Below the pieces are notes generated by a model. That model ran no database searches, was not told the DNA's origin, and saw only the letters and a list, made by a program, of their open reading frames with translations. A program made the translations under genes and the position numbers. From NCBI RefSeq assembly GCF_023715325.1, contig NZ_JAMBNX010000007.1:186001-250000 (forward strand): 64,000 nt of DNA, read 5' to 3'. This stretch comes from Agromyces mediolanus (GTDB lineage Bacteria > Actinomycetota > Actinomycetes > Actinomycetales > Microbacteriaceae). This document shows, piece by piece, positions 1 through 64,000 of the stretch; within the stretch, counting starts at the first letter, position 1; every line of letters starts with the position of its first letter.

Positions 1-580
1 CGTCCAGCCCGTCGGTCACGTTCACCCCGTTCGACGCGGCCGTGGAGATCAAACAGATCCAGATCACGTACAGGATCGTCCCGGCGATCGTGCCGAACAC
101 CATGAAGTCCAACGGCAGATCCCGGATGAAGGAGATCTTCGTATCCGCCGGCGTCGTGCCCTGCGCGTTCGGGAACTGCAACGCCAGCAACGCGAACGTG
201 CCCGCGACCACGACCTGCCCGGCGACTTTCGCCCAGCCCCCGAGGCCCAGACTCTGCTTCTTCCGCGTCTTCAGGAAATCATCGATGAACCCGACCACCC
301 CGAGCCCGACCATCATGAACAACACCAACAGCCCCGACGCCGTGGCACCCTCACCATTGATCAACGTCGCCCCGAAATACCCGAACAACGTCCCCAGGAT
401 GAAGATGATCCCACCCATCGTGGGCGTCCCACGCTTCACATGATGCGACTGCGGGCCGTCATCCCGAATGAACTGCCCCCACCCCAAACGCGTGAACAAC
501 CGGATGAACAGCGGGGTCAGAAAGAGCGTGAAGGCGAGCGATAGGGCTCCAGCGGTCAGCAGTGCTCTCACGAGAACCAT
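1..580 (-). CDS. mraY: Phospho-N-acetylmuramoyl-pentapeptide transferase MraY, N-terminal part (cut by window edge)
   Basis: Membrane enzyme that transfers phospho-MurNAc-pentapeptide from UDP to undecaprenyl phosphate, giving lipid I in peptidoglycan synthesis. The reverse strand from 580 reads [17 protein letters not shown] and continues through three MraY landmarks: [26 protein letters not shown] (paired catalytic Asp) and, at the window edge, NVTDGLD. About 193 residues are present; the rest lies beyond base 1. A purine-rich GGGAGG directly precedes the ATG. The gene upstream is a nitronate monooxygenase and not murF, which is unusual because mraY normally follows murF in the dcw cluster. 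Base composition is also softer than its neighbours (36 G+C in bases 481-540). Confidence 0.95.
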
Positions 581-630
581 CCTCCCAGTCGATCGGCCGG
601 ACGACGACCGGGCGTGCCCTGAGCCACCGG

Positions 631-1644
631 TCAGCGCCAGCGGCCGAGCAGCGCCGAGGCATCCCGGGCGAACTCGTCGAGGATCTCGCCGACCGGCCGC
701 ACCGCGCGGAGCAGGCCGACGCCCTCGCCGGCGTCGACCGGCACGAGACGGTGGTCGCCGGCCGAGTTCGCCGCGGTGAACTCGGCGCGGAAGCCGTCGA
801 GCTCGTCGCCCGACCCGCGCAGCTCGTCGACACGGTCGGCCCACTCCTCGACGAAGGCGTTGCGCACGACCCGCTCGGGGAAGCGCTCGGGCCAGGGCAG
901 CCCGAGGGCCGCGTCGGCGGCGCTCGTGTTCACGGTGTCGTCGCCCGTCGCGGCGAGCAGCACCGGCCGGGCCGAGTCCGGCGTCAGCGCCTCCGGGCTG
1001 GCCATCAGCGCGGTGCCGACCCAGGCGCCGTCCGCGCCGGCCGCGAGCACCGCGGCGAGGCTCCGGCCCGAGGAGACGCCGCCGGCCGCGAGCACCGTCG
1101 CGCGCCCTCCGATCGCGTCGAGCACCGCGTCGAGGAGGCTCAGCGTGCCCATGCGCGGGTCGCCGTGGCCGCCGCCCTCGCTCCCGCGCGCGACGACGAC
1201 GTCGACGCTGGCATCGGCGGCCTGCACCGCCTCCGCGGGGGTGTAGACCTGCGTCGCCGCGAGCGCGCCGACGGCGTGCACCCGATCGACCCAGGCGAAG
1301 TCCTCCGCGAAGCCGATCGAGACGAGCCGGGGGTGTGCCGCGAGCGCGGTGTCGAGCAGTTCCGGATCGCGGTCGAGTCCCCAGTGCACGAGGCCGATGC
1401 CGAAGGGCAGTGCGGATGCCTCGGCCGAGGCATCCGCCTCCGTCCGGCTCGCCGACTCGAACTCGACGAGCTGGGCCGAGAGCTTCGCCGCGGAGCCCGC
1501 GCTGCCCATGCCGATCAGGCCGAGCGCGCCGGCCCGGGAGACGGCGTGCGCGAAGCGGCCGCCGGCCACCCCGCCCATCGGGGCGGCGACGATCGGCACG
1601 CCCAGCCCGAGCGTCGTCGACCACGGTGTGGCGAGACCGGTCAT
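631..1644 (-). CDS. Nitronate monooxygenase (2-nitropropane dioxygenase family)
   Basis: FMN-dependent TIM-barrel enzyme expected to oxidise alkyl nitronates such as propionate 3-nitronate. The 337-residue product opens with a typical [16 protein letters not shown] segment and carries the flavin-phosphate region [23 protein letters not shown] and [12 protein letters not shown]. The start at 1644 is preceded by a near-perfect AAGGAGGTG six bases upstream; an in-frame extension to 1854 is rejected because it overlaps the neighbouring promoter and is arginine-rich junk. It runs in the same direction as mraY with a gap of 50 bases, so the two could be co-transcribed, though no functional link is obvious. 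Confidence 0.88.
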
Positions 1645-1792
1645 GGCTGCACCTCCTTGTTCGGCCGCCCAGGCGGATGGCTCCACGCTACGCCTGCCGC
1701 GCACCGCATCGCTCGAAGCGCGGGCCACGCCGATCGCGCGCGGGTCCTCCCGCCGAGCGTCACGACGTGCATCGCTCCGGTAGCGTCGTCGG

Positions 1793-2335
1793 ATGCTGAA
1801 CATCCGATGGGCGACGGTCGACGATGCGGCAGGCGTCGCCGCGGTGCACGTCAACGCGTGGCGGGTCGCCTACGCGGGATTGATCGACCAGGCCGTCCTC
1901 GACGGGCAGAGGGTCGATGCCCGCACCGCCATGTGGCAGAACTGGATCGCGCGCTCCCTGGTGGGAGAGGCGCCGAGCGCGTACGGCGGCGTCGCGCACC
2001 GTCTCCTCGTCGCCGAGCTCGCAGGCGAGATCCTCGGCTGGGCGAGCTTCGGCGGCGGACGCGACGACGACCGCGTTCAGTTCGCCGAGCTCGCGGGGCT
2101 GTACGTCGATCCGACGAGCTGGGCGCGCGGGGTCGGTCACGCGCTGATGGAGCGGGTGCAGCAGGAGCTCAGCGCAGCGGGCTGGACCGAGGCCTACCTC
2201 TGGGTGCTCGACGGCAACGATCGCGCCATCCGCTTCTACGAGCGGCACGGCTGGCACGCCGACGGCGGGGAGAAGTTCGGTGAGGGCGGGAGCGTCGACG
2301 GGCTGCACGAGCTGCGCTACGTGCGTCGCCTCTGA
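1793..2335 (+). CDS. GNAT family N-acetyltransferase
   Basis: Predicted acetyl-CoA-dependent N-acetyltransferase of 180 residues, substrate unknown. The fold is visible in order: N-terminal IRWATVDDAAGVAAVH, central strand ELAGLYVDPTSWARGVGHAL (motif A, pyrophosphate-binding loop RGVGHAL) and C-terminal LDGNDRAIRFYERHGW (motif B). A TAGCGT box at 1781-1786 lies only six bases before the ATG, so the message is probably leaderless; no Shine-Dalgarno is seen. It is divergent from the nitronate monooxygenase, with 148 bases between the two starts. Confidence 0.85.
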   Translation: MLNIRWATVDDAAGVAAVHVNAWRVAYAGLIDQAVLDGQRVDARTAMWQNWIARSLVGEAPSAYGGVAHRLLVAELAGEILGWASFGGGRDDDRVQFAELAGLYVDPTSWARGVGHALMERVQQELSAAGWTEAYLWVLDGNDRAIRFYERHGWHADGGEKFGEGGSVDGLHELRYVRRL

Positions 2336-2627
2336 GCGGGATGCCGCCGGGTGCCGGGTTCACAGCGGATCCGAGCCCCGGTCATAGCCCGGTCATAGGG
2401 TCGACGCGCAGCCTTGGAACGTGTCGACGAGCACGATCGCATCGGTTCGGATGCGGTGGCGGCGCGACGCGGGCCGCGACGACTCCCTCCTCGCGGCCCG
2501 CGCGCGCCGCGTCTCGCGGCATGACGGTGCCGGCCGGGCTGGCCCCGCCACCGCCGGGTGATCGGGTCCCGACGATGCGGCGGGCGGCCCCCGGCGCACC
2601 GCCGCGGCGCGAGGCATCCGCGGCGGC
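2336..2627. other. Intergenic stretch with a short tandem repeat
   Basis: These 292 bases separate the ends of the convergent GNAT and decarboxylase genes. I find no convincing gene in either strand. The only structure seen is a perfect 11-base tandem duplication, CCCGGTCATAG twice, at 2377-2398. A 74-codon reverse frame at 2393-2617 lacks a ribosome binding site and any recognisable fold. Confidence 0.5.
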
Positions 2628-4070
2628 TCACTCCATGGAGTCGAGGATTCCCACCAGCTGCTCGAAGGTCGTCATCGGGTTGACGATCGCGAAACGCGTG
2701 TTCGGTCGGCCGTCGTGCGAGCTCGGAGTGACGAACGCGCGCTGCTCCTCGAGCAGGCGCGTCGACCAGCGTTCGTAGTCGTCCATCGTCCAGCCGTCGC
2801 GTTCGAAGACGACGATCGAGAGCTCGGGGTCGCGCACGAGCCGGAGCTCGGGGCGCGAGCGGACCTCCTCCGCGATGCGCTGCGCGAGTTCGAGCGAGTT
2901 CGTGATGGCCGCCCGGTACGCCGCCGCGCCGTACGTCGCGAGTGAGAACCAGAACGGGAGTCCGCGCGGGCGCCGGGTCAGCTGCACGGCGTAGTCGGAC
3001 GGGCTCCACTCGGGCTTGCCGGTGAGGGTGTCGAGGTACTCGGCGTGCTGGGTGTGGGCGCGGCGGCCGATCTCCGGGTCGCGGTAGATGAGGGCGCAGG
3101 CGTCGAACGGGGCGAAGAGCCACTTGTGCGGGTCGACGATGACCGAGTCGGCACGCTCCACCCCGGCGTACCGTGCGCGGGCGAGCGGGGAGAGCATGCC
3201 GGTCAGCCCATAGGCGCCGTCGATGTGCAACCAGAACTCGAAGTCGTCCTTGAGTGCCGCGATGGAGGCGACGTCATCGACGATGCCGAAGTTCGTCGAG
3301 CCGGTCGTGGCGATCACCGCGAAGACGTCGTCGCCGTGCTCCTCGAGCGCGGCGCGCACGGCGTCGCCGCGCAGCCGCCCGTCGGGTCCAGCCGGCACCA
3401 GCACGAGCTCGACGTCCATGACCTTCGCGGCGGACTTGTTCGAGGAGTGCGCCTCGGTGCTGCACACGAGCTTCCACCTGGCCGGCGCCGGGAGCCCCGC
3501 GGCGGTGCGGCGCTCGCGGGCCGCCTCGCGGGCGGCGACGAGCGCCGAGAGGTTGCCGATGGTGCCGCCCTGCACGAAGACGCCGCCGGCGCCGAGCGGC
3601 AGGCCGAACTCCCCGGCGAGCCAGGTGAGGACCTCGTTCTCGGCGTGCACTGCGCCGGAACCCTCCATCCAGCTGCCGCCGTAGAGGCTCGACGCCGAGA
3701 CGACGAGGTCGAACGCCATCGCGGCCTTCGTGGGCGCGGCGGGGATGAACGACAGGTACTGGGGATGGTCGATCGTGATGCAGGCGGGCGCGAGCACGTG
3801 CTCGAAGACCGCGAGGGCACGGGTCGCACCGATGCCCCGTTCATCGATCGTGCGGCCCGCGAGGCGGCTGAGCTCGGTCTCGGTCGCCGGCTTGTCGAGC
3901 GGCGTGTCGGTCGCGAGCAGCCGGCGGCGCGAGTAGTCGAGCACGAGATCGACGATCGCCTGGGTCTCGGCGGTGACGGCGTGCATCCGCGTCGGGTCGA
4001 CGGCGTCGGTCGAGGGCGTGGTCCCAGCGTCGGCGGTGGCGCTGGTGGGGGAGTCGGCTGCGGTGCCCAT
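2628..4070 (-). CDS. Pyridoxal phosphate-dependent decarboxylase (group II, DDC family)
   Basis: Cytosolic PLP enzyme of the aromatic-amino-acid/glutamate/diaminobutyrate decarboxylase family, 480 residues. Visible landmarks are the cofactor region GVFVQGGTIGNLSALVAAR, the substrate/cofactor segment LHIDGAYG and the PLP lysine in VDPHKWLFAPFDAC near residue 315. The first 30 residues are a low-complexity Ala/Thr/Ser tail and probably not part of the fold. GAGAGGAC precedes the ATG. It is monocistronic, facing away from the ABC operon downstream by 171 bases. The exact amino acid decarboxylated cannot be told from the sequence. Confidence 0.88.
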   Translation of the reverse strand: MGTAADSPTSATADAGTTPSTDAVDPTRMHAVTAETQAIVDLVLDYSRRRLLATDTPLDKPATETELSRLAGRTIDERGIGATRALAVFEHVLAPACITIDHPQYLSFIPAAPTKAAMAFDLVVSASSLYGGSWMEGSGAVHAENEVLTWLAGEFGLPLGAGGVFVQGGTIGNLSALVAAREAARERRTAAGLPAPARWKLVCSTEAHSSNKSAAKVMDVELVLVPAGPDGRLRGDAVRAALEEHGDDVFAVIATTGSTNFGIVDDVASIAALKDDFEFWLHIDGAYGLTGMLSPLARARYAGVERADSVIVDPHKWLFAPFDACALIYRDPEIGRRAHTQHAEYLDTLTGKPEWSPSDYAVQLTRRPRGLPFWFSLATYGAAAYRAAITNSLELAQRIAEEVRSRPELRLVRDPELSIVVFERDGWTMDDYERWSTRLLEEQRAFVTPSSHDGRPNTRFAIVNPMTTFEQLVGILDSME

Positions 4071-4241
4071 GTCTGTCCTCTCGATGGCACCGGCCAGTCT
4101 GAACCGTCAGGCAGCCTGGCGCAACTTCCGCGCATGATCCTGATCTGCGGCGCATGAGATCCTCGCCAACTCGATGCGATTGGGGGATTCGTTGCGCATC
4201 TGTGCGATTCGCCGCCGAACCCGGTGGTCGAGTTCGCGCGG

Positions 4242-5309
4242 TCATCGCTCCGTGAATGCCGACAGTAACCCGTTCGCCCGGATCGAGGCGGCGGCGACCG
4301 CGGCACCGAGGAATGCGCCGGTGCTCGTGCCCGCGAGCACCCGGAGTCCGGCCTCGAACACGGCGCCGCCGTCGGCCGGCGCGGACGCACCGACGAGGGT
4401 CGCCGCAGCGACCGCCGCGATGGCGACCGGCACCATCACCCAGGCGGTTTCGGCGCCGACCACGGCCATGACATCGGCCCGGCGGACGCCATGGTGCCTT
4501 GCGCTCGAGAGCGCAAGGCGCCGCGACCTCACCGCGATCGCCACGCTGAACGCCGCAGCGACCAGGGCGGCGAGCGGCGCGAACCGTGTCGGCCGGGACA
4601 GGTGGCGGTCGCCGCCGTGGAACTCGGCCCCGAACGTGCTGTTGACCGTGCTGAGCACGGGCGCGGAGGCGGATTCGGCGCTGCTCGGCATCGCGGTCGA
4701 GCGGAGGAGCGTGACCAGCTGAGCGCTCTGCGGCCACGTCGTCGCCCAGCACTCGTCGAACGCGCCGTTCGCGAGGGCGGGGACGACCGCCGCATACCCG
4801 AGCCCTGGTCGCCGGCCATCCTCCGGCCACTCGTACACTCCGGCAATGGTGAGGGCCGCGCCCGAGCTGAGCGTCAGCACGTCGCCCGTTCTGAGGCCGA
4901 GCCGATCGGCCGCGACCCGGGACAGGACGGCGCCGTGGGCTCCCGAGCTGCCGAGCAGCCGAGTGAATGCGGGAGTGGCCTCGTACGCCGGGAGGCTCGA
5001 CCCGGGCGTCGCGCTCGGGAGCAGGGGGCCGGCGGCTGGTCGGAGGGCGCCGGCCGCGGCGACGCCGTCGACCGAGGCGATCGCGTCGCAACTCGTTCCG
5101 TCGATGGCACCCACCGCTTCGATCGTGGCGATCGCCGCCCCGGCCGCCCGGTAGTCGAGCGCCTCCTCGACCGCGGCGCGGGTGGCCAGCGCGTCGGCGG
5201 TCGTCAAGCCGATCGTGAGGAACGACAGCACGAGCCAGAGCAGCACGCCGTGGCTGGCCCCGGAGCGGGAGTTCCGCCACGCCTCGCTCAGGATGGCGGC
5301 GAGGCGCAT
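4242..5309 (-). CDS. FtsX-like ABC transporter permease
   Basis: Membrane subunit of an ABC exporter of the MacB/FtsX type, about 355 residues from this start. It has one N-terminal membrane helix (LLWLVLSFLTIGLTTA), a long extracytoplasmic domain and three C-terminal helices, starting near FAPLAALVAAAFSVAIAV. I chose the ATG at 5309 because of a GGTGGGA element just upstream and the typical MRLAAILSEAWRN opening; a GTG at 5327 overlapping the ATPase stop by 4 bases is equally possible and would fit the coupling seen elsewhere in this operon. It is the last gene of a four-gene operon (lipoprotein, adaptor, ATPase, permease). Confidence 0.82.
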   Translation of the reverse strand: MRLAAILSEAWRNSRSGASHGVLLWLVLSFLTIGLTTADALATRAAVEEALDYRAAGAAIATIEAVGAIDGTSCDAIASVDGVAAAGALRPAAGPLLPSATPGSSLPAYEATPAFTRLLGSSGAHGAVLSRVAADRLGLRTGDVLTLSSGAALTIAGVYEWPEDGRRPGLGYAAVVPALANGAFDECWATTWPQSAQLVTLLRSTAMPSSAESASAPVLSTVNSTFGAEFHGGDRHLSRPTRFAPLAALVAAAFSVAIAVRSRRLALSSARHHGVRRADVMAVVGAETAWVMVPVAIAAVAAATLVGASAPADGGAVFEAGLRVLAGTSTGAFLGAAVAAASIRANGLLSAFTER

Positions 5310-5323
5310 CCGTCCCACCGTGT

Positions 5324-5935
5324 TCACCCGCACCCGAGCGGAGCCTCGAGCTCCACGACCCGCGAGCACATCGCGCGCGTGCCGGCGCTATGTGTGGCGA
5401 CGAACACGAGCAGATCCGTCGACGCGATCGCGCCGAGCGCGGCATCGACCTCGCCGGCGGTGCGTTGGTCGAGTTGTGCGGTCGGTTCATCGAGCAGGAG
5501 GAGATCGGGTGCGGCGGCGATCGACCGCGCGATCATGAGACGCTGAGCCTGCCCCCCGGAGAGCGTGGCGAACTGCTGGTCGCCGACCGCGCTCAGCCCG
5601 AATCGGTCGAGTAGGGCCCTGGCGAGCGGCTCGGCATCGCGCCGGCGCATCCCGGTGGCGAGGTACGGCAGGCAGACGTGGTCGAGCGCGGTCCGGCGGG
5701 CGACGCCGTGCGGATGCTGGGTGACCCAGCAGGCCCGCGGCGATCCAGGCCGCCGGATCCGGCCGTGCGTCGGAGGCATCAGCCCGGCGAGGATGGCGAG
5801 GAGCGTGCTCTTGCCGGCGCCGGACGGCCCGGTGATCGCGATGAGCTCGCCTCGATCGAATGAAGCTGAGAGCGGTTGGAACAGCGCCCGGCCCTCGAGG
5901 AACTCGTGCGACACCTGCTCGAGCGAGATCAGCAT
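5324..5935 (-). CDS. ABC transporter ATP-binding protein (MacB/LolD type)
   Basis: Cytoplasmic ATPase of 203 residues driving the FtsX-like permease encoded next. It has an intact Walker A (GPSGAGKSTLL, residues 36-46), signature LSGGQAQRLMIARS, Walker B LLLLDEPTAQLD and a switch histidine (VATHS). The ATG overlaps the end of the adaptor gene by 7 bases, so translation is probably coupled. It is on the short side for the family but complete in all catalytic motifs, in clear contrast to the degenerate ATPase at 11980. Confidence 0.93.
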   Translation of the reverse strand: MLISLEQVSHEFLEGRALFQPLSASFDRGELIAITGPSGAGKSTLLAILAGLMPPTHGRIRRPGSPRACWVTQHPHGVARRTALDHVCLPYLATGMRRRDAEPLARALLDRFGLSAVGDQQFATLSGGQAQRLMIARSIAAAPDLLLLDEPTAQLDQRTAGEVDAALGAIASTDLLVFVATHSAGTRAMCSRVVELEAPLGCG

Positions 5936-6972
5936 GCTTCGCTTCGGTCGGGGGCGAGCTCGACGGAGGCGGGTAGCGGTCCGTCCGTCGCGACGATGAA
6001 TGTCTCTCCGAGCTGCGATGCCACGGGGCGGACTCGTTCCGGCTGTCCGGCCGACACGACGCAGGCGCGGTCGGCGCCCCGGTGGTAGAGCGCGCCGGGC
6101 GGGATGACCCCGACTGTGACGGCTTCGGAGAGGGCGAGCGTCGCGGGCACCCGGCCCGGCTCGCCCTCCGCGCGCTCCGTGCGGCCGCGATCGAGCGCGA
6201 TGAGCGCTTCGATCGCGGCCGGGTCCTCGATGCGCGGGCCGGCGACCGGGACGGTCGTCTCGCCGATGACCAGCACCCGATCGCCGGCGACGAGATCGTC
6301 GGGCGTGTCGAGGATCGAGGCCGAGCTGCCGTCCGCGGGAAGCCGGATGAGGGGTGTTCGCGCCTCGACCGAGGAGCCGAGGGTGATCTCGCACGCGGCG
6401 ATCGGCGCCGCAGCCCCGGGCAGCCAGAGGAGTTCGGCGATGCGGATCGCCCCGCCATCGGATCCGAACTCGGCTGACCGGCCCTCGGAGCCCGCCGCGC
6501 GCATCGACGCGACCGCCGCGAGGGACGCGGGACCGAGTTCGCCGTCGGCGACCACCGGGTGCCCGAGGCGGACCAGCTCCTCCTGCAGGGCGAGCACGTC
6601 CGCGCCGCGCGCGCCGATCTCGAGGTCGCGCCACAGTGGCACGGCGGTGGCGATGGCGAGCAGCGGGACCCCGTCGATGGCGACGGGAACCGTTCCGGAC
6701 TCGAGGAGCGCACCTCTGGTGCACTCGACCCGCGTCACGAGGCCAGCGACCGGGCTGAGCACCGCTTGCTCGGGCCCGTGGTCGACCTGCACCGTGACCG
6801 TCCGCTCGTCGAGGAACGGGCGAGTCGTGACGATCGACTCCCCGAGCGGTGCGGCCTCCGCCAGTGTGCTGGGGGTGCCGGCCGGCAGCGTGATGGCGGC
6901 GATCCCCGCCCCGGCGACTGCGGCCGTGATGGCGAGCACCCCCATCGCGGGCCAGGCGATCGGGGCTTTCAC
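5929..6972 (-). CDS. Peptidoglycan-binding-domain adaptor of an ABC efflux system (HlyD/MacA-like)
   Basis: Extracytoplasmic membrane-anchored protein of 347 residues. An N-terminal helix (AMGVLAITAAVAGAGIAAI) is followed by a PG_binding_1 motif, DVLALQEELVRLGHPVVADG, inside a longer adaptor-like beta region. Proteins of this layout accompany MacB-type ATPase/permease pairs in actinobacteria and probably link the pump to the cell wall. The GTG at 6972 overlaps the preceding stop by 4 bases (GTGA), which decides the start; the long in-frame upstream extension has no support. Confidence 0.8.
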   Translation of the reverse strand: MKAPIAWPAMGVLAITAAVAGAGIAAITLPAGTPSTLAEAAPLGESIVTTRPFLDERTVTVQVDHGPEQAVLSPVAGLVTRVECTRGALLESGTVPVAIDGVPLLAIATAVPLWRDLEIGARGADVLALQEELVRLGHPVVADGELGPASLAAVASMRAAGSEGRSAEFGSDGGAIRIAELLWLPGAAAPIAACEITLGSSVEARTPLIRLPADGSSASILDTPDDLVAGDRVLVIGETTVPVAGPRIEDPAAIEALIALDRGRTERAEGEPGRVPATLALSEAVTVGVIPPGALYHRGADRACVVSAGQPERVRPVASQLGETFIVATDGPLPASVELAPDRSEAC

Positions 6973-7544
6973 TCGGTGTACGCCCCCGTCGGGTCGCCGT
7001 TGCAGCGCGCGAACTCCGCGCCGCCGGGTGTCAACGGGGGCTCGCCGAGCCCGTCGGCGTACTCCGCGCGCGTCACGCCCTCGTCGAGTACGCCCGCTCG
7101 TACGAGGCAGCTGAGCATCAGCTCGGCCTCGTCGCGCCCGTCGGGGTTGCGCTGCATGAGCCAGTACTGCCCCGAGGTGCGGTTGAAGGATGCCTCGCAT
7201 GCGCGTAGCGCCGGGGGACCGTCGTCGGTGAAGGGGCCGTCGATCGTATACCCGCCGCCAGCTTCGAACCCGCTGACCTCGAACCCGACTGCCGCCGCAC
7301 ACGAACCGAAGGCGTCTTCCGCGGCGGCTCGCTCCTCGTCCGTGATGCGTCCGTCCTCGAGGATCGCGCGCTCGAGATCAGTTGTGGCATCGTCCTGGAG
7401 CTCGCTGAGCACCGCGTCCCATCCCGGCTTGTCGGGGCCGTTCGTCGTCCCCTGCCCGGAGACGACGGCGCATCCCGTGAGGAGTGCGACGAGTGCGGCG
7501 CCCGTCGTGATCGACCCGATCGTGCGATGCGCCGTGCGCGTCAT
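6969..7544 (-). CDS. Secreted lipoprotein, first gene of an ABC efflux operon
   Basis: 191-residue predicted lipoprotein with a signal peptide and lipobox (ALVALLTGCAVV, Cys near residue 25), placing it on the outer face of the membrane. The mature part has several further cysteines (GSCAAAVGF, LRACEASF, LSCLVRAG, FARCNGD), suggesting disulfides; I do not recognise the domain. AAGGAGGAACC precedes the ATG. Its stop overlaps the adaptor start by 4 bases, so it is translationally coupled to the exporter and may capture substrate or sense it. Confidence 0.8.
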   Translation of the reverse strand: MTRTAHRTIGSITTGAALVALLTGCAVVSGQGTTNGPDKPGWDAVLSELQDDATTDLERAILEDGRITDEERAAAEDAFGSCAAAVGFEVSGFEAGGGYTIDGPFTDDGPPALRACEASFNRTSGQYWLMQRNPDGRDEAELMLSCLVRAGVLDEGVTRAEYADGLGEPPLTPGGAEFARCNGDPTGAYTE

Positions 7545-7691
7545 GGTTCCTCCTTCGAGCCGCACTGCATGGTATCCCACCAGGCCACTCATGCCGAGCT
7601 GCCGCAGTGCATCACTTTCTTCTGGAGAGAACCGCTGGCATGCCAACGCGTGAAGCCGTGCGCCGTCGGCGGGATGGCGCACACTGGAGGG

Positions 7692-8609
7692 GTGACCCCG
7701 GACGCGCGACTCGACTGGCGGGCGCCCCACTCGTGCGAGCTGCCGCAGACGGTGGGCTCGCTCCGCCGCGGTCCCGGCGACCCCGCGTACCTGACCGCAC
7801 CCGACCGTACGATCTGGCGCGCGACCCGCATGGCCGAGGGGCCGGCGACGATGCGGCTCTCGCAGCGCGGTCCCGACGAGTTCCGGTGCGAAGCGTGGGG
7901 GCCGGGGGCGGCCGCCGCGGTCGCCTCCGCGCCCGAGCTGCTCGGGGCGCGCGACGGTGCGGCGGGCTTCGAACCGAGGCTGCCCGCGCTCGCCGAGGCG
8001 CATCGGCGCAATCCGGGCCTCCGGGTCCCGCGCAGCGGGCGGGTGTTCGAAGCCCTCGTGCCCGCGATCCTCGAGCAGAAGGTCATCACGCTGCAGGCGC
8101 ACGACTCCTGGCGGGTGCTGCTGCGCCGATTCGGCGAGCCGGCCCCGGGTCCGGTGCCGCGGCCGATGCGGGTGCCGCCGAGCGCTGAGGGATGGCGCAT
8201 GATCCCGAGCTGGGAGTGGCATCGCGCGGGCGTCGATCCGCAGCGCTCGCGCACCATCGTTCGGGTCGCGGCGCTCGCCGAGCGCGTCGAGGAGGCGGCC
8301 GGGATGACTCCGGCGGAGGCGCGGGCCAGGCTCACGCTGCTCCCCGGGGTCGGCTCGTGGACGGCGGCCGAGGTCGCCCAGCGCGCGCTCGGCGACGCGG
8401 ACGCGGTCTCGGTCGGCGACTACCACCTCGCGAACTTCGTCGGGCACGCGCTCGAGGGCCGCGACATGAGCGACGAGGAGATGCTCGTCGCACTCGCGCC
8501 GTGGGCCGGGCAGCGCTATCGGGTCATCCGCCTCCTCGGGCTTACCGGGCATCGCGGCCGTCCGCGACGAGGGCCGCGCATGTCCTTCGTCGACCACCGC
8601 TCCCGCTGA
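7692..8609 (+). CDS. DNA-3-methyladenine glycosylase II-like protein (AlkA/HhH-GPD)
   Basis: Base-excision repair glycosylase expected to remove alkylated purines. The helix-hairpin-helix LTLLPGVGSWTAAEVAQRAL is followed at the right distance by the catalytic aspartate in SVGDYHLAN (near residue 243). The N-terminal part holds GRVFEALVPAILEQKVITLQA, typical for this superfamily. Starts are uncertain: GTG 7692 has a GGAGG very close to it, and ATG 7674 would add six residues. It is divergent from the lipoprotein operon across about 150 bases. Confidence 0.83.
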   Translation: MTPDARLDWRAPHSCELPQTVGSLRRGPGDPAYLTAPDRTIWRATRMAEGPATMRLSQRGPDEFRCEAWGPGAAAAVASAPELLGARDGAAGFEPRLPALAEAHRRNPGLRVPRSGRVFEALVPAILEQKVITLQAHDSWRVLLRRFGEPAPGPVPRPMRVPPSAEGWRMIPSWEWHRAGVDPQRSRTIVRVAALAERVEEAAGMTPAEARARLTLLPGVGSWTAAEVAQRALGDADAVSVGDYHLANFVGHALEGRDMSDEEMLVALAPWAGQRYRVIRLLGLTGHRGRPRRGPRMSFVDHRSR

Positions 8610-8650
8610 CCACCGCTCCCGCTGACCGTCGCCGGTCGCTGGTCGCCGGC

Positions 8651-9052
8651 TCAGCCAGCGTGCCCGGCTGCGCGCTCCTCGTCGGCCTGCCACTCGACGA
8701 GCGGCTGCAGCAGCTCCATCAGCTGCAGCGCCCGCGCACTCGGGGTGTATCGGATCGAGACCGGGGTCGTCGCCCGAACGTGCCGTTCGAGCAGTCCGTC
8801 GGCCTCGAGCTCGCGAAGCCGGGCCGCGAGCACGCGGTCGGAGATGCCGGCGACGGTGTCGCGGTACTCCGAGAAGCGGCGGGCGCCGCGCACCCCGGCG
8901 AGCAGGATGGCGGCGTTCCACTTGCGGCCGGCGAACTCGATCGCGCTCGTGAAGCGGCGGCAGGCCTCGTCGTCGATGTGGCCGAGCTCGTGCAGCCTGG
9001 CGGAGCGGCGGGCGTCGAGCTCGTCGCCCTGCGATTCGGGGGAATACGCCAT
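8651..9052 (-). CDS. HxlR family winged-helix regulator
   Basis: 133-residue MarR-superfamily regulator. The family pattern is clear: CRRFTSAIEFAGRKWNAAILL, then the recognition region FSEYRDTVAGISDRVLAARLRELEADGLLER and a beta wing RYTPSARALQLMELLQPL. HxlR proteins often sense electrophiles or quinones through cysteine; the single N-terminal Cys in DEACRRF is at the usual position. It lies divergent from the oxidoreductase at 9173, and a perfect inverted repeat at 9095-9107 lies between them, so it very likely controls both genes. Confidence 0.9.
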   Translation of the reverse strand: MAYSPESQGDELDARRSARLHELGHIDDEACRRFTSAIEFAGRKWNAAILLAGVRGARRFSEYRDTVAGISDRVLAARLRELEADGLLERHVRATTPVSIRYTPSARALQLMELLQPLVEWQADEERAAGHAG

Positions 9053-9094
9053 GGGCTGCGCTCCGTTCCATCCGGGTGAAGGTACTTCCTTTGA

Positions 9095-9107
9095 GTAAGC
9101 AGCTTAC
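9095..9107. promoter_or_regulatory. Inverted repeat, probable HxlR operator
   Basis: GTAAGC-A-GCTTAC is a perfect 13-base palindrome in the 120-base gap between the divergent hxlR-type gene and the fusion oxidoreductase. A related half, GGTACTTCC, lies 13 bases upstream. Known HxlR/QorR operators are built from similar GTA(A/C)..TTAC units. Assignment to this regulator is by position only. Confidence 0.55.
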
Positions 9108-9172
9108 CCGCTGCATGCGCGGCCCGCGGCATCCGAGCATGATGGACGCGACCGCCCGGAACGGAGCATGGA

Positions 9173-11461
9173 ATGCACTACGGACGCCCACTGCAGTTCG
9201 GCACCTTCGTCACGCCCGTGAACGACCCGCCGCAGCGCGCGGTGCAGCTCACGGAGCTCAGCGAGCAGCTCGGCTACGACCTCGTGACCTTCCAGGACCA
9301 CCCGTCCCAGCCGGCGTTCCACGACACGTGGACACTGCTCAGCTGGGCGGCGGCCCGCACGAGCCGCATCCACCTCGCCGGCAACGTGCTCAACCTGCCG
9401 CTGCAGCGCGAACCCGCGGTGCTCGCGCGAGCCAGCGCGAGCCTCGATCTCCTGAGCGACGGGCGCTTCGAGCTCGCCCTCGGCGCGGGCGGCTTCTGGG
9501 ACGCGATCGAGGCGATCGGCGGACGCCGGCTCACCCCGGGCCAGGCGGTCGACGCGCTCGACGAGGCGATCCGCATCATCCGCGGCACCTGGGATGTGTC
9601 GGAGCGGGGCCGCTTCGCCGTCGAGGGGGACTACTACCGGGTCGACGGCGCGAAGCGGGGGCCCGCGCCCGCCCACGACATCCCGATCTGGATCGGCGCG
9701 CTGAAGCCCCGGATGCTCCGCCTCATCGGCCGCGCCGGCGACGGCTGGCTGCCCTCGCTCGCCTACCTGCAGCCGGGCGACTACGCCGACTCGGCCGCGC
9801 GCATCGACGAGGCCGCGACGAAGGCGGGGCGCAACCCCGCCGAGATCCGGCGGCTCCTGAACGTCGCCGGCCGCTTCACCGCCGGGCGCGGTGGCGACGT
9901 CCGCTCCCGCGGCGGCATGGTCGAGGGCGCCCCCGCCGACTGGGTCGAGCAGCTGCTGCCCTACGTCGTCGAGGACGGCGCCGACACCTTCATCCTCGCC
10001 GGCGACGACCCGGCGAGCATGCAGCGCTTCATCGAGGAGGTGGCCCCCGCGCTGCGGGAGGCGGTCGAGCAGGAACTCGGGACGGATGCCTCGGCCGGCG
10101 CGATCCGCAGCACCGCGGCGCTCGCGAAGCGTCGACCCGGCATCGACTACGACGGGCTGCCTGCCTCGCTCGCCGCGACGGCGATCGAGCCCGGCGACGC
10201 GAAGTTCTCCCGGGTGCGGTCGACGTACCTGCGCGGCGGCGACCCGGGCCTCGTACTGCAGCCGACGACGCGCGAGGAGGTCGTCGCCGCAGTCGGCGTC
10301 GCGCGCGCCCACCCCGGTGTGCCGCTCGGCGTCCGCAGCGCCGGGCACGGCATCAGTGGGCGCTCGACGAACGACGGAGGGATCGTCATCGACCTCTCCC
10401 GGATGCGTCGCATCGAGGTGCTGGACGAGGCATCCCGGCTCGTGCGCATCGAACCGGGCGCCCGCTGGGCCGATGTCGCGGCCGCCCTCGAGCCGCACGG
10501 CTGGGCGCTGAGCTCCGGCGACTCCGGGGGCGTCGGCGTCGGCGGGCTCGCGACGGCGGGCGGCATCGGCTGGCTGGTGCGCGAGCACGGCCTCACGATC
10601 GACCACCTCCGCGCGGCCGAGCTCGTGCTCGCCGACGGCCGCACCGTGCGGGTGAGCGCCGAGGAGCACCCGGAGCTGTTCTGGGCGGTCCGGGGTGCGG
10701 GCGCGAACGTCGGCATCGTCACCGCCTTCGAGTTCGAGGCCGACGAGGTGGGCGTGCTCGCCTTCGGGCAGCTCACCTTCGACGCGAGCGACACGGCCGC
10801 GTTCCTGCTCGCCTGGAGCGACTGGGTGGTCGATGCCCCACGCGACCTCACGAGCTTCCTCATCGTGCAGCCCGGCAGCGCGAGTCGGCCGCCGCTCGCG
10901 CACGTGCTCGTCGTGGTCGACTCGGACGACGCCGACACGGTGCTCGAGCGGCTGAACCCGCTCGCCGACGCCGCACAGCTCGTCGCGCAGGACGTGCGAT
11001 TCACCACCTACCGCGGCATCGTGTCGAACGCGAGCGACGCGAGCCACAGCGCTGAGGGGGAGCCGCTCGCGCGCACCGGGCTCATCGGCCGATTCACGCC
11101 GGAGTTCGCCCGGGACGCGACGAGGTTCCTCGAAAGCGGGGCGAGCTACTTCTTCCAGGTGCGCGCCGCGGGCGGTGCCGTGCACGACGTGCCCGCCGAC
11201 GCCACCGCGTACGCGCACCGCGACGCGGAGTTCTCGGTCGTCGCGTTCGGCACGTCGAGCCGGCGCACGAGCGAGCGCTGGGACGAGCTGCTCGAGCCGC
11301 ACATGACGGGCGCCTACCTCAGCTTCGAGTCGGAGGTCGGGCCCGAGCGCCTCGCCGCCGCGTTCCCGCCCGCGACCCTCGAGCGGCTGCGCCGCATCAA
11401 GGCGGAGGTCGACCCGGACAACCTCTTCCGCGACAATGCCAATGTGACCCCCGCGGACTGA
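9173..11461 (+). CDS. Fusion of a luciferase-like (LLM) flavin monooxygenase and an FAD-linked berberine-bridge-type oxidase
   Basis: 762 residues containing two complete redox enzymes. Residues 1-300 are an F420/FMN luciferase-like TIM barrel (FGTFVTPVNDPPQRAVQL, TFQDHP, GRFELALGAGGFWDAI, PIWIGALKPRMLRLIGRAGD). Residues about 325-755 are a PCMH-type FAD domain with the flavin-attachment histidine in RSAGHGISGRS near residue 390, GGLATAGGIGWLVREHGLT, and a BBE C-terminus ending RRIKAEVDPDNLFR. The second flavin-linking cysteine of bicovalent oxidases is absent (GDSGGVGVGG). The reading frame is continuous with no frameshift. Function unknown, probably oxidation of a small hydrophobic or quinone-like compound. 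Confidence 0.88.
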   Translation: MHYGRPLQFGTFVTPVNDPPQRAVQLTELSEQLGYDLVTFQDHPSQPAFHDTWTLLSWAAARTSRIHLAGNVLNLPLQREPAVLARASASLDLLSDGRFELALGAGGFWDAIEAIGGRRLTPGQAVDALDEAIRIIRGTWDVSERGRFAVEGDYYRVDGAKRGPAPAHDIPIWIGALKPRMLRLIGRAGDGWLPSLAYLQPGDYADSAARIDEAATKAGRNPAEIRRLLNVAGRFTAGRGGDVRSRGGMVEGAPADWVEQLLPYVVEDGADTFILAGDDPASMQRFIEEVAPALREAVEQELGTDASAGAIRSTAALAKRRPGIDYDGLPASLAATAIEPGDAKFSRVRSTYLRGGDPGLVLQPTTREEVVAAVGVARAHPGVPLGVRSAGHGISGRSTNDGGIVIDLSRMRRIEVLDEASRLVRIEPGARWADVAAALEPHGWALSSGDSGGVGVGGLATAGGIGWLVREHGLTIDHLRAAELVLADGRTVRVSAEEHPELFWAVRGAGANVGIVTAFEFEADEVGVLAFGQLTFDASDTAAFLLAWSDWVVDAPRDLTSFLIVQPGSASRPPLAHVLVVVDSDDADTVLERLNPLADAAQLVAQDVRFTTYRGIVSNASDASHSAEGEPLARTGLIGRFTPEFARDATRFLESGASYFFQVRAAGGAVHDVPADATAYAHRDAEFSVVAFGTSSRRTSERWDELLEPHMTGAYLSFESEVGPERLAAAFPPATLERLRRIKAEVDPDNLFRDNANVTPAD

Positions 11462-11485
11462 GCCCGGGTCCGGAAGGGGTCCGCC

Positions 11486-11821
11486 ATGGCCTGGCTCTTC
11501 CTCTCGCTGGCGATCGCCTTCGAGGTCGCCGCGACGAGCTTCATCGGTAAGACCGAGGGCTTCACGAAGCTCTGGTGGACGGTCGGCGTGCTCGCCGGGT
11601 ACGGCGTTTCCTTCCTGATGCTCGCGCAGGCGGTGCGGGAGCTCGAGATCGGCATCGTCTACGCGATCTGGTCGGGCGTCGGCACGGCGGCGATCGTCGC
11701 GATCGGGGTGCTGTTCCTCGGTGAGAGCCTGACCGTCCCGAAGCTCATCGGCATCGGGCTGATCATCGCCGGTGTGATCGTGCTGAACGTCTTCGCGGGG
11801 CACTCCGCCGCGCACGCCTGA
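11486..11821 (+). CDS. Small multidrug resistance (SMR) efflux protein
   Basis: 111-residue, four-helix proton-coupled drug/quaternary-ammonium exporter of the EmrE/QacE family. The essential membrane glutamate is Glu13 in LAIAFEVAATSF, and the family segments YAIWSGVGTA and IGVLFLGE are present. It begins 24 bases after the fusion oxidoreductase in the same direction with a GGAAGGGG element upstream, so the two are probably one transcript, consistent with a detoxification unit under the HxlR regulator. Confidence 0.92.
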   Translation: MAWLFLSLAIAFEVAATSFIGKTEGFTKLWWTVGVLAGYGVSFLMLAQAVRELEIGIVYAIWSGVGTAAIVAIGVLFLGESLTVPKLIGIGLIIAGVIVLNVFAGHSAAHA

Positions 11822-11893
11822 GCGAGCGCGCGCCGCGCCTGCCGCTCGCGGGGAAGGGGGGTGCGGGCGAGGGGTGCCGGTGGCCCGCGGCGC

Positions 11894-11922
11894 TTGCGGC
11901 ATCCGCCTCTCGTGATTAAACT
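11894..11922 (+). promoter_or_regulatory. Promoter of the YhgE/Pip operon
   Basis: TTGCGG at 11894-11899 and TAAACT at 11917-11922 are separated by 17 bases, a good sigma-70/SigA arrangement. The -10 box overlaps the palindrome at 11920-11933, so a repressor bound there would block initiation. Confidence 0.6.
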
Positions 11923-11933
11923 GACTGGTCAGT
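11920..11933. promoter_or_regulatory. Palindromic operator, probably for the TetR regulator at 14828
   Basis: ACTGAC-TG-GTCAGT is an inverted repeat with 6-base arms that overlaps the -10 box and likely start site of the operon. Short palindromes of this type are usual for TetR repressors, and the last gene of the operon encodes one, suggesting autorepression. Confidence 0.6.
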
Positions 11934-11979
11934 ACAAAGACGTGCGCACCCATCCACTGCACGAATCGAAGGAACGCAC

Positions 11980-12693
11980 GTGCCGACCATCGCCAGGGCG
12001 ACCGCCCTCGCCCTCGAATCCAAGCGCGGCCCCGTCTACGGGCCGCTCGACCTCCGTATCGACGGGGGACTCACCGTTCTGCACGGCCCCTCCGGCAGCG
12101 GTCGCACCAGTCTTCTGCTCACCCTCGCCGGCCGGATGAAGCCGACCGGCGGCGAGCTCGAGACCCTCGGCCGCGAGCTGCCCCGCAGCGCCCGTCGTGT
12201 GCAGCGGGAGTCCGCCATCGCCGGCTTCGAGGGCATCGACGCGCTCGAGGAATCCGTGACCGTCGCGGCGGCGGTCCGCGAGCGCGCCGCCTGGATCTCG
12301 CCGTGGTGGACCTTCGTGCGCCGCCCCGACGAGGAGACGCTGCGCGGCATCCTCGGTCCCGTCTTCGGCGAGGTGCCCCTGCCTGCACCCGACACCGTCA
12401 TCTGGGAGCTGGACGAGGCGCAGACCGCGCTCTTCCGGATCGCGCTCGCGATGATGAGCGACCCCCGGATGCTCTGCTTCGACGGCCTCGACGCGCTGGC
12501 CTCGCCGGCCGCTCGCGACGCCGTCTGGCTCGGCCTCGACGCGATCGCCCGATCGGGCGCCGCCGTCGTCGTCTCGGCCGCCGCCCCCGAGCCTCGACGC
12601 TGGACCGAGCTCGGTATCGCGCCGGCCAGCCACTCCATCCTTCCGGCCGCCGACGACGCCGACGGCCTCGACCTCCTCCTGGAGCACGCCTGA
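11980..12693 (+). CDS. ABC-type ATPase with degenerate catalytic motifs, partner of YhgE/Pip protein
   Basis: 237-residue protein with ABC ATPase fold, first gene of a three-gene operon. Walker A reads GPSGSGRTSLL with Arg in place of the catalytic Lys, the signature is reduced to LDEAQ, and Walker B is CFDGLD with Gly in place of the catalytic Glu. The protein is therefore unlikely to hydrolyse ATP normally and may be a regulatory or structural nucleotide-binding partner of the membrane protein that follows. GTG start with AAGGAA upstream; its TGA shares one base with the next ATG. Confidence 0.82.
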   Translation: MPTIARATALALESKRGPVYGPLDLRIDGGLTVLHGPSGSGRTSLLLTLAGRMKPTGGELETLGRELPRSARRVQRESAIAGFEGIDALEESVTVAAAVRERAAWISPWWTFVRRPDEETLRGILGPVFGEVPLPAPDTVIWELDEAQTALFRIALAMMSDPRMLCFDGLDALASPAARDAVWLGLDAIARSGAAVVVSAAAPEPRRWTELGIAPASHSILPAADDADGLDLLLEHA

Positions 12694-14780
12694 TGTTCGC
12701 CTTCCTCTCACCCGGCACCGAGCTGCGCCGCTTCCGCAAGGGAACCCTGCCGAAGATCGCCATCGCAGTGCTGCTGTTCATCCCGCTCATCTACGGCGCG
12801 CTCTACCTCTGGGCGTTCTGGGCGCCCACCGACGAGCTGAAGAACCTGCCCGTCGCCCTCGTGAACGAGGACGCCGGCGCCCGCCTCGACGGCGACCGCG
12901 TCACCGCGGGCGACGATCTCGTGACCGAGCTGACCGACGGCGGCCAGCTCGACTGGCAGGTCACGGACGCGGCGGATGCCTCGAGCGGCGTCGCCTCCGG
13001 CGACTACTACTTCGCGGTCACCATCCCGCGGGACTTCTCCGAGCGGGCGGTCTCGGTCGGCACGGACGAGCCCCGCCCGGCGAACGTCGAGGTCGACTAC
13101 AACGACGCCAACAACTTCCTCGCCTCCACCCTCGGCAAGCAGGCCATGGTGCAGCTGAAGGACGCCGTCGCCGAGCAGGTCTCGAAGCGCACCGCCGACA
13201 CCCTGCTCGTCGGGATCAACGACGCGGGCGACGGCATCCGCCGGGCCGCCGACGGTGCCGGGCAGCTCGCCGACGGGGTCGCCACCGCCAACACGGGGGC
13301 CGGCGCCCTCGTCGTCGGCATCGGGGAGCTCGCCGACGGGGCGGGACAGCTCGACGCGGGCGCGATCCGCCTGGCTGACGGCTCGGGCACGCTCGCCGAC
13401 GGCCTCGCCCAGCTGCGCGACGGCGCCGGTGAGCTGTCCGGCGGTGCCGCCCGGCTCGCCGACGGCTCGGCGGTGCTCGCCGGCAAGGTCGGCGACGCGG
13501 CATCCGGATCCCAGGCCCTCGCCGCCGGCGCGCACGCGCTCGCCGACGGCGCCGGCGCCCTCAGCGGCGGCACCGCCGCGCTCGCGGGCGGAACCGGCAC
13601 GCTGGCCGGCGGCCTCGACGAGCTCCTCGCCGCGATGCAGGCGCACCCGGAGGTGCCCGCGGCCGCCTACCTCGACAGCGTGCAGCAGCTCGCCGACGGC
13701 GCCGGGGAGCTGAACGGACAGGCGCAGGCCGCGATTCCCGGCGCGCAGGAGTACGCCGCGAAGAGCGCCGGCTTCGCCGGCAAGACCGACGAGCTCGCCG
13801 CCGCGCTCGCCGCGGGACAGCCCGGGGCGCAGGAGCTCGCCGCCGGAGCCGCCCAGCTCCGCGACGGCACGGCCGCGCTCGCGGCGAAGTCGGGCGACGC
13901 GGCATCCGGGGCCCGGACCCTCGCCGACGGTGCGGCGACCCTCGCTGGCGGCACCGACTCGCTCGTGAACGGCACGGGGGAGCTCGCCGCAGGCGGCACG
14001 AAGCTCGCCACCGGCGCCGGACAACTCGCCGACGGCAGCCGCACCCTCGCCGACGAGCTCGGTGCCGGAGCCGCAGAGGCCCCACAGCTGAGCCGCGCCG
14101 ACCTCGAGTCGAAGTCCGAGGTGATGTCGGCCCCCGTCGCGCTCGACGAGCGCTGGCAGCACGAGTCAAAGAGCTTCGGCGAGGGCTTCGCCCCGTTCTT
14201 CATCGCCCTCGCGACGTTCGTCGGCGGCCTCATCACGTGGCTCATCCTGCGGGCACTGCCGAGCCGCGCCCTCGCCGCGGGCGCCACCGGGCTCCGCGCC
14301 GTGATGACCGGATTCCTGCCCGCCATGGCGATCGGCCTCGGCCAGGTCGTGATCATGGTGCTGGTGCTCGTCTACGGCATCGGGCTCGAACCGCAGTACT
14401 GGCTCGGCACCGCGGCGTTCATCTATCTCGTGACGCTCGCGTTCCTCGCGCTGCAGCAGATGTTCATCGTCGTGCTCGGCAGCGCGGCGGGGCGCGTGGT
14501 GAGCCTCGTGCTGCTCATGCTGCAGCTCAGCAGTTCCGGCGGCACGTATCCGGTGGAGACGACGCCCGCCTTCTTCCAGGCGCTGCATCCGTTCATGCCG
14601 GCCACCTACGTCGTGAACGGCCTCCGCGAACTGATCACCGGAGGCGTCGACTCTAGACTGTGGCTCTCGGTGCTCGTCATGGCCGGCATCCTCGTCGGAT
14701 CGCTCGCGATCAGCGCCTGGAGCGCCGGCAGGCAGCGGGTCTGGAGCATCGGCCGGCTGCACCCCGAGCTCGTGATCTGA
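12693..14780 (+). CDS. YhgE/Pip family membrane protein
   Basis: 695-residue membrane protein of the family of phage infection protein and type VII-linked YhgE. One N-terminal helix (IAIAVLLFIPLIYGALYL), a large outside domain, then about five C-terminal helices from FFIALATFVGGLITWL onward, in the style of ABC-2 permeases. The outside part, residues about 180-455, is a long array of degenerate repeats around LADGAGQL/LAGGTGTL, which usually form an extended helical stalk. The start is fixed by the overlap with the ATPase stop. Probably exports or anchors a cell-surface component. Confidence 0.9.
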   Translation: MFAFLSPGTELRRFRKGTLPKIAIAVLLFIPLIYGALYLWAFWAPTDELKNLPVALVNEDAGARLDGDRVTAGDDLVTELTDGGQLDWQVTDAADASSGVASGDYYFAVTIPRDFSERAVSVGTDEPRPANVEVDYNDANNFLASTLGKQAMVQLKDAVAEQVSKRTADTLLVGINDAGDGIRRAADGAGQLADGVATANTGAGALVVGIGELADGAGQLDAGAIRLADGSGTLADGLAQLRDGAGELSGGAARLADGSAVLAGKVGDAASGSQALAAGAHALADGAGALSGGTAALAGGTGTLAGGLDELLAAMQAHPEVPAAAYLDSVQQLADGAGELNGQAQAAIPGAQEYAAKSAGFAGKTDELAAALAAGQPGAQELAAGAAQLRDGTAALAAKSGDAASGARTLADGAATLAGGTDSLVNGTGELAAGGTKLATGAGQLADGSRTLADELGAGAAEAPQLSRADLESKSEVMSAPVALDERWQHESKSFGEGFAPFFIALATFVGGLITWLILRALPSRALAAGATGLRAVMTGFLPAMAIGLGQVVIMVLVLVYGIGLEPQYWLGTAAFIYLVTLAFLALQQMFIVVLGSAAGRVVSLVLLMLQLSSSGGTYPVETTPAFFQALHPFMPATYVVNGLRELITGGVDSRLWLSVLVMAGILVGSLAISAWSAGRQRVWSIGRLHPELVI

Positions 14781-14827
14781 GCCGACCAGCCCGGACCGCC
14801 CGACCGCCCGAACAGGAGAGGACCCCC

Positions 14828-15412
14828 GTGGCCCGCACCAGCACGACGAAGCGCCAGATCCTCGACGCCGCGCTCGAGCTGGCGGCGACGAAAGGCATCA
14901 CCGGCACGACCATGGACGAGGTCGCCGAGCGCGCCGGCGTCGCCAAAGGCAGCCTGTACTACAACTTCAGCTCGAAGGACCTGCTCTTCGAGGCCCTGCT
15001 GAAGGAGCGGGTCGGTGCCCTCGCCGAGTCGCTGCGGCGCGCGAAAGGCGAGCGTCGCGGGCAGGAGGCCATCGAGGCCCTGGTCGCGGAGCTGCTCGAC
15101 GTGATCGCGGCGAACTCGGCGCTCGCGAAGCTGATGGCGGCGGAGATCTTCCGCACCGACCGGGCCTGGCAGGAGACGCTGTTCGCGCTCCGGCACGAGG
15201 CGTTGGCCGTGTTCGCCGAGGCGATCGCCGAGGCCTCCGGTCCCGCTGGTGCGGGGCGCACGGATGCCTCGGCCGCGGCCGCGGCGGGCCTGCGAGCGTC
15301 CGCCGTGTTCGGCGCGGTGCTGATGGCGGGGCTCGAGTGGCTCGTCTTCGAGCCGGATCGCGACCGCGCCGAGGTCGCCGCCGCGATCCTCGCCACCCTC
15401 CGCCCCGCCTGA
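14828..15412 (+). CDS. TetR family regulator of the YhgE/Pip operon
   Basis: 194-residue repressor. N-terminal HTH is intact (ILDAALELAATKGITGTTMDEVAERAGVAK then GSLYYNFSSKDLLFEALL), followed by a helical ligand domain with an Ala-rich C-terminus. AGGAGAGG lies upstream of the GTG. It is third in the operon, 47 bases after the membrane protein, and probably binds the palindrome at 11920. Confidence 0.9.
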   Translation: MARTSTTKRQILDAALELAATKGITGTTMDEVAERAGVAKGSLYYNFSSKDLLFEALLKERVGALAESLRRAKGERRGQEAIEALVAELLDVIAANSALAKLMAAEIFRTDRAWQETLFALRHEALAVFAEAIAEASGPAGAGRTDASAAAAAGLRASAVFGAVLMAGLEWLVFEPDRDRAEVAAAILATLRPA

Positions 15413-15463
15413 CCGACCCGGGAGGACGTGAGCGGAGGACCCGGGAGGGCGGGAGCGGGTCGG
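15413..15463. terminator. Possible hairpin terminator between convergent genes
   Basis: CCGACCCG at 15413-15420 can pair with CGGGTCGG at 15456-15463. The loop is long (35 bases) and no T-tract follows, so the call rests mainly on its place between the convergent TetR and LysR genes. Confidence 0.3.
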
Positions 15464-15481
15464 AGAGCGGCGCCGCCCCGC

Positions 15482-16411
15482 CTAGACCGGGCGGGAGGAA
15501 CGGCGGGCGATCGCGACGAGCTCCGCGGCGGCCTCTCCCGGGCGGGCGGTCGCCCGGCGCACGGCGCGCAGCCGCCGGCGGAGCTCGAGGCCGTCCACCG
15601 GCACCTCGACGAGGTCGCCGCGGGTGATCCAGCCGGCGACGGCGAGCTCGCTGAGCACCGCCGGCCCGGCACCCGCGGCGGCACTCACCCGCACGGCGGC
15701 ATTGCTGCCCAGTTCGAGGCTCGGCGCGGCGAGCTCGTGCTCCGGAATCCCGAGCCGATCGAGGGCGGCGGCCAGCGTCGCCCGGGTGCCCGAGCCGCCT
15801 TCGCGCACGACGAGCGGGGTCGCGGCGAGCTCGGCGGGCGTCAGCCGGCGTCGCCGCGCCCACGGATGGTCGGGGGCCACGACGACGACGAGCCGATCGT
15901 CGGCGACGGTGACACTGCGGAGCCCCGCCGGGACACGCGGCGTCTCGACGAAGCCGAGCTCGCACGCCCCCGAGGCGACGAGCGCGAAGACCTCGGCCGA
16001 GTTCGCGACGCGCAGCTGCACCTCGAGCTCGGGGCGGGCTCGACGGAGCCGGGCGAGCCAGGCGGGCGCGAGGTACTCCGCGACGGTGAGGCTCGCGGCG
16101 ACGTCGAGGTGCGCCGCCCGGTCGGCGCGGAGCGCGGCGCTCGCGGTCATCAGCTCGCGGGCATCGTCGAGCACGCGGCGGGCCCAGTCGGCGACGGCGG
16201 TTCCCTCGGGGGTGAGCCGGGAACCGCGCGGATGCCTCGCCACCAGGTCGAGCCCGAGGTCCGCCTCGAGCCGGGTGATGGCGCGGCTCGCGTTCGGCTG
16301 GGCCATCCCCACCGCTCGCGCCGCAGCGCCGAGGCCGCCGTGCTCGGCCACGGCGACCAGGAGTTCGAGCACGGCGAGGTCCGGCCAGCGCTGCGCAGTC
16401 GTCGAAGACAT
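15482..16411 (-). CDS. LysR family regulator of the YeiH-type transporter
   Basis: 309 residues with N-terminal winged helix (LVAVAEHGGLGAAARAVGMA, then QPNASRAITRLEADLGLDL) and a typical effector domain (LDVAASLTVAEYLAPAWLARL, ELGFVETPRVP). It is divergent from the YeiH-type exporter, and a perfect LysR-type palindrome covers its own start codon, implying autorepression and activation of the neighbour. LysR/YeiH pairs are common and are linked to sulfite, sulfate or cysteine-related compounds. Confidence 0.9.
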   Translation of the reverse strand: MSSTTAQRWPDLAVLELLVAVAEHGGLGAAARAVGMAQPNASRAITRLEADLGLDLVARHPRGSRLTPEGTAVADWARRVLDDARELMTASAALRADRAAHLDVAASLTVAEYLAPAWLARLRRARPELEVQLRVANSAEVFALVASGACELGFVETPRVPAGLRSVTVADDRLVVVVAPDHPWARRRRLTPAELAATPLVVREGGSGTRATLAAALDRLGIPEHELAAPSLELGSNAAVRVSAAAGAGPAVLSELAVAGWITRGDLVEVPVDGLELRRRLRAVRRATARPGEAAAELVAIARRSSRPV

Positions 16412-16425
16412 ATCACGATGATATG
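16409..16425. promoter_or_regulatory. LysR-type binding site (T-N11-A palindrome)
   Basis: CATATCA-CGA-TGATATG is a perfect 17-base inverted repeat, with the classical T-N11-A core inside. It includes the first bases of the LysR start codon, so binding would block that gene, and it lies about 57 bases before the chosen start of the transporter, a good distance for activation. Confidence 0.75.
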
Positions 16426-16481
16426 ACTCGATGCCCGATCGACGGCTACTGCGATCGCCGCACCCCGCCCAGAGTGGACTG

Positions 16482-17543
16482 GTGAGCAGTCCCAGCACTC
16501 CCAGCAACCCCAGCCCAGCCGCACACCCGGGCGCCCGCTCGCTGCGCCTGCGCGCCCTCGCTCCCGGGCTGGCGCTGGCCCTCGCGGCGGCGGGGGTCTC
16601 GCTCGCGCTCACGCTCGTGCTGCCGACGCTGAGCGCGCTCCTCGTCGCGATCGTGCTCGGGGTCGCCTGCCGGAACCTCCTGCCGCTCCCGGCGTCGCTC
16701 GATCCGGGCCTGGCGCTCGCGGCGAAGCGCCTGCTGCGGATCGGCATCGTGCTGCTCGGCCTGCAGCTCGTGCTCGGCGACATCCTCGCGCTCGGACCGG
16801 GGATGATCGCGGTCGTCGTCGCGATCGTCGCCGTCGGCATCCTGGCGACCCTCGCCATCGGTCGTGCGCTGGGCGTGTCGCCGACGCAGCGCCTCCTCAT
16901 CGCCTGCGGTTTCTCGATCTGCGGGGCCGCCGCGGTCGCCGCCGTCGACGGCGTGATCGAGACGGAGGAGGAAGAGGAGGTCGTCACCGCCCTCGCGCTC
17001 GTCGTGCTGTTCGGCACGCTGATGATCCCGCTGATCCCCCTGCTCGGCTCGGCGCTCGGACTCGGCGAGCTGCGCACCGGGCTGTGGGCGGGCGGCTCGA
17101 TCCACGAGGTCGCCCAGGTGGTGGCCGCTGGGTCGGCGATCGGCGGGGCGGGGCTCGCCGCGGCCGTCGTCGTGAAGCTCGCCCGCGTGCTGCTGCTCGC
17201 ACCCGTGCTCGCCGTGATCTCGGTGCAGCGCCGTCGCGCCATGCGCCGCGAGCAGCCCGGTGGCGGCGTCGCCGCGGGCAAGCGCCCGCCGATCGTGCCG
17301 CTCTTCGTCGTCGGCTTCCTCGCCATGGTGCTCGTGCGGTGGACCGGCGTTCTGCCCGCCGGGGTGCTCGCCGGTGCCGGGGTCGTGCAGACGGTGCTGC
17401 TCGCGATGGCGATGTTCGCCCTCGGCACGGGGGTGCGGTTCTCGATGTTCCGCCGGGTGGGCTTCCGTCCCGTCGCGCTCGCCGGCGCGTCGACGCTGGT
17501 CGTCGCGGGCGTCGCGCTCGGCGGCGTGCTCGTGGCGGGCTGA
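16482..17543 (+). CDS. YeiH family putative sulfate/anion exporter
   Basis: Integral membrane protein, 353 residues, of family UPF0324/YeiH, with about ten helices. Signature segments are KRLLRIGIVLLGLQL, IACGFSICGAAAVAAVDGVI, and WAGGSIHEVAQVVAAG. The GTG at 16482 is preferred over an ATG at 16431 because the LysR site at 16409-16425 would leave no room for a promoter before 16431. Substrate is inferred from family annotation only. Confidence 0.85.
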   Translation: MSSPSTPSNPSPAAHPGARSLRLRALAPGLALALAAAGVSLALTLVLPTLSALLVAIVLGVACRNLLPLPASLDPGLALAAKRLLRIGIVLLGLQLVLGDILALGPGMIAVVVAIVAVGILATLAIGRALGVSPTQRLLIACGFSICGAAAVAAVDGVIETEEEEEVVTALALVVLFGTLMIPLIPLLGSALGLGELRTGLWAGGSIHEVAQVVAAGSAIGGAGLAAAVVVKLARVLLLAPVLAVISVQRRRAMRREQPGGGVAAGKRPPIVPLFVVGFLAMVLVRWTGVLPAGVLAGAGVVQTVLLAMAMFALGTGVRFSMFRRVGFRPVALAGASTLVVAGVALGGVLVAG

Positions 17544-17657
17544 GCCCCGGCCGGCGCATCCCGGGCCGTCGATCCGCGACGCGCTGCCGCGCTCTCGGCA
17601 TCCTCCCTGAATGCGTCGATACCGTGACGATTTCGCCGGCCGACCGGAGGAGACCGG

Positions 17658-18917
17658 ATGCCCCGCCCCAGCTCGCCCCCGACGGGTTCCGCCTCGAGCG
17701 CCCGTCCCTCACGTCGCGACCGCCGGTCGCCGGCGCACGGCCGCCGCCGCTCGCGCCGCCGGAAGGTGCTGTTCGCCGTGGCGGGCGCCGCCGCGGGGCT
17801 GCTCGTGGTCGGGATCGCCTTCGCCGGCGTCATGGCGGCCCGGGTGGCGGGCAACATCGCCGGCAACTCGGTCGCGCGCCCGGGCGACACCGACGGCCCG
17901 GAGATCCCGGACTGGAACGGCGCCGTGAACCTCCTCATCATGGGTTCCGACGTGCGCGAGGGGCAGACCTCCGCCGACTACGGCGACGAGGGCGGGGCAC
18001 GCTCCGACGCGATGATGCTGCTGCACGTCTCGAGCGACCACAGCAACGCGACGCTCGTCAGCATCCCGCGCGACACGATGCTGCCGACGCCCGAATGCAC
18101 GACGCCCGACGGTGAGACCATCGACGCCCGCGAGGCCGTGCAGATCAACGCGGTCCTGGATGACGGGCCGTACTGCTCGCTCGACACGATCCGCGACTTC
18201 ACGGGGCTCGACGTCGACCACTTCGTCGTCGTCGACTTCGACGGCGTCATCGGCGTGACCGACGCGATCGGCGGCGTCGAGATCTGCCTCGCCGAGGACG
18301 TGGACGATCCCGATTCGGGCCTCACGCTCGCCGCGGGCGAGCACACCATCCAGGGTGCGGAGGCGCTCGCCTTCCTGCGCACCCGGCACGGCATCGGCGA
18401 CGGCAGCGACCTGGGCCGCATCGCGACCCAGCAGACCTACCTCTCGGCGCTCGCGCGCAAGGTGAAGGATGCCGGGACGCTCACGAACCCGGTGGCGCTC
18501 TTCGGGCTGGCGGATGCCGCGAGCCGGTCGGTCACCGTCGACGACGGCCTCGCGGGCCCCGACGCGCTCGTCGGCCTCGCCGGCACGCTCGCGAACATCG
18601 ACCTGGCGAACATCGCGCTCGTGCAGCTGCCGGTGCAGGACTATTGGGCCGACCCCAACCGAGTCGAACCGATCGCCGATCAGGCGGAGGCCCTCTTCGC
18701 CGCGCTCGCCGCCGACGAGGCGGTGACCTTCGCGACGGACGACGCCGGTGCTGAGCCCGGCGACGAGGCTCCCGCCGACGATGCGCCCGCCGACGCATCC
18801 GCCGACACCGCCGTCCCCGCGCCCGGCGCGTCGGTCGCGCCGAAGCCGAAAGCGACGTTGCCGCCCGGCGCGAAGGGGCAGGACGCCGCGACGAAGAGCT
18901 GCGCCGGCGCTCCCTAG
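17658..18917 (+). CDS. LCP family glycopolymer transferase (LytR-CpsA-Psr)
   Basis: 419-residue membrane-anchored enzyme that attaches teichoic-acid-like or other glycopolymers to peptidoglycan. A basic cytoplasmic tail is followed by one membrane helix (VLFAVAGAAAGLLVVGIAF) and the LCP domain: NLLIMGSDVREG, SDAMMLLHVS, VSIPRDTMLP, INAVL, VVVDFDGVIGVTDAIGGVEI and AFLRTRHGIGDGSDLGR (the arginines that bind the pyrophosphate lipid). The C-terminus is a Pro/Ala/Asp-rich tail. CGGAGGAGA precedes the ATG. Confidence 0.95.
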   Translation: MPRPSSPPTGSASSARPSRRDRRSPAHGRRRSRRRKVLFAVAGAAAGLLVVGIAFAGVMAARVAGNIAGNSVARPGDTDGPEIPDWNGAVNLLIMGSDVREGQTSADYGDEGGARSDAMMLLHVSSDHSNATLVSIPRDTMLPTPECTTPDGETIDAREAVQINAVLDDGPYCSLDTIRDFTGLDVDHFVVVDFDGVIGVTDAIGGVEICLAEDVDDPDSGLTLAAGEHTIQGAEALAFLRTRHGIGDGSDLGRIATQQTYLSALARKVKDAGTLTNPVALFGLADAASRSVTVDDGLAGPDALVGLAGTLANIDLANIALVQLPVQDYWADPNRVEPIADQAEALFAALAADEAVTFATDDAGAEPGDEAPADDAPADASADTAVPAPGASVAPKPKATLPPGAKGQDAATKSCAGAP

Positions 18918-18932
18918 TTCCCGCAGAAAACA

Positions 18933-18973
18933 CGCACGCACCGGATGGCGTGCAGCCGCATCCGGTGCGTGCG
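18933..18973 (+). terminator. Rho-independent-like terminator of the LCP gene
   Basis: A perfect 15-base stem, CGCACGCACCGGATG with its complement, encloses an 11-base loop, starting 16 bases after the LCP stop. No T-run follows, as is usual in high-GC actinobacteria. Confidence 0.7.
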
Positions 18974-18982
18974 CGGGGCGCC

Positions 18983-19013
18983 GTGCCGGGCAGCCCCCAA
19001 TGCTGCCCGGCAC
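18983..19013 (-). terminator. Hairpin terminator of the RND pump gene
   Basis: A perfect 12-base stem, GTGCCGGGCAGC with its complement, around a 7-base loop, sits 8 bases beyond the RND stop codon. With the preceding hairpin it separates two convergent genes. Confidence 0.65.
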
Positions 19014-19020
19014 GCACGCC

Positions 19021-22000
19021 TCAGCCGGCCGTCGGCGACGGCAGCCCCGGGGCGGGAACCCCCGTGCCCGCCCCGGAACCGGGTCCGTCGTCCGTCGAGC
19101 CGCCGTCCGTGGTTCCGCCGCCGACGGAACCGTTGCCGCCCGATCCGTCGCCGCGGCGAGCAGCGCGGCGCTCGCGGCGCTCGGCGCGCCGGGCCATCCG
19201 CCGGTCGCGGCCGCGCTCGAACAGCAGGTACAGGATCGGCACCAGCACGAGCGTCAGCAGCGTGGAGGAGATCAGCCCGCCGATGACGACGATCGCGAGC
19301 GGGCGGGAGATGAACACGCCGCCGCCGGTCAGCCCGAAGGCCATCGGCAGGAGCGCGAAGATCGTCGCCGCCGCGGTCATCAGGATCGGCCGGAGGCGCA
19401 GTCGAGTGCCGTGCCGCACCGCGTCCTCCAGGTTCGCCCCGCCCTCGCGCAGCTTGTTCACGAGGTCGATCAGCACGATCGCGTTCGTGACGACGATGCC
19501 GATGAGCATCAGCAGCCCGATGAGGGCGGGCAGGCCGAGCGGCGTCCCGGTGAGGAACAGCCCGAGCAGGGCGCCGGTCGCCGCGAAGGGCACCGAGACG
19601 AGGAGGATCATCGGCTGCCGGAGGTTCCGGAACGTGCCGATCATCACGAACAGCACGAGCACGATCGCGGCGAGCATCGCCAGGCCGAGCTGGGCGAACG
19701 CCTCGTCCTGCTCGGCGGAGACGCCGGTGACCTCGTAGTGCACGCCGCTCGGCAGGCTCACCTCGGCCATCGCGGCCGCGACGGCCGCGTTCGCGGCGTC
19801 GAGCGCCCCGCTCTCCGGGGTGACCGAGATCGCGACCTCGCGCTCGCCGCCGATCCTGGTGACCGACGGCGCGGTGAGCTCCTCGGTGACGCTGGCGACG
19901 TCGCCGACGCGCACGGCGGTGCCGCGGAGCTCGCCGGCGGCGGTCTGCTCCTGCTCCATGCGCTCGGCCTCGGCCCGCTGCTCGTCGGCCTCGCGCTGCG
20001 CCTTGCGGAGCTGGTCGACCTGTTCGTCGCTCGCCGTGATGCCCTGCTCGGTCTGGGCGATCGCGGACTCGAGCGTGGCGAGCTGCTCCTGGCGATCGCG
20101 GATGGCGGCGGCGATCGCCTGCTCCTCGGGCGAACCGGGCACGGCGGGCTCGATGGGCGCACCCTGCAGCGCGGCGAGCTGCTCGCGCAGTGAGCCGAGC
20201 TGACCGCGCAGCTCGCTCCGGGCGGACTGGGCGTCGGCGATCTGCCGGTCGAGCGCGTTCGCGGCATCCGCTTGGGCGCTCTCCGCCTGCTGTTCCTGCT
20301 CGGCCTTCAGCTTGTCGAACGCGGCCTTCTGCGCCGCGGCGGTCTGCTTCGGCGTCACGGGAAGCAGCAGCTCGGCGACGCCTGCGGCACCACCGGTGAC
20401 GGTGCTCGTGCGAACGACGATGTCGCGCTCGCGTCCCTCGAGCATGAGGGTGCCCGCCGGGGTGCCGCTCAGCGCGGCGTCGATCGCCTGGGCGACCTGC
20501 TGCTGGTCGAAACCGAGCGCGGCGGCCTTGGTGGGGTCGACGACGACGCGCACGACCGGCTGCTCACCGGACAGGCTGCTCGCCGCCTTCTCGACGCCGG
20601 GCTCGCCCTCGAGCGCCTTCACGAGCGCGTCGCTCGCCTCGCGGAGTGCGACGGGGTCGTTGCCGAGGACGCGCAGCTCGATGCCGCCGCCGCCGAATCC
20701 GCTGGTGTCCACCGCGGTGAGCTCGAACTGCTCCGGGTCGCCGACGGGCTCGAGCGCGCGCTCGACCTCGCCGCGGACGACGTCGGCTTTCGCCCCCTCC
20801 TCGAGGAGGATGTCGTAGGTGATCTTGGCCGGCTCGCCCGCCGTGCTCGACTGGGCCGGGATCGCGGCCACGACGTCGCGCACGCCGGCGACCTTGGCGA
20901 GCGCTCGCTCGACGGGCTCCGCGGCCTTCGCCCGGGACTCGAGGTCGACGGCGTCCTTCGGGGTCTGCTGGAGCGAGAGGCTCTGCTGTCCGGACTCGCC
21001 GAGGAAGTCGGTCGGGATGACGACGCTCAGGGCGAGCGTCGCGACGAGGACGACGAGCGAGGCGCCGAGCGTGATGAAGGGATGCCGGCGGGTCGCGCCG
21101 AGCGCGGGCATGATGCTGCGCTGGAGGCGGTCCTCCGGGCTCCGCATCTCGGCCTGGGTTACCGCCGCCGCGTCGAGGGGCGCGTCGTGCCCGGCCCCGG
21201 CCCCGGCCGCGGCCCCGGTCGTGGCCGTGCCGGCAGCTACGGACTCCGCCGAGGCATCCGCTACCGCGTCCCGCTTCGCCGCACGGTTCTTCAGGAACCA
21301 GTACGCGAGCACCGGCACGATCGTGAGCGCCACGACGAGCGAGGCGAGCAGCGCGATCGTCACCGTGATGGCGAACGGCCGGAACAGCTGGCCGGTGAGG
21401 CCCGAGACGAAGGCGATCGGCAGGAACACCGCGACCGTCGTCAGGGTCGAGGCGGTGATGGCGCCCGCGACCTGCTTCACCGAGGCGACGATGTCGGCCG
21501 GGGTCGGGGCGCGACGTTCCGCGTGTCTCGAGATGTTCTCGATGACGACGATCGAGTCGTCGACGACGCGGCCGATCGCGATCGTCAGGGCGCCGAGCGT
21601 GAGGATGTTCAGCGTGTTGTCGCTCCACCAGAGGCCGATCATCGTGATCAGCAGCGATAGCGGGATCGACACCGCCGCGATCACGGTCGAACGCCACGAG
21701 CGCAGGAACGCGAAGATCACGATGACCGCGAAGAGCAGACCGAGCGCGCCCTCGACCGAGAGATCGTGGATGGACTGCTCGATGTACGGCGCCTGGTCGA
21801 AGAGGGTGACGAACTCGGCGCCGAGCGACTCGGTGAAGCCGTCGAGCTGCGCTTGCACACCGTGCGAGATGTCGACGACGTTCGCTCCAGAGCCCGGGGT
21901 GATCTGGATCGTGAGGGCGGGCTTGCCGTTCACGCGGGAGATGCTCGTCGCGGCGACGGACTGCAGCGAGACGTCGGCGACGTCGCCGACGCGCACGGAG

Positions 22001-22746
22001 CCTTCCTGCACCTGCACGGGCAGCGCCTGGATCGCCTCGATGCTCTCGAGTCCGGGGCCCACGGTCACCGACACGGCGCCCTCGGCGCCCTCGACCTGGC
22101 CGGCCGGCTGCACCGCGGCGTTCGCCTGGAGCGCCTGCAGCACCGAGGCCGCCTCGACCTTGAGCCGGTCGAGGTCGGCGGGGCGGATCGCGACTTCGAC
22201 GCGCTGCTCCTCGCGCCCGGACAGGGTCGCCTCCCGCACCCCGTCGACCGAGCGCAGGGCGGGCAGCACCGTCTGCTCGAGCGAGTCGGCGAAGGCGACC
22301 GGGTCGCCCGAGGAACCGGCGGTGAACATCATCGCCGGCATGTCGCTGCTCGAGCCCGACATCACGTCGACCCGCGCGCCCTGCGGCAGTGCGGCCTTCG
22401 CGCCGTCGACGGCCGAACGGATGGCCCGCTCGGTCTCTTCGGCGTCGAGCTCGAACGGCCACGTCACCGTGATCTGGGCGGAGCCCGTGCTGGAGACCGA
22501 GCTCACCTCGGTGATGCCGGCGACGGACCGCAGCGACTGTTCGACGGGCTCGGTCGCGACCTCGGCCATCTGCTCGGGCGCGAGACCGGCGGCCTGCACG
22601 GAGATGAAGGCGCCTGGGTACTTCACCGGCGGCATCAGCTCCTGGCGGAGCGAGCCCATCGCCACGAGCCCGAGCAGGGCGATGGCGATGGTGATGAGGC
22701 CGACGATGGCGCGGTTGGCGAGGCTGGCTCGGGTCAGGAAGGTCAT
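19021..22746 (-). CDS. RND family efflux permease (HAE1/AcrB-SwrC type) with a coiled-coil insertion
   Basis: 1241-residue proton-driven exporter with 12 predicted helices. It starts MTFLTRASLANRAIVGLI, carries the paired membrane aspartates of the proton relay in GRVVDDSIVVIENISRHAE (about residue 395) and ends with a Gly/Ser/Thr/Asp-rich cytoplasmic tail. Between residues about 795 and 937, in the second extracytoplasmic loop, a long charged segment rich in Gln, Glu and Ala (KLKAEQEQQAESAQ, SELRGQLGSLREQLAALQ, ADEQRAEAERMEQEQ) is predicted to form a coiled coil. No adaptor or outer-membrane partner gene is adjacent. CCGGAGA lies before the ATG. Confidence 0.92.
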   Translation of the reverse strand: MTFLTRASLANRAIVGLITIAIALLGLVAMGSLRQELMPPVKYPGAFISVQAAGLAPEQMAEVATEPVEQSLRSVAGITEVSSVSSTGSAQITVTWPFELDAEETERAIRSAVDGAKAALPQGARVDVMSGSSSDMPAMMFTAGSSGDPVAFADSLEQTVLPALRSVDGVREATLSGREEQRVEVAIRPADLDRLKVEAASVLQALQANAAVQPAGQVEGAEGAVSVTVGPGLESIEAIQALPVQVQEGSVRVGDVADVSLQSVAATSISRVNGKPALTIQITPGSGANVVDISHGVQAQLDGFTESLGAEFVTLFDQAPYIEQSIHDLSVEGALGLLFAVIVIFAFLRSWRSTVIAAVSIPLSLLITMIGLWWSDNTLNILTLGALTIAIGRVVDDSIVVIENISRHAERRAPTPADIVASVKQVAGAITASTLTTVAVFLPIAFVSGLTGQLFRPFAITVTIALLASLVVALTIVPVLAYWFLKNRAAKRDAVADASAESVAAGTATTGAAAGAGAGHDAPLDAAAVTQAEMRSPEDRLQRSIMPALGATRRHPFITLGASLVVLVATLALSVVIPTDFLGESGQQSLSLQQTPKDAVDLESRAKAAEPVERALAKVAGVRDVVAAIPAQSSTAGEPAKITYDILLEEGAKADVVRGEVERALEPVGDPEQFELTAVDTSGFGGGGIELRVLGNDPVALREASDALVKALEGEPGVEKAASSLSGEQPVVRVVVDPTKAAALGFDQQQVAQAIDAALSGTPAGTLMLEGRERDIVVRTSTVTGGAAGVAELLLPVTPKQTAAAQKAAFDKLKAEQEQQAESAQADAANALDRQIADAQSARSELRGQLGSLREQLAALQGAPIEPAVPGSPEEQAIAAAIRDRQEQLATLESAIAQTEQGITASDEQVDQLRKAQREADEQRAEAERMEQEQTAAGELRGTAVRVGDVASVTEELTAPSVTRIGGEREVAISVTPESGALDAANAAVAAAMAEVSLPSGVHYEVTGVSAEQDEAFAQLGLAMLAAIVLVLFVMIGTFRNLRQPMILLVSVPFAATGALLGLFLTGTPLGLPALIGLLMLIGIVVTNAIVLIDLVNKLREGGANLEDAVRHGTRLRLRPILMTAAATIFALLPMAFGLTGGGVFISRPLAIVVIGGLISSTLLTLVLVPILYLLFERGRDRRMARRAERRERRAARRGDGSGGNGSVGGGTTDGGSTDDGPGSGAGTGVPAPGLPSPTAG

Positions 22747-23057
22747 GGCGATCTCCGGTCGGGGGCACGGCCGGATGGAGCGAGCATCGGTGCACGAGCG
22801 CTCCGGGCAGAGGCCGCGCCGGGCGATACGTCCAGTTCACTCGGCGAGGCGGGTGCCGGGCATCAGCCGGCCGAGGGAGATGCGTGGTACCGCGGGACCA
22901 CACTGGCAGGATGACGCGGTCGACCGGGGTCGAGGCCGACCGCGTGGCTTCATCGTCGAGAAGCAGGCGGCGCGGCTTGCGGCGCTCCGGCGTGAGAGTT
23001 CGGCACCGGTACCGCGCTGCGGGAAACCCCGGCCGCGCACGACGGCCCGAGCCTTCG
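22747..23057. other. Intergenic region upstream of the RND gene with two palindromes
   Basis: 311 bases between the cyclase stop and the RND start. No gene is supported; a 67-codon reverse frame has neither a ribosome site nor a fold. An 18-base interrupted palindrome with one mismatch at 22884-22901 (GTGGTACC-GC-GGGACCAC) could be an operator for the pump, and a 9-base hairpin at 22914-22945 could terminate the cyclase operon. Confidence 0.5.
22914..22945 (-). terminator. Hairpin, possible terminator of the NCS1-cyclase operon
   Basis: ACGCGGTCG pairs perfectly with CGACCGCGT across a 14-base loop, about 110 bases after the cyclase stop. No T-tract, so this is a structural guess. Confidence 0.4.
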
Positions 23058-23711
23058 TCAGCCGGCTTCGCGGGCGATGATGCGGGCGGGTGCTCCGTCG
23101 GCGTCGATCGGGAGTGGAACGATCTCGACCTCGAGGTGTCGTGGGAGGCCTTCGAGGTTGCAGAGGTTCTCGACGATCATGCCGTCGGCGCCGAGGACGA
23201 GGTCGTGGACGGGGAAGTGCGTTCCGCCGTCCTCCGTCAGGTCCGGGCTGAAGGTGTCGACGCAGAGCGCCCGCATGCCCCGCGCGAGGAGTGCGCTCGC
23301 AGCGTCGGGGGTGAGGCCCGGGTGCTCGAATGCCGCGTCGGTGCCGTAGTGCTGAGCCCAGCCGGTGTCGATGACGACGATGGCCGGGAGCTCGGCGGGC
23401 AGTGCGGTTCCGAGGGCCTGCTCGATGACGGCGACCGTGATCTCGGCACGCGGTGCGAGCCCGGGCATGCGGACGAGCAGCGCCGGGCCGCGCAGCTCGT
23501 CGAGTGGGATCTGTGCGACGGTCCGTCCGCCGCGGATGCTGTGCGAGGGGGCGTCGAGGTGGGTACCCGAGTGGGTGCTGAGCAGGAGCGAGGTCACCTC
23601 GACCCCCTCGGTCTCGATGCGCGCCGTCGTGGCGAATTCGACCGAGGGGTCGCCGGGGTAGACCGGCATCCCCGGTCGGATGACGTGGCTGAGCTCTCGC
23701 ATGCCGGTCAT
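23058..23711 (-). CDS. Cyclase family (kynurenine formamidase-like) hydrolase
   Basis: 217-residue metal-dependent amidohydrolase with the family motif HxGTHxDxPxH, seen as STHSGTHLDAPSH, plus PGDPSVEF at the N-terminus and the C-terminal active-site segment EDGGTHFPVHDLVLGADGMIVENL. Relatives open ring or formamide bonds (arylformamidase, isatin hydrolase, cyclic ureides). Its ATG overlaps the transporter stop by 4 bases, so the two form a transport-and-hydrolysis unit, probably for a heterocyclic N-compound. Confidence 0.88.
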   Translation of the reverse strand: MTGMRELSHVIRPGMPVYPGDPSVEFATTARIETEGVEVTSLLLSTHSGTHLDAPSHSIRGGRTVAQIPLDELRGPALLVRMPGLAPRAEITVAVIEQALGTALPAELPAIVVIDTGWAQHYGTDAAFEHPGLTPDAASALLARGMRALCVDTFSPDLTEDGGTHFPVHDLVLGADGMIVENLCNLEGLPRHLEVEIVPLPIDADGAPARIIAREAG

Positions 23712-25114
23712 CGTCCCACCTCCGCCACCGGGGTCGCGTCGCGCTCGGGCGTCGCGTCGGCGAGGTGCTCGTACGGTTCGGTCGCCGTGCGTCGACGTTC
23801 GGGCAGCATCGCGACGAGGTACAGGAAGAAGGTGAGCACGAACGCCGGGATCGTGGCGCCGGTGGGGCTGTGCCAGACGTACGCGAGCAGGTACGACGCC
23901 GCCGCGCCGATCGCCCAGATCACGATGGCGATCCAGTTGACGCCCCCGGTGTACCAGTAGCGGCCGCCTTCGGCTCGGAGCATGTCCGTCGTGTAGTTGC
24001 GTCGCTTGATGATGAAGTAGTCGACGATCATGATCGCGAAGACCGGCACGAAGAAGGCGCCGATCATGGTCAGGAACGTGGTGAACTGCCCCAGCAGCCC
24101 GAGCCAGGTCGAGCCGGCGATGGAGACCGCGCCGAGCACGAGGACGGCGGGCAGGAACCGGATCCGTCCACGGGGGCCGGCATTGATCGCCGAGGTCGTG
24201 ATCCCGTAGAGCGCGACCACATTGGTCGCCATGACCGAGACGAAGATGACCACGGCGAGCGGGATGCCGAACGCGGCCACGATCGGCGCGGGGTCGAACG
24301 GGATGGCGTCCGCGCCGGTGAGCAGCAGGTACCCGGTCGCCGTCGTGCCGAGCATCATCGCGATGATGGTGGAGATGGTGTACCCGACACCGGAGCCGAT
24401 GACGCTCGCACGGCCGTTCCGTGCGTGCCGGTTGATGTCGGCCGCGAGCACGGTCCACGCGATCGCCGTGGCGATGACGATGTCGAGGACGATCGCCGGG
24501 GTGAAGCCGAGGTCGAGGTCGACGGGGATCGCCTGGTAGTCCGCAGGAGCGAACTCGGTGAACGCGGTGGTGAAGATCCATGCCGCGAACCCGAGCATGA
24601 CGGCGGCGAGCCACGGTTCGATCCGGGCGATGCCCTCGTGCCCGAAGATCGCGAGGATCACGACGAGCGTCTGGCTGAGCGCGGAGAAGAGCACCGGGTT
24701 CGAGTACCCCGTGTAGGTCGCCACGATGTAGTCGACCGTGATGCCGGCGAGCATCGCCTGCACCCAGACCCAGCCCATCAGGGAGAAGACGTTCGCGATC
24801 GAGGGGAGCAGGCTTCCGCGGATCCCGAACGCACCACGAGTGAGTGCCATCGTCGGAAGACCGGTCCGCGTGCCGATGTATCCCACGAGCACGAGGACCA
24901 CGGCGCCGACGATCGTGCCGACGACGATGAGCGTCGTCGCCGAGGCGAAGTCGATGGCGGGGATGAAGGACGTGCCGGTGAGCAGGGTCGTCACGACGAA
25001 GTTCGCGGCGAGCCAGATGAGTCCGATCCGCGCGAGCGACAGGGTGCCGCGCACCGGGCCGGCCTGGTCTGATTGCGTCTCCAACTTCGAGTTGAGACGG
25101 GTAAAGAGCGACAT
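23708..25114 (-). CDS. NCS1 family nucleobase/hydantoin permease
   Basis: 468-residue importer of the purine-cytosine permease (CodB/NCS1) family with 12 helices. Landmarks are GLPTMALTRGAFGIRGSLLPS, SLMGWVWVQAMLAGI, FGHEGIARIEPWLA, and DYFIIKRRNYTTDML in the C-terminal half. GGAGGAGCA precedes the ATG at 25114, and longer readings are rejected because they run through the promoter. It is the first gene of a two-gene operon with the cyclase-family hydrolase, under a strong promoter and a tandem-repeat site. Confidence 0.9.
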   Translation of the reverse strand: MSLFTRLNSKLETQSDQAGPVRGTLSLARIGLIWLAANFVVTTLLTGTSFIPAIDFASATTLIVVGTIVGAVVLVLVGYIGTRTGLPTMALTRGAFGIRGSLLPSIANVFSLMGWVWVQAMLAGITVDYIVATYTGYSNPVLFSALSQTLVVILAIFGHEGIARIEPWLAAVMLGFAAWIFTTAFTEFAPADYQAIPVDLDLGFTPAIVLDIVIATAIAWTVLAADINRHARNGRASVIGSGVGYTISTIIAMMLGTTATGYLLLTGADAIPFDPAPIVAAFGIPLAVVIFVSVMATNVVALYGITTSAINAGPRGRIRFLPAVLVLGAVSIAGSTWLGLLGQFTTFLTMIGAFFVPVFAIMIVDYFIIKRRNYTTDMLRAEGGRYWYTGGVNWIAIVIWAIGAAASYLLAYVWHSPTGATIPAFVLTFFLYLVAMLPERRRTATEPYEHLADATPERDATPVAEVGR

Positions 25115-25234
25115 TGCTCCTCCGGGGGTGAGGTGTGGCTGATGGGAGCGGGCTGGAGTGCAGCGCTGGGTGGGCACACCTCGTATCAGGTGCTTGGAGG
25201 GCAACAGATGTTTTTCATACTGCAACTTGCGATG

Positions 25235-25264
25235 ACGGTAATCCCTCGCGTTCCCGGCTGTCAA
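25235..25264 (-). promoter_or_regulatory. Promoter of the NCS1-cyclase operon
   Basis: On the reverse strand a consensus TTGACA (25264-25259) is followed after 18 bases by TACCGT (25240-25235), a good actinobacterial -10. The implied leader of about 115 bases contains one small hairpin (CACCT/AGGTG) and the GGAGGAG ribosome site. Confidence 0.65.
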
Positions 25265-25280
25265 GATCGAATCTCGGCGC

Positions 25281-25320
25281 GCCGAGTCACGTCGAGTCAC
25301 GTCGAGTCACGCGGAGTCAC
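25281..25320. repeat. Four 10-base tandem repeats upstream of the NCS1 promoter
   Basis: Four head-to-tail copies of a 10-base unit with the invariant core GAGTCAC (units gccGAGTCAC, gtcGAGTCAC twice, gcgGAGTCAC). The period equals one helical turn and the array ends 17 bases upstream of the -35 box, the usual place for an activator or repressor array. The adjacent XRE-cupin regulator is the natural candidate to bind it. Confidence 0.75.
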
Positions 25321-25375
25321 GCAAGGCGCGCCGCTCCACCGGGCGCGGCGTGGCCACGGGGCGGCCGTTCGCGGG

Positions 25376-25954
25376 TCAGCTGCTCCAGATGGCGGGCACG
25401 AGCACCCAGATGACTTCGGCCTCGTCGCCGATGACGCTCCAGTTGTGCGGCTCGTGCCCGTTGAAGGTCAGGGTGTCGCCCGGACCGAGCTCCCAGGCCT
25501 GCTCGGAGGTGAACTCCACCCGCACCCGACCCCGGAGCACGTGCAGCACATCGACGTCGGCAGCCACCGCATACAAATCCGTCGCGCCCCGGCCCTCCGT
25601 CGAGATGACGGACCGCAGCACCTGCACGCGCGCCTCTTCACGAGGGGTCACCAGACGCTCCTCGGTCTCGATGCCGCCGAGATTGACGCGCGGCCCGGTG
25701 CCCGCCGCCACGAACTTGACCTCCGGTTCGGTGAACAGCGAGCCGACCGAGATCGAGAGCACTTCGCACAGTGTGACGAGGGTGCTCACGCTCGGTGAGA
25801 CGATGTCGCGCTCGATTCGCGAGAGGAACCCCTTGGTGAGCCCGGCGACGCGGGCGACCTCCTCGATCGTCAGCCCTCGTTCGATCCTCGCCTCGCGCAC
25901 GCGCGGCCCGATGGACAGCGATCGACCCGACGGTTCGAGCGGCATTGGACGCAT
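25376..25954 (-). CDS. XRE family regulator with C-terminal cupin domain
   Basis: 192 residues: helix-turn-helix at about 15-70 (REARIERGLTIEEVARVAGL, then TKGFLSRIERDIVSPSVSTL) and a cupin sensor at about 100-190 (VLHVLRGRVRVEFTSEQAWELGPGD, FNGHEPHNW). Such regulators bind small ligands and often control adjacent amine, polyamine or nucleobase utilisation genes. It is transcribed toward the NCS1 operon; the tandem repeat array lies just beyond its stop. Confidence 0.9.
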   Translation of the reverse strand: MRPMPLEPSGRSLSIGPRVREARIERGLTIEEVARVAGLTKGFLSRIERDIVSPSVSTLVTLCEVLSISVGSLFTEPEVKFVAAGTGPRVNLGGIETEERLVTPREEARVQVLRSVISTEGRGATDLYAVAADVDVLHVLRGRVRVEFTSEQAWELGPGDTLTFNGHEPHNWSVIGDEAEVIWVLVPAIWSS

Positions 25955-26110
25955 ATCGCCACGGTACCTTGCCGCGCCGGCCGTGGCCGTCGTCCGGCGA
26001 GCGGACGTGCGCGCGAGCGACGAATGCGACGAATCCGGCGCCCCACAGCGCAGCGCCCCACAGTGCAGCGGCCCGGCAGAGCGACGGCCTGCAGCAGCGC
26101 CGCGGGCGGA

Positions 26111-26335
26111 TCAGGCGGCGTGCCGCGGCTGTTCGGCGGGCTGGAAGCCGAAGCGGCGACGGTGGCTTCGGCGACGGGCGCGGAGCCGTTCGGCGCGGGC
26201 GAGCGCCTCGGGGTCGAGGGCGCCGGCGCGGTCGACCGAGGTGGGCCGCAGGTGGTTCCCCTCGCGCGCGCAGGCGCAGGGCAGCCGGGTCTCCTCGCCG
26301 AGGGGGCCGAAGACGAACTCGAGGTGGCGGGCCAT
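26111..26335 (-). CDS. Small basic hypothetical protein
   Basis: 74 residues, beginning MARHLEFVFGPLGEETRLPC and ending in an arginine-rich tail (ARAERLRARRRSHRRRFGFQ). It is not a recognised family. It is considered real because GGAGGGAG lies at the right distance from the ATG and a CACAC-type pair of cysteines (PCACARE) is unusual for random frames here. It follows the antiporter gene position-wise but has its own start signals. Confidence 0.5.
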   Translation of the reverse strand: MARHLEFVFGPLGEETRLPCACAREGNHLRPTSVDRAGALDPEALARAERLRARRRSHRRRFGFQPAEQPRHAA

Positions 26336-26413
26336 CCGGTCTCCCTCCGTTCGCGATGCGCCTACTGGAGGGATGCGGATCCGGCGCGATCATGACGCGG
26401 ATCGCGCCACGGA

Positions 26414-28213
26414 CTATTCGAAAGCCTTGAGCTCGATGCTGATCTGCTCGGCGTCGAGGTCTTCGAGGGCGGCGCTCAACGCCGCCGCACTGAACCGGCC
26501 CTCGTCGCGGGCGTCGAGCAGTGCGTCGCGCTGGGCGCGGATCATCCGCAGCCGCAGCCGGCGCACCCGCTCGGGATCGACGAGTCGGCGCTGCGCGGCA
26601 TCGGCGGAGTCGGCGCCCGGCGCCGCCGCCCCGGCCGCGGAGGCCGCGCCGTGCTCCGCCGTGGCATCCGCGCCCTCGACCTCGGCGAGCTCGTCGTCCG
26701 CGTCGTCGCCGACGCCCTCCTGATTGGAGAGCTGCCAGGCGGCCCGCATGCGCTCGGCCATGGCGCGGATCGCCGGGTCCTCCGAACCGGAGAGCTCAGC
26801 CATCGCCGCCCCCTGCAGGACGCGGCGGAGTTCGCGGCGCTCGGCAGCGCCGTCCTCCGGGTCGCGCGCGGGCATCACCCAGCGCACCAGCCACGGCAGC
26901 GTGCCGCCCTGGATCAGCAGCGAGCCGATCGCGACGAGGAAGGCGATGAAGACGAGCAGCGAACGGCTCGGCGTGTCCGAGGGGAGGGTCTGCGCCGCCG
27001 CGAGCGTGACCACACCCCGCATGCCTGCCCAGACGACGATGGTGCCCTCGCGCCAGCCGAGGCGTTCGTCGAGGTAGTAGTCGATGTCCGCGACCCGACG
27101 GCGGAACATTGAGCGCATGCGGTCGGCCTGCGCGGGGGAGGCCTTCGGGGGCACCGGGATCCCGGCGCCCGGGTGGGACTCCTGCTTCGTGCGGATGAAG
27201 TCGCGGATGGTTTCGGCACGCCTGGCTCGTCGCGCGAGTCCGGCGAACAGCGGCGCGACGTACGCGGCCCGGATCAGGATCGTCGCGGCCAGGGCGATCG
27301 CCGCGAGCCCGGCCGCGTGCCAGGCGCCCGAGTGGGCCGTCTCGACGTCGTCGACGATCGCGGTGAGCTCGAGACCCATCACGAGGAAGACCGCGCCCTC
27401 GAGCACGAGCTCGACGGTGCGCCAGTTCTGCGCGTCCGACAGACGATGCTGCGGACTCAGGAACTTCGCCGCCCCGCGCCCCGTGACGAGGCCGGCGACC
27501 ACCGCGGCGACGAGTCCCGAAGCGCCGAAGTGCTCGGCGGGGATCGAGGCGAGGAACGGCATCGTGAACGAGATGACGGTGTTCACGGTCGGATTCATCA
27601 CGCGGGCGCGCACCCGCAGGTTCACCCAGCCGATGACGATACCGATCACGGCGGCGAGCACCACGGAGTACACGAACGACCCCGCGACGCTCCAGAGCGA
27701 CACCGTCGCCGCCATGCCCGCGATCGCGGAGCGCAGCAGCACGAGCGCGCTCGCGTCGTTCAGCAGGCTCTCGCCGTCGAGCATCGCGACGACCCGCGGC
27801 GAGACGCCGAGTCGCTTCACGATCGACGTCGCGACCGCGTCGGTCGGACTCACGATCGCGCCGAGCGCGATACCGGCCGGGATGCCGAGATCGGGGATCA
27901 GCCAGGCGAAGAGCAGGCCGAGCAGCACCGAGGTGACGACGACGAGCACGACCGAGAGTCCGCTGATCGCGCCGAAGTCCCGCCGGAACTCCATCGCCGG
28001 CATCGACACCGCCGCCGAGTAGAGCAGCGGCGGCAGCACGCCCGCGAGGATCCACTCGGGATCGACCTCGAACGCGGGCACGACCGGCAGCAGGCCGACG
28101 GCGAGCCCCGCGAGCACGAGCAGCAGCGGTGCGGCGACGCCGAGCTTCGGCGCGAACGCCGTCGCCGCGGCGATGGCGAGCAGCGCGAGCACGGCGGCCA
28201 GCAGCAGATCCAT
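26414..28213 (-). CDS. Na+/H+ antiporter of the CPA1 (NhaP/NHE) family
   Basis: 599-residue membrane protein with about 12 N-terminal helices and a long charged cytoplasmic tail. Key segments are FEVDPEWILAGVLPPLLYSA, the ion-binding region IVSPTDAVATSIVKRLGV and MLDGESLLNDASALVLL (the conserved ND pair), and a later GMRGVVTLAAAQTLP motif. The tail from about residue 465 is rich in acidic residues and Ala and probably regulatory. It is divergent from the endonuclease at 28281 with only 67 bases between. Confidence 0.92.
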   Translation of the reverse strand: MDLLLAAVLALLAIAAATAFAPKLGVAAPLLLVLAGLAVGLLPVVPAFEVDPEWILAGVLPPLLYSAAVSMPAMEFRRDFGAISGLSVVLVVVTSVLLGLLFAWLIPDLGIPAGIALGAIVSPTDAVATSIVKRLGVSPRVVAMLDGESLLNDASALVLLRSAIAGMAATVSLWSVAGSFVYSVVLAAVIGIVIGWVNLRVRARVMNPTVNTVISFTMPFLASIPAEHFGASGLVAAVVAGLVTGRGAAKFLSPQHRLSDAQNWRTVELVLEGAVFLVMGLELTAIVDDVETAHSGAWHAAGLAAIALAATILIRAAYVAPLFAGLARRARRAETIRDFIRTKQESHPGAGIPVPPKASPAQADRMRSMFRRRVADIDYYLDERLGWREGTIVVWAGMRGVVTLAAAQTLPSDTPSRSLLVFIAFLVAIGSLLIQGGTLPWLVRWVMPARDPEDGAAERRELRRVLQGAAMAELSGSEDPAIRAMAERMRAAWQLSNQEGVGDDADDELAEVEGADATAEHGAASAAGAAAPGADSADAAQRRLVDPERVRRLRLRMIRAQRDALLDARDEGRFSAAALSAALEDLDAEQISIELKAFE

Positions 28214-28280
28214 GGGGACATTCTGCCGCGCCGCACGCGCCGGGCGCGCGGGCGTCGGCGGGATGTGCTGGGCTGGGGGC

Positions 28281-29192
28281 ATGGGGTACGAGACGGATTT
28301 CCTCGGCGGCGAGTTGCCCATGCCTGCGCCGCGCGAGCGGGGCGGTGCCGACCCGTCGGCGCAGCTCGACACGGCGCTTCTGGACACGGCGCAGCTCGAC
28401 ACGGCGCTTCTTGACACGGCGCAGCTCGACACGGCGCTTCTTGACACGGCGCTTCTGGACTACGTGCACTTCTCGGTGCGGCTCGATCAGCGGCGGCGGC
28501 TGGCCCGGGTCACGGGCGTCAACCTCGACGGGGCGAACCTCGTCGAGGTCGAACGCACGGGCGATCGCTGGCGGCTCGACCCGCGCGTCCCCGCAGACTG
28601 GCAGGCCGGCCCCGAGGTCTACGCCGACAACCCGCTCGACCGGGGCCATCTCGTGCGTCGACGGGATCCGGTCTGGGGAGATCCCGCGATGGCCGCCCGA
28701 GCGGAGTCCGACACGTTCCACTACCCGAACGCCGCCCCGCAGGTCGCGGGGTTCAACCAGTCGAAGGAGCTCTGGCTCGGCCTCGAAGACCATGTGCTCG
28801 CCTTCGGCGAGACCGAAGGGCTGCGGCTCAGCGTCTTCACCGGCCCGGTGCTCGCTCTGGACGACCCGCCGTACCGGGGCATCCGGCTGCCGCGCCGCTT
28901 CTTCAAGGTCGTCGCGTGGCTGCGCAGCGACCGGCTCGCCGCCGCGGGCTTCGTGCTCGACCAGTCGACGCTCATCGAGGCGCTCGTCGAGCCGGAGTCG
29001 GCGCCGCCCGGCGCCGTCGGGGGTGGGCTGCCCGAGCTCGGCGGCTTCCGCACCTTCCAGGTGCCGATCGCCGAGATCGCCGAGCTCACCCGGCTCGCGA
29101 TGCCGCAACTCGTCGTCGCCGACCGGATGCCTCGGGCGATCGCGGCGTCGGGGTGGCGCGAGCTGGTCGACCCGGGCGGGCTGCTGCTGTAG
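28281..29192 (+). CDS. DNA/RNA non-specific endonuclease (NUC1, DRGH family) with tandem N-terminal repeats
   Basis: 303-residue metal-dependent nuclease with the active-site motif DRGH at about residues 120-123 (NPLDRGHLVRRRD), the following metal-ligand Asn region (FHYPNAAPQVAGFNQS) and KELWLGLEDHVL. No signal peptide is visible, unlike most secreted homologues, so it may act inside the cell or be exported by another route. Residues about 27-60 are a perfect-looking pentapeptide array alternating QLDTA and LLDTA, encoded by a 30-base tandem repeat just before the nuclease fold begins (YVHFSVRLDQ). Confidence 0.85.
   Translation: MGYETDFLGGELPMPAPRERGGADPSAQLDTALLDTAQLDTALLDTAQLDTALLDTALLDYVHFSVRLDQRRRLARVTGVNLDGANLVEVERTGDRWRLDPRVPADWQAGPEVYADNPLDRGHLVRRRDPVWGDPAMAARAESDTFHYPNAAPQVAGFNQSKELWLGLEDHVLAFGETEGLRLSVFTGPVLALDDPPYRGIRLPRRFFKVVAWLRSDRLAAAGFVLDQSTLIEALVEPESAPPGAVGGGLPELGGFRTFQVPIAEIAELTRLAMPQLVVADRMPRAIAASGWRELVDPGGLLL
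28361..28450 (+). repeat. Three 30-base tandem repeats inside the endonuclease gene
   Basis: Copies at 28361-28390, 28391-28420 and 28421-28450 differ by a single base (tgg/ttg). Each is made of two diverged 15-base halves coding for QLDTA and LLDTA, and a half copy follows. The unit is in frame, so copy number can change without breaking the gene. Confidence 0.9.
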
Positions 29193-29255
29193 TCCTCGGG
29201 GCGGTCGGGCGTACCGTGGAGGTGAGCACATCGACACCGGGGTCGGGAGGTCGTC

Positions 29256-30173
29256 ATGTCGGTCATCGCCTGGATCGGGCTGGGGCACATGGGTGCGCCG
29301 ATGGCGGGGAACCTTGTCGCGGCGGGCCATGAGGTGCGCGGCTTCGATGTCTCCACTGAGGCGGCGGCGGATGCCTCGGCCAGGGGCGTGCGCGTCACGG
29401 CGTCCATCGCCGAGGCCGTCGGCGGAGCGGAGGCGGTCTTCACCTCGCTGCCGCGCAGCGAGCACGTCCGCGACGTCTACGAGGGGCCGGGCGGCGTGTG
29501 GGAGACCGCGCCGTCGCCGGCCCTGCTGCTCGACACCTCGACGGTCGACGTCGAGACCTCGCGCTGGTGCCACGACCGCTCGGCGGGCCGAGGCATCCGC
29601 TTCGTCGACGCGCCCGTGTCCGGCGGCATCGCCGGGGCCGCCGCCGGCACGCTCACCGTCATGCTCGGCGGCGACGCCGCCGCCACGGCCGCCGCCCGAC
29701 CTTTCGTCGAGCCGTTCGCGGGCCACGTCTTCGAACTCGGCGGCCCCACGAGCGGCATCGCCGCCAAGCTCGCGAACAACCTCATGCTCTTCGTCTCCCT
29801 GCTCGGGGTCGCCGAGGGGGCCGCGCTCGCCGCGTCGCTCGGGCTCGACCCGGAGCGCTTCTTCGAGGTGGCGGCCGTCTCGTCGGGGGAGTCGTGGCCG
29901 TTGCGCACCTGGTACCCGGCGCCCGGCGTGGTGCCGACGAGTCCGGCGAACCGCAACTTCGACGCCACGTTCACGGCGGCGCTCGCCGAGAAGGACCTCT
30001 TGTTCGCCGTCGAGGCGGCGGGGGCCGCGGGAGTGCGCACGCCGGCGGCGCGGATCGCGCTCGACCAGTTCGAACGGCTGATCGGGGAGGGCTACGGCGC
30101 GAAGGACTGCAGCCTCATCGCGAAGTTCGCCTCACCCGACGGACGGATCGCGGGATTCGACCCGCAGGGGTGA
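29256..30173 (+). CDS. NAD(P)-dependent beta-hydroxyacid dehydrogenase (3-hydroxyisobutyrate dehydrogenase family)
   Basis: 305 residues. The Rossmann domain starts at once (IAWIGLGHMGAPMAGNLVAAGHEV), the substrate motif is FVDAPVSGGIAGAAAGTL and the catalytic lysine sits in SGIAAKLANNLMLF. The second domain is all-helical. Members reduce or oxidise short beta-hydroxy acids such as 3-hydroxyisobutyrate or tartronate semialdehyde; the substrate here is open. It follows the endonuclease by 63 bases with GGGAGG before the ATG. Confidence 0.9.
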   Translation: MSVIAWIGLGHMGAPMAGNLVAAGHEVRGFDVSTEAAADASARGVRVTASIAEAVGGAEAVFTSLPRSEHVRDVYEGPGGVWETAPSPALLLDTSTVDVETSRWCHDRSAGRGIRFVDAPVSGGIAGAAAGTLTVMLGGDAAATAAARPFVEPFAGHVFELGGPTSGIAAKLANNLMLFVSLLGVAEGAALAASLGLDPERFFEVAAVSSGESWPLRTWYPAPGVVPTSPANRNFDATFTAALAEKDLLFAVEAAGAAGVRTPAARIALDQFERLIGEGYGAKDCSLIAKFASPDGRIAGFDPQG

Positions 30174-30193
30174 CGCGGCGCGACCGGTGCGGT

Positions 30194-30694
30194 TCACCGT
30201 TCGCCGTGCTGCACCGCGTCGATGACCTCCCCGAGCCGGTCGCGCAGGGAGCCGAGCTCTTCGAGCGTCATGCCGAGCCGGTCGACGACCTGCGGCGGGA
30301 TGTCGAGCGCCTGATCGCGCAGTGCCCGACCGGTGGGCGTGAGCTCGACGTCGAGGGCTCGTTCGTCCTTCGTGCTGCGCTGCCGGGTCAGGTAGCCCTG
30401 CGCCTCGAGGCGCTTCAGGAGCGGTGAGAGCGTGGCCGGCTCGAGCTGGAGGGCGGCGCCGAGGTCGCGGACGGTGCGCGGGCTGCGCTGCCAGAGCGCG
30501 AGCATGACGAGGTACTGGGGGTGGGTGAGGCCGAGCGGCTCGAGGATCGGTCGGTAGACGCCGATGACGCCCCGGGCGGCGACGGCGAGGGCGAAGCACA
30601 CCTGGTTCTCGAGGGCCAAGAGGTCGATCGGCTCGCCGTCGACCTCGACGACCGAGGCATCCGTGCGGTCGTCGCTCACGCGCTGTTCCTGCAT
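30194..30694 (-). CDS. MarR family regulator, OhrR-like
   Basis: 166 residues, closest in pattern to the organic-hydroperoxide sensor OhrR: the reactive cysteine Cys33 in LALENQVCFALAVA, then GVYRPILEPLGLTHPQYLVMLAL and the winged helix LEPATLSPLLKRLEAQGYLTRQRS. Oxidation of this cysteine releases OhrR from DNA. No ohr gene is adjacent; the divergent gene encodes a small zinc-ribbon protein. The start at 30694 has GGAGGGGTG upstream. An AT-rich double palindrome lies in the divergent promoter. Confidence 0.88.
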   Translation of the reverse strand: MQEQRVSDDRTDASVVEVDGEPIDLLALENQVCFALAVAARGVIGVYRPILEPLGLTHPQYLVMLALWQRSPRTVRDLGAALQLEPATLSPLLKRLEAQGYLTRQRSTKDERALDVELTPTGRALRDQALDIPPQVVDRLGMTLEELGSLRDRLGEVIDAVQHGER

Positions 30695-30710
30695 GGTCAC
30701 CCCTCCAGTA

Positions 30711-30738
30711 TTGCGCATGAGCTAATAATTAGTACACT
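30711..30738 (+). promoter_or_regulatory. Promoter of the small zinc-ribbon gene
   Basis: TACACT at 30733-30738 is a good -10 with TTGCGC 16 bases upstream as a weak -35. Transcription would begin about 7 bases downstream, right at the GTG of the small gene, implying a leaderless message. Confidence 0.5.
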
Positions 30739-30741
30739 AAT
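30722..30741. promoter_or_regulatory. Overlapping palindromes, probable OhrR/MarR operator
   Basis: CTAAT-A-ATTAG (30722-30732) overlaps ATTAGT-AC-ACTAAT (30728-30741), giving a 20-base AT-rich island in very GC-rich DNA. It covers the -10 box of the divergent gene. MarR/OhrR proteins typically bind such sites. Confidence 0.7.
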
Positions 30742-30745
30742 GATT

Positions 30746-30976
30746 GTGACACGAAGAGAACACCCCGCAGGCGAATCGCCCCGACGGGGGTACGCGGGCC
30801 TCATCGACAAGCTCAACGCGAAGCTCCTGCCGTACATCGGGCCCCCGCCCCTCGGCCCGTACGACGAGGAGCCGGTCGCCGAGCGGCCGCCGGCCTGCCC
30901 CCTCTGCGGCAAGCCGATGTCGGAACACGACATCGACCGCTCGGGCGAGCGCACCCAGCTGCACTGCCCGTCCTGA
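30746..30976 (+). CDS. Small conserved zinc-ribbon-like protein
   Basis: 76 residues. The middle reads LLPYIGPPPLGPYDEEP, and the C-terminus has CPLCGKPMSEHDIDRSGERT then LHCPS, a likely Cys/His metal site. Proteins with this pattern are widespread in actinobacteria but have no assigned function. A leaderless GTG at 30746 fits the promoter; ATG 30740 would add two residues but lies within the operator. Divergent from the OhrR-like regulator, so it may belong to a peroxide or thiol stress response. Confidence 0.7.
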   Translation: MTRREHPAGESPRRGYAGLIDKLNAKLLPYIGPPPLGPYDEEPVAERPPACPLCGKPMSEHDIDRSGERTQLHCPS

Positions 30977-30978
30977 CC
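30935..30978 (+). repeat. 44-base direct repeat, first copy (3' end of the zinc-ribbon gene)
   Basis: An exact 44-base segment, from GACCGCTCGG to GTCCTGACC, covering the last 14 codons with the stop, recurs at 31001-31044. Confidence 0.9.
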
Positions 30979-31000
30979 ACACGCGGAGTTCGTCGGCGCT

Positions 31001-31044
31001 GACCGCTCGGGCGAGCGCACCCAGCTGCACTGCCCGTCCTGACC
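31001..31044 (+). repeat. 44-base direct repeat, second copy (intergenic)
   Basis: Perfect copy of 30935-30978, offset 66 bases. It duplicates the zinc-ribbon gene's end, including its stop codon, into non-coding DNA, a sign of a recent slippage or recombination event. Confidence 0.9.
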
Positions 31045-31128
31045 CTCCCATCGCCCACCTCCCCTCCCATCGCCCAGCCTCGCGCCGCTAGGCTCAAAGG
31101 CGGGCATCGGAGGCGGAAGGGAGCGGGG

Positions 31129-31773
31129 ATGCGCTGGTTCCGTCGGAGGCGACAGAGGTTCAAGCCGTTCGACCGCGCCGCGCTGCCCGAGGTCCAGCCG
31201 CCCAGCGTCGAGGAGATGATCGACGAAGGGGTGATGCTCGCCGAGTCGGCCGGGCGCATGACGCTCCGCAACCGATTCGTCGTCGAGGCACTCCGCGGCG
31301 AGGAGCGCTACGACGACGACCGTGCTGCGGCCGCCGCGCGCGAGGTGCTCTACGAGCTGGTGCAGCAGGCCGACGCGACCGCCGAGCTCTCGGCCGAGGA
31401 CCGCGAGACCGCGGCCAAGCGCGAGGGCAAGGCGAAGCACCAGCACGACTACCGGCGCGCCGACACGGGCAACCTCCGCCGCCGGGAGAAGGTCTACACC
31501 TCGGTCGCGAAGCGCCTCTGGGAGCTTCGCGAAGACCCGGAGTACCTGCGCGAGTTCGCGACCCGCGCGCGGGACGAGGCCTGGAACGACGTGGCCGGTG
31601 CGATCGAGGCGCGGCTCGACCGCGAGTGGCCGCAGATCGAGGTGGATGCCGAGTACGAGCTCGCCCGCCCGCAGCGCATGCGCGAGCTCTTCGAAGATCT
31701 CGAGCGCGCCGTCGAGACCGCCGAGCTGAAGCGGGCCGAGCGTGAAGACCCGTTCCACGGATACGTCGGCTGA
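31129..31773 (+). CDS. Conserved hypothetical protein, charged and helical
   Basis: 214 residues, soluble, rich in Arg, Glu and Ala, with a basic N-terminus (MRWFRRRRQRFKPF) and long helical stretches, for example AAAAAREVLYELVQQADATA and RLWELREDPEYLREF. No domain recognised with certainty. A TAGGCT -10 at 31089-31094 and the purine-rich GGAAGGGAG before the ATG support it. The next gene overlaps its end, so they are probably co-expressed. Confidence 0.75.
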   Translation: MRWFRRRRQRFKPFDRAALPEVQPPSVEEMIDEGVMLAESAGRMTLRNRFVVEALRGEERYDDDRAAAAAREVLYELVQQADATAELSAEDRETAAKREGKAKHQHDYRRADTGNLRRREKVYTSVAKRLWELREDPEYLREFATRARDEAWNDVAGAIEARLDREWPQIEVDAEYELARPQRMRELFEDLERAVETAELKRAEREDPFHGYVG

Positions 31774-32380
31774 GCCTGTGCGTATCCCGTGGAGTGCCGG
31801 CCGGTGGACGCGCGAACCCGAATCGACCGAGGCGCACGGCGACGCGCTCGCGGTGCGCGCCGCGGAGGGCAGCGACTACTGGCGCGAGACCCTGTACGGC
31901 TTCGTCCACGACGACGGTCACGCGCTGCTCGGGGAGTGGCCGGCGGATGCCGCGATCGAGGTGTCCTTCGACAGCGGCGCGCTCACCGAGCTCTATGACC
32001 AGGCCGGGCTCATGCTCGTCGCCGGGCCTCGGCGCTGGGTGAAGGCCGGGGTGGAGTTGAGCGACGGGGTGCCCCAGCTCGGCGCGGTCGTCACCGACGG
32101 CGCCTCGGACTGGTCGATGGCACCGGTGCCGGAGTGGGCGGGCCGAGTCGTCACCATCCGGGCGAGCCGCATCGGGGACGCGGTGGTGCTGCGCGCCCGC
32201 GCCGACGAGGGGCCCTGGCGGACGTTCCGGGTGACGCCGTTCCCGGCCGAAGCCACCGCCGGCCCGATGGTCTGCGCGCCCTCGCGCGGTGGCCTCGAGG
32301 TGACGTTCACCGCCTGGCGTCTGCTCGCCGCCGACACGGAGCTGCACGCCGAGCCGCCGACACCTCACGCGGTTCGCTGA
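31742..32380 (+). CDS. DUF1349 domain protein
   Basis: 212 residues with the concanavalin-like beta-sandwich pattern of DUF1349 (YesU/regulation-of-unknown proteins): SDYWRETLYGFVHDDGHALLG, AGLMLVAGPRRWVKAGVEL, WSMAPVPEWAG and a C-terminal GPMVCAPSRGGLEVTF. GTG 31742 overlaps the previous gene by 32 bases; GTG 31778 is a plausible shorter start just after that stop. The stop codon itself (32378-32380) is supplied by the first copy of the dispersed repeat. Confidence 0.82.
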   Translation: MKTRSTDTSAEPVRIPWSAGRWTREPESTEAHGDALAVRAAEGSDYWRETLYGFVHDDGHALLGEWPADAAIEVSFDSGALTELYDQAGLMLVAGPRRWVKAGVELSDGVPQLGAVVTDGASDWSMAPVPEWAGRVVTIRASRIGDAVVLRARADEGPWRTFRVTPFPAEATAGPMVCAPSRGGLEVTFTAWRLLAADTELHAEPPTPHAVR

Positions 32381-32501
32381 GCCCGTCGAAGCGCCGGATG
32401 GTTCGCTGACCCTGTCGAAGCGCCGGGTGGTTCGCTGAGCCCGTCGAAGCGTCGGGTGGTTCGCTGAGCCCGTCGAAGCGCTTCGACGAGCTCAGCGAAC
32501 C
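32371..32501. repeat. Dispersed 22-base element, cluster I (terminator-like)
   Basis: Four direct copies (32371-32393, 32400-32422, 32429-32451, 32459-32480) and one inverted copy (32479-32501) of the element whose core is CTTCGACGGGCTCAGCGAAC. The last direct and inverted copies form a hairpin of about 21 pairs with one mismatch and almost no loop, between two convergent genes. A bidirectional terminator is the simplest role. Confidence 0.85.
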
Positions 32502-32512
32502 AGAACACCCGG

Positions 32513-33826
32513 CTACGCCGGAGCGATCGCGTGCCCGTGCCGGAAGAGGTGCTGCGGATCGACCTCCGCCTTGATCCGGCGCAACCGGGCGAGGGTCTCG
32601 GGCGGGTACATGGCTCGGAGGACGTGCTCGCCCCGATCCTCGGAGAAGTTGCCGTAGACGCCGCTGAGCCGGCCGAGCACGCCCTCGTGCAGCGTGCGGA
32701 GCTCCGCCACCTGCTGCTCGGGCGCGTCGTGCGGGAGCACGGCGTTCACGACGACGAAGGCTTCGGCGTCGCGGAAGGCGATCGGAGTCGCGTCGGCTGG
32801 CACCCGCCCGAATGCGCCGCCCAGCGTGCGCAGCAACAGCATGGTGGGTGCAGGGCCGGCGAGGGCGGCGAGGCACGACTCGAGCAGCGCGTCGTCGAGT
32901 TCGGGGGTGAAGCCATTGCCGCCGACGAAGCGGAACGGCGGCTTGCCCGGGGGTGCGTCTTCGAGCAGCTCGGAGTAGGCCACCGGCCCGAGCACCGTCT
33001 CTTCCAGGGAGTCGAGCGCGAGCAGCGGGGCGAGTGCGGCGCGAAGCTCGTCCTCGCTGCCGCGCCGGGCGACCGCGACCATCGGGCCGGCCGGCACCTC
33101 GGGGGCGAAGGGCGGGAAGATCAGCAGCGTCGAGTTCAGCGCCTCGTCGGCGCGAACGACCTCGCGCCAGGCACGGAGCACGGCCGGGGCATCCGCCTGC
33201 TCGAACCGCAGGTGCCCGCCCGCGAGCCCGTCGGCCGGCACCGCCTCGAACGTGAACGACGTGACCACGCCGAAGTTTCCACCGCCGCCGCGGATCGCCC
33301 AGAACAGCTCGGGGTGGTGCCCGGCGTCGACCCGCAGCACCTCACCGGCCGCCGTGACGAGCTCCGCCGAACGCAAGGCGTCGACGGTGAGGCCCTGCTG
33401 TCGTACGAGCCAGCCGATGCCGCCGCCGAGCGTGAGCCCGCCGACGCCGACGTCGCGGGTGTCGCCCGAGCTCACGCCGAGCCCGGCGGGTTCGAGCGCG
33501 GCGGCCACGTCGCCCCAGCGCGCGCCGCCGCCGACCGTGACGAGGCGGTGCTCGCCGAGGGCGACGTCGGTGAGGTCGGCGAGGTCGACGACGAGCCCGC
33601 CGTCGATCGGCTCGGAGCCGTGGCCGCCGGAGCGCACGGCGATCGGGGCCCCGGCTTCGGCGGCGACGCGCACCGCCGCCGCGACGTCGTCGGCGCTCGC
33701 CGGGCGCACGACCGCCTCGGGGGAGCCGACGCCGGCGAAGACCGCACGGCCTGCGTCGTACTCGGGGTCGCCGGGCCCGAAGGCGCGGCCGGGAAGGACC
33801 TGCTGCAACGCTGCGAGGATCGCCAT
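32513..33826 (-). CDS. FAD-binding oxidoreductase (PCMH/berberine-bridge enzyme type)
   Basis: 437 residues. FAD attachment histidine in RSGGHGSEPIDGG (about residue 67), then GDTRDVGVGGLTLGGGIGWL, HHPELFWAIRGGGGNFGVV and a BBE-type C-terminus (RLRRIKAEVDPQHLF). The second flavin-linking cysteine is absent. It is a shorter relative of the second half of the fusion enzyme at 9173-11461. A GCACACT box close to the ATG suggests a leaderless or short-leader message. Confidence 0.9.
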   Translation of the reverse strand: MAILAALQQVLPGRAFGPGDPEYDAGRAVFAGVGSPEAVVRPASADDVAAAVRVAAEAGAPIAVRSGGHGSEPIDGGLVVDLADLTDVALGEHRLVTVGGGARWGDVAAALEPAGLGVSSGDTRDVGVGGLTLGGGIGWLVRQQGLTVDALRSAELVTAAGEVLRVDAGHHPELFWAIRGGGGNFGVVTSFTFEAVPADGLAGGHLRFEQADAPAVLRAWREVVRADEALNSTLLIFPPFAPEVPAGPMVAVARRGSEDELRAALAPLLALDSLEETVLGPVAYSELLEDAPPGKPPFRFVGGNGFTPELDDALLESCLAALAGPAPTMLLLRTLGGAFGRVPADATPIAFRDAEAFVVVNAVLPHDAPEQQVAELRTLHEGVLGRLSGVYGNFSEDRGEHVLRAMYPPETLARLRRIKAEVDPQHLFRHGHAIAPA

Positions 33827-33867
33827 GGGCGCCAGTGTGCCACCGGCCGCCGACGTCCGCACGTGGT

Positions 33868-34008
33868 GGTTCGCTGAGCTCGTCGAAGCGTCGGGTGGTT
33901 CGCTGAGCCTGTCGAAGCGCTTCGACGAGCTCAGCGGACCAAACGCTTCGACGAGCTCAGCGAACCAGCGCCCAGCGGGCCAGGCGCTTCGACGAGCTCA
34001 GCGAACCA
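33868..34008. repeat. Dispersed 22-base element, cluster II
   Basis: Direct copies at 33868-33890 and 33898-33919 and inverted copies at 33918-33940, 33944-33966 and 33984-34008. The central pair makes a near-perfect hairpin. It lies between the start of the FAD oxidoreductase and the stop of oligopeptidase B, and so would terminate the latter. Confidence 0.85.
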
Positions 34009-34011
34009 GGG

Positions 34012-36165
34012 CTACTCGCCGCTCGGGTGCGCCTTCGCCCGGTCGATCACCCAGGCGTAGGCGAACGCGCGCTCCCGCCAGGACGCGTAGCGCCCGGAGA
34101 CGCCGCCGTGCCCGGCCGCCATCTCGATCCGCAGCAGCGGCTCGGCGCCGGCCTCGCGCAGCCGGGCCACCCACTTCGCGGGCTCGACGTAGAGCACCCG
34201 GGTGTCGTTCAGCGAGGTCACGGCGAGGATCGGCGGGTAGTGCCGCCCGCCGTGCTCGCCGTCGCGCACGTTCTCGTAGGGCGCGTACGACTTCATGTAC
34301 GCGTACACCTCGGGGTCGTGCAGCGGGTCGCCCCACTCGTCCCACTCGATGACGGTGAGCGGCAGCGAGGGGTCGAGGATCGAGGTCAGCGGGTCGACGA
34401 AGGGCACTTCGGCGAGGATGCCGCTGAACGCGCCGGGCGCGAGGTTCGCGACGGCCCCCATCAGCAGGCCGCCCGCGGAGCCGCCCTGGGCCACGAGTCG
34501 GTCGGGCGCCGTCCAGCCCTCGTCGCTCAGGTGCTGCGCGACCGCGACGAAGTCGCTGAAGGTGTGCTTCTTGCGGAGCTTCTTGCCGTCCTCGTACCAG
34601 TGCCGGCCGAGCTCGCCGCCGCCGCGCACGTGCGCGACGGCGAAGATCATGCCGCGGTCGAGGAGCGACAGCCGGGCGATGCCGAAGCCCGGGTCGATCG
34701 AGTGCTCGTACGAGCCGTAGCCGTAGAGCAGGGTCGGCGCGGGCGTGCCGGGCGTCACGAGGTCGTGCCGGTAGACGAGCGAGATCGGCACCCGCGTGCC
34801 GTCCTCGGCGGTCGCCCACTCGCGGCGCTGCACGTAGCGGCTCGGGTCGTAGTCGCCGAGCACGGGCTGGCGCTTGCGGAGGCGCCGCTCGCCGGTCGCG
34901 ACCACGACGTCGAACACGGTGGAGGGGGTGACGAAGCTGGTGTAGCCGATGCGCAGCTGCGGCTGCGCCCAGTCGGGGTTGCCGCGCACGCCGACGGCGA
35001 AGAGCTCCTCGTCGAAGGCGAGCTCGTGCAGGGTGTCGTCGGCGGTGGCCCCCTCGGGGATGCCGGCAGCGGGAACCTTCGCGATCGCCACCCGGGGCAG
35101 CCCGCCACGGCGGTACTCGACGGCGACGAAGTCGCGGAAGGCATCCACGCCCTCGAGGCGCACCGCCGGGTCGTGCGGCAGCAGCATGCGCCGCGGCCCC
35201 TCCGGGTCGTCGGCGGCGACTGAGACGAGCTCGAAGTTCGGCGCCCCGTCGTTGTGCGTGATGAGCAGCCGGTCGCGGCCGCCCGCGACGAGGTGCTCCA
35301 CGTCGTACTCGACGCCCTCGCGACGCGGCCACACCACGCGGAACTCCCCGGTCGGGTCGTCGGCGTCGAGCAGGCGCGTCTCGCTCGTGATGTTCGAGCC
35401 CGCCTCGATGACGAGGAAGCGGCGGCTCCGGGTCATCCCGACGCCGAGCCAGTAGCGCTCGTCCGGTTCGGTGAAGACCTGCACGTCGACGGATGCCTCG
35501 GTGCCGACCTCGTGCCGCCAGATCGTGTCGGGCCGCCAGGACTCGTCGACGGTCGCGTAGAAGACGTAGCGCCCGCTGGGGTCGAACAGGGCGCCGCCGG
35601 AGGTGCCGGGGATGACGTCGTCGAAGGTGCGGCCGGAGCCGTCGATCGCGCGGATGCGCAGCTCGTAGCGCTCGTCGCCCTCGACGTCGACGCCGCTGAG
35701 CAGCAGCGTGCCGTCGGCGGAGACGTCGAAGCTGCCGAGGGCGAAGAACTCGTGCCCCTCGGCCTCGGCGTTCTCGTCGAACAGCAGCTGCTCGCCGGGC
35801 AGCGCCTCGCCGCCGGACTCGGGCAGCACGGGCGGCTCCCAGTCGTCGGGACCGGCCGCGGGCATCCGGCAGTGGATGCCGTACTCGGCGCCCTCGCGGG
35901 TGCGGGTGAAGTACCACCAGTCGCCCTCGCGCGTCGGCACCGAGAGGTCGGTCTCCTTCGTGCGCGCGCGGATCTCTTCGAAGACCTGCTCGGTGAGGAG
36001 CGAGAGGTGATCCGTCTTCGCCTTGGTGTACGCGTTCTCGGCGTGGAGGTGCGCGATGACGGCGGGGTCGTCCTTCTCGCGCAGCCACTCGTAGTCGTCG
36101 ACCACCACGTCGCCGTGGTGCTCTCGCTGGGTCGGTCGCTTGGGGGTCACGGGCGGAGTGAGCAC
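34012..36165 (-). CDS. ptrB: Oligopeptidase B (S9A prolyl oligopeptidase family)
   Basis: 717-residue cytosolic serine peptidase cleaving short peptides after basic residues. It has the N-terminal HHGDVVVDDYEWLREKDDP, a beta-propeller, and an alpha/beta hydrolase domain with nucleophile Ser near residue 562 (AQGGSAGGLLMG), Asp near 651 (SLNDTRVLYVEPAKW) and His near 685 (AAGHGGVSGRY). GTG start, matching the usual length and N-terminus of the family. Monocistronic, ending in repeat cluster II. Confidence 0.93.
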   Translation of the reverse strand: MLTPPVTPKRPTQREHHGDVVVDDYEWLREKDDPAVIAHLHAENAYTKAKTDHLSLLTEQVFEEIRARTKETDLSVPTREGDWWYFTRTREGAEYGIHCRMPAAGPDDWEPPVLPESGGEALPGEQLLFDENAEAEGHEFFALGSFDVSADGTLLLSGVDVEGDERYELRIRAIDGSGRTFDDVIPGTSGGALFDPSGRYVFYATVDESWRPDTIWRHEVGTEASVDVQVFTEPDERYWLGVGMTRSRRFLVIEAGSNITSETRLLDADDPTGEFRVVWPRREGVEYDVEHLVAGGRDRLLITHNDGAPNFELVSVAADDPEGPRRMLLPHDPAVRLEGVDAFRDFVAVEYRRGGLPRVAIAKVPAAGIPEGATADDTLHELAFDEELFAVGVRGNPDWAQPQLRIGYTSFVTPSTVFDVVVATGERRLRKRQPVLGDYDPSRYVQRREWATAEDGTRVPISLVYRHDLVTPGTPAPTLLYGYGSYEHSIDPGFGIARLSLLDRGMIFAVAHVRGGGELGRHWYEDGKKLRKKHTFSDFVAVAQHLSDEGWTAPDRLVAQGGSAGGLLMGAVANLAPGAFSGILAEVPFVDPLTSILDPSLPLTVIEWDEWGDPLHDPEVYAYMKSYAPYENVRDGEHGGRHYPPILAVTSLNDTRVLYVEPAKWVARLREAGAEPLLRIEMAAGHGGVSGRYASWRERAFAYAWVIDRAKAHPSGE

Positions 36166-36630
36166 GTCCCCACGCTACCCCCGAGCTGCGCAACCCCGAG
36201 CAGGCGGAATCAGCTGGATGCCCCAGCAGGGGAGTCGTTAGCTGCGGAGGCAGGGTCCGCGATCTTCGCTGCACTCATGCAACCACGAACGCACGATCAC
36301 CCAGAAGCTGCCTCATGACCTTCAGGATCGATCTGCTCCAGCCCTCCCGCTGCTTGCTCGCAGGCCGGATGGGTGCCATCAGTCGCCTGGGTCATCATCC
36401 CGCCCCTGTTGATGCCGAGAACGGACCAAGACGCCACCCGGCCCTTCACCCTCGTCACCCAACCCGACCGCGCCTTCGAACCGTTCGCTCTGGCTTCGCG
36501 ATCTGGCTCGCAGCGCTCGTGCTCTGCACGCTCTCCCAGCGGACGCAGAGAGCTCGGGAGGCTCGCTCGTGATACCGATCCGTCAACAGTCGGACCATGA
36601 GCTGGCGTCGCTGTCGCATAATGACGAAGC
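36166..36630. other. 465-base gap at the left edge of a compositional island
   Basis: No convincing gene. Reading frames up to 111 codons exist on both strands but lack ribosome sites and recognisable folds. The composition is visibly softer than in oligopeptidase B, so the boundary of the acquired segment probably lies here. A CATAAT box about 10 bases before the LysR start may be its -10. Confidence 0.4.
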
Positions 36631-37557
36631 ATGGAACGTCGGCAGATCGAGTACTTCCTCGCTGTAGTGGATCACGGTGGGTTCAGTCGTGCCGCGGTTG
36701 AGATGCATGTGACCCAGCCGGCGTTGTCGCAGGGCATTGCTCAGCTTGAGCGGGAACTCGGTGTCCCGTTGTTCAAGCGGACCCCGCGCGGTGCGGTATT
36801 GACTCCTGCGGGGAAGGCGGCTGTGGAGCCGGCGCGCCAGGCGCTGCGGGGTCTGAGCGCGGTGCAGTCTGCCGCTCTGGCGGTCACGGGTTTGGCAGGT
36901 GGGACGCTCGACATCGCATCGCTTCCGACGATGGCGCAGTCGCCCGTGAGCGAGCTGGTTGCTCGGTTCAGGCGGCTCCATCCGAAGGTCACGGTCAGCA
37001 TCCAGTCGCCTGCGCAGACCCGAGTGTCCGAGGTCGCCGAGATGGTTCGAACCGGCTTGTGCGAGCTTGGAGTGACTGAGGGCGAGCCTGATCTGCCCGA
37101 GATGAAAGGCTTCACCACCCTTTCCCTCGGACGGCAGGACTACGTGGCCGCCCTACCTGCAGCGGCACAGCTGAACACGGAAGGGGAGGCCAGCTGGGAG
37201 GAGGTGCTCGCGTGCGGCTTGATCGTCGGGCCTTGGTGGGAGTCTTCGCGCCCCGCAGCCTACCTCGACCGGACTCTCGGTCGGCGGGCGTGGCGGAAGC
37301 ACGTCGCCGTGCGGATCGACCACAGAGACGCGTACCTGCCTCTCGTGGTTTCCGGCGCGGGCGCGGCGATCCTGCCGCGATACTCAGCCCACCTCGCAGG
37401 AGCTGCGGGAGCGAGGGTGGCAGAACTCACCCCAGCCTTGTGGCGATCCGTGGTCATGATTCGGACCGACGACCCGCTTTCGCCCGCTGCGGCCGCCATG
37501 TGGCAGCTCGCCGAGCACCCAGAAACCCAATCTGATCAGGCGCACTCAGGGGCATAA
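36631..37557 (+). CDS. LysR family regulator of the phosphoesterase-transporter operon
   Basis: 308 residues: winged helix at the N-terminus (QIEYFLAVVDHGGFSRAAVE, then VTQPALSQGIAQLERELGVP) and a CbbR/CynR-like effector domain (GGTLDIASLPTMAQSPVSEL). It lies 108 bases upstream of and in the same direction as the operon, and probably activates it in response to the compound imported. It opens a segment with softer base composition (37 G+C in 36661-36720, against 47 in 34441-34500 of oligopeptidase B). Confidence 0.9.
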   Translation: MERRQIEYFLAVVDHGGFSRAAVEMHVTQPALSQGIAQLERELGVPLFKRTPRGAVLTPAGKAAVEPARQALRGLSAVQSAALAVTGLAGGTLDIASLPTMAQSPVSELVARFRRLHPKVTVSIQSPAQTRVSEVAEMVRTGLCELGVTEGEPDLPEMKGFTTLSLGRQDYVAALPAAAQLNTEGEASWEEVLACGLIVGPWWESSRPAAYLDRTLGRRAWRKHVAVRIDHRDAYLPLVVSGAGAAILPRYSAHLAGAAGARVAELTPALWRSVVMIRTDDPLSPAAAAMWQLAEHPETQSDQAHSGA

Positions 37558-37567
37558 GAGCCGCCAA

Positions 37568-37579
37568 TGGGTCCCCATC
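37568..37579. promoter_or_regulatory. Short palindrome between LysR gene and operon
   Basis: ATGGG-TC-CCCAT is a perfect inverted repeat about 90 bases before the metallophosphoesterase start, a reasonable distance for LysR control. Short, and supported by position only. Confidence 0.35.
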
Positions 37580-37665
37580 GAATGATCCGTCTTGTCAGCC
37601 AACGGCGGTAGCGATCTGCTGGACACCAGAGATTTCCCACTCCGGTTCAAAGGTGTTCAACGGAC

Positions 37666-39711
37666 ATGCACAGCCCCAACCCTCGCGATCGCAACCCGAA
37701 CGAGATGCTCTTCTCCTTCGCGGTTATCGCTGATTCCCACATCAACCCGAGCGACGATCAGTCCAGTTCGCCCTGGCACAGCAACCGGCTCGCGAACGAA
37801 CGCTCCGGGCGCGCAGTAGCGGAGCTCAACCGGCTTGCGCCCGCATTCGTGATTCACCTGGGTGACCTCGTTCACCCAGTCCCCGCGCTCGACACGTTCA
37901 TGGCCGCTGCACAGCGCTTCCAGGAGATCTACGCCGACCTCGACGCTCCGCTGCACCTCGTTCCGGGAAACCACGATGTCGGGGATAAGCCCGGCGAGTG
38001 GCTCCCTGCTCAGAGCATCACCGCCTCGTACTTGGAAAGCTACCGGGCGACCTTCGGCCCCGATTACTTCTCGTTCGATCATCGTGACTGTCACTTCGTC
38101 GTCATCAATGCACAGCTCCTGAACTCCGGGCTTTCGGCCGAGGGGGAGCAGCGCGCCTGGCTCATCGAGGATCTCCGTGCAAGTGCCGGAAAGCGTCAGT
38201 TCGTGTTCACGCATTACCCGCCGTTCATCGCCGACCGCACCGAGATCGGGCACTACGACAACATCGACGAGCCCGCGCGGTCGTGGCTGCTCGGCTTGCT
38301 CTCCGAACACGGGGTCGAGGGGCTCTTCGCCGGCCACGTGCACAACTTCTTCTACAACCGCCACCACGACGGGCATCACTACGTCGCGCCATCGGTGGCG
38401 TTCGTCCGACAGGACTACAGTGAGCTGTTCCGCATCGCCCCCGAAGAGGAACACGAATTCGGCCGAAACGATGTCGGAAAGCTCGGCTTCTTCCTCGTCG
38501 AGGTGTACCCGGATCGGCACGTCACTCGAATCATCCGTGACTATCTCGACCGCGGCGAGCCGACGACACCGGCGTTGCATGAGGAGCCAATGGCGCGTGC
38601 GTCCGTGGTCGGTCTGGATGCTCGGCAGATCTGGACCGAACGAACAGCGATCCCGTATGGCGGTGTCGTGGACGAGTTCAACCGCAAACCGATCCGGTCG
38701 GACTACCCGCTCATGGCGCTCTGGGACATCAACGTCTCACGACTTCGTGTTCCGCTGAACGACCTGCTCGATCCCGACATGCGTTCCCGCATGACGGAGC
38801 TCCACACGTCCGGACACCGATTCCAGCTCTTCAACTATGGGCTTCCGGACACGGCCGGTGCTGCCGCGCTGCGCGCACACGCACACCTCGTCTCTGCGCT
38901 CGAGATCATCCAGCCCCCACGGTTGCTGGCCGACGTCGGACAGCACGGCGACCTCGAAGCCTTGCGTCACGCGACCGGCATCGACGTTTATCTCTCTGTC
39001 GTCCACACCTCCGCGGAAGGCTCCCATGGTGGGGACGGGTACGCGCACTACATCCGCCACGGTTTCAACTCGCGTGACGTCTCCGCATTGTCGGAACTCA
39101 ATTCGAGCGACCTCCGGAACGTCATCAGTGGCTTCGCGTTCACCGTCGATTGGACCGAGCACCCCGCCGCGGCGCTGCAGCGCATCGACGCGATCTCCAG
39201 CCAACTCGGCTTGAACGCGCTCGCTCTGGTCCGGCTCGCAGCAGATCACCCGGGGGATAGCATCGAGGACGATTTGCGCATCGCTGACCGAGTCGCCCAC
39301 ACCGCGCTTGCCGCGCACTGCCTGCCTCGCATCAGCGTCACCTTGGACACCTTCGCCGACGTCGATCGAGGCTATTTCCCTCGCCATGGGCTCACCGACC
39401 GACGGTACAACCTCCGACCGGCGGGCCGAGCCCTGAAGCGCCTCGCGGCAGCGCTGCCGGCGATCGTGCCGACCGGTGCCGCACTGACGACCGGCGAAAT
39501 CGATGGGCGACCTTGGACGCGGGCGGGTGACAACGTCGCCATCGTCCCGAGCCCGTCTCCCGTCGGTGCGGATTCCCGGGTCGCTGAGATGCTCACCGAC
39601 CCGACCACGACCATCCTCAACCTCGACGACGGCATCCCCGGGTGGGCCAGCAATGACGCCCCGCCCAGCAGCCCGCTGCTCGTCGGCCGCCCGCTTCAGA
39701 ACGGAGCTTGA
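37666..39711 (+). CDS. Two-domain metallophosphoesterase, first gene of a putative catabolic operon
   Basis: 681 residues. Residues 1-310 are a calcineurin-like phosphoesterase with all five metal motifs: D23-x-H25 (VIADSHINP), GD (HLGDLVH), GNHD (VPGNHDVGD), H (FTHYPP) and GHVH at 223-226. This resembles Icc/cyclic-nucleotide or glycerophosphodiesterases. Residues about 340-610 form a second domain with beta/alpha-barrel-like alternation (LMALWDINVSRLRVPLND, VYLSVVHTSAEGSH, ISGFAFTVDWTEHP) that I do not recognise. No signal peptide. The stop abuts the transporter start; an AAAGGTG site precedes the ATG. Confidence 0.82.
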   Translation: MHSPNPRDRNPNEMLFSFAVIADSHINPSDDQSSSPWHSNRLANERSGRAVAELNRLAPAFVIHLGDLVHPVPALDTFMAAAQRFQEIYADLDAPLHLVPGNHDVGDKPGEWLPAQSITASYLESYRATFGPDYFSFDHRDCHFVVINAQLLNSGLSAEGEQRAWLIEDLRASAGKRQFVFTHYPPFIADRTEIGHYDNIDEPARSWLLGLLSEHGVEGLFAGHVHNFFYNRHHDGHHYVAPSVAFVRQDYSELFRIAPEEEHEFGRNDVGKLGFFLVEVYPDRHVTRIIRDYLDRGEPTTPALHEEPMARASVVGLDARQIWTERTAIPYGGVVDEFNRKPIRSDYPLMALWDINVSRLRVPLNDLLDPDMRSRMTELHTSGHRFQLFNYGLPDTAGAAALRAHAHLVSALEIIQPPRLLADVGQHGDLEALRHATGIDVYLSVVHTSAEGSHGGDGYAHYIRHGFNSRDVSALSELNSSDLRNVISGFAFTVDWTEHPAAALQRIDAISSQLGLNALALVRLAADHPGDSIEDDLRIADRVAHTALAAHCLPRISVTLDTFADVDRGYFPRHGLTDRRYNLRPAGRALKRLAAALPAIVPTGAALTTGEIDGRPWTRAGDNVAIVPSPSPVGADSRVAEMLTDPTTTILNLDDGIPGWASNDAPPSSPLLVGRPLQNGA

Positions 39712-39713
39712 CC

Positions 39714-41171
39714 GTGATCGGCAGAAGAGCACGCACGGCGACACCAGCGCAGACCAAGGATCCGTCGGACGGGTTCGTCCAACGGATCGCGCTTCGTCTT
39801 GCCGCCTGGATGGAACGATGGTTCCCCGACACCTTCGTCTTCGCCCTGATCGCCGTCGTCATCACAGGCATTGGTGCTGCCGCGATCGGCGCCTCCCCAA
39901 AGGCCATCGTCACCGCATTCGGTGGCGGCTTCTGGGATCTCATCACCTTCACCCTCCAGGTGTCCGTCGTTGCGATCAGTGGTCATATCGTCGCAACCTC
40001 GCCGCCTGCACAGCGAGCAATCACCTGGCTCGCGCGCATCCCAAAGAACGGGCGTCAAGCGGTCGCGTTCGTCGCTCTCCTCGCCACATCCCTCTCCCTC
40101 ATCAACTGGGCCATCTCATTGATCTTCAGCGCCCTGCTCACCAAGGAGCTTGCGCGCAGGCGCCCCGACATGGACTATCGTGCCGCTGGTGCCGCATCCT
40201 TCCTCGGGCTCGGCGGCGTCTGGGCGATGGGACTCAGCTCCGCCCCAGCGCAGATGATGGCGAACGAAGCGAGCATGCCGCCCTCTCTGCTGCCGATCTC
40301 GGGGGTCCTTCCGTTCTCCCAGACGGTGTTCCTCCCGCAGTCGCTGCTGCTGACCGGTGTGCTGATCGTTCTCACCGTTCTGATCGCGTACATGTCGGCC
40401 CCGAACGCCAACCGCGCTCTGACGGCGCAGGCAATGCACATCGACCTCGAGTACGAAATCCGCAAGGAGGAGCCGCGAACCCCGCGTCGGCCCGGTGAGT
40501 GGTTCGACACATCGTGGATCCTCCCCGCGATCGTCGTCACCGCAGGTGCCGCCTACCTCGTCATGGTCGTCATCGACCGTGGCTGGTGGCTCGCGCTGTC
40601 CGACCTCAACACGTACAACTTCCTGTTCATCATGCTCGGACTCGCCCTTCATGGCACTCCGCGGAAGTTCTTGAAGGCTGCAGCCTCGGCGATCCCATCG
40701 GTCGGTGGAGTGCTGATCCAGTTCCCCTTCTACGCAGGCGTCGCCGCCATCCTCACCCAGGCCGCCGCACCCGACGGGACCACCCTCTCGTCAACGCTCG
40801 GACATGCGTTCTCACAGGTCGCGTCAGGCAGCCTTCTCGCCCCTGTCCTGGCGATCTACTCCGTCGTGCTCGGGATCTTCCTTCCCTCCGGCGGGGGCAA
40901 GTGGATCATCGAGGCGCCCTACGTGATGCAAGCGGCCAACGACGCGCACCTCCACCTCGGCTGGGCGGTCCAGGTCTACAACGCCGCCGAAGCACTCCCG
41001 AACCTCATCAACCCGTTCTGGATGCTCCCCGTCCTGGGCCTCCTCGGCCTGCGCGCGCGACACGTCGTCGGCTTCACCTTCCTCCAATTCCTGGTTCATC
41101 TGCCGGTGGTGCTGATCATGGTGTGGTTGCTGTCCGGCACACTCGAGTACATCCCGCCGGTGATCCCGTGA
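39714..41171 (+). CDS. AtoE-type short-chain fatty acid/carboxylate transporter
   Basis: 485-residue membrane protein of the AtoE (TIGR00366) family, about 12 helices. Landmarks are MERWFPDTFVFALIAVVITG, SLINWAISLIFSALL, SFLGLGGVWAMGLSSAPAQ and FLPSGGGKWIIEAPY. The family imports short-chain carboxylates, so the operon probably takes up a small organic acid or an acid-bearing phosphoester. GTG 39714 has GGAG eight bases upstream; a TTG at 39708 overlapping the preceding stop is the alternative. Confidence 0.85.
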   Translation: MIGRRARTATPAQTKDPSDGFVQRIALRLAAWMERWFPDTFVFALIAVVITGIGAAAIGASPKAIVTAFGGGFWDLITFTLQVSVVAISGHIVATSPPAQRAITWLARIPKNGRQAVAFVALLATSLSLINWAISLIFSALLTKELARRRPDMDYRAAGAASFLGLGGVWAMGLSSAPAQMMANEASMPPSLLPISGVLPFSQTVFLPQSLLLTGVLIVLTVLIAYMSAPNANRALTAQAMHIDLEYEIRKEEPRTPRRPGEWFDTSWILPAIVVTAGAAYLVMVVIDRGWWLALSDLNTYNFLFIMLGLALHGTPRKFLKAAASAIPSVGGVLIQFPFYAGVAAILTQAAAPDGTTLSSTLGHAFSQVASGSLLAPVLAIYSVVLGIFLPSGGGKWIIEAPYVMQAANDAHLHLGWAVQVYNAAEALPNLINPFWMLPVLGLLGLRARHVVGFTFLQFLVHLPVVLIMVWLLSGTLEYIPPVIP

Positions 41172-41198
41172 ACCGACCCGCTGAACAGGAGCGTCAAA

Positions 41199-42137
41199 GT
41201 GACCGCTGAAGCCACCACAGTGCGTGGTCCGTTGAACGCGGACGAACTCGGCCGGACCCTCGTCCATGAACACCTCGCTGTCAACATGATGCGCGAGCTC
41301 CGCGCACCCGGACTGCTCAACGACGGAGTGCAGGCTCTCGCAGAGCTCAAGCGCTTCCGAGAGCACGGCGGCCGGACCGTCGTAGACCTGACGAACCGCA
41401 GCCTCGGACAGCACCCTCTCGCGCTTCGTCGCTTCAGCGAACAGTCCGGGGTGAACATCATCCTCGGCACGGGCCTATACCGGCAGGCCTACTTCGACCG
41501 CGATCAGCTCGACCGCACCAGCACCAGGGCTCTGGCGGACCTCTTCGTGCGAGATCTCACCGACGGCATCGACGAGACCGGCGTCCGTGCCGGCATCATC
41601 GGCGAGATTGGCACCGAGGTACAAATGACAGCGCAAGAAGAGCGGGTCTTTCGAGCCGCGGCTCTCGCGCACCTGGAAACCGGGACCACCATCAGCACGC
41701 ACGCGGCACACTGGCCTGTCGGGCTGGACCAGCTCGATCTCCTTGAATCCTGCGGAGTGGCCCCCCGGAGCGTCATCATCGGCCACTGCGACAGCGTCGG
41801 GTCCCCGGAATGGACACGCGTCGCGGACATCACCGATTACCACGCTGCGATCGCGGCGCGCGGCGCATACGTAGCCTTCGACCACATCCGCCGGGGCGCC
41901 GACCTCCAGCGCCGAGTCGAATACATCATGGCCATGGTCGACAGCGGCCGAATCCACCAGATCCTGCTCTCCCACGACGCTGCGTTCCGACCAGACCTTA
42001 CAAGCAACGGCGGAGACGGCCTGACGCTGATCTTCACAGGGCTCGTGCCCCGCCTGATCGAACGAGGACTCAGCGACGCCGATATCGACACGATCCTCGT
42101 CGAGAACCCCCGAAGAGCACTGACCGGTATGGAATAG
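41199..42137 (+). CDS. Phosphotriesterase-family metal-dependent hydrolase
   Basis: 312-residue amidohydrolase-fold enzyme of the PTE/PHP family. Metal ligands in order: H23-x-H25 (TLVHEHLAV), bridging Glu136 (IIGEIGTE, Glu in place of the carbamylated Lys of true phosphotriesterases, as in PHP), His168 (STHAAHW), His196 (IIGHCDS) and Asp260 (LSHDAAF). Relatives hydrolyse phosphoesters, lactones or carboxylesters. CAGGAGC precedes the GTG. It is the last gene of the operon, 27 bases after the transporter, and is followed by a strong terminator. Confidence 0.87.
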   Translation: MTAEATTVRGPLNADELGRTLVHEHLAVNMMRELRAPGLLNDGVQALAELKRFREHGGRTVVDLTNRSLGQHPLALRRFSEQSGVNIILGTGLYRQAYFDRDQLDRTSTRALADLFVRDLTDGIDETGVRAGIIGEIGTEVQMTAQEERVFRAAALAHLETGTTISTHAAHWPVGLDQLDLLESCGVAPRSVIIGHCDSVGSPEWTRVADITDYHAAIAARGAYVAFDHIRRGADLQRRVEYIMAMVDSGRIHQILLSHDAAFRPDLTSNGGDGLTLIFTGLVPRLIERGLSDADIDTILVENPRRALTGME

Positions 42138-42166
42138 CGCGGCCAGAACCTCGACCAAGACAAACC

Positions 42167-42206
42167 ACAATTGGCTCGGCCTCTTCGGAGGGGCCGGGCC
42201 AATTGT
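42167..42206 (+). terminator. Strong hairpin terminator after the phosphotriesterase-family gene
   Basis: A 15-base stem (ACAATTGGC-t-CGGCC against GGCC-g-GGCCAATTGT, one G-T pair) with a 10-base loop begins 29 bases after the stop. It closes the operon. Confidence 0.75.
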
Positions 42207-42282
42207 CGTCTGCGGGGCCCCTCAGTGGGCTCTGGGTTGGTGGGCGGCTCATCGGCGCGCAATTCTTCAGCATCAGCACTAG

Positions 42283-42390
42283 GGGCCCGCGCAGATACGG
42301 TTCGCGCTGATCCTCATCAACCTGATGCTGTTCTCCATCGCCCTGATATGGCTCCTCAACGAGTCGCTCGGGGATTCTTCACCGAACTGA
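42283..42390 (+). pseudogene. 3' remnant of an integral membrane protein gene
   Basis: A 35-codon open stretch from 42283 to the TGA at 42388-42390 reads RFALILINLMLFSIALIWL and then LNESLGDSSPN, an obvious membrane helix with a polar tail. A TAG at 42280-42282 closes the frame upstream and no start codon or ribosome site fits. It looks like the tail of a gene cut off when the neighbouring segment arrived or was deleted. The parent family is not identifiable from so little. Confidence 0.55.
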
Positions 42391-42520
42391 CCGGCCGATC
42401 GCAGTGGCCTGTGAGGCGATGGCGCGCCTGTGATTCACCTGGCCGTCGGATACCGCGGCATCCTCCCATCAGCGCGCGCACGAGCAACGATCACGAATCC
42501 GTTTCGACGCGCGGGCAGGC

Positions 42521-42539
42521 TTAGGTTAGCCTTAGCTGC
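42521..42539. promoter_or_regulatory. DtxR/IdeR iron box of the efeUOB operon
   Basis: TTAGGTTAGCCTTAGCTGC matches the DtxR/IdeR consensus TTAGGTTAGSCTAACCTAA at 15 of 19 positions, with a perfect left half. It lies 42 bases before efeU and predicts repression by iron. Confidence 0.8.
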
Positions 42540-42580
42540 TCTCACCAGAGCGCCCTTCCATCCAGACCCGGGAGACGCCC

Positions 42581-43432
42581 GTGCTCGCCAACTACCTGAT
42601 CGGCCTCCGCGAAGGCCTCGAGGCCGGTCTCATCGTCGGCATCCTGGTGGCGTACCTCGGCAAGACCGGCCGACGCGACCTGCTCGGCCGGCTGTGGATC
42701 GGCATCGGCATCGCCGTCGCCGTCTCCCTCGGCGTCGGCGCCGTGCTCACCTGGGGCCCCTACGCGATGACGTTCCAGGCGCAGGAGATCCTCGGCGGCG
42801 TGCTCTCGCTCCTCGCCGTCGCGATGGTCACCTGGATGATCTTCTGGATGGGCACCCATGGCCGCACCCTCTCGAGCGAGCTGCGCGGACAGGTGGATGC
42901 CGCGATCGAGCGTTCCTCCTGGGCCATCGTCGTGTTGGGCGCCCTCTCGGTCGGTCGCGAGGGCGTCGAGACCGCGCTCTTCGTGTGGGCGAACGTCGCC
43001 GGCGGCAGCGACCCCGTGCTCGGCACGCTCGGCGCCCTCGCCGGCATCGCCACCGCGGTCGTCATCGCCTGGGGCATCTCGAAGGGCCTCGTGCGCTTCA
43101 ACCTCGGCACCTTCTTCACCTGGACCGGGCTCTTCCTGATCCTCGTCGCAGCCGGCGTGCTCGCCTACGGCATCGGCGACCTGCAGGAGGCCTCGGTGAT
43201 CCCCGGCTGGGGCACGCCCGCCTACAGCCTCACCCAGATCATCCCCGCCGGTGGCTGGCTCGACAGCCTCCTCGGCGGCATCTTCAACTTCACCCCGGAG
43301 CCCACCTGGGCGCAGGTCATCGGCTGGACCGCCTACGTCGCGGTCACGATGGCCCTCTACCTCGTGATGCTGCGCCGCCGGCACACCGCAGCAGCGGCGC
43401 CCCCCGCCGCTGCGGCCGCCGCAGCCGGCTGA
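42581..43432 (+). CDS. efeU: Iron permease EfeU (FTR1/OFeT family)
   Basis: 283-residue seven-helix permease for ferrous/ferric iron uptake. The two family iron-binding motifs REGLE (residues 10-14) and REGVE (near 127) are intact. A hydrophobic tail ends in an Ala-rich stretch. GTG start with GGGAG upstream. First gene of efeUOB, preceded by the DtxR box, so it is expected to be expressed in iron limitation. Confidence 0.95.
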   Translation: MLANYLIGLREGLEAGLIVGILVAYLGKTGRRDLLGRLWIGIGIAVAVSLGVGAVLTWGPYAMTFQAQEILGGVLSLLAVAMVTWMIFWMGTHGRTLSSELRGQVDAAIERSSWAIVVLGALSVGREGVETALFVWANVAGGSDPVLGTLGALAGIATAVVIAWGISKGLVRFNLGTFFTWTGLFLILVAAGVLAYGIGDLQEASVIPGWGTPAYSLTQIIPAGGWLDSLLGGIFNFTPEPTWAQVIGWTAYVAVTMALYLVMLRRRHTAAAAPPAAAAAAAG

Positions 43433-43506
43433 ACGTCGACGCCGTCGGCCAGCCGACCGTCGTCGCCAGCAGTGTCCAGACCCGTTCACCGACCCTTGGA
43501 GCATCC

Positions 43507-44715
43507 ATGACCCGCCGTGCCCTGCCCGCCGCCGTCGCCGCGACCGCGCTCACCGCGCTCGCGCTCACCGGATGCGTCGCGAAGACCGAGCTCGCCCAGG
43601 CGATCGCCGTCGACCTCAGCGACGACGCCTGCGCCGTCGCGACCGCCACCGCGCCCGCGGGCGCCGTGACCTTCTCGCTCACGAACTCGGGCAGCGACGT
43701 GAACGAGTTCGAGATCCTCGCCGACGACCAGCTCCGCATCGTCGGCGAGAAGGAGAACGTCACGCCCGGCCAGACCGTCGACTTCACCGCCCAGCTCGAG
43801 CCGGGCACCTACTACACGGCGTGCAAGTTCCAGCAGGTCGGCGCCCCCGTCGGCCTCGCCGAGTTCACCGTGACCGGCGAGGCATCCGCCGTCTCCGCCG
43901 ACGAGCAGGAGCTCAGCGACCAGGCCGTCACCGAGTACCTCGCCTACGTGCGTTCGCAGACCTCCGAGCTGCTGCCGCTCGTGCAGCAGCTCGCCGACGC
44001 CTACGCGGCCGGCGACGACGAGGCCGCGCGCGCCCTCTTCGCGAAGGCCCGCGTGCCCTACGAGCGCATCGAGCCCACCGCGGAGGCCTTCGGCGACCTC
44101 GACCCGAAGATCGACTTCCGCGAGGTCGACGCCGTCGCCGACGGCCTCGACTGGACCGGCTTCCACCGCATCGAGAAGGACCTCTGGGCGCCGAAGCCGG
44201 GTGAGCTCAACTCCGACGGGCAGGACGCCCTGAAGGACTGGGCGCCCTCGACCCCCGAGGAGCGGAAGGCGTACGCCGACGGCCTCGTCGCCGACGTCAC
44301 CCAGCTGCACGAGCTCGTCACCGACCCCGCGTTCGCGGTGTCGCTCGCCGACATCTCGAACGGCGCCATCGCCCTGCTCGACGAGGTCGCTGCCGGCAAG
44401 ATCACCGGCGAGGAGGACTGGTGGAGCGGCACCGACCTGTCCGACGTCGCCGCGAACGTGCAGGGCGCCGGTGTCGCGTTCGGTGCGGTGCGCGCGCTCG
44501 CCGAGTCGAAGGGTGACGAGGGCACGACGCTCGCAGCCGAGATCGACGGGCGCTTCGCCGCGCTCGAGGACGAGCTGGCGAAGTACGGTTCGCTCGACGC
44601 GGGCTTCGTCGACTACGCGACGCTGACGGATGCCGACAAGAAGGCCTTGAGCGACCGCGTGAACGCGCTCGCCGAGCCGTTGTCGCAGCTCACCGCCACG
44701 GTGCTCGGAGTCTGA
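43507..44715 (+). CDS. efeO: Iron uptake lipoprotein EfeO (cupredoxin plus imelysin M75)
   Basis: 402-residue extracytoplasmic iron-binding lipoprotein: signal peptide with lipobox ALTALALTGCVAK, cupredoxin-like N-domain (VTFSLTNSGSDVNEFEIL, YYTACKFQQ), then an imelysin/M75 domain with the HxxE metal motif at about 220-223 (WTGFHRIEKDLW). TTGGAG lies before the ATG. It hands iron to EfeU together with the EfeB peroxidase encoded next. Confidence 0.95.
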   Translation: MTRRALPAAVAATALTALALTGCVAKTELAQAIAVDLSDDACAVATATAPAGAVTFSLTNSGSDVNEFEILADDQLRIVGEKENVTPGQTVDFTAQLEPGTYYTACKFQQVGAPVGLAEFTVTGEASAVSADEQELSDQAVTEYLAYVRSQTSELLPLVQQLADAYAAGDDEAARALFAKARVPYERIEPTAEAFGDLDPKIDFREVDAVADGLDWTGFHRIEKDLWAPKPGELNSDGQDALKDWAPSTPEERKAYADGLVADVTQLHELVTDPAFAVSLADISNGAIALLDEVAAGKITGEEDWWSGTDLSDVAANVQGAGVAFGAVRALAESKGDEGTTLAAEIDGRFAALEDELAKYGSLDAGFVDYATLTDADKKALSDRVNALAEPLSQLTATVLGV

Positions 44716-44720
44716 TCCCG

Positions 44721-46019
44721 ATGACCGAGCCGGACGTCCCCGCCGAGCCCCACGCCGTGTCCCGCCGTGGGCTGTTCGGCCTGCTCGGGGTGGGCGCGGC
44801 CGGCGCGGCGGCGGGCTTCGCCGGTGGCGCCGCGACCGCCGGGGTCGCCCTCACGGCGGGAGCCCGGGGCGACGGCACGGTCGGGGCATCCGTCTTCCCG
44901 TTCTACGGCGAGCACCAGGCGGGCATCACGACGCCCGCGCAGGACCGGCTGCACTTCGCCGTCTTCGACCCCGACGCGGGGCTCGACCGCGCGGGGCTCA
45001 TCGGCCTGCTCACCGACTGGACGGCCGCGGCCGCCCGGCTCAGCCAGGGCCTCGAAGTGGCCGACGGTGGGGCGGTCGGCGGCTCCGACTACGCGCCGCC
45101 GGCCGACACGGGGGAGGCGCTCGGCCTACCGGCGTCGGGGCTCACGATTACCTTCGGCTTCGGGCCCGAGCTCTTCGAGACCGCCGACGGCGCGGACCCG
45201 TTCGGGCTCGCCGCACGTCGGCCGGCCGAGCTGCGGCCGCTGCCCAGGTTCCAGGGCGACGCCCTCGAGCCGGCGCGCACGGGCGGCGCGCTCTGCATCC
45301 AGGCCTGCGCCGACGACCCCCAGGTCGCCGTGCACGCCATCCGCAATCTCAGCCGGATCGCGTTCGGGCGCGCGACGCTGCGCTGGTCGCAGCTCGGGTT
45401 CGGCCGCACCTCCTCGACGTCGACCGCGCAGACGACGCCGCGGAACCTCTTCGGCTTCAAGGACGGCACCGCGAACATCAAGGCCGAGGAGCCCGGCGTC
45501 GCCGACGAGCACGTCTGGGTGCAGCCCGGCGACGAGCCGGCCTGGCTCGCCGGGGGGTCCTACCTCGTGGCGCGGCGCATCCGCATGGTCATCGAGAACT
45601 GGGACCGGGTGCAGCTCGGCGAGCAGGAGCAGCTCGTCGGCCGTTCGAAGGGCGAGGGTGCGCCGCTCTCGGGCGGCACGGAGTTCACCGAGCCCGACTT
45701 CGAGGCGGCCGGAGCGACGGGCGCCCCGCTCATCGACCCGGCCTCGCACGTGCGGCTCGCGCATCCGACGATGAACGGCGGCGCGCGGCTGCTGCGCCGG
45801 GGCTACAACTTCGTCGACGGCAACGACACCCTCGGGCGGCTCGACGCCGGGCTGTTCTTCCTGTCGTTCCAGCGCTCGCCGGAGCAGTTCGTGCGGGTGC
45901 AGACCTCGCTCGCGGCGGACGGGCTGAACGAGTACCTGAAGCACGTCGGCTCGGCGATCTTCGCGGTGCCCGGCGGCGTCGCCGAGGGCGAGTTCGTGGG
46001 ACAGCGGCTGTTCGACTGA
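44721..46019 (+). CDS. efeB: Tat-exported Dyp-type haem peroxidase EfeB
   Basis: 432 residues with a twin-arginine signal (SRRGLFGLLGVGAAGAAAG) and a DyP peroxidase domain containing the GxxDG motif (NLFGFKDGTANIK, near residue 245), the proximal-histidine region and a terminal FFLSFQRSPEQFV. It oxidises ferrous iron or extracts iron from haem outside the cell. It starts 6 bases after efeO, giving the complete EfeUOB system. Confidence 0.95.
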   Translation: MTEPDVPAEPHAVSRRGLFGLLGVGAAGAAAGFAGGAATAGVALTAGARGDGTVGASVFPFYGEHQAGITTPAQDRLHFAVFDPDAGLDRAGLIGLLTDWTAAAARLSQGLEVADGGAVGGSDYAPPADTGEALGLPASGLTITFGFGPELFETADGADPFGLAARRPAELRPLPRFQGDALEPARTGGALCIQACADDPQVAVHAIRNLSRIAFGRATLRWSQLGFGRTSSTSTAQTTPRNLFGFKDGTANIKAEEPGVADEHVWVQPGDEPAWLAGGSYLVARRIRMVIENWDRVQLGEQEQLVGRSKGEGAPLSGGTEFTEPDFEAAGATGAPLIDPASHVRLAHPTMNGGARLLRRGYNFVDGNDTLGRLDAGLFFLSFQRSPEQFVRVQTSLAADGLNEYLKHVGSAIFAVPGGVAEGEFVGQRLFD

Positions 46020-46032
46020 CCGCCTGCGCCCC

Positions 46033-46449
46033 CTAGTCCTGGGTGGGGCGCGCGCCTTCGACGACGGCCCAGCGGTCGCCGCCGAGCGGCTGCAGCTGCC
46101 CGAAGACGTCTTCGCCGTCGCGCACGGCGGTGAACTCGATCGCGCCGGGCGTTCCGCCGACGATACCCTCGCCGCCCGAGAACAGCGGCTGCTCGTAGCC
46201 GAGCTCGATCATCGCGTCGCGGCGCTGCCCCTGGTCCCAGTTGCCGGAGAGGAAGCCGAGCAGCGCGACGCCGGACAGCGGGCCGGCGACGACGAGCACA
46301 TAGCCGAGGTCGCGCATCCAGCGGTGCTCGCGCCCGGCGATCGCGAGGACCGCGCCGGTGAGCAGCACGATGCCCGAGAAGACGAGCGGCCAGGGGCTCC
46401 ACGGCTCGAGGACGACGACGGGGGAGTCGAGGGCGAGGGCGGTCGGCAC
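46033..46449 (-). CDS. Small membrane protein of unknown function
   Basis: 138 residues: two likely helices (WPLVFSGIVLLTGAVLAIAG and GYVLVVAGPLSGVALLGFLS) followed by a soluble C-terminal part without known motifs. A TAGCCT box ends 6 bases before the GTG, so the message is probably leaderless, which supports this start. It converges on efeB with a 13-base gap. Confidence 0.7.
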   Translation of the reverse strand: MPTALALDSPVVVLEPWSPWPLVFSGIVLLTGAVLAIAGREHRWMRDLGYVLVVAGPLSGVALLGFLSGNWDQGQRRDAMIELGYEQPLFSGGEGIVGGTPGAIEFTAVRDGEDVFGQLQPLGGDRWAVVEGARPTQD

Positions 46450-46527
46450 CCGGTCAGGCTACCGGAGGCCGCTGCGCGCGGGCTGCTGCTCGACGGCCGC
46501 GCGCTCGCCGGCCGCGCGCGCTCGCGC

Positions 46528-47019
46528 TCAGCCGAGGCCGATCTTCGTCCAGTCGAGGTTGAGCTCGTCGCCGATGTAGACGGCCTCGCCGAAGTCGTGG
46601 ATCTGCGGGTTCATGCGCAGCAGCTGTTGCTGCGGCAGGTCGAAGCGCTGGGCGATGTCGAAGAAGCTGTCGCCCGAGACGACCGTGTACCGGATCGGCA
46701 TGCCGTCGCCGTCGAGCACCGGGGTGCCGCTCGCGCCGGGGATCGAGCCGAGGTCGACGGCCGGCCCGGGCTCGACGACGGGGGCCGGATCGTTCGGCAC
46801 CGGGTCGGGCGCGGGCGGCTCCGGTGCGGCCACCGGTGCTGACGGCGTGGGCGTGGGCGTCGGCGTCGGGGTCGGGGTGGCTGTGACGGTCACCATGACG
46901 GTCTCGGCGGGCGGTGGTGACGACGGCGCGCAGGCCGCGAATCCGGCGATCGCGATCGCGACGAGCACGGCGGTGCCGAGCGTGCGGCGTCGCCGCGCGA
47001 TGCTGGGGGCTGGCCTCAC
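46528..47019 (-). CDS. LysM-domain lipoprotein
   Basis: 163 residues. A signal peptide with lipobox (AIAIAGFAACAPS) is followed by a Thr-Pro and Pro/Ala-rich linker and one C-terminal LysM motif (IRYTVVSGDSFFDIAQRF, LLRMNPQIHDFG), so the protein should sit on the membrane and touch peptidoglycan. AGGAG precedes the GTG start. A TAGGCT -10 lies about 40 bases upstream. Confidence 0.85.
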   Translation of the reverse strand: MRPAPSIARRRRTLGTAVLVAIAIAGFAACAPSSPPPAETVMVTVTATPTPTPTPTPTPSAPVAAPEPPAPDPVPNDPAPVVEPGPAVDLGSIPGASGTPVLDGDGMPIRYTVVSGDSFFDIAQRFDLPQQQLLRMNPQIHDFGEAVYIGDELNLDWTKIGLG

Positions 47020-47121
47020 GAGGGCTCCTCATCGATCCGGTGGGCTCGGTCAGCCTAGCTTCCGTCGGGCTCCCGGGGGGCGGTCGACGGCAGGAATGTG
47101 GAAAACTTCCTCCGGGGTGGC

Positions 47122-48663
47122 TCAGGCCCCGAGCGCCGCGCGGATCCGTTCGAGCGCGGCGGCGAGCGCGAGATCGCCGACGCCCGCGTAGCCGAGCACG
47201 ATGCCGGCCGGACCGGGCCGGCGGCCGGGCGCATCGGGCGCGCCGGGCTGCGCGTCGGGGTCGTCGGGGGCGTCGGGCTGGGCGCCGGCGCGCGCGGCGT
47301 ACTGCGCGAGCGGGGCGACGATCACGCCCGCCTCGGCCAGGCGCGCGACGAGGGCGCGCTCGGACGTGCGGTCGGGGAGCTCGAGCACCGCGTGCAGCCC
47401 GCCGTCGATCGCCGTCAGCCGGGCGCGCGAGTCCTCGAGTCCGCCGAGCGCGTCCTGCACGAGTCGCCGTCGGTGCGTGTACTCCCGCCGGGTCGCCGCG
47501 ATGTGCCGGCGGAGCGCGCCGCGTTCGAGGTACTCGGCGACGGCGAGTTGCACCGGGCCGGCCACCGGGGTGTCGAGCTCGCTGCGCGCCGCCGCGACGG
47601 CCGCGCGCAGACCCGCGTGAGCGGGCAGCACGAGGTAGCCGAGGCGGAGCCAAGGGGTCAGCACCTTCGAGAAGCTGCCGACGAGCACGACCCGCTCGCC
47701 GCCGCCTCGCTCGCCGCCGCTGTCGAGCGAGGCGAGGGCGGGCAACGGAGCGCCGGTGTGCCGGAACTCGCTGTCGTAGTCGTCCTCCACCACGAAGGCG
47801 TCGGCGCGGGCCGCGAGCTCGAGCAGGGCGAGCCGGTCGGCGACGGGAAGCCGCCCGCCGAGCGGGTACTGGTGGCTGGGGGTGACCATCACGGCGTCGA
47901 GCCGGGCTGGGCCGCGCCCGCGAAGGGCGCGCTCGAGCGCGACGAGGTCGAGGCCGCCGTCGCCGAGCGGCAGCGGGACCGGTTCGGCCCCGTGCCGGGC
48001 GAGGGCCCGGCGTCCCGCCGGGTAGCCCGGGTCCTCGACGCCGACACGCACCCCCTCGCCCCGCAATGCCACGAGCGCTTGCGCGACGAGGGCCAGCGCC
48101 TCGCTCGTGCCCGCGGCCACGACGACGTCGTCGGGCTCGCAGTGCACCCCTCGGGCGCTCCGCAGGTGCTCGGCGATCGCGGCGCGCAGGGCGGGGACAC
48201 CGAGCGGCGGCGGAGACCACGACGGCGGGTGGGCGGCGGCGGCCCGCCAGGCGGCGCGCCATGCCCGCTCGTCGAGCCGTGCCGTGGAGGGGACGCCGGG
48301 CGAGAGGTCGGCGACCAGGGGCCCGGCGGCGGCCCCGCCGAGGCGGAGTGCGGGCGGCGCCGGCGAGGCATCCGGTGCGCCGTCGCCGACGGCCGGCTCC
48401 TGCACGGCTCGCGGCTCGAGCTCGGCCACCCGGGTCGCCGCGCCCTGTCTGAGCTCCAGGTAGCCCTCGCCCGCGAGCTGGTCGTACGCGGCCACCACGG
48501 AACTGCGCGCGATCGCGAGCTCGCGCGCGAGGCCGCGCGTCGACGGCAGCGCGTCGCCGGCGCGCAGGCGCCCGTCGAGGATGTCGCGGCGGAGCGCCGC
48601 GACCAGTTGCGCGACCAGGCCCGCGCCCGGGCGGCGGTCGAGGAGGATGGGCGGCTCGGCCAT
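47122..48663 (-). CDS. MocR/PdxR-type regulator (GntR domain fused to aminotransferase fold)
   Basis: 513 residues. N-terminal GntR winged helix (LVAQLVAALRRDILDGRLRA, LPSTRGLARELAIARSSVVA) and a class I aminotransferase-like domain with the PLP lysine in LVGSFSKVLTPWLRLGYL. Such proteins sense pyridoxal phosphate or amino compounds and control PLP or GABA genes. Divergent from a PPOX-family gene at 48740, with repeated ACTGG boxes between. PLP homeostasis is the likely theme, inferred from context. Confidence 0.9.
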   Translation of the reverse strand: MAEPPILLDRRPGAGLVAQLVAALRRDILDGRLRAGDALPSTRGLARELAIARSSVVAAYDQLAGEGYLELRQGAATRVAELEPRAVQEPAVGDGAPDASPAPPALRLGGAAAGPLVADLSPGVPSTARLDERAWRAAWRAAAAHPPSWSPPPLGVPALRAAIAEHLRSARGVHCEPDDVVVAAGTSEALALVAQALVALRGEGVRVGVEDPGYPAGRRALARHGAEPVPLPLGDGGLDLVALERALRGRGPARLDAVMVTPSHQYPLGGRLPVADRLALLELAARADAFVVEDDYDSEFRHTGAPLPALASLDSGGERGGGERVVLVGSFSKVLTPWLRLGYLVLPAHAGLRAAVAAARSELDTPVAGPVQLAVAEYLERGALRRHIAATRREYTHRRRLVQDALGGLEDSRARLTAIDGGLHAVLELPDRTSERALVARLAEAGVIVAPLAQYAARAGAQPDAPDDPDAQPGAPDAPGRRPGPAGIVLGYAGVGDLALAAALERIRAALGA

Positions 48664-48670
48664 GGGTCCC

Positions 48671-48718
48671 AACTGGTCTGCTCGAATGTCGCTGAACTGG
48701 ACTGCACACGGTACCAGT
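48671..48718. promoter_or_regulatory. MocR-type operator: two direct and one inverted box
   Basis: AACTGGTCTG (48671-48680) and AACTGGACTG (48695-48704) are direct repeats 24 bases apart, and ACCAGT (48713-48718) is an inverted copy. Direct repeats with a third inverted site are typical of PdxR/GabR operators. Confidence 0.65.
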
Positions 48719-48739
48719 GTCCGGGCGAGACTGCTCGGC

Positions 48740-49384
48740 ATGAGTGCCTCTGCCCGCCATGTCCGCCGCATGCCCGAACGCCAGCGCCACGAGCGCGCCG
48801 AGCTCGACGCGCTGCTCGACCAGGAGCTCGTCGGCCACCTCGCGGTCGTCGCCGACGGCCAGCCCCTCGTGATCCCGATGGCCTACGCGCGCGTCGGCGA
48901 CGACCTGCTGCTGCACGGCTCGACCGGCGGCGGATTCGCGTTGCGGGCGGCGGCCGAGCGCGCCACCGTCGCCTTCGCGGTGACCTCGCTCGACGGGCTC
49001 GTCTACGCCCGCTCGCTCTTCGACAGCTCGATGAACTACCGCAGCGCCGTCGTCTACGGCGTGCTCGAGCCGGTGTCCGCCGAGGAGGAGCACGAGGCCC
49101 TCGTCGCGCTCTCGGCGCACCTCATGCCCGGCCGGCCGGCCGAGGTGCGCGAGACCACCAAGAAGGAGTACGCGGCGACGCGGGCGCTCCGACTGCCGAT
49201 CGCGGAGTTCGTGATGAAGGCGCGAGCGGCGACCGCGAGCGAGGCGCCCGACGACGGCGAGGACCACACCAGCTGGGCCGGCGTCGTGCCGCTCGGCCGC
49301 GCCTGGGGCGAGCCGGAGGCCTCGCCGCTCACCCCGGCGGGCACGCCGGTGCCCGAGTCGGTGCTGCGGCTCCGGGGCGCCTGA
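48740..49384 (+). CDS. Pyridoxamine 5'-phosphate oxidase family (flavin/FMN-binding split-barrel) protein
   Basis: 214 residues with the split-barrel pattern of the PPOX/putative-nitroimidazole-resistance family: LDQELVGHLAVVADGQPLVIPMAYAR, LLLHGSTGGGFALRAAAE, SSMNYRSAVVYGVLEPVSAEE, and a C-terminal VPLGRAWGEPEASP. These proteins bind FMN, PLP or F420; catalytic role unknown. Controlled by the divergent MocR regulator. The stop codon lies inside the stem of a hairpin. Confidence 0.85.
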   Translation: MSASARHVRRMPERQRHERAELDALLDQELVGHLAVVADGQPLVIPMAYARVGDDLLLHGSTGGGFALRAAAERATVAFAVTSLDGLVYARSLFDSSMNYRSAVVYGVLEPVSAEEEHEALVALSAHLMPGRPAEVRETTKKEYAATRALRLPIAEFVMKARAATASEAPDDGEDHTSWAGVVPLGRAWGEPEASPLTPAGTPVPESVLRLRGA

Positions 49385-49400
49385 GGTGCCTCACCTCAGG
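49380..49400 (+). terminator. Hairpin overlapping the stop of the PPOX-family gene
   Basis: CCTGAGGTG-CCT-CACCTCAGG is a perfect 9-base stem with a 3-base loop. It includes the TGA stop and probably acts as a terminator or attenuates read-through into the next unit. Confidence 0.5.
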
Positions 49401-49426
49401 AATAGGGCGATCGCCGGATGCCCCAC

Positions 49427-49457
49427 CGGTACCTCAGTCGCGAGGCTCGAGGTACCG
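49427..49457 (+). promoter_or_regulatory. Structured leader before the 47-residue gene
   Basis: CGGTACCTC and GAGGTACCG form a perfect 9-base stem around a 13-base loop, ending 3 bases before the AGGGGAG ribosome site. It may be an operator or a translational control hairpin. Confidence 0.45.
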
Positions 49458-49473
49458 AACAGGGGAGAAGATC

Positions 49474-49617
49474 ATGGAATTCGCAGACGCCGTGCTCGCC
49501 ACGAGCACCTACGCCGCCGATCTGCGACGCGCCGAGCTGGTGCTCGAACTGCGCCGTGCCGCCGCGGAGCGCGACGCCGCCCGCCGCACTGAAGCACGCC
49601 GCATCCGCACCGCGTGA
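49474..49617 (+). CDS. 47-residue helical protein coupled to the LuxR-type regulator
   Basis: MEFADAVLATSTYAADLRRA starts a short, highly charged helix ending in ARRTEARRIRTA. No family known to me. An excellent AGGGGAGA ribosome site, and a stop that overlaps the following GTG by 4 bases, make it a real, translationally coupled small gene. It might modulate the large regulator or act as a leader peptide. Confidence 0.7.
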   Translation: MEFADAVLATSTYAADLRRAELVLELRRAAAERDAARRTEARRIRTA

Positions 49618-52600
49618 CGATCGCCGATCCGCTGTCGGCGGAGCGCGCCGCCGCCGTCGGTGGTGCGTGGCAGCATGAGGAGGTGACCACCTCCGCCAGT
49701 GCCGCCATGATCGGCCGCGACGCCGAGCTCGTCTGGCTCGACGGGTTGCTCGGCGAGGCCGAGGCGGGCATGCCGCGCACGGTCGTCGTCGGCGGCGAGG
49801 CGGGCATCGGCAAGAGCCGCCTCATCCGCGAGTTCGCCTCGCGCGTGGGCTCGAAAGACGCGGCACCCGGCCCGGACACCCCCGCTCGGGTCATCGTGGG
49901 CCAGTGCGTCGACCTCGGCGCGGTGGCCGCGCCGTACGCCCCGATCAAGGCGGCGCTGCGCAGCCTCGTCTCCGACATCGGTGCCGAGCGCGCCCTCGAG
50001 ACGGTCGGCCCGGGGCGGGCGGCGTTCGTCGCGCTGCTGCCCGAGCTCGCCGAGTCGGGTGTGCCGGGCGACGTGGTGCCGGCCGTGGCCGGACCGGGGG
50101 CGAGCGGCCAGCTGCACGAGGCCGTCGCGGTGCTCCTCGAGACGGTGTCGCGCGAACAGCCGGTCGTGCTCGTCGTCGAAGACCTGCACTGGATCGATCC
50201 GGCGAGCCTCGGCCTGCTCCGTTTCCTCGTGCGGGCGCTCACCGCCAGCCGGGTCATGCTGCTGCTCAGCTATCGCAGCGAAGACGTCACGCGGGGCCAT
50301 CCGCTCCGGCCGTTCCTCGCCGAGCTCGAGCGCGACCGCTGGGTCGACCGGCGCGAGCTCTCGCGATTGTCGCGCGACCAGGTGCGCGAGCTCGCCGCCT
50401 CCCTCGTCGGCGCGGCACCCGACGAGGCCCTGCTCGACACCCTCTTCCGCCGGAGCGACGGCGTGCCGTTCTTCGTCGAGGAGGTCGTCGGGCTCGACGG
50501 CTGCAACGACGACGGCCAGCTCCCGGACACGCTGCGCGACCTGCTGCTCGCGCGCTACGAGCGACTCAGCGACGAGGCGCAGCAGCTGCTCCGGCTCATC
50601 GCGACCGGCGGCGTGCGCGTCGGCCACCCCCTGCTCACCCGGGTGTTCCGCGGGGGAGACGACGAACTCGACGAAGCGGCGAGAGAAGCGGTGCTCGGCG
50701 GGGTGCTCGTCGTCGACGGCGAGGAGTACGGCTTCCGGCACGCCCTCGTCCGCGAGGCGATCCTCGCCGACATCCTGCCCGGTGAGCGCGCCAGATTCCA
50801 CGCCCGCTACGCCGAGGCCTACGAGGCGCTCGCAGCGGCCGGCGGTCGTCGCCTCGCCGCCGAGATCTCCTATCACTGGCTCGGGGCGAACGACGCGATG
50901 CGAGCGTTCCCCGCGACGGTGCAGGCCATGCGCGAGGCCCGAGCGGCCTCGGCGTTCGCCTCCGCCGCCCAGCTCGGCGAGCGGGCGCTCGCCCTGTGGG
51001 ACGTGGTCGATCGGGCACCGGCAGACGGCTCGGGAGACGAGGCGGGTGGCGGCGCTCGCCACGGCTCGGGTGGCGGCCCGGGTGGCGGCACCGCAGCGAG
51101 GATCGCCGGCATGAGCCGGATGGAGCTCATGGGCCGCACCGCCTCGCACCTCCGCAACGCCGGTGAGAACGACCGCAGCCTCGCGGTCATCAAGGCCGCG
51201 CTCGCCGAGTGCCCCCGCGACGATCCGAACTACCCGAGGCTGCTGCGCGACCGTGCGCTGACGCTCGGCAGCGACGGCCGGCCCGGGTCGATCCCGCTGC
51301 TGCTCGAGGCGCTCGACGTGCTCGGTCCCGACGGCTCGGCCGAGCTGCGCGCCTCCGTCCGCACCTCGCTCGCCGGACGGTACATGATCGACGGGCAGCT
51401 GCAGGAGGCCGTCGAGATGGCCCAGACCGCCCTCGAGCTGGCCGAGTCCATCGGCGCGCCCCGGCTCGCCTCCGTCGCGACCAACATCGCGGCCGTCGGC
51501 CGCGCCCACCTCGAAGACCCGGTCGCCGCGGCCGAACAGCTCGAGCGGGCGAAGCAGCTCGCCGAAGGCGACGGCTCGGCGCTGCTGCGCTACTGGGTGA
51601 ACGCCTCCGACCTCTACAACCTGCTCGGCGACTACGAGCTCGCGATCGAACTGGCCGAAGAGGGGCTCGCCCGCGCCCGGGCGACGGGGCTCGAGCGCAG
51701 CAGCGGGGTCATCCTGGCGTCGAACGCGGTCGACCCGTTGTTCGCGCTCGGCCGTTGGCAGCGCGGGCTCGACCTCATCGAACGGGCGCTCGCGCTCGAT
51801 CCGCCCGAGCCGTTCAAGATCTACCTCTGGCGCGCCGAGGCCTGGGCCGAGCTCTGGCGGGGCGATCTCGCGTCCGCCGGCCACGTGCTGCGCACGAACC
51901 GTGCCGCGATGAACGCCGTGGGCGAGGTCGAGCTGCAGACCCGGCAGAGCGTGGGCCGGGTGGCGACCGAGATCGCGCTCGCCAACGGCGACGTCGTGAC
52001 CGCGTGGCGCGAGGCCGTGCCGCTGCTCGACGAGCACGAGGGGGCCATCGCCGGCTATGGGCTGCCCTATGCCTGGGCGCTGGCGCGCACGATCGCCGCC
52101 GCGCGCTCGGGCCACGCCGCCGCGAACGCCGAGGAGGTCGAGCTGCTCGCCACGGCCTCAGCGGCCGAGCCCCGCCTGCGTGCGCTGCTCGGTCGCTTCG
52201 CGCACTGGCCGATGCACCCGATCTGGGTCGCCCTGATCGACGCGGAGCTCGAGGCCGACCGCGAGCGTGCCGTCGAGGCGTGGCGCCGGGCCGTCGACGC
52301 CGTCGACGACCCGCGGGCGCTCCGGCTGCTCCAGCCCTACGCCCGGCTGCGCCTCGGCGAGGCCGAGCTCGAGATCGGCGAGCGTCAGGCGGCGAAGGTC
52401 AGCCTGCAGGCCGCTCACGACCAGGCCGAGCAGTACGGCATCGGCGCGGTGCTCGCCTCGGTGGTGCGCGTCGCGACCGCGGCGGGCCTCCTGCTCGAGG
52501 GCGGCGGGGCGGGGCGGGCGACGGGGGTCACCGATGCGGTCGCCGCCGCGACGGATGCCACCGCCGAGCTCACCGCGCGCGAGCGGCAGGTGCTCGCCCT

Positions 52601-52802
52601 GATCGCCGAGGGGCTCAGCAACCGGCAGATCGGCGAGCGCCTCTTCATCAGCGGCAAGACGGCGAGCGTGCACGTGTCGGCCATCCTGCGCAAGCTCGGC
52701 GCGGCGACCCGCACCGAGGCCGTGTATCGCGCTGGCCTGGCGACATCCGCGTCTCCTGGGAGTCTCCCGACGCCCGGTGGTACGCCGATCGAGCGGGCGT
52801 AG
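49614..52802 (+). CDS. LAL-type LuxR family transcriptional regulator with AAA ATPase and TPR region
   Basis: 1062-residue MalT-like regulator. Walker A GGEAGIGKSRLI (about residue 66), Walker B VVLVVEDLHWIDPASLGLL (about 185-200), a long helical TPR-like middle, and a C-terminal LuxR HTH at about 985-1045 (LTARERQVLALIAEGLSNRQ, then IGERLFISGKTASVHVSAIL). Such proteins are large activators of catabolic or secondary-metabolic genes; no target is evident. GTG 49614 overlaps the small gene; GTG 49683 is an alternative start. Confidence 0.9.
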   Translation: MTIADPLSAERAAAVGGAWQHEEVTTSASAAMIGRDAELVWLDGLLGEAEAGMPRTVVVGGEAGIGKSRLIREFASRVGSKDAAPGPDTPARVIVGQCVDLGAVAAPYAPIKAALRSLVSDIGAERALETVGPGRAAFVALLPELAESGVPGDVVPAVAGPGASGQLHEAVAVLLETVSREQPVVLVVEDLHWIDPASLGLLRFLVRALTASRVMLLLSYRSEDVTRGHPLRPFLAELERDRWVDRRELSRLSRDQVRELAASLVGAAPDEALLDTLFRRSDGVPFFVEEVVGLDGCNDDGQLPDTLRDLLLARYERLSDEAQQLLRLIATGGVRVGHPLLTRVFRGGDDELDEAAREAVLGGVLVVDGEEYGFRHALVREAILADILPGERARFHARYAEAYEALAAAGGRRLAAEISYHWLGANDAMRAFPATVQAMREARAASAFASAAQLGERALALWDVVDRAPADGSGDEAGGGARHGSGGGPGGGTAARIAGMSRMELMGRTASHLRNAGENDRSLAVIKAALAECPRDDPNYPRLLRDRALTLGSDGRPGSIPLLLEALDVLGPDGSAELRASVRTSLAGRYMIDGQLQEAVEMAQTALELAESIGAPRLASVATNIAAVGRAHLEDPVAAAEQLERAKQLAEGDGSALLRYWVNASDLYNLLGDYELAIELAEEGLARARATGLERSSGVILASNAVDPLFALGRWQRGLDLIERALALDPPEPFKIYLWRAEAWAELWRGDLASAGHVLRTNRAAMNAVGEVELQTRQSVGRVATEIALANGDVVTAWREAVPLLDEHEGAIAGYGLPYAWALARTIAAARSGHAAANAEEVELLATASAAEPRLRALLGRFAHWPMHPIWVALIDAELEADRERAVEAWRRAVDAVDDPRALRLLQPYARLRLGEAELEIGERQAAKVSLQAAHDQAEQYGIGAVLASVVRVATAAGLLLEGGGAGRATGVTDAVAAATDATAELTARERQVLALIAEGLSNRQIGERLFISGKTASVHVSAILRKLGAATRTEAVYRAGLATSASPGSLPTPGGTPIERA

Positions 52803-52822
52803 GCTGGCCGAGGAGGCACGAC

Positions 52823-53311
52823 GTGACCGCTTTGGACGACATCCCCTTCTCCACCATGGACGGTGAGCAGCGCTCGCTCGCCGACTACGAGGGCCGCACG
52901 GTGCTCGTCGTCAACGTGGCCTCGCGCTGCGGGCTCACCCCGCAGTACGCGAAGCTCGAGGAGCTTCAGCGGCGCTACGCCGATCGCGGCTTCACGGTGC
53001 TCGGCTTCCCGAGCAACCAGTTCCTGCAGGAGCTGTCGAGCAACGAGGCGATCAGCGAGTTCTGCTCGACGACGTACGGCATCTCGTTCCCGGTGCTCGA
53101 CCGTGTGCGGGTGAACGGCCGCAACGCGCATCCGCTGTACCAGGAGCTGAAGCAGACGCCGGATGCCTCGGGCAAAGCCGGTCGGGTCACGTGGAACTTC
53201 GAGAAGTTCCTCATCTCACCGGCTCGCGAGGTCACGCGCTTCCGCCCGACGACCGAGCCCGACGCCCCCGAGGTGATCGAGGCCATCGAGGCGTCGCTGC
53301 CCGTCACCTGA
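52823..53311 (+). CDS. Glutathione peroxidase-family thiol peroxidase
   Basis: 162-residue thioredoxin-fold peroxidase. The catalytic tetrad is present: Cys36 (VASRCGLTPQY), Gln (GFPSNQF), Trp and Asn (VTWNFEKFLI). It uses Cys rather than selenocysteine and in bacteria generally runs on thioredoxin. GAGGAGG six bases before the GTG. It lies 20 bases after the LuxR gene. Confidence 0.93.
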   Translation: MTALDDIPFSTMDGEQRSLADYEGRTVLVVNVASRCGLTPQYAKLEELQRRYADRGFTVLGFPSNQFLQELSSNEAISEFCSTTYGISFPVLDRVRVNGRNAHPLYQELKQTPDASGKAGRVTWNFEKFLISPAREVTRFRPTTEPDAPEVIEAIEASLPVT

Positions 53312-53354
53312 GCCCGGTAGCGTGGTGGGTCGAGCACCAAGGAGCCCCACCCGC

Positions 53355-53993
53355 ATGAAACCCGGACCCCGGCGCAGCATCAGCCAGGCCGACATCGTCG
53401 ACGCCGCGTTCGAGATCCTCGAGGAGAAGGGCTTCGCGGCCGTCTCCGTACGGGCGGTGGCCGCCGCGCTCGGGCTCACCCCGACCGCGCTCTACACGTA
53501 CTTCCCTTCCAAGGGGGCGCTGCAGGCGGCGATGATCGAGCAGCTCCTCGCCGGGGTCGCCGAGGCCGGAACCGACCCCGAGCCGGCCTGGCGCGAACGG
53601 ATTCACCTCATCGCCACGGCGCTGCGCGACCGCATCGCCGCGCACGCCGGCTCGATCGCGCTGCTCACGAGCGGCCCGCTCGACGGCGAGCGGTCGAGAG
53701 ACCTCGCCGAGGCGCTGATCGCCGCGTTCGCGGACGCCGGCCTCGGTGGCGACGACGCGGCGCGTGCCGGGTACGCGGTGCGGGCGCAGGTCATCGGCGC
53801 CGCGGCGCTGGATGCCGCGGCCGCGGCGGTGCCGGAGGAGACGCCGACCCCGCAGACGCTCTGGAAGGAGCCGAGCCGGCACCCGCGGCTCGAGGCATCC
53901 GCTCACCTGGGGCTCGACTCGGGCGAGGCCGACGCCGCCGCCCGCCGCTGGAGCCTCGACCGGCTCATCGACGGCTTCGTCCCCACGAGGTAA
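53355..53993 (+). CDS. TetR family regulator
   Basis: 212 residues. N-terminal HTH (SQADIVDAAFEILEEKGFAA, VSVRAVAAALGLTPTALYTY) and a helical ligand domain. The ATG at 53355 follows AAGGAG, and a TAGCGT -10 box at 53318-53323 argues against the longer start at 53322, which would sit inside it. Its target is not evident; the gene downstream in the same direction is the DUF389 protein. Confidence 0.88.
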   Translation: MKPGPRRSISQADIVDAAFEILEEKGFAAVSVRAVAAALGLTPTALYTYFPSKGALQAAMIEQLLAGVAEAGTDPEPAWRERIHLIATALRDRIAAHAGSIALLTSGPLDGERSRDLAEALIAAFADAGLGGDDAARAGYAVRAQVIGAAALDAAAAAVPEETPTPQTLWKEPSRHPRLEASAHLGLDSGEADAAARRWSLDRLIDGFVPTR

Positions 53994-54055
53994 CCGGTCG
54001 GTCCGGTCGCGCGCGCCTCGCCCGCCTCGCGCCGTTCGGGCGCGACACTGAGCGC

Positions 54056-55012
54056 ATGCTGCACTTCCGCATGATCGTGCCGAGCGGGCTCGGGCCGGCC
54101 GTGGACCGCGTGCTCGACGGGCATCGCGAGAGCGTCTCGAACCTCATCCGGCTGCCCGGCGCCGCCATCGATCCGGCGGGCGATGTCGTGCTCTGCGACG
54201 TCGAGCGCACGGCGGCGAGCGAACTCCTCGGCGAGCTGCACGCCGCCGGCCTCGAGCGCTCCGGGTCCATCTCGATCGAATCGGTCGATCTGACCCTGTC
54301 GCGGCACGCGAAGCGCAACGCGGCCAGCGTGTTCGGCGGTGAGGACGACGCCGTCGTCTGGCAGGAGGTCGAGGCGCGCGCCGGCGACGAGGTGCGGCTC
54401 ACCGCCACGTTCCTCGTGTTCATGGCGGTCGCGACCATGATCGCGGCGGTCGGCGTGGTCAGCGACCAGCCGATCCTCATCGTCGGTGCCATGGTCGTCG
54501 GACCGGACTTCGGCCCGCTCGCCGCGATGGCCGTCGGCATCGTCCGGCGCAGATGGCGGGTCGTCGGACGTTCGGCCGTGGCCATCCTGCTCGGCTACGC
54601 CTCGGCGATCGTCTTGGCGATGCTGTTCAGCCTGGTCATGGTGAGCTGGGCAGTGTTCCCCGCCGACCCCTTCGCCTCCTCGCACCCGGCGACGGAGTTC
54701 ATCTGGACGCCGAACGTGCTGAGCTACATCGTCGGCTTCCTGGCGGGCATCGCCGGCGTGCTCTCCCTGACGTCGGCGAAGTCGGGCGCGCTCATCGGCG
54801 TGCTCATCTCGGTCACGACGGTGCCCGCGGCCGGCGCGGCGGCGCTCGCGCTCGCGGCGGGCGAGTGGCACACGCTCGGCACCTCGCTGCTGCAATTCGT
54901 GGTGAACCTCGCGGCGATCGTCACCGGCGGCGTGGTCACCCTGTTCGTGCAGATCCGGTTCGTGCGCGGCGGCGTGCGCCGTGGCGAGCGGGCCGGGTCC
55001 CGCCGGGCCTGA
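54056..55012 (+). CDS. DUF389 (TIGR00341 family) membrane protein
   Basis: 318 residues. A soluble N-terminal domain of about 110 residues is followed by about six helices with the family motif IVGAMVVGPDFGPLAAMAVG and SAKSGALIGVLISVTTVPAA. Function unknown. It follows the TetR gene by 62 bases and ends at a hairpin terminator. Confidence 0.88.
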   Translation: MLHFRMIVPSGLGPAVDRVLDGHRESVSNLIRLPGAAIDPAGDVVLCDVERTAASELLGELHAAGLERSGSISIESVDLTLSRHAKRNAASVFGGEDDAVVWQEVEARAGDEVRLTATFLVFMAVATMIAAVGVVSDQPILIVGAMVVGPDFGPLAAMAVGIVRRRWRVVGRSAVAILLGYASAIVLAMLFSLVMVSWAVFPADPFASSHPATEFIWTPNVLSYIVGFLAGIAGVLSLTSAKSGALIGVLISVTTVPAAGAAALALAAGEWHTLGTSLLQFVVNLAAIVTGGVVTLFVQIRFVRGGVRRGERAGSRRA

Positions 55013-55040
55013 CCTCGGCCCACCGCCCTGACACGACCGA

Positions 55041-55069
55041 GCGCCGGCCCCCGCGAGGGGAGCCGGCGC
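55041..55069. terminator. Hairpin terminator between DUF389 and metalloprotease genes
   Basis: GCGCCGGC and GCCGGCGC form a perfect 8-base stem, with an inner CCCC/GGGG pairing. It sits between convergent stops at 55012 and 55086 and can serve both. Confidence 0.65.
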
Positions 55070-55085
55070 CCGGGTCATGCGACGG

Positions 55086-57968
55086 TCACTCCGCCTTCGG
55101 CGGCGTGATCTGGATCAGCGCCGTCGTGTTGTCCTTCATCGGCTTCTTCAGCTTGATGACGGTGCCGTAGCCCACGCCGTCGTCGACCGGGTTGCCCGAG
55201 CCGAACGGCCCGACCCCCGCGTCCACGCCGTCGTACGCCGGCAGGCGGTTGCCCTCGAGGTCGTACAGCGGGGTGCTGTACTGGGCGTTGCCCACCGAGG
55301 GCACCACGGTCGAGGCATCCCGGTCGCGGTAGAACAGCGCGCCGTCCGACTCGCGCAGCGCGAAGCCCGGCACCCAGCCCTGGTCGTCGGTGAAGGTGCT
55401 CACCGGCTTGAGGGCGGGGATGTCCGTGCAGTACTCGGTGAAGGCGTCATCGACGATGCACTCCGTGAAGGGGTACGTCTTCTGCACGCCGAAGGCGGCG
55501 TTCGAGGACTGCGCCCGGGAGGGCATCACGTTGAGCGTCGACGGGTCGAGGTCGGCGGCCGCTCCGGTCCGCTGCAGCGGATTGAAGTGGCTGTCGACGA
55601 TGAGCAGGCCGCCCTTGGCGCCGTAGCTCGGCAGCGCCGCCTCGTTGGCCGTGATCATGTTCGAGTCGCCGTACGTCGTGTCCCGGTACCAGACGAGCAT
55701 GCCGGGCGCGTTGTAGGCGAGCTTCTCGACCTTCCAGGCGCCCTCCTGGTACACGCTGTTGTACGCGTACTTCAGGCCCTGGTCGAAGCCGTCCATGTTC
55801 CGCCACTCGACGAGGTAGTACTGCGCCTTGACGGAGGTGCCGGTGTCCTGACGCCAGCCGGGGCCGGTCGTCGTGGTGAACGAGGCCACCTCGGCGGTCC
55901 AGCCGTTGTCGCCCTGCTCGACGTCGTCGCTCCACACGGTGTCGGCGCCGCTCGTGACCGCGAAGTCGTCGGCGAACCATCCGCGCTCCTGGAAGGCCGC
56001 GTCCGTCGCGAGCCGGAGGCGCAGCTGCACCGTCTGCCCGGCGTACGAGGTCAGGTCGACGTAGTCGTGACGCCACCCGCCGGTCGACCCGGTCAGACCG
56101 TACTTCTTCGGCGTCCCGGCGCCGAAGTCGCTGAGCCGGCCGTTCGGGTCGGCGTAGCCGTCAGGTGTGGTGACCTCGGCGCCGGCCTCGTCGAAGACCT
56201 TCTGCTCGGTCCACGTCGTGCCGCCGTCGGTCGAGACCTCGACGAAGCCGAAGTCCCAGTCCTCCTCGATCACGAAGTCGTTCCACATCCAGAACTTCGG
56301 ATCTGCGGCGGGCACGTCGACCGTGCGGCCGAGGCGGAGGTCCGCCCAGTCCTGGTCGGAGCCGGTGTACCACATGTTCTCGCCGCTGTGCGGGGTCGCG
56401 AGGGTCACCACCTTGTCGGGCAGGTTGACCTTCACACCGTCCTCGGAGCCCTTCAGCGGACGGGAGTTCTGACCCACTTTGAAGGTGTCCGGACGGTCGC
56501 CCGGGTTCATCTCCGCCGGGTCGGCCCAACCGAGCACGTACTTGTCCCAGAGGCCCATGTGCGTCGGCATCGACTGGAAGATGGGGCCGGCGTGCGAGCC
56601 GGAGCTCATCAGGTCCCAGAAGTCGACGTCGGAGTCACCGGCGTTCGAGGTGTCGTACAGGTCGGGCAGGCCGAGGTCGTGGCCGTACTCGTGCGCGAAC
56701 ACGCCGACGCCCGAGTCCTCGGGCTGCACGATGTAGTTCGACAGCTTGAGGTCGGTGCCGGGGATGGCTGCGCCGCCCGCGACGGCCGAGGAGTGCGCCC
56801 AGAGGGCGTAGGTGCCCTCGGCGCCGCCGCCGCCCGACTTGTCCTCGCCCGCGTGCACGAGCACCACGTGGTCGATCACGCCGTCCGGCTCGAAGAGGTC
56901 ACCGTCTCCGTCGCGGTCGCCCTGGTCCTCGATGTCGTAGTCGGCCCAGGGGAAGTCGGGCTGCGCGGCCGACAGTGCCGCGACCGCGTCGATCGGGAGC
57001 TGGCCGGGGCCGAGCGGGTTGTCGGGGTGGCCCTGCATGTCCTGCATGGGGCCGGCCTCGTAGACGCCCTCCTCGTTCTGGTGGCACACCGTGGCGCCGT
57101 AGTACGCCTCGGAGTGCGGCACCGTCACCCACGCGGTCGCCTCACCGGTGACGGTGTAGGCGCCCTGCGACATCTCCTCGTACATGTTCTTCATCGTGTA
57201 GCCGGAGATGTCGATGCCCGCGCGGCCGTCGGGCCCGCGGAGATCCGTGCGGACGCGCTCCGTGATGCCCTTGTCGCTGAACAGCATCTTGTTGTAGTGC
57301 TCGCTCGAGAAGTCGGGCACCCACATCGAGTTGTTGTCCTCGAGCTCGTAGTCGGCGGGGTTCGGGATGTTGTTGTGCCGCGGGCCGCTCTGCGGGGCCC
57401 CCGGCTTGCACTCCGTCGCGCCGAACTCGGTGGGCACGTACACGTCGCTGAAGTCGTCGACCACCGTGTCGTCGAACTCCACGAGGATCGTGAGGAGCTT
57501 CGCCTCCTGCGTCTCGTCGGCCTGCTTGTAATTGGGCTTCTTGTGCTTGTTGCCCTTCCAGCCGGGGCCCTGCCCCTGGCCGCCGCGGTCCCATTTCAGT
57601 TCCTTGGGGCTCTTGCCGGTCTTGTTCGACTGGTCTTCGAGCTGGGCGAGCCCTCGGGCGGCCACTGGGTTGCCGGCCGAGTACTTCTCGTCGACGATCT
57701 TGGCCTGTTCGAGCGCGGTCATGCCGCGGGCCGTGTCGTTCTTCGCCCCGTTCACGTCGACGACCACTTCGTCGTCGCCGAAGGCGCTTTCCGCTCGCGG
57801 TGCGACGTAGTTCATGTAGTACTCGTCGTCACCGATCACCGGCGCGGTGACGGGCGATGGCGACGCATTCGCTGGCGCGATGCTCAGGGTCGCCAGACCG
57901 GCGGCCGCGAGCGCGAGCACAGATGTCGTCGCCACCACGCGCCGCGCGCGAGTGGAGTTTCCAGACAT
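55086..57968 (-). CDS. Secreted M6 family metalloprotease (immune inhibitor A type)
   Basis: 960 residues: signal peptide (VVATTSVLALAAAGLATLSI, cleavage after ANA), a propeptide, and a catalytic domain with zinc motif HEYGHDLGLPD near residues 422-432 and a later WDLMSSGSH. The C-terminal half has beta-sandwich modules (DWDFGFVEVSTDGGTTWTEQ, LRLRLATDAAFQERGWFADDF), as in InhA proteins. GGAGGGAGAAGC precedes the ATG. It is divergent from a small lipoprotein, 267 bases apart. Confidence 0.92.
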   Translation of the reverse strand: MSGNSTRARRVVATTSVLALAAAGLATLSIAPANASPSPVTAPVIGDDEYYMNYVAPRAESAFGDDEVVVDVNGAKNDTARGMTALEQAKIVDEKYSAGNPVAARGLAQLEDQSNKTGKSPKELKWDRGGQGQGPGWKGNKHKKPNYKQADETQEAKLLTILVEFDDTVVDDFSDVYVPTEFGATECKPGAPQSGPRHNNIPNPADYELEDNNSMWVPDFSSEHYNKMLFSDKGITERVRTDLRGPDGRAGIDISGYTMKNMYEEMSQGAYTVTGEATAWVTVPHSEAYYGATVCHQNEEGVYEAGPMQDMQGHPDNPLGPGQLPIDAVAALSAAQPDFPWADYDIEDQGDRDGDGDLFEPDGVIDHVVLVHAGEDKSGGGGAEGTYALWAHSSAVAGGAAIPGTDLKLSNYIVQPEDSGVGVFAHEYGHDLGLPDLYDTSNAGDSDVDFWDLMSSGSHAGPIFQSMPTHMGLWDKYVLGWADPAEMNPGDRPDTFKVGQNSRPLKGSEDGVKVNLPDKVVTLATPHSGENMWYTGSDQDWADLRLGRTVDVPAADPKFWMWNDFVIEEDWDFGFVEVSTDGGTTWTEQKVFDEAGAEVTTPDGYADPNGRLSDFGAGTPKKYGLTGSTGGWRHDYVDLTSYAGQTVQLRLRLATDAAFQERGWFADDFAVTSGADTVWSDDVEQGDNGWTAEVASFTTTTGPGWRQDTGTSVKAQYYLVEWRNMDGFDQGLKYAYNSVYQEGAWKVEKLAYNAPGMLVWYRDTTYGDSNMITANEAALPSYGAKGGLLIVDSHFNPLQRTGAAADLDPSTLNVMPSRAQSSNAAFGVQKTYPFTECIVDDAFTEYCTDIPALKPVSTFTDDQGWVPGFALRESDGALFYRDRDASTVVPSVGNAQYSTPLYDLEGNRLPAYDGVDAGVGPFGSGNPVDDGVGYGTVIKLKKPMKDNTTALIQITPPKAE

Positions 57969-58235
57969 GCTTCTCCCTCCGAGCACCGCCGCGTGGGTTC
58001 GTCGCGCCGGTGCGACTGGCACGCGTCGATCAGACGCGCGTACTCGGCATCATGCACCGTGTACCCCGTTTGGGGGAAGAGGGGAATTTCGATCCCCTGG
58101 CGGATCGTCGCGATCGGGGCGGCGTCGGCACCGTGCGTGCGAGGATCTTCGATCCTCTCGGCATCCTGCGTCAGATCTTCGCGTCGCGCTACGCTGGCGG
58201 TGGCGCGGAGCCGCGCCGGATTCGGGGGGATCAGG
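57969..58235. other. Divergent promoter region of the M6 protease and lipoprotein
   Basis: 267 bases without a gene. Two similar boxes, AATTTCGATCCCCT near 58086-58099 and ATCTTCGATCCTCT near 58144-58157, stand about 58 bases apart; the first forms the right arm of a small AGGGG/CCCCT hairpin. They could be binding sites of a shared regulator. Confidence 0.35.
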
Positions 58236-58721
58236 ATGTCTCGACTGGGGGCGGTCGGCTTCGACGGACTCGGCGAGCCGGGGGAGCCGGCGGGTTCGCT
58301 TCGACGGGCTCAGCGAACCAGGCGATTCGCGGCGCTGCTCGCCGCCGCAGCGCTCGCTGCGGCGCTCAGCGGCTGCGCCGCGGGCAGCACGGAAGCGCCG
58401 AGTCAGAGTCCGACCGCGAGCGATGGCGCCTCGGTGCTGCCGCCGGTCATCGTCGATCTCGGCGCCGTGGACGGCACGACCGTCGAGGTGCCCGTCGGCG
58501 GCACGGTCGACCTGGTGGGCGACGACGAGCACTTCCTCGCCTGGACGGCGGAGCTCTCCGACCCGGAGGTCGCCGAGTTCGTCCCGGGCGCGGACGACGG
58601 CTCGGCGCAGTTCAACCCGGGATTGACCGCGCTCGCCGAGGGCGACACCGAGGTGGCGCTCACGAACGACGAGTCCGGCCAGCAGGTCGAGTTCACCGTC
58701 GAGGTGGTCCCGGCGCCCTAG
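58236..58721 (+). CDS. Small secreted lipoprotein with an Ig-like/inhibitor-like domain
   Basis: 161 residues. Lipobox AAALSGCAAG follows a hydrophobic stretch (FAALLAAAALAAALSG), and the mature part, about 110 residues, is all-beta in pattern (TTVEVPVGGTVDLVG, DTEVALTNDESGQQVEFTVE). The order of strands faintly recalls chagasin-type protease inhibitors, but their NPTTGY and RPW motifs are absent. The N-terminal 25 residues before the hydrophobic core are coded by two copies of the dispersed 22-base element, giving an unusually long signal n-region. GGGGGGATCAGG precedes the ATG. Confidence 0.75.
   Translation: MSRLGAVGFDGLGEPGEPAGSLRRAQRTRRFAALLAAAALAAALSGCAAGSTEAPSQSPTASDGASVLPPVIVDLGAVDGTTVEVPVGGTVDLVGDDEHFLAWTAELSDPEVAEFVPGADDGSAQFNPGLTALAEGDTEVALTNDESGQQVEFTVEVVPAP
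58257..58319 (+). repeat. Dispersed 22-base element, cluster III (inside a coding sequence)
   Basis: A degenerate copy at 58257-58279 and a full copy at 58298-58319 of the CTTCGACGGGCTCAGCGAAC element, both inside the 5' end of the lipoprotein gene. They add residues GFDGLGEP and SLRRAQRT to the signal peptide n-region. Confidence 0.8.
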
Positions 58722-58754
58722 CGCGGCCGGCGAAGGGCCCGCCGGCTCGGGCCC

Positions 58755-58865
58755 GCTTCGACGGGCTCAGCGAACCAGCGCTTCGACGGGCTCAGCGAAC
58801 CAGCGCTTCGACGGGCTCGCTTCGACGGGCTCAGCGAACCAGCGCTTCGACGGGCTCAGCGGACC
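58755..58865. repeat. Dispersed 22-base element, cluster IV
   Basis: Copies at 58755-58776, 58779-58801, 58819-58840 and 58843-58865 with a truncated copy at 58803-58818, all in the same orientation, between the convergent lipoprotein and HAD genes. No inverted partner here, so the cluster does not fold as tightly as I and II. Confidence 0.85.
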
Positions 58866-58871
58866 AGGCGC

Positions 58872-59564
58872 TCAGCCCAGCAGCAGCTTGCCGAGCTGGT
58901 CGCTCGAGTGCACGATGGCGAGCGCGTCGGCGGCCTCGGCGGGCGAGCCGTAGCCCCACTCGACGACGATCGTCGGCACGTCGTGCGCCGCGGCGCCGAG
59001 GATGTCGTAGCCCCGGTCGCCGACCATGACGGCGTGCAAGGCATCCACTCCGGCGTCACCGAGCCGGCGCAGTGCCTCGGCGACGACGTCGGCCTTGGTG
59101 GTGCGGGAGTCGTCCTCGCTGGCGCCGGTGATCGTGGTGAAGTACCGGCTGAGCCCGGCGTGCTCGAGCACGGTGCGCGCGACGGCCTCGGGCTTCGAGG
59201 TGGCGAGGGCGACCGGGATGCCGGCGGCGTGCAGCCGCTCGAGGAGGCCGGCGATGCCGGGGAAGACGGGGGAGCGGATGGCCCGCTGGTTGTAGTGCGC
59301 CCGGTAGATGCCGAGGGCGTGCCGGGCCTGCTCGTCGTCGAGTCCCGCGGAGAGGCGGAGGCTGTCGAGCAGCGGCGGGCCCACGTAGTCGCGCAGGGTT
59401 GCCTCGTCGGGGACGGGCAGCCCCACCGTGTCGAAGGTGTGGGCGAGGGAGCGGGTGATGTCTCCGGCGGAGTCGATGATCGTGCCGTCGAGGTCGAACA
59501 GCACGGCCGACCAGGTTCGGGTGGCGACGACGGGTGCCGGGGGGAGCAGCGTGTCAGAGGTCAC
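58872..59564 (-). CDS. HAD family phosphatase (phosphoglycolate phosphatase-like)
   Basis: 230 residues. HAD motif I is VLFDLDGTIIDS (Asp24 nucleophile, Asp26), motif II VALATSKPE, motif III lysine near TTKADVVAEAL and motif IV VMVGDRGYDILGAA. The cap domain is the helical C1 type of Gph/beta-phosphoglucomutase relatives. Housekeeping clean-up of 2-phosphoglycolate is likely but not proven. Confidence 0.88.
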   Translation of the reverse strand: MTSDTLLPPAPVVATRTWSAVLFDLDGTIIDSAGDITRSLAHTFDTVGLPVPDEATLRDYVGPPLLDSLRLSAGLDDEQARHALGIYRAHYNQRAIRSPVFPGIAGLLERLHAAGIPVALATSKPEAVARTVLEHAGLSRYFTTITGASEDDSRTTKADVVAEALRRLGDAGVDALHAVMVGDRGYDILGAAAHDVPTIVVEWGYGSPAEAADALAIVHSSDQLGKLLLG

Positions 59565-59641
59565 CGTGACATCCTATGGGCGCGCGCCTCCGTGAAAGCC
59601 GAGTACCGCTCGGGTCCGGTGCTGGCCGCGTCCCACCGCGC

Positions 59642-60337
59642 TCAGAACAGCCGGGCGTGCCCGCTGTCGACGCCGCGCATCTCGTCGTAGTCGAGCACGA
59701 CGCAGCGGATGCCCCGGTCCTCGGCCAGCGTGCGCGCCTGAGGCTTGATCTCCTGGGCGGCGAAGACGCCGCGCACGGGCGCGAGCCGCGGGTCGCGGTT
59801 CATCAGCTCGAGGTAGCGGGTGAGCTGCTCGACGCCGTCGATGTCGCCCCGGCGCTTCAGCTCGACGGCGACGCTCGCGCCCGCCTCGTCGGTGGCGAGG
59901 ATGTCGACGGGGCCGATCGCGGTCATGTACTCGCGGCGGATCAGCCGATAGCCGTCGCCGAGCCGCTCGATCTGCTCGGCGAGCAGCTGCTGCAGGTGGG
60001 CCTCGACGCCGTCCTTCTGCAGGCCGGGGTCGATGCCGAGCTCGTGCGCCGAGTCGTGCAGCACCTCGTGGATCTTCACGATGAGCCGGTCGGCCGTCTT
60101 CTTGTGCGTCACCGTCCACACCTGCGTGATGCCGCCGGCGGCCTGCTCTTCGTCGGGCTCGGCCTCGGCGAGCGTGCAGGGCGGGCTCATCCAGTTGAGC
60201 GGCTTGTAGCTGCCGCCGTCGGAGTGCACGAGCAGGCTGCCGTCGCCCTTGACCATGAGCAGGCGGGTCGCGAGCGGCAGATGGGCGGAGAGCCGGCCGG
60301 CGTAGTCGACGGAGCAGCGGGCGATGACGAGACGCAC
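59642..60337 (-). CDS. nucS: Mismatch-specific endonuclease NucS (EndoMS)
   Basis: 231 residues. Carries the N-terminal DNA-binding domain ([27 protein letters not shown]) and a PD-(D/E)XK-type nuclease core ([23 protein letters not shown]). It ends in RLF, the usual beta-clamp-binding tail. NucS replaces MutS/MutL mismatch repair in actinobacteria and archaea. GTG start. Confidence 0.95.
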
Positions 60338-60385
60338 CGTTCGAGTGTACGCGGCCCTCGCGGCGCGCTCGCCGCCTCGCGGCCG

Positions 60386-60940
60386 TCACGCCCGCAGGTA
60401 CGTCACCACCACGACCCCGTTGTCGAAGCGCCGGGTGTCGACGAGTCGGAGCTGCTGGCGCACGCCGTCGGGCAGCGCCTTCGCGCCGCCGCCGAGCAGG
60501 CACGGCGCGACGTAGAGCGAGAGCTCGTCGACGATCCCGGCGCGCAGCGCCTCGGCCGCGAGCATCGCGCCGCCGACGAGCACGTCGGCCTCGGCGGTGC
60601 GAGCGAACTCCCGCACCGCCTGCGGGTCGAAGCTGCGCTCGAGCGTCGTGCGCGGCGTCGACACCTCGTCGAGCGTCGCCGAGTAGACGACCTTGTCGGT
60701 CGCCCGCCAGACCTCCTGGAAGTCGGCCTCGACGGGGGAGAGCTCGGCCGGATCGAAGTCCTCCCAGACTCGCATCACCTCGTAGAGCCGGCGCCCGTAG
60801 AGGTGGGTGCCGACCGTGCGCATCCGGTCGTTGATGAACTGGTGCTGATCGGGACTCGGGTCGCTGAAGTCGAAGCTGCCCTGCTCGTCGGTGATGTAGC
60901 CGTCGAGCGAGCAGTTCGTGGAGTAGAGCAGTGCGGCCAT
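60386..60940 (-). CDS. Dihydrofolate reductase family (RibD C-terminal) protein
   Basis: 184 residues with the DHFR/RibD reductase fold: LLYSTNCSLDGYITDEQGSF, TVGTHLYGRRLYEVM, VLVGGAMLAAEALRAGIVDE and LLGGGAKALPDG. NADPH-dependent reductase of unknown substrate. AGGAGGT before the ATG at 60940 decides the start over an in-frame extension to 61018 that would run into the divergent pcp promoter. Confidence 0.9.
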   Translation of the reverse strand: MAALLYSTNCSLDGYITDEQGSFDFSDPSPDQHQFINDRMRTVGTHLYGRRLYEVMRVWEDFDPAELSPVEADFQEVWRATDKVVYSATLDEVSTPRTTLERSFDPQAVREFARTAEADVLVGGAMLAAEALRAGIVDELSLYVAPCLLGGGAKALPDGVRQQLRLVDTRRFDNGVVVVTYLRA

Positions 60941-61050
60941 GTCGGTACCTCCTGGCGCACATGGTGCACCTCCCGGACGGATGCCGCCAGAGTTGATCCA
61001 CACCGAGCCGATGCGCACCGAGCTGCTCCCGCCGCTCGTGGAATCCTGGA

Positions 61051-61704
61051 GTGATGCGCATCCTCGTCACCGGCTTCGAACCGTTCGGCTCGGACGCCGA
61101 GAACGCGAGCGGCGAGACCGTCGCACGGCTGCGCGAGCGCTGGAGCGACCCGGCGATCGAGCTCGTCACTGCCATCCTGCCCGTGTCGTTCGACGGCGCG
61201 CCCGCGCGCCTCGGCGAGCTCGTGACCGAGCACCGCCCCGATGCCGTGCTCGCGCTCGGCGAGGCCGGGCGGCGCGCGGCGGTCACCCCCGAGCGCAGCG
61301 CGCGCAACCTCGTCGACGCCCGCATCCCCGACAACGACGGGGTGCAGCCGCGCGGGGTCCCGATCGACGACGGGCCCGAGCGGCGAGCGGCCCGCTTCGA
61401 CGTCGACGCGATGGTCGAGGCGATCCGTGCGGTCGGCGTCCGCGCCGAGGCATCCGACGACGCCGGCGGCTTCGTGTGCAACCGGGTCGCCTACGAGCTC
61501 GCCCGCTTGGAGCTGCCGGGCGGATTCCTGCACGTGCCGGCCGTGCGGAGCCGCGGCACCGCCACGATCGGCGCGGAGACGGACGGTGCGGAGACCGGCG
61601 GCACGGCCGGGGCGGCCGACGCCGGCGCGCCGGGCTTCGACGAGCTCGCGAGCGCCGCGGAGGCGGCCGTGCGCTCGCTCGCCGAGGGCGTCGCGGCCGG
61701 CTAG
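61051..61704 (+). CDS. pcp: Pyroglutamyl-peptidase I (C15)
   Basis: 217-residue cysteine peptidase removing N-terminal pyroglutamate. GFEPFG at the N-terminus, catalytic Glu in TPERSARNLVDARIPDNDG, Cys in GGFVCNRVAYEL and His in FLHVPAV. The usual GQAGGR loop is GEAGRR here, a mild departure. A Gly/Ala/Thr-rich insertion follows the His. GTG 61051 or ATG 61054. Its TAG directly abuts the MFS stop. Confidence 0.87.
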   Translation: MMRILVTGFEPFGSDAENASGETVARLRERWSDPAIELVTAILPVSFDGAPARLGELVTEHRPDAVLALGEAGRRAAVTPERSARNLVDARIPDNDGVQPRGVPIDDGPERRAARFDVDAMVEAIRAVGVRAEASDDAGGFVCNRVAYELARLELPGGFLHVPAVRSRGTATIGAETDGAETGGTAGAADAGAPGFDELASAAEAAVRSLAEGVAAG

Positions 61705-62991
61705 TCAGCTCCGCGAGCGTTCGCGCGCCGCGGGGGCGAGGATGCCGGCGACCGCGGTGAGCGCGAGGATGACGAGCAGCGCGTTCAGCAGCCCGAAGTG
61801 CTCGCCGAGGAATCCGATCAGCGGCGGCCCGGCGAGGAACGCGAAGTAGCCGATGATCGCGACCGCGCTCACCCGGGCAGCGGAGTTCACCGGGTCGTCG
61901 GCCGCGGCGGACATGCCGACCGGGAAGCCGAGCGAGCAGCCGACCGCCCAGAGCGCCGTGCCGGCCACGATGACCCACGGTTCGGTGCCGAAGATGAACA
62001 TCGAGATGCCGACGACCGCGGTGACCGACAGCACCCGGAGCACGGGGACTCGGCCGAAGCGGTCGAGCAGCGGGCCGCCGAGCACGCGCGAGACGGTCAT
62101 CGAGATGGTGAAGACGCTGAACACGAGGGCGCCGGTGGTCGCGTCGAAGCCGTGGCCGTCGACGGCGGCGAGGGTGATCCAGTCGTTCGCGGAGCCTTCG
62201 GCGAACGACATGCTCAGCATGATCGCGCCGATGAGGAGGAGGCGTACGTCGCCCCAGACGGCGAGGCTCGCCCGCAGGCGTTCCCGCCACGGCGGCTTGG
62301 CGGCGCCATGGTCCTTCGGGTCGCCGAGCTCCGCGCGTCGCGGCACGAAGCGCACCGCGACGACGACGGCGATCGCGATGAGCCCGGCGATGATGCCGAG
62401 GTGCGCGATCAGGGGCAGGCCGAGTCCGGCGGCGCCGGCCCCGAGCATGGCGCCCGCCACGGTGCCGAAGCTGAAGAAGGCGTGCATGAGCGGCATCAGC
62501 GTCTTGCCGATCTCGCGCTCGGCCTCGGCGCCCTCGACGTTCATCATCACGTCGACCGCGCCGTTGCCGAATCCGAAGAAGGCGAGGCCGACGACGATCG
62601 TGGCGACCGACGGCACGAGGGAGCCGCCGATGCCGATGAGCACGAGGCCGACCGAGACGAGCAGCAGCATCGAGATCATGCCGGCGCGCGCGCCGAGGCG
62701 GGCGAGGATGATCGGCGCGACGACGAGGCCGATGATCGAGCCGACGGACATGCCGAGGATGACGAGGCCGACACCCTGCGTGGACAGCTCGGTGAAGTCG
62801 CGCACCGCGGGCAGGCGCGCGACCCAGCTCGCCATGCTGAGACCGGACAGGAAGAAGATCGCGAACACGGCGTTCCGCCAGGCGGCGAGGCCGCGGGGCG
62901 TGCGGCCGCGCTTGGGCGTCCGGGCGGCGGCTCCGCTCTGATCTGGGGTGTCGGTCATCTCAAGCGCTTCGTCGTGGGTCGGCTGGGTCAT
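61705..62991 (-). CDS. MFS transporter (YbjJ-like)
   Basis: 428 residues with 12 helices. The first helix region reads [20 protein letters not shown], and the family inter-helix motif appears as [14 protein letters not shown]. No substrate can be assigned. Start at 62991 includes an N-terminal polar tail; an ATG at 62958 would remove 11 residues. It converges head-on with pcp, no intervening terminator visible. Confidence 0.85.
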
Positions 62992-63117
62992 CCGTCGTCC
63001 TCGCGGTCGTCGTCGGCCGAGCGGCCGGGATGCCGCTCCCAGTCTGGCCGATGCGGGATGGTCGTGCGGAGGTGGGGTGCGCGGCGGGCCGGGGTCCAGT
63101 CCAGCCCGCCACGCCCC

Positions 63118-63146
63118 TCGAATCGATTCGACTCGAATCGATTCGA
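63118..63146. promoter_or_regulatory. Two identical 14-base palindromes, LacI-like operator pair
   Basis: TCGAATCGATTCGA occurs at 63118-63131 and 63133-63146, one base apart. Each is a perfect palindrome with a central CG, as in LacI/GalR-family operators. They lie upstream of both divergent genes. The regulator is not in this window. Confidence 0.75.
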
Positions 63147-63167
63147 CCACGATAGCGAGCGCAGCGG

Positions 63168-63195
63168 CGTCGTGCAAGAGACGTCGTGCAAGAGA
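63168..63195. repeat. 14-base tandem duplication
   Basis: CGTCGTGCAAGAGA is repeated twice without spacer. Role unknown. Confidence 0.8.
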
Positions 63196-63212
63196 CGAGA
63201 TGGCCCCGAGGC

Positions 63213-63269
63213 ATCCGGCCCGTCCCGGAACGTCCGGCCCGTCCCGGAACATCCGGCCCGTCCTGAAAC
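63213..63269. repeat. Three 19-base tandem repeats next to the tdh promoter
   Basis: Units at 63213-63231, 63232-63250 and 63251-63269 share ATCCGGCCCGTCCCGGAAC with one or two changes. Each of the first two contains the inverted repeat TCCGG-N6-CCGGA; the third is degenerate in its right arm and overlaps the -35 region. Reads as a three-site operator. Confidence 0.8.
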
Positions 63270-63292
63270 ATCCCGCCGTGCGTCGATACGAT
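63264..63292 (+). promoter_or_regulatory. Probable promoter of tdh
   Basis: TACGAT at 63287-63292 is a good -10; 17 bases upstream TGAAAC (63264-63269) is a poor -35 that falls in the third 19-base repeat, suggesting dependence on an activator. Confidence 0.45.
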
Positions 63293-63381
63293 GGCTGAGG
63301 CATCCGGCGCACCCACCGGACCGACTCGCACGGACCGCCGCACCCAGCGGTTCCGTGCCCCGAACCACGTTGGAGTTCCAC

Positions 63382-64000
63382 ATGAAGGCCCTGTTCAAAG
63401 CCGCGCCCGGTGCCGGATTCGAGTTCGTGGATCGGCCGGAGCCCGAGGTGGGGCCGGCCGACGTGAAGATCCGGGTGCTCCGCACGGGCATCTGCGGCAC
63501 GGACCTGCACATCGAGAAGTGGGACGACTGGGCCGCGTCGACGATCGCGACGCCGCTGATCCCGGGGCACGAGTTCTCCGGCGAGGTCGTCGAGGTCGGG
63601 CCGCTCGTGCACGACGTCGCCGTCGGCGATCTGGTGTCGGGCGAGGGGCACGTCGTGTGCGGCATGTGCCGCAACTGCCGTGCCGGCCGCCGGCAGATGT
63701 GCATCCGCACGCAGGGCGTGGGCCTGCACCGCGATGGCGCGTTCGCGGAGTACATCGTGATCCCCGGGCAGAACGTGTGGGTGCACCATTCCCCGGTCGA
63801 CCCCGAGCTGGGGGCGATCTTCGACCCCTTCGGCAATGCGGTGCACACCGCGCTCGCCTTCGGCGTCGTCGGCGAGGACGTGCTCGTCACCGGCTGCGGG
63901 CCCATCGGACTCATGTCGATCGCGGTCGCCCGGCACGTGGGGGCGCGCTTCGTGGTCGCGACGGATGTCTCGCCGGCACGGCTCGAGCTCGCCCGCCGCA
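63382..64000 (+). CDS. tdh: L-threonine 3-dehydrogenase, N-terminal part (cut by window edge)
   Basis: Zinc-dependent medium-chain dehydrogenase oxidising L-threonine to 2-amino-3-ketobutyrate. 206 residues are visible: catalytic zinc site [16 protein letters not shown] and PGHEFSGEV, structural-zinc cysteines [16 protein letters not shown], the Tdh hallmark [12 protein letters not shown] and the NAD motif [16 protein letters not shown] precedes the ATG. The product usually works with 2-amino-3-ketobutyrate CoA ligase (kbl), expected just downstream beyond the window. Confidence 0.92.

What the first reader, a model, noticed from the sequence alone, without database searches (positions are those of the whole stretch)
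36631..42206. LysR-controlled phosphoesterase - AtoE transporter - phosphotriesterase-family operon, possibly a new catabolic system
Seen: a LysR gene, then three genes with gaps of 2 and 27 bases encoding a two-domain metallophosphoesterase, an AtoE-family carboxylate transporter and a PTE-family hydrolase, closed by a strong terminator. Known: AtoE proteins import short-chain carboxylates; both enzymes are binuclear-metal hydrolases that could act in sequence on a phosphorylated or lactone-type substrate. Inferred: uptake and stepwise hydrolysis of an organophosphate or phosphorylated small acid. I know no described pathway with this gene order.
Basis: partly seen in the sequence, partly recalled or inferred. 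Interest (0 to 1): 0.7.

Follow-up and report, generated by a model that had tools for sequence, protein, structure and literature searches.

The report
Mobile four-gene acid-uptake and hydrolysis cassette
A compact, acquired set of four genes (a switch, an importer for small acids and two metal-dependent cutting enzymes) sits between two genes that are neighbours in related genomes; the same set occurs in a Streptomyces, so it looks like a real but uncharacterised nutrient-breakdown module whose substrate is unknown.

Summary
LysR, two-domain metallophosphoesterase (MPE), AtoE-type permease and PTE-family hydrolase lie in a row (gaps 108, 2, 27 bases), followed by an 18-pair hairpin without the U-run of a standard terminator. 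The block is an acquired island of about 6.3 kb: in 25 of 29 congener loci examined the flanking genes start 107-222 bp apart, here 6,416 bp; cassette GC is 65%, window 72%.

The same four genes lie together in Streptomyces albipurpureus (58-75% protein identity) with LysR moved downstream, so the set is a real unit. It is rare: the MPE is in 1 of 60 genomes of the genus and 1 of 295 of the Streptomyces genus, each time only the known one.

The MPE belongs to a broad family: a GpdQ/Rv0805-like domain fused to a glycoside-hydrolase-like barrel without a convincing Pfam match. A TctC or TctA carboxylate-transporter gene adjoins it in 28 of 80 loci, a sulfatase in 7. The PTE has the Glu-type metal site of PHP and PTER, not the Lys type of organophosphatases (roles partly recalled).

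Best reading: a module that imports and hydrolyses a small organic acid. The substrate is unknown; the organophosphate idea is not favoured.

The parts
36186..42494 (.). acquired island carrying the cassette (approximate ends)
   Evidence: blastn to the two closest congeners breaks at 36183/36185 and 42495; GC 64.8% for the cassette against 72.0% for the window
36631..37557 (+). LysR-type regulator, 308 aa
   Evidence: Pfam HTH_1, LysR_substrate; 66% to Streptomyces L076
37666..39711 (+). two-domain metallophosphoesterase, 681 aa
   Evidence: Metallophos; 58% over nearly the whole length in L076; AlphaFold model pLDDT 90
37711..38541 (+). MPE domain, about aa 16-292; D23 H25 D67 N102 H183 H224 H226 (metal-ligand roles recalled)
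   Evidence: all seven residues in 69 of 69 aligned sequences; Foldseek best Rv0805, GpdQ
38599..39708 (+). second domain, aa 312-681: glycoside-hydrolase-like barrel with a small beta domain, no convincing Pfam match
   Evidence: R340 K341 R344 D346 R375 D567 R568 Y570 D578 invariant in 69 of 69
39714..41171 (+). AtoE-type (SCFA_trans) permease, 485 aa
   Evidence: SCFA_trans 4.9e-83; 74-75% to L076
41199..42137 (+). PTE-family hydrolase, 312 aa; H23 H25 E136 H168 H196 D260 (metal-ligand roles recalled)
   Evidence: PTE 5.1e-66; alignment to the phosphotriesterase homology protein; motif positions; 72% to L076
42167..42206 (+). strong hairpin after the last gene, 18 pairs, no U-run
   Evidence: z -7.3; not found by terminator scan

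Best explanation
A horizontally acquired, self-contained catabolic module. The LysR protein senses a small organic acid or its breakdown product and switches on the three genes behind it. The AtoE-type permease brings the acid in. The PTE-family enzyme, which has the Glu-bridged metal site of PHP/PTER, opens an amide, ester or lactone bond. The two-domain MPE cleaves a phosphodiester (or related oxyacid ester) of the same compound or a companion compound; its barrel domain either binds the organic part or does a second step. The products enter central metabolism. Shown by computation: the four-gene unit, its families and conserved sites, its acquisition, its recurrence in a second genus, and the carboxylate-transporter neighbourhood of the MPE family. 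Inferred: uptake direction, order of steps, bonds cut, LysR control. The substrate is not known.
For: Same four genes together in S. albipurpureus at 58-75% protein identity with LysR relocated, so the link survives rearrangement. Codon positions 1 and 2 are far better conserved than 3 for LysR, MPE and PTE (the AtoE row there is out of frame and void). In S. albipurpureus the permease ATG overlaps the MPE stop. The MPE family adjoins (within 600 bp) a TctC or TctA gene in 28 of 80 loci; TctC density is 21.7 per 100 kb within 600 bp, then 5.3, 5.7, 1.7 and 2.4 in bins out to 10 kb. Of ten neighbourhoods of permease relatives looked at, four hold small-molecule catabolic genes on the permease's strand: CoA transferase and thiolase (53%), amidase (54%), molybdopterin oxidoreductase with ornithine-cyclodeaminase-family gene (53%). 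LysR relatives on plasmids stand beside an amidase (52%) or tartrate dehydrogenase, DctA and glycerate kinase (37%). Putative metal ligands intact in MPE and PTE.
Against: Only two instances of the full set are known, so co-occurrence rests on one comparison. In 79 of 80 MPE loci no AtoE or PTE relative lies within the stretch held, nor in the four others read, so neither is a standing partner of the MPE. The probes were picked from genes already seen within four genes of the MPE, which favours nearness, and the 80 loci are not independent; the ProV probe, picked the same way, shows no enrichment. The other six permease neighbourhoods say nothing on the substrate (two genomes; carry no annotation). 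Neighbours of permease, PTE and MPE relatives differ widely. No expression or assay data; no LysR site was sought, and a simple scan found no promoter.
Confidence: 0.55

Rival explanations
1. Scavenging of quaternary-amine (choline/betaine-type) esters: the MPE cleaves a phosphoester of a choline- or betaine-like acid.
For: A sulfatase lies within 600 bp of the MPE in 7 of 80 loci. 3 of the 4 sulfatases tested pass the choline-sulfatase cut-off; they lie in L100, L101 and L113. L097 has ProX- and ProW-like genes and a GbcA-like Rieske protein beside the MPE, all below their cut-offs.
Against: Sulfatase in only 14 of 80 loci at any distance held. The ProV-type ABC signal is not enriched near the MPE (1.1 per 100 kb within 600 bp against 2.7 at 6-10 kb). 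The fourth sulfatase (L092) fails the cut-off. No such gene stands in the window cassette.
Confidence: 0.13
2. Degradation or detoxification of an organophosphate or a toxic natural product: the PTE and a GpdQ-like MPE act on a phosphotriester and then its diester, and the cassette moves as opd genes do (the last is recalled).
For: Acquired, rare, compact cassette; the MPE domain's best folds include GpdQ. That GpdQ accepts organophosphate diesters is recalled.
Against: The PTE has Glu136 where OPH-type enzymes have a carboxylated Lys (the Lys is recalled). It scores 111 bits against an OPH cut-off of 500. A permease for small acids would not be needed for neutral triesters (inference).
Confidence: 0.12
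3. The MPE is a signalling phosphodiesterase (cyclic-nucleotide type) that tunes the transporter and PTE rather than a catabolic enzyme.
For: Best Foldseek match is Rv0805, recalled as a cyclic-nucleotide phosphodiesterase; the best NCBIfam match is a 2',3'-cyclic-nucleotide phosphodiesterase (24.7 bits, cut-off 400).
Against: The fused barrel domain with invariant charged residues and the transporter and sulfatase neighbourhoods fit substrate handling better; the NCBIfam matches are very weak (24.7 of 400 and 17.9 of 225 bits).
Confidence: 0.05
4. Chance neighbours without shared function.
For: Only two genomes known to carry the set; 79 of 80 MPE loci lack AtoE and PTE.
Against: All four genes kept in two genera with changed order, and they are the only family-confirmed genes of the island.
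Confidence: 0.04

Closest known systems
ato-type operon (CoA transferase A/B, thiolase, AtoE)
   Same: Permease of the same family; the 53% relative in G233 stands behind two CoA-transferase genes and a thiolase gene
   Different: No CoA transferase or thiolase here; two metal hydrolases instead
Phosphotriesterase homology protein (PHP; E. coli yhfV by recall) and mammalian PTER
   Same: PTE fold and Glu at the bridge position; PHP is the best solved match, 1.2e-46. PTER is an N-acetyltaurine hydrolase with E169 at its metal site (PMC11374699, passages seen)
   Different: Below the cut-off of the phosphotriesterase-related model (188 against 486 bits); different gene company. No direct alignment to PTER was made
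GpdQ / Rv0805 phosphodiesterases
   Same: MPE domain fold; putative metal ligands kept in 69 of 69
   Different: Fused to a second, barrel domain; 18-19% identity only
Glycoside hydrolases of the GH39/GH5/GH10/GH30 kind (PslG and others; clan GH-A by recall)
   Same: Second domain best Foldseek match 5bx9 PslG, E 3e-11, TM 0.54, rmsd 9.3
   Different: No sequence match to any solved chain and no convincing Pfam match; the pair of conserved catalytic Glu is not evident; fucosidases of another kind are also among the top 50 matches
MPE-TctC/TctA gene pairs, mostly in Pseudomonadota (uncharacterised)
   Same: Same two-domain MPE beside a carboxylate importer
   Different: TTT transporter and IclR, ROK or GntR regulators rather than AtoE, PTE and this LysR

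Membership tests
LysR-type regulator | HTH_1 and LysR substrate domains | tested here: met
SCFA_trans / AtoE permease | Pfam SCFA_trans above cut-off | tested here: met
   280 against 27 bits; NCBIfam TIGR00366 below cut-off, 275 against 576
SCFA_trans / AtoE permease | transports short-chain carboxylates | not testable with these tools
   needs an uptake assay
PTE family, Glu type (PHP/PTER-like) | HxH, bridging Glu, two His, Asp (roles recalled) | tested here: met
   H23 H25 E136 H168 H196 D260
Organophosphate hydrolase (OPH) | carboxylated Lys bridge (recalled) and OPH model cut-off | tested here: not met
   Glu at the bridge position; 111 against 500 bits; no alignment to OPH was printed
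Calcineurin-like phosphoesterase | Pfam Metallophos and metal ligands | tested here: met
GH-A glycoside hydrolase (second domain) | barrel fold of that clan | tested here: met
   Foldseek E 3e-11, TM 0.54, rmsd 9.3; moderate score only
GH-A glycoside hydrolase (second domain) | two conserved catalytic Glu at ends of strands 4 and 7 (recalled) | tested here: inconclusive
   Among conserved acidic positions Glu prevails at 325, 337, 354, 413 and partly 471; none lies near the strand at 517-523; strands were counted by eye and no superposition was made
Known catabolic pathway | described gene order | tested here: inconclusive
   nothing fitting in the listings; open-licence PMC only, listings were cut at 12 of 25 and 10 of 28 papers
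Genomic island | empty site in relatives, compositional shift | tested here: met
Mobile element of known type | integrase, transposase or terminal repeats in the window copy | tested here: not met
   no shared repeat of 10 bp or more between 36121-36640 and 42131-42620; the four genes carry no recombinase domain; the end stretches match no plasmid record

The most novel reading that the evidence does not exclude
The MPE plus glycoside-hydrolase-like barrel is a new bifunctional enzyme family that takes apart an imported phosphodiester-linked organic acid in two steps in one protein. It is plugged into different importers and regulators across bacteria, and the window cassette is a transferable version in which a PTER-like enzyme first releases the acid from an N-acyl or lactone form.
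Probability: 0.15. Interest if true: 0.75.

Novelty: new variant of a known kind. Interest (0 to 1): 0.48.

Why it matters
It gives a minimal, transferable four-gene unit whose substrate can be sought directly: one regulator, one importer, two enzymes. It also points to a widespread two-domain phosphoesterase family tied to carboxylate importers, for which I found no description. Solving the substrate would name a nutrient used by many bacteria and give a function to a barrel domain that has no convincing Pfam match.

Tried and rejected
Chance juxtaposition was set aside after the Streptomyces locus. IMG/VR: 125 pattern matches in viral contigs, none a relative. Plasmid copies of the island ends: no match. 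MPE on plasmids: 88 records with a match, 2 of them over at least 80% of the query. A first single-sequence scan of genome contigs found no relative among 28 pattern matches; the alignment scan gave 80 loci. ProV-type ABC genes looked like a partner (21 of 80 loci) but are not enriched next to the MPE, so that lead was dropped.

Limits of the counts. My GC-based gene caller found the MPE in 72 of 84 loci, so the maps are rough and the counts relied on come from tblastn. Gene labels are mine; only the representatives scanned were checked. In one search the AtoE pair was read one base out of frame and is void; the right comparison is. Alignment A2 holds the window and 68 of the 80 loci. Twelve were left out: one with a stop inside the match (L110), two cut by a contig end (L106, L122), and nine by my choice, mostly as seeming near-copies of a kept row (not measured). 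Empty site: 34 congeners have an FTR1 match at 1e-60, with 35 places, of which 29 came as loci besides the window's own. In 26 of 29 the oligopeptidase gene was found, 25 at 107-222 bp and one (L202, where a second FTR1 copy lies between) at 1,089 bp; in 3 (L182, L185, L198) it was not found in the 1.5 kb flank. Whole-genome searches score only the best few candidates per genome (for example 3, 2, 4). The pdb_via library was not available. Two paper searches led nowhere: one search was too broad (59,456 papers) and one search gave only PTER papers of use.

Full report
Observation. Pfam confirms each family, and none of the NCBIfam models shown reaches its cut-off (for LysR 25 of 54 matches were shown). 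The hairpin after the last gene has 18 pairs, two of them G-U, and folds far better than shuffles (z -7.3), but it lacks a U-run and the scan for standard terminators does not list it.

It is an acquired island. The cassette has 64.8% GC in a window of 72.0%. In five of five congeners whose regions I read, the prolyl-oligopeptidase gene left of the cassette and the FTR1 gene right of it are neighbours; the two closest (FTR1 96% identical) align to the window up to 36183/36185 and again from 42495. Over 29 congener FTR1 loci (29 of the 35 congener places), the oligopeptidase gene was found in 26: in 25 the two starts lie 107-222 bp apart, in one 1,089 bp, and in 3 it was not found within the 1.5 kb flank. 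In the window the starts are 6,416 bp apart (coordinates). No repeat of 10 bp or more is shared by the two ends, and the cassette's genes carry no recombinase domain, so how it moved is unknown.

It is a unit. A scan of the species-genome collection with an alignment of five MPEs kept the best 80 loci. In one, Streptomyces albipurpureus CWNU-1 (L076), MPE, permease and PTE lie in the same order with LysR behind them instead of in front: identities 58% (MPE), 74-75% (permease), 72% (PTE), 66% (LysR). Its flanks hold helix-turn-helix domains that I read as a transposase on one side and an IS110 transposase piece on the other, with an acyl-CoA dehydrogenase gene beyond. Third codon positions are much less conserved than first and second in LysR, MPE and PTE, as expected for working genes. 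The set is rare. With the MPE as probe: 1 of 60 genomes of the window's genus, its own; 1 of 295 of the genus of the S. albipurpureus genome, its own; in 299 genomes of the family only the window's own full length, with partial matches in 16 others; in 396 of the phylum two further relatives of about 40% over most of the length, besides many partial ones. Both of those have unrelated neighbours. The other 79 loci hold no AtoE or PTE relative, nor do L068-L071.

The MPE. The protein has two domains. The first keeps D23, H25, D67, N102, H183, H224 and H226, by recall the metal ligands of the family, in 69 of 69 sequences; its best folds are Rv0805 and GpdQ. The second has no solved relative by sequence at E up to 1 and no convincing Pfam match: 13.8 bits against a cut-off of 27 for the window, and over 69 members no family matched more than two, best E 4e-4. 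Its model (pLDDT 89) resembles glycoside hydrolases, best PslG (E 3e-11, TM 0.54, rmsd 9.3), then GH39, GH30, GH10 and GH5 types and some fucosidases (the clan label is recalled). R340, K341, R344, D346, R375, D567, R568, Y570 and D578 are invariant in 69 of 69, so the domain is likely active or ligand-binding, but the usual pair of catalytic Glu is not evident in the alignment.

Neighbours of the MPE. In the 80 loci a TctC gene lies within 600 bp in 20, 19 on the same strand; density is 21.7 per 100 kb there, then 5.3, 5.7, 1.7 and 2.4 in bins out to 10 kb. TctA: 8.7, then 1.4, 0, 2.1, 0.5. IclR (on the opposite strand): 16.3, then 0 to 0.4. Sulfatases: 9.8, then 1.9, 0, 1.7, 0. ProV-type ABC: 1.1, then 2.9, 1.5, 1.3, 2.7, so no enrichment. 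The probes were chosen among genes seen near the MPE, which favours nearness, and the loci are not independent; the flat ProV result shows that the choice alone does not make the pattern. TctC or TctA is adjacent in 28 of 80. Three of four sulfatases tested pass the choline-sulfatase cut-off. The family therefore often goes with import of an acid; in the window the importer is of another family, AtoE.

The permease and PTE. Ten neighbourhoods of permease relatives were looked at. CoA transferases and thiolase (53%), amidase (54%) and molybdopterin oxidoreductase with an ornithine-cyclodeaminase-family gene (53%) are telling; two genomes (the last only 44%) are not, and carry no annotation. The clade thus seems to serve several small acids. 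The PTE has H23, H25, E136, H168, H196 and D260, aligned with the same residues of the phosphotriesterase homology protein. PTER is reported with E169 at its metal site and hydrolyses an amide, N-acetyltaurine (PMC11374699, passages). This makes an amide or lactone more likely than a phosphotriester. Nearest PTE relatives elsewhere (45-48%) stand in unlike company. The nearest LysR relative on plasmids (52%) stands beside an amidase and a TauE/SafE exporter; the next (39%) is in an unannotated record; one of 37% is beside tartrate dehydrogenase, DctA and glycerate kinase.

Mechanism. I hold most likely that LysR switches on uptake of a small acid by the AtoE-type permease, and that the two hydrolases release usable parts: the PTE at an amide, ester or lactone bond, the MPE at a phosphodiester or similar. 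The unit, its acquisition and its families are shown; uptake, bonds cut, control and order are inferred; the substrate is open. I give 0.55 to this reading in its general form.

Literature. Searches of open-licence PMC text for the gene combinations gave nothing that, by title and start of abstract, describes it (two searches returned no paper; two searches listed 12 of 25 and 10 of 28). Subscription papers and preprints were not searched. I saw passages of PMC11374699 and PMC11378808, and only listings of the rest.

Verdict. A real, transferable, apparently undescribed catabolic cassette; a new variant of a known kind (regulator, importer, hydrolases) with one unusual part, the MPE fused to a glycoside-hydrolase-like barrel. 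Interest 0.48.

Noticed in passing
L166 3987-11375, L167 6283-17070, L168 3792-11801: In three genomes a PTE relative (46-48%) sits in a larger cluster with a second PTE relative; from sequence look only (no family scan) also an oxygenase, a reductase, an aldehyde dehydrogenase and a glutamine-synthetase-like gene.
   Followed up: partly
L209 2556-8422, L211 1602-7431: Relatives of the permease stand beside a molybdopterin oxidoreductase and an ornithine-cyclodeaminase-family gene in Paraburkholderia and Rhodococcus plasmids, near proline catabolism genes in the latter.
   Followed up: no
L216 324-4462: The closest LysR on plasmids (52%) is in a Shinella plasmid between a TauE/SafE exporter and an amidase, with an IS6 transposase next to them.
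   Followed up: partly
L094, L101, L103, L109: TctC, sulfatase and MPE in a tight row, with ROK regulator and TctB nearby in three of the four (labels mine): a recurrent unit in assemblies labelled Rhodospirillaceae, Gemmatimonadota and Alphaproteobacteria.
   Followed up: partly
L125, L143, L154: Three loci share MPE followed by a gene labelled CaiB-type by eye and a 3-hydroxyacyl-CoA-dehydrogenase-type gene (Pfam for L125), with an enolase-like gene on the other side.
   Followed up: no
L169 7783-10955: Two PTE-family genes in tandem (37-41% to the window PTE) next to genes that look like CoA transferase A and B subunits by sequence, not scanned.
   Followed up: no
L110 3379-5169: One MPE relative has a stop inside the matched stretch, near its end; described only.
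   Followed up: no
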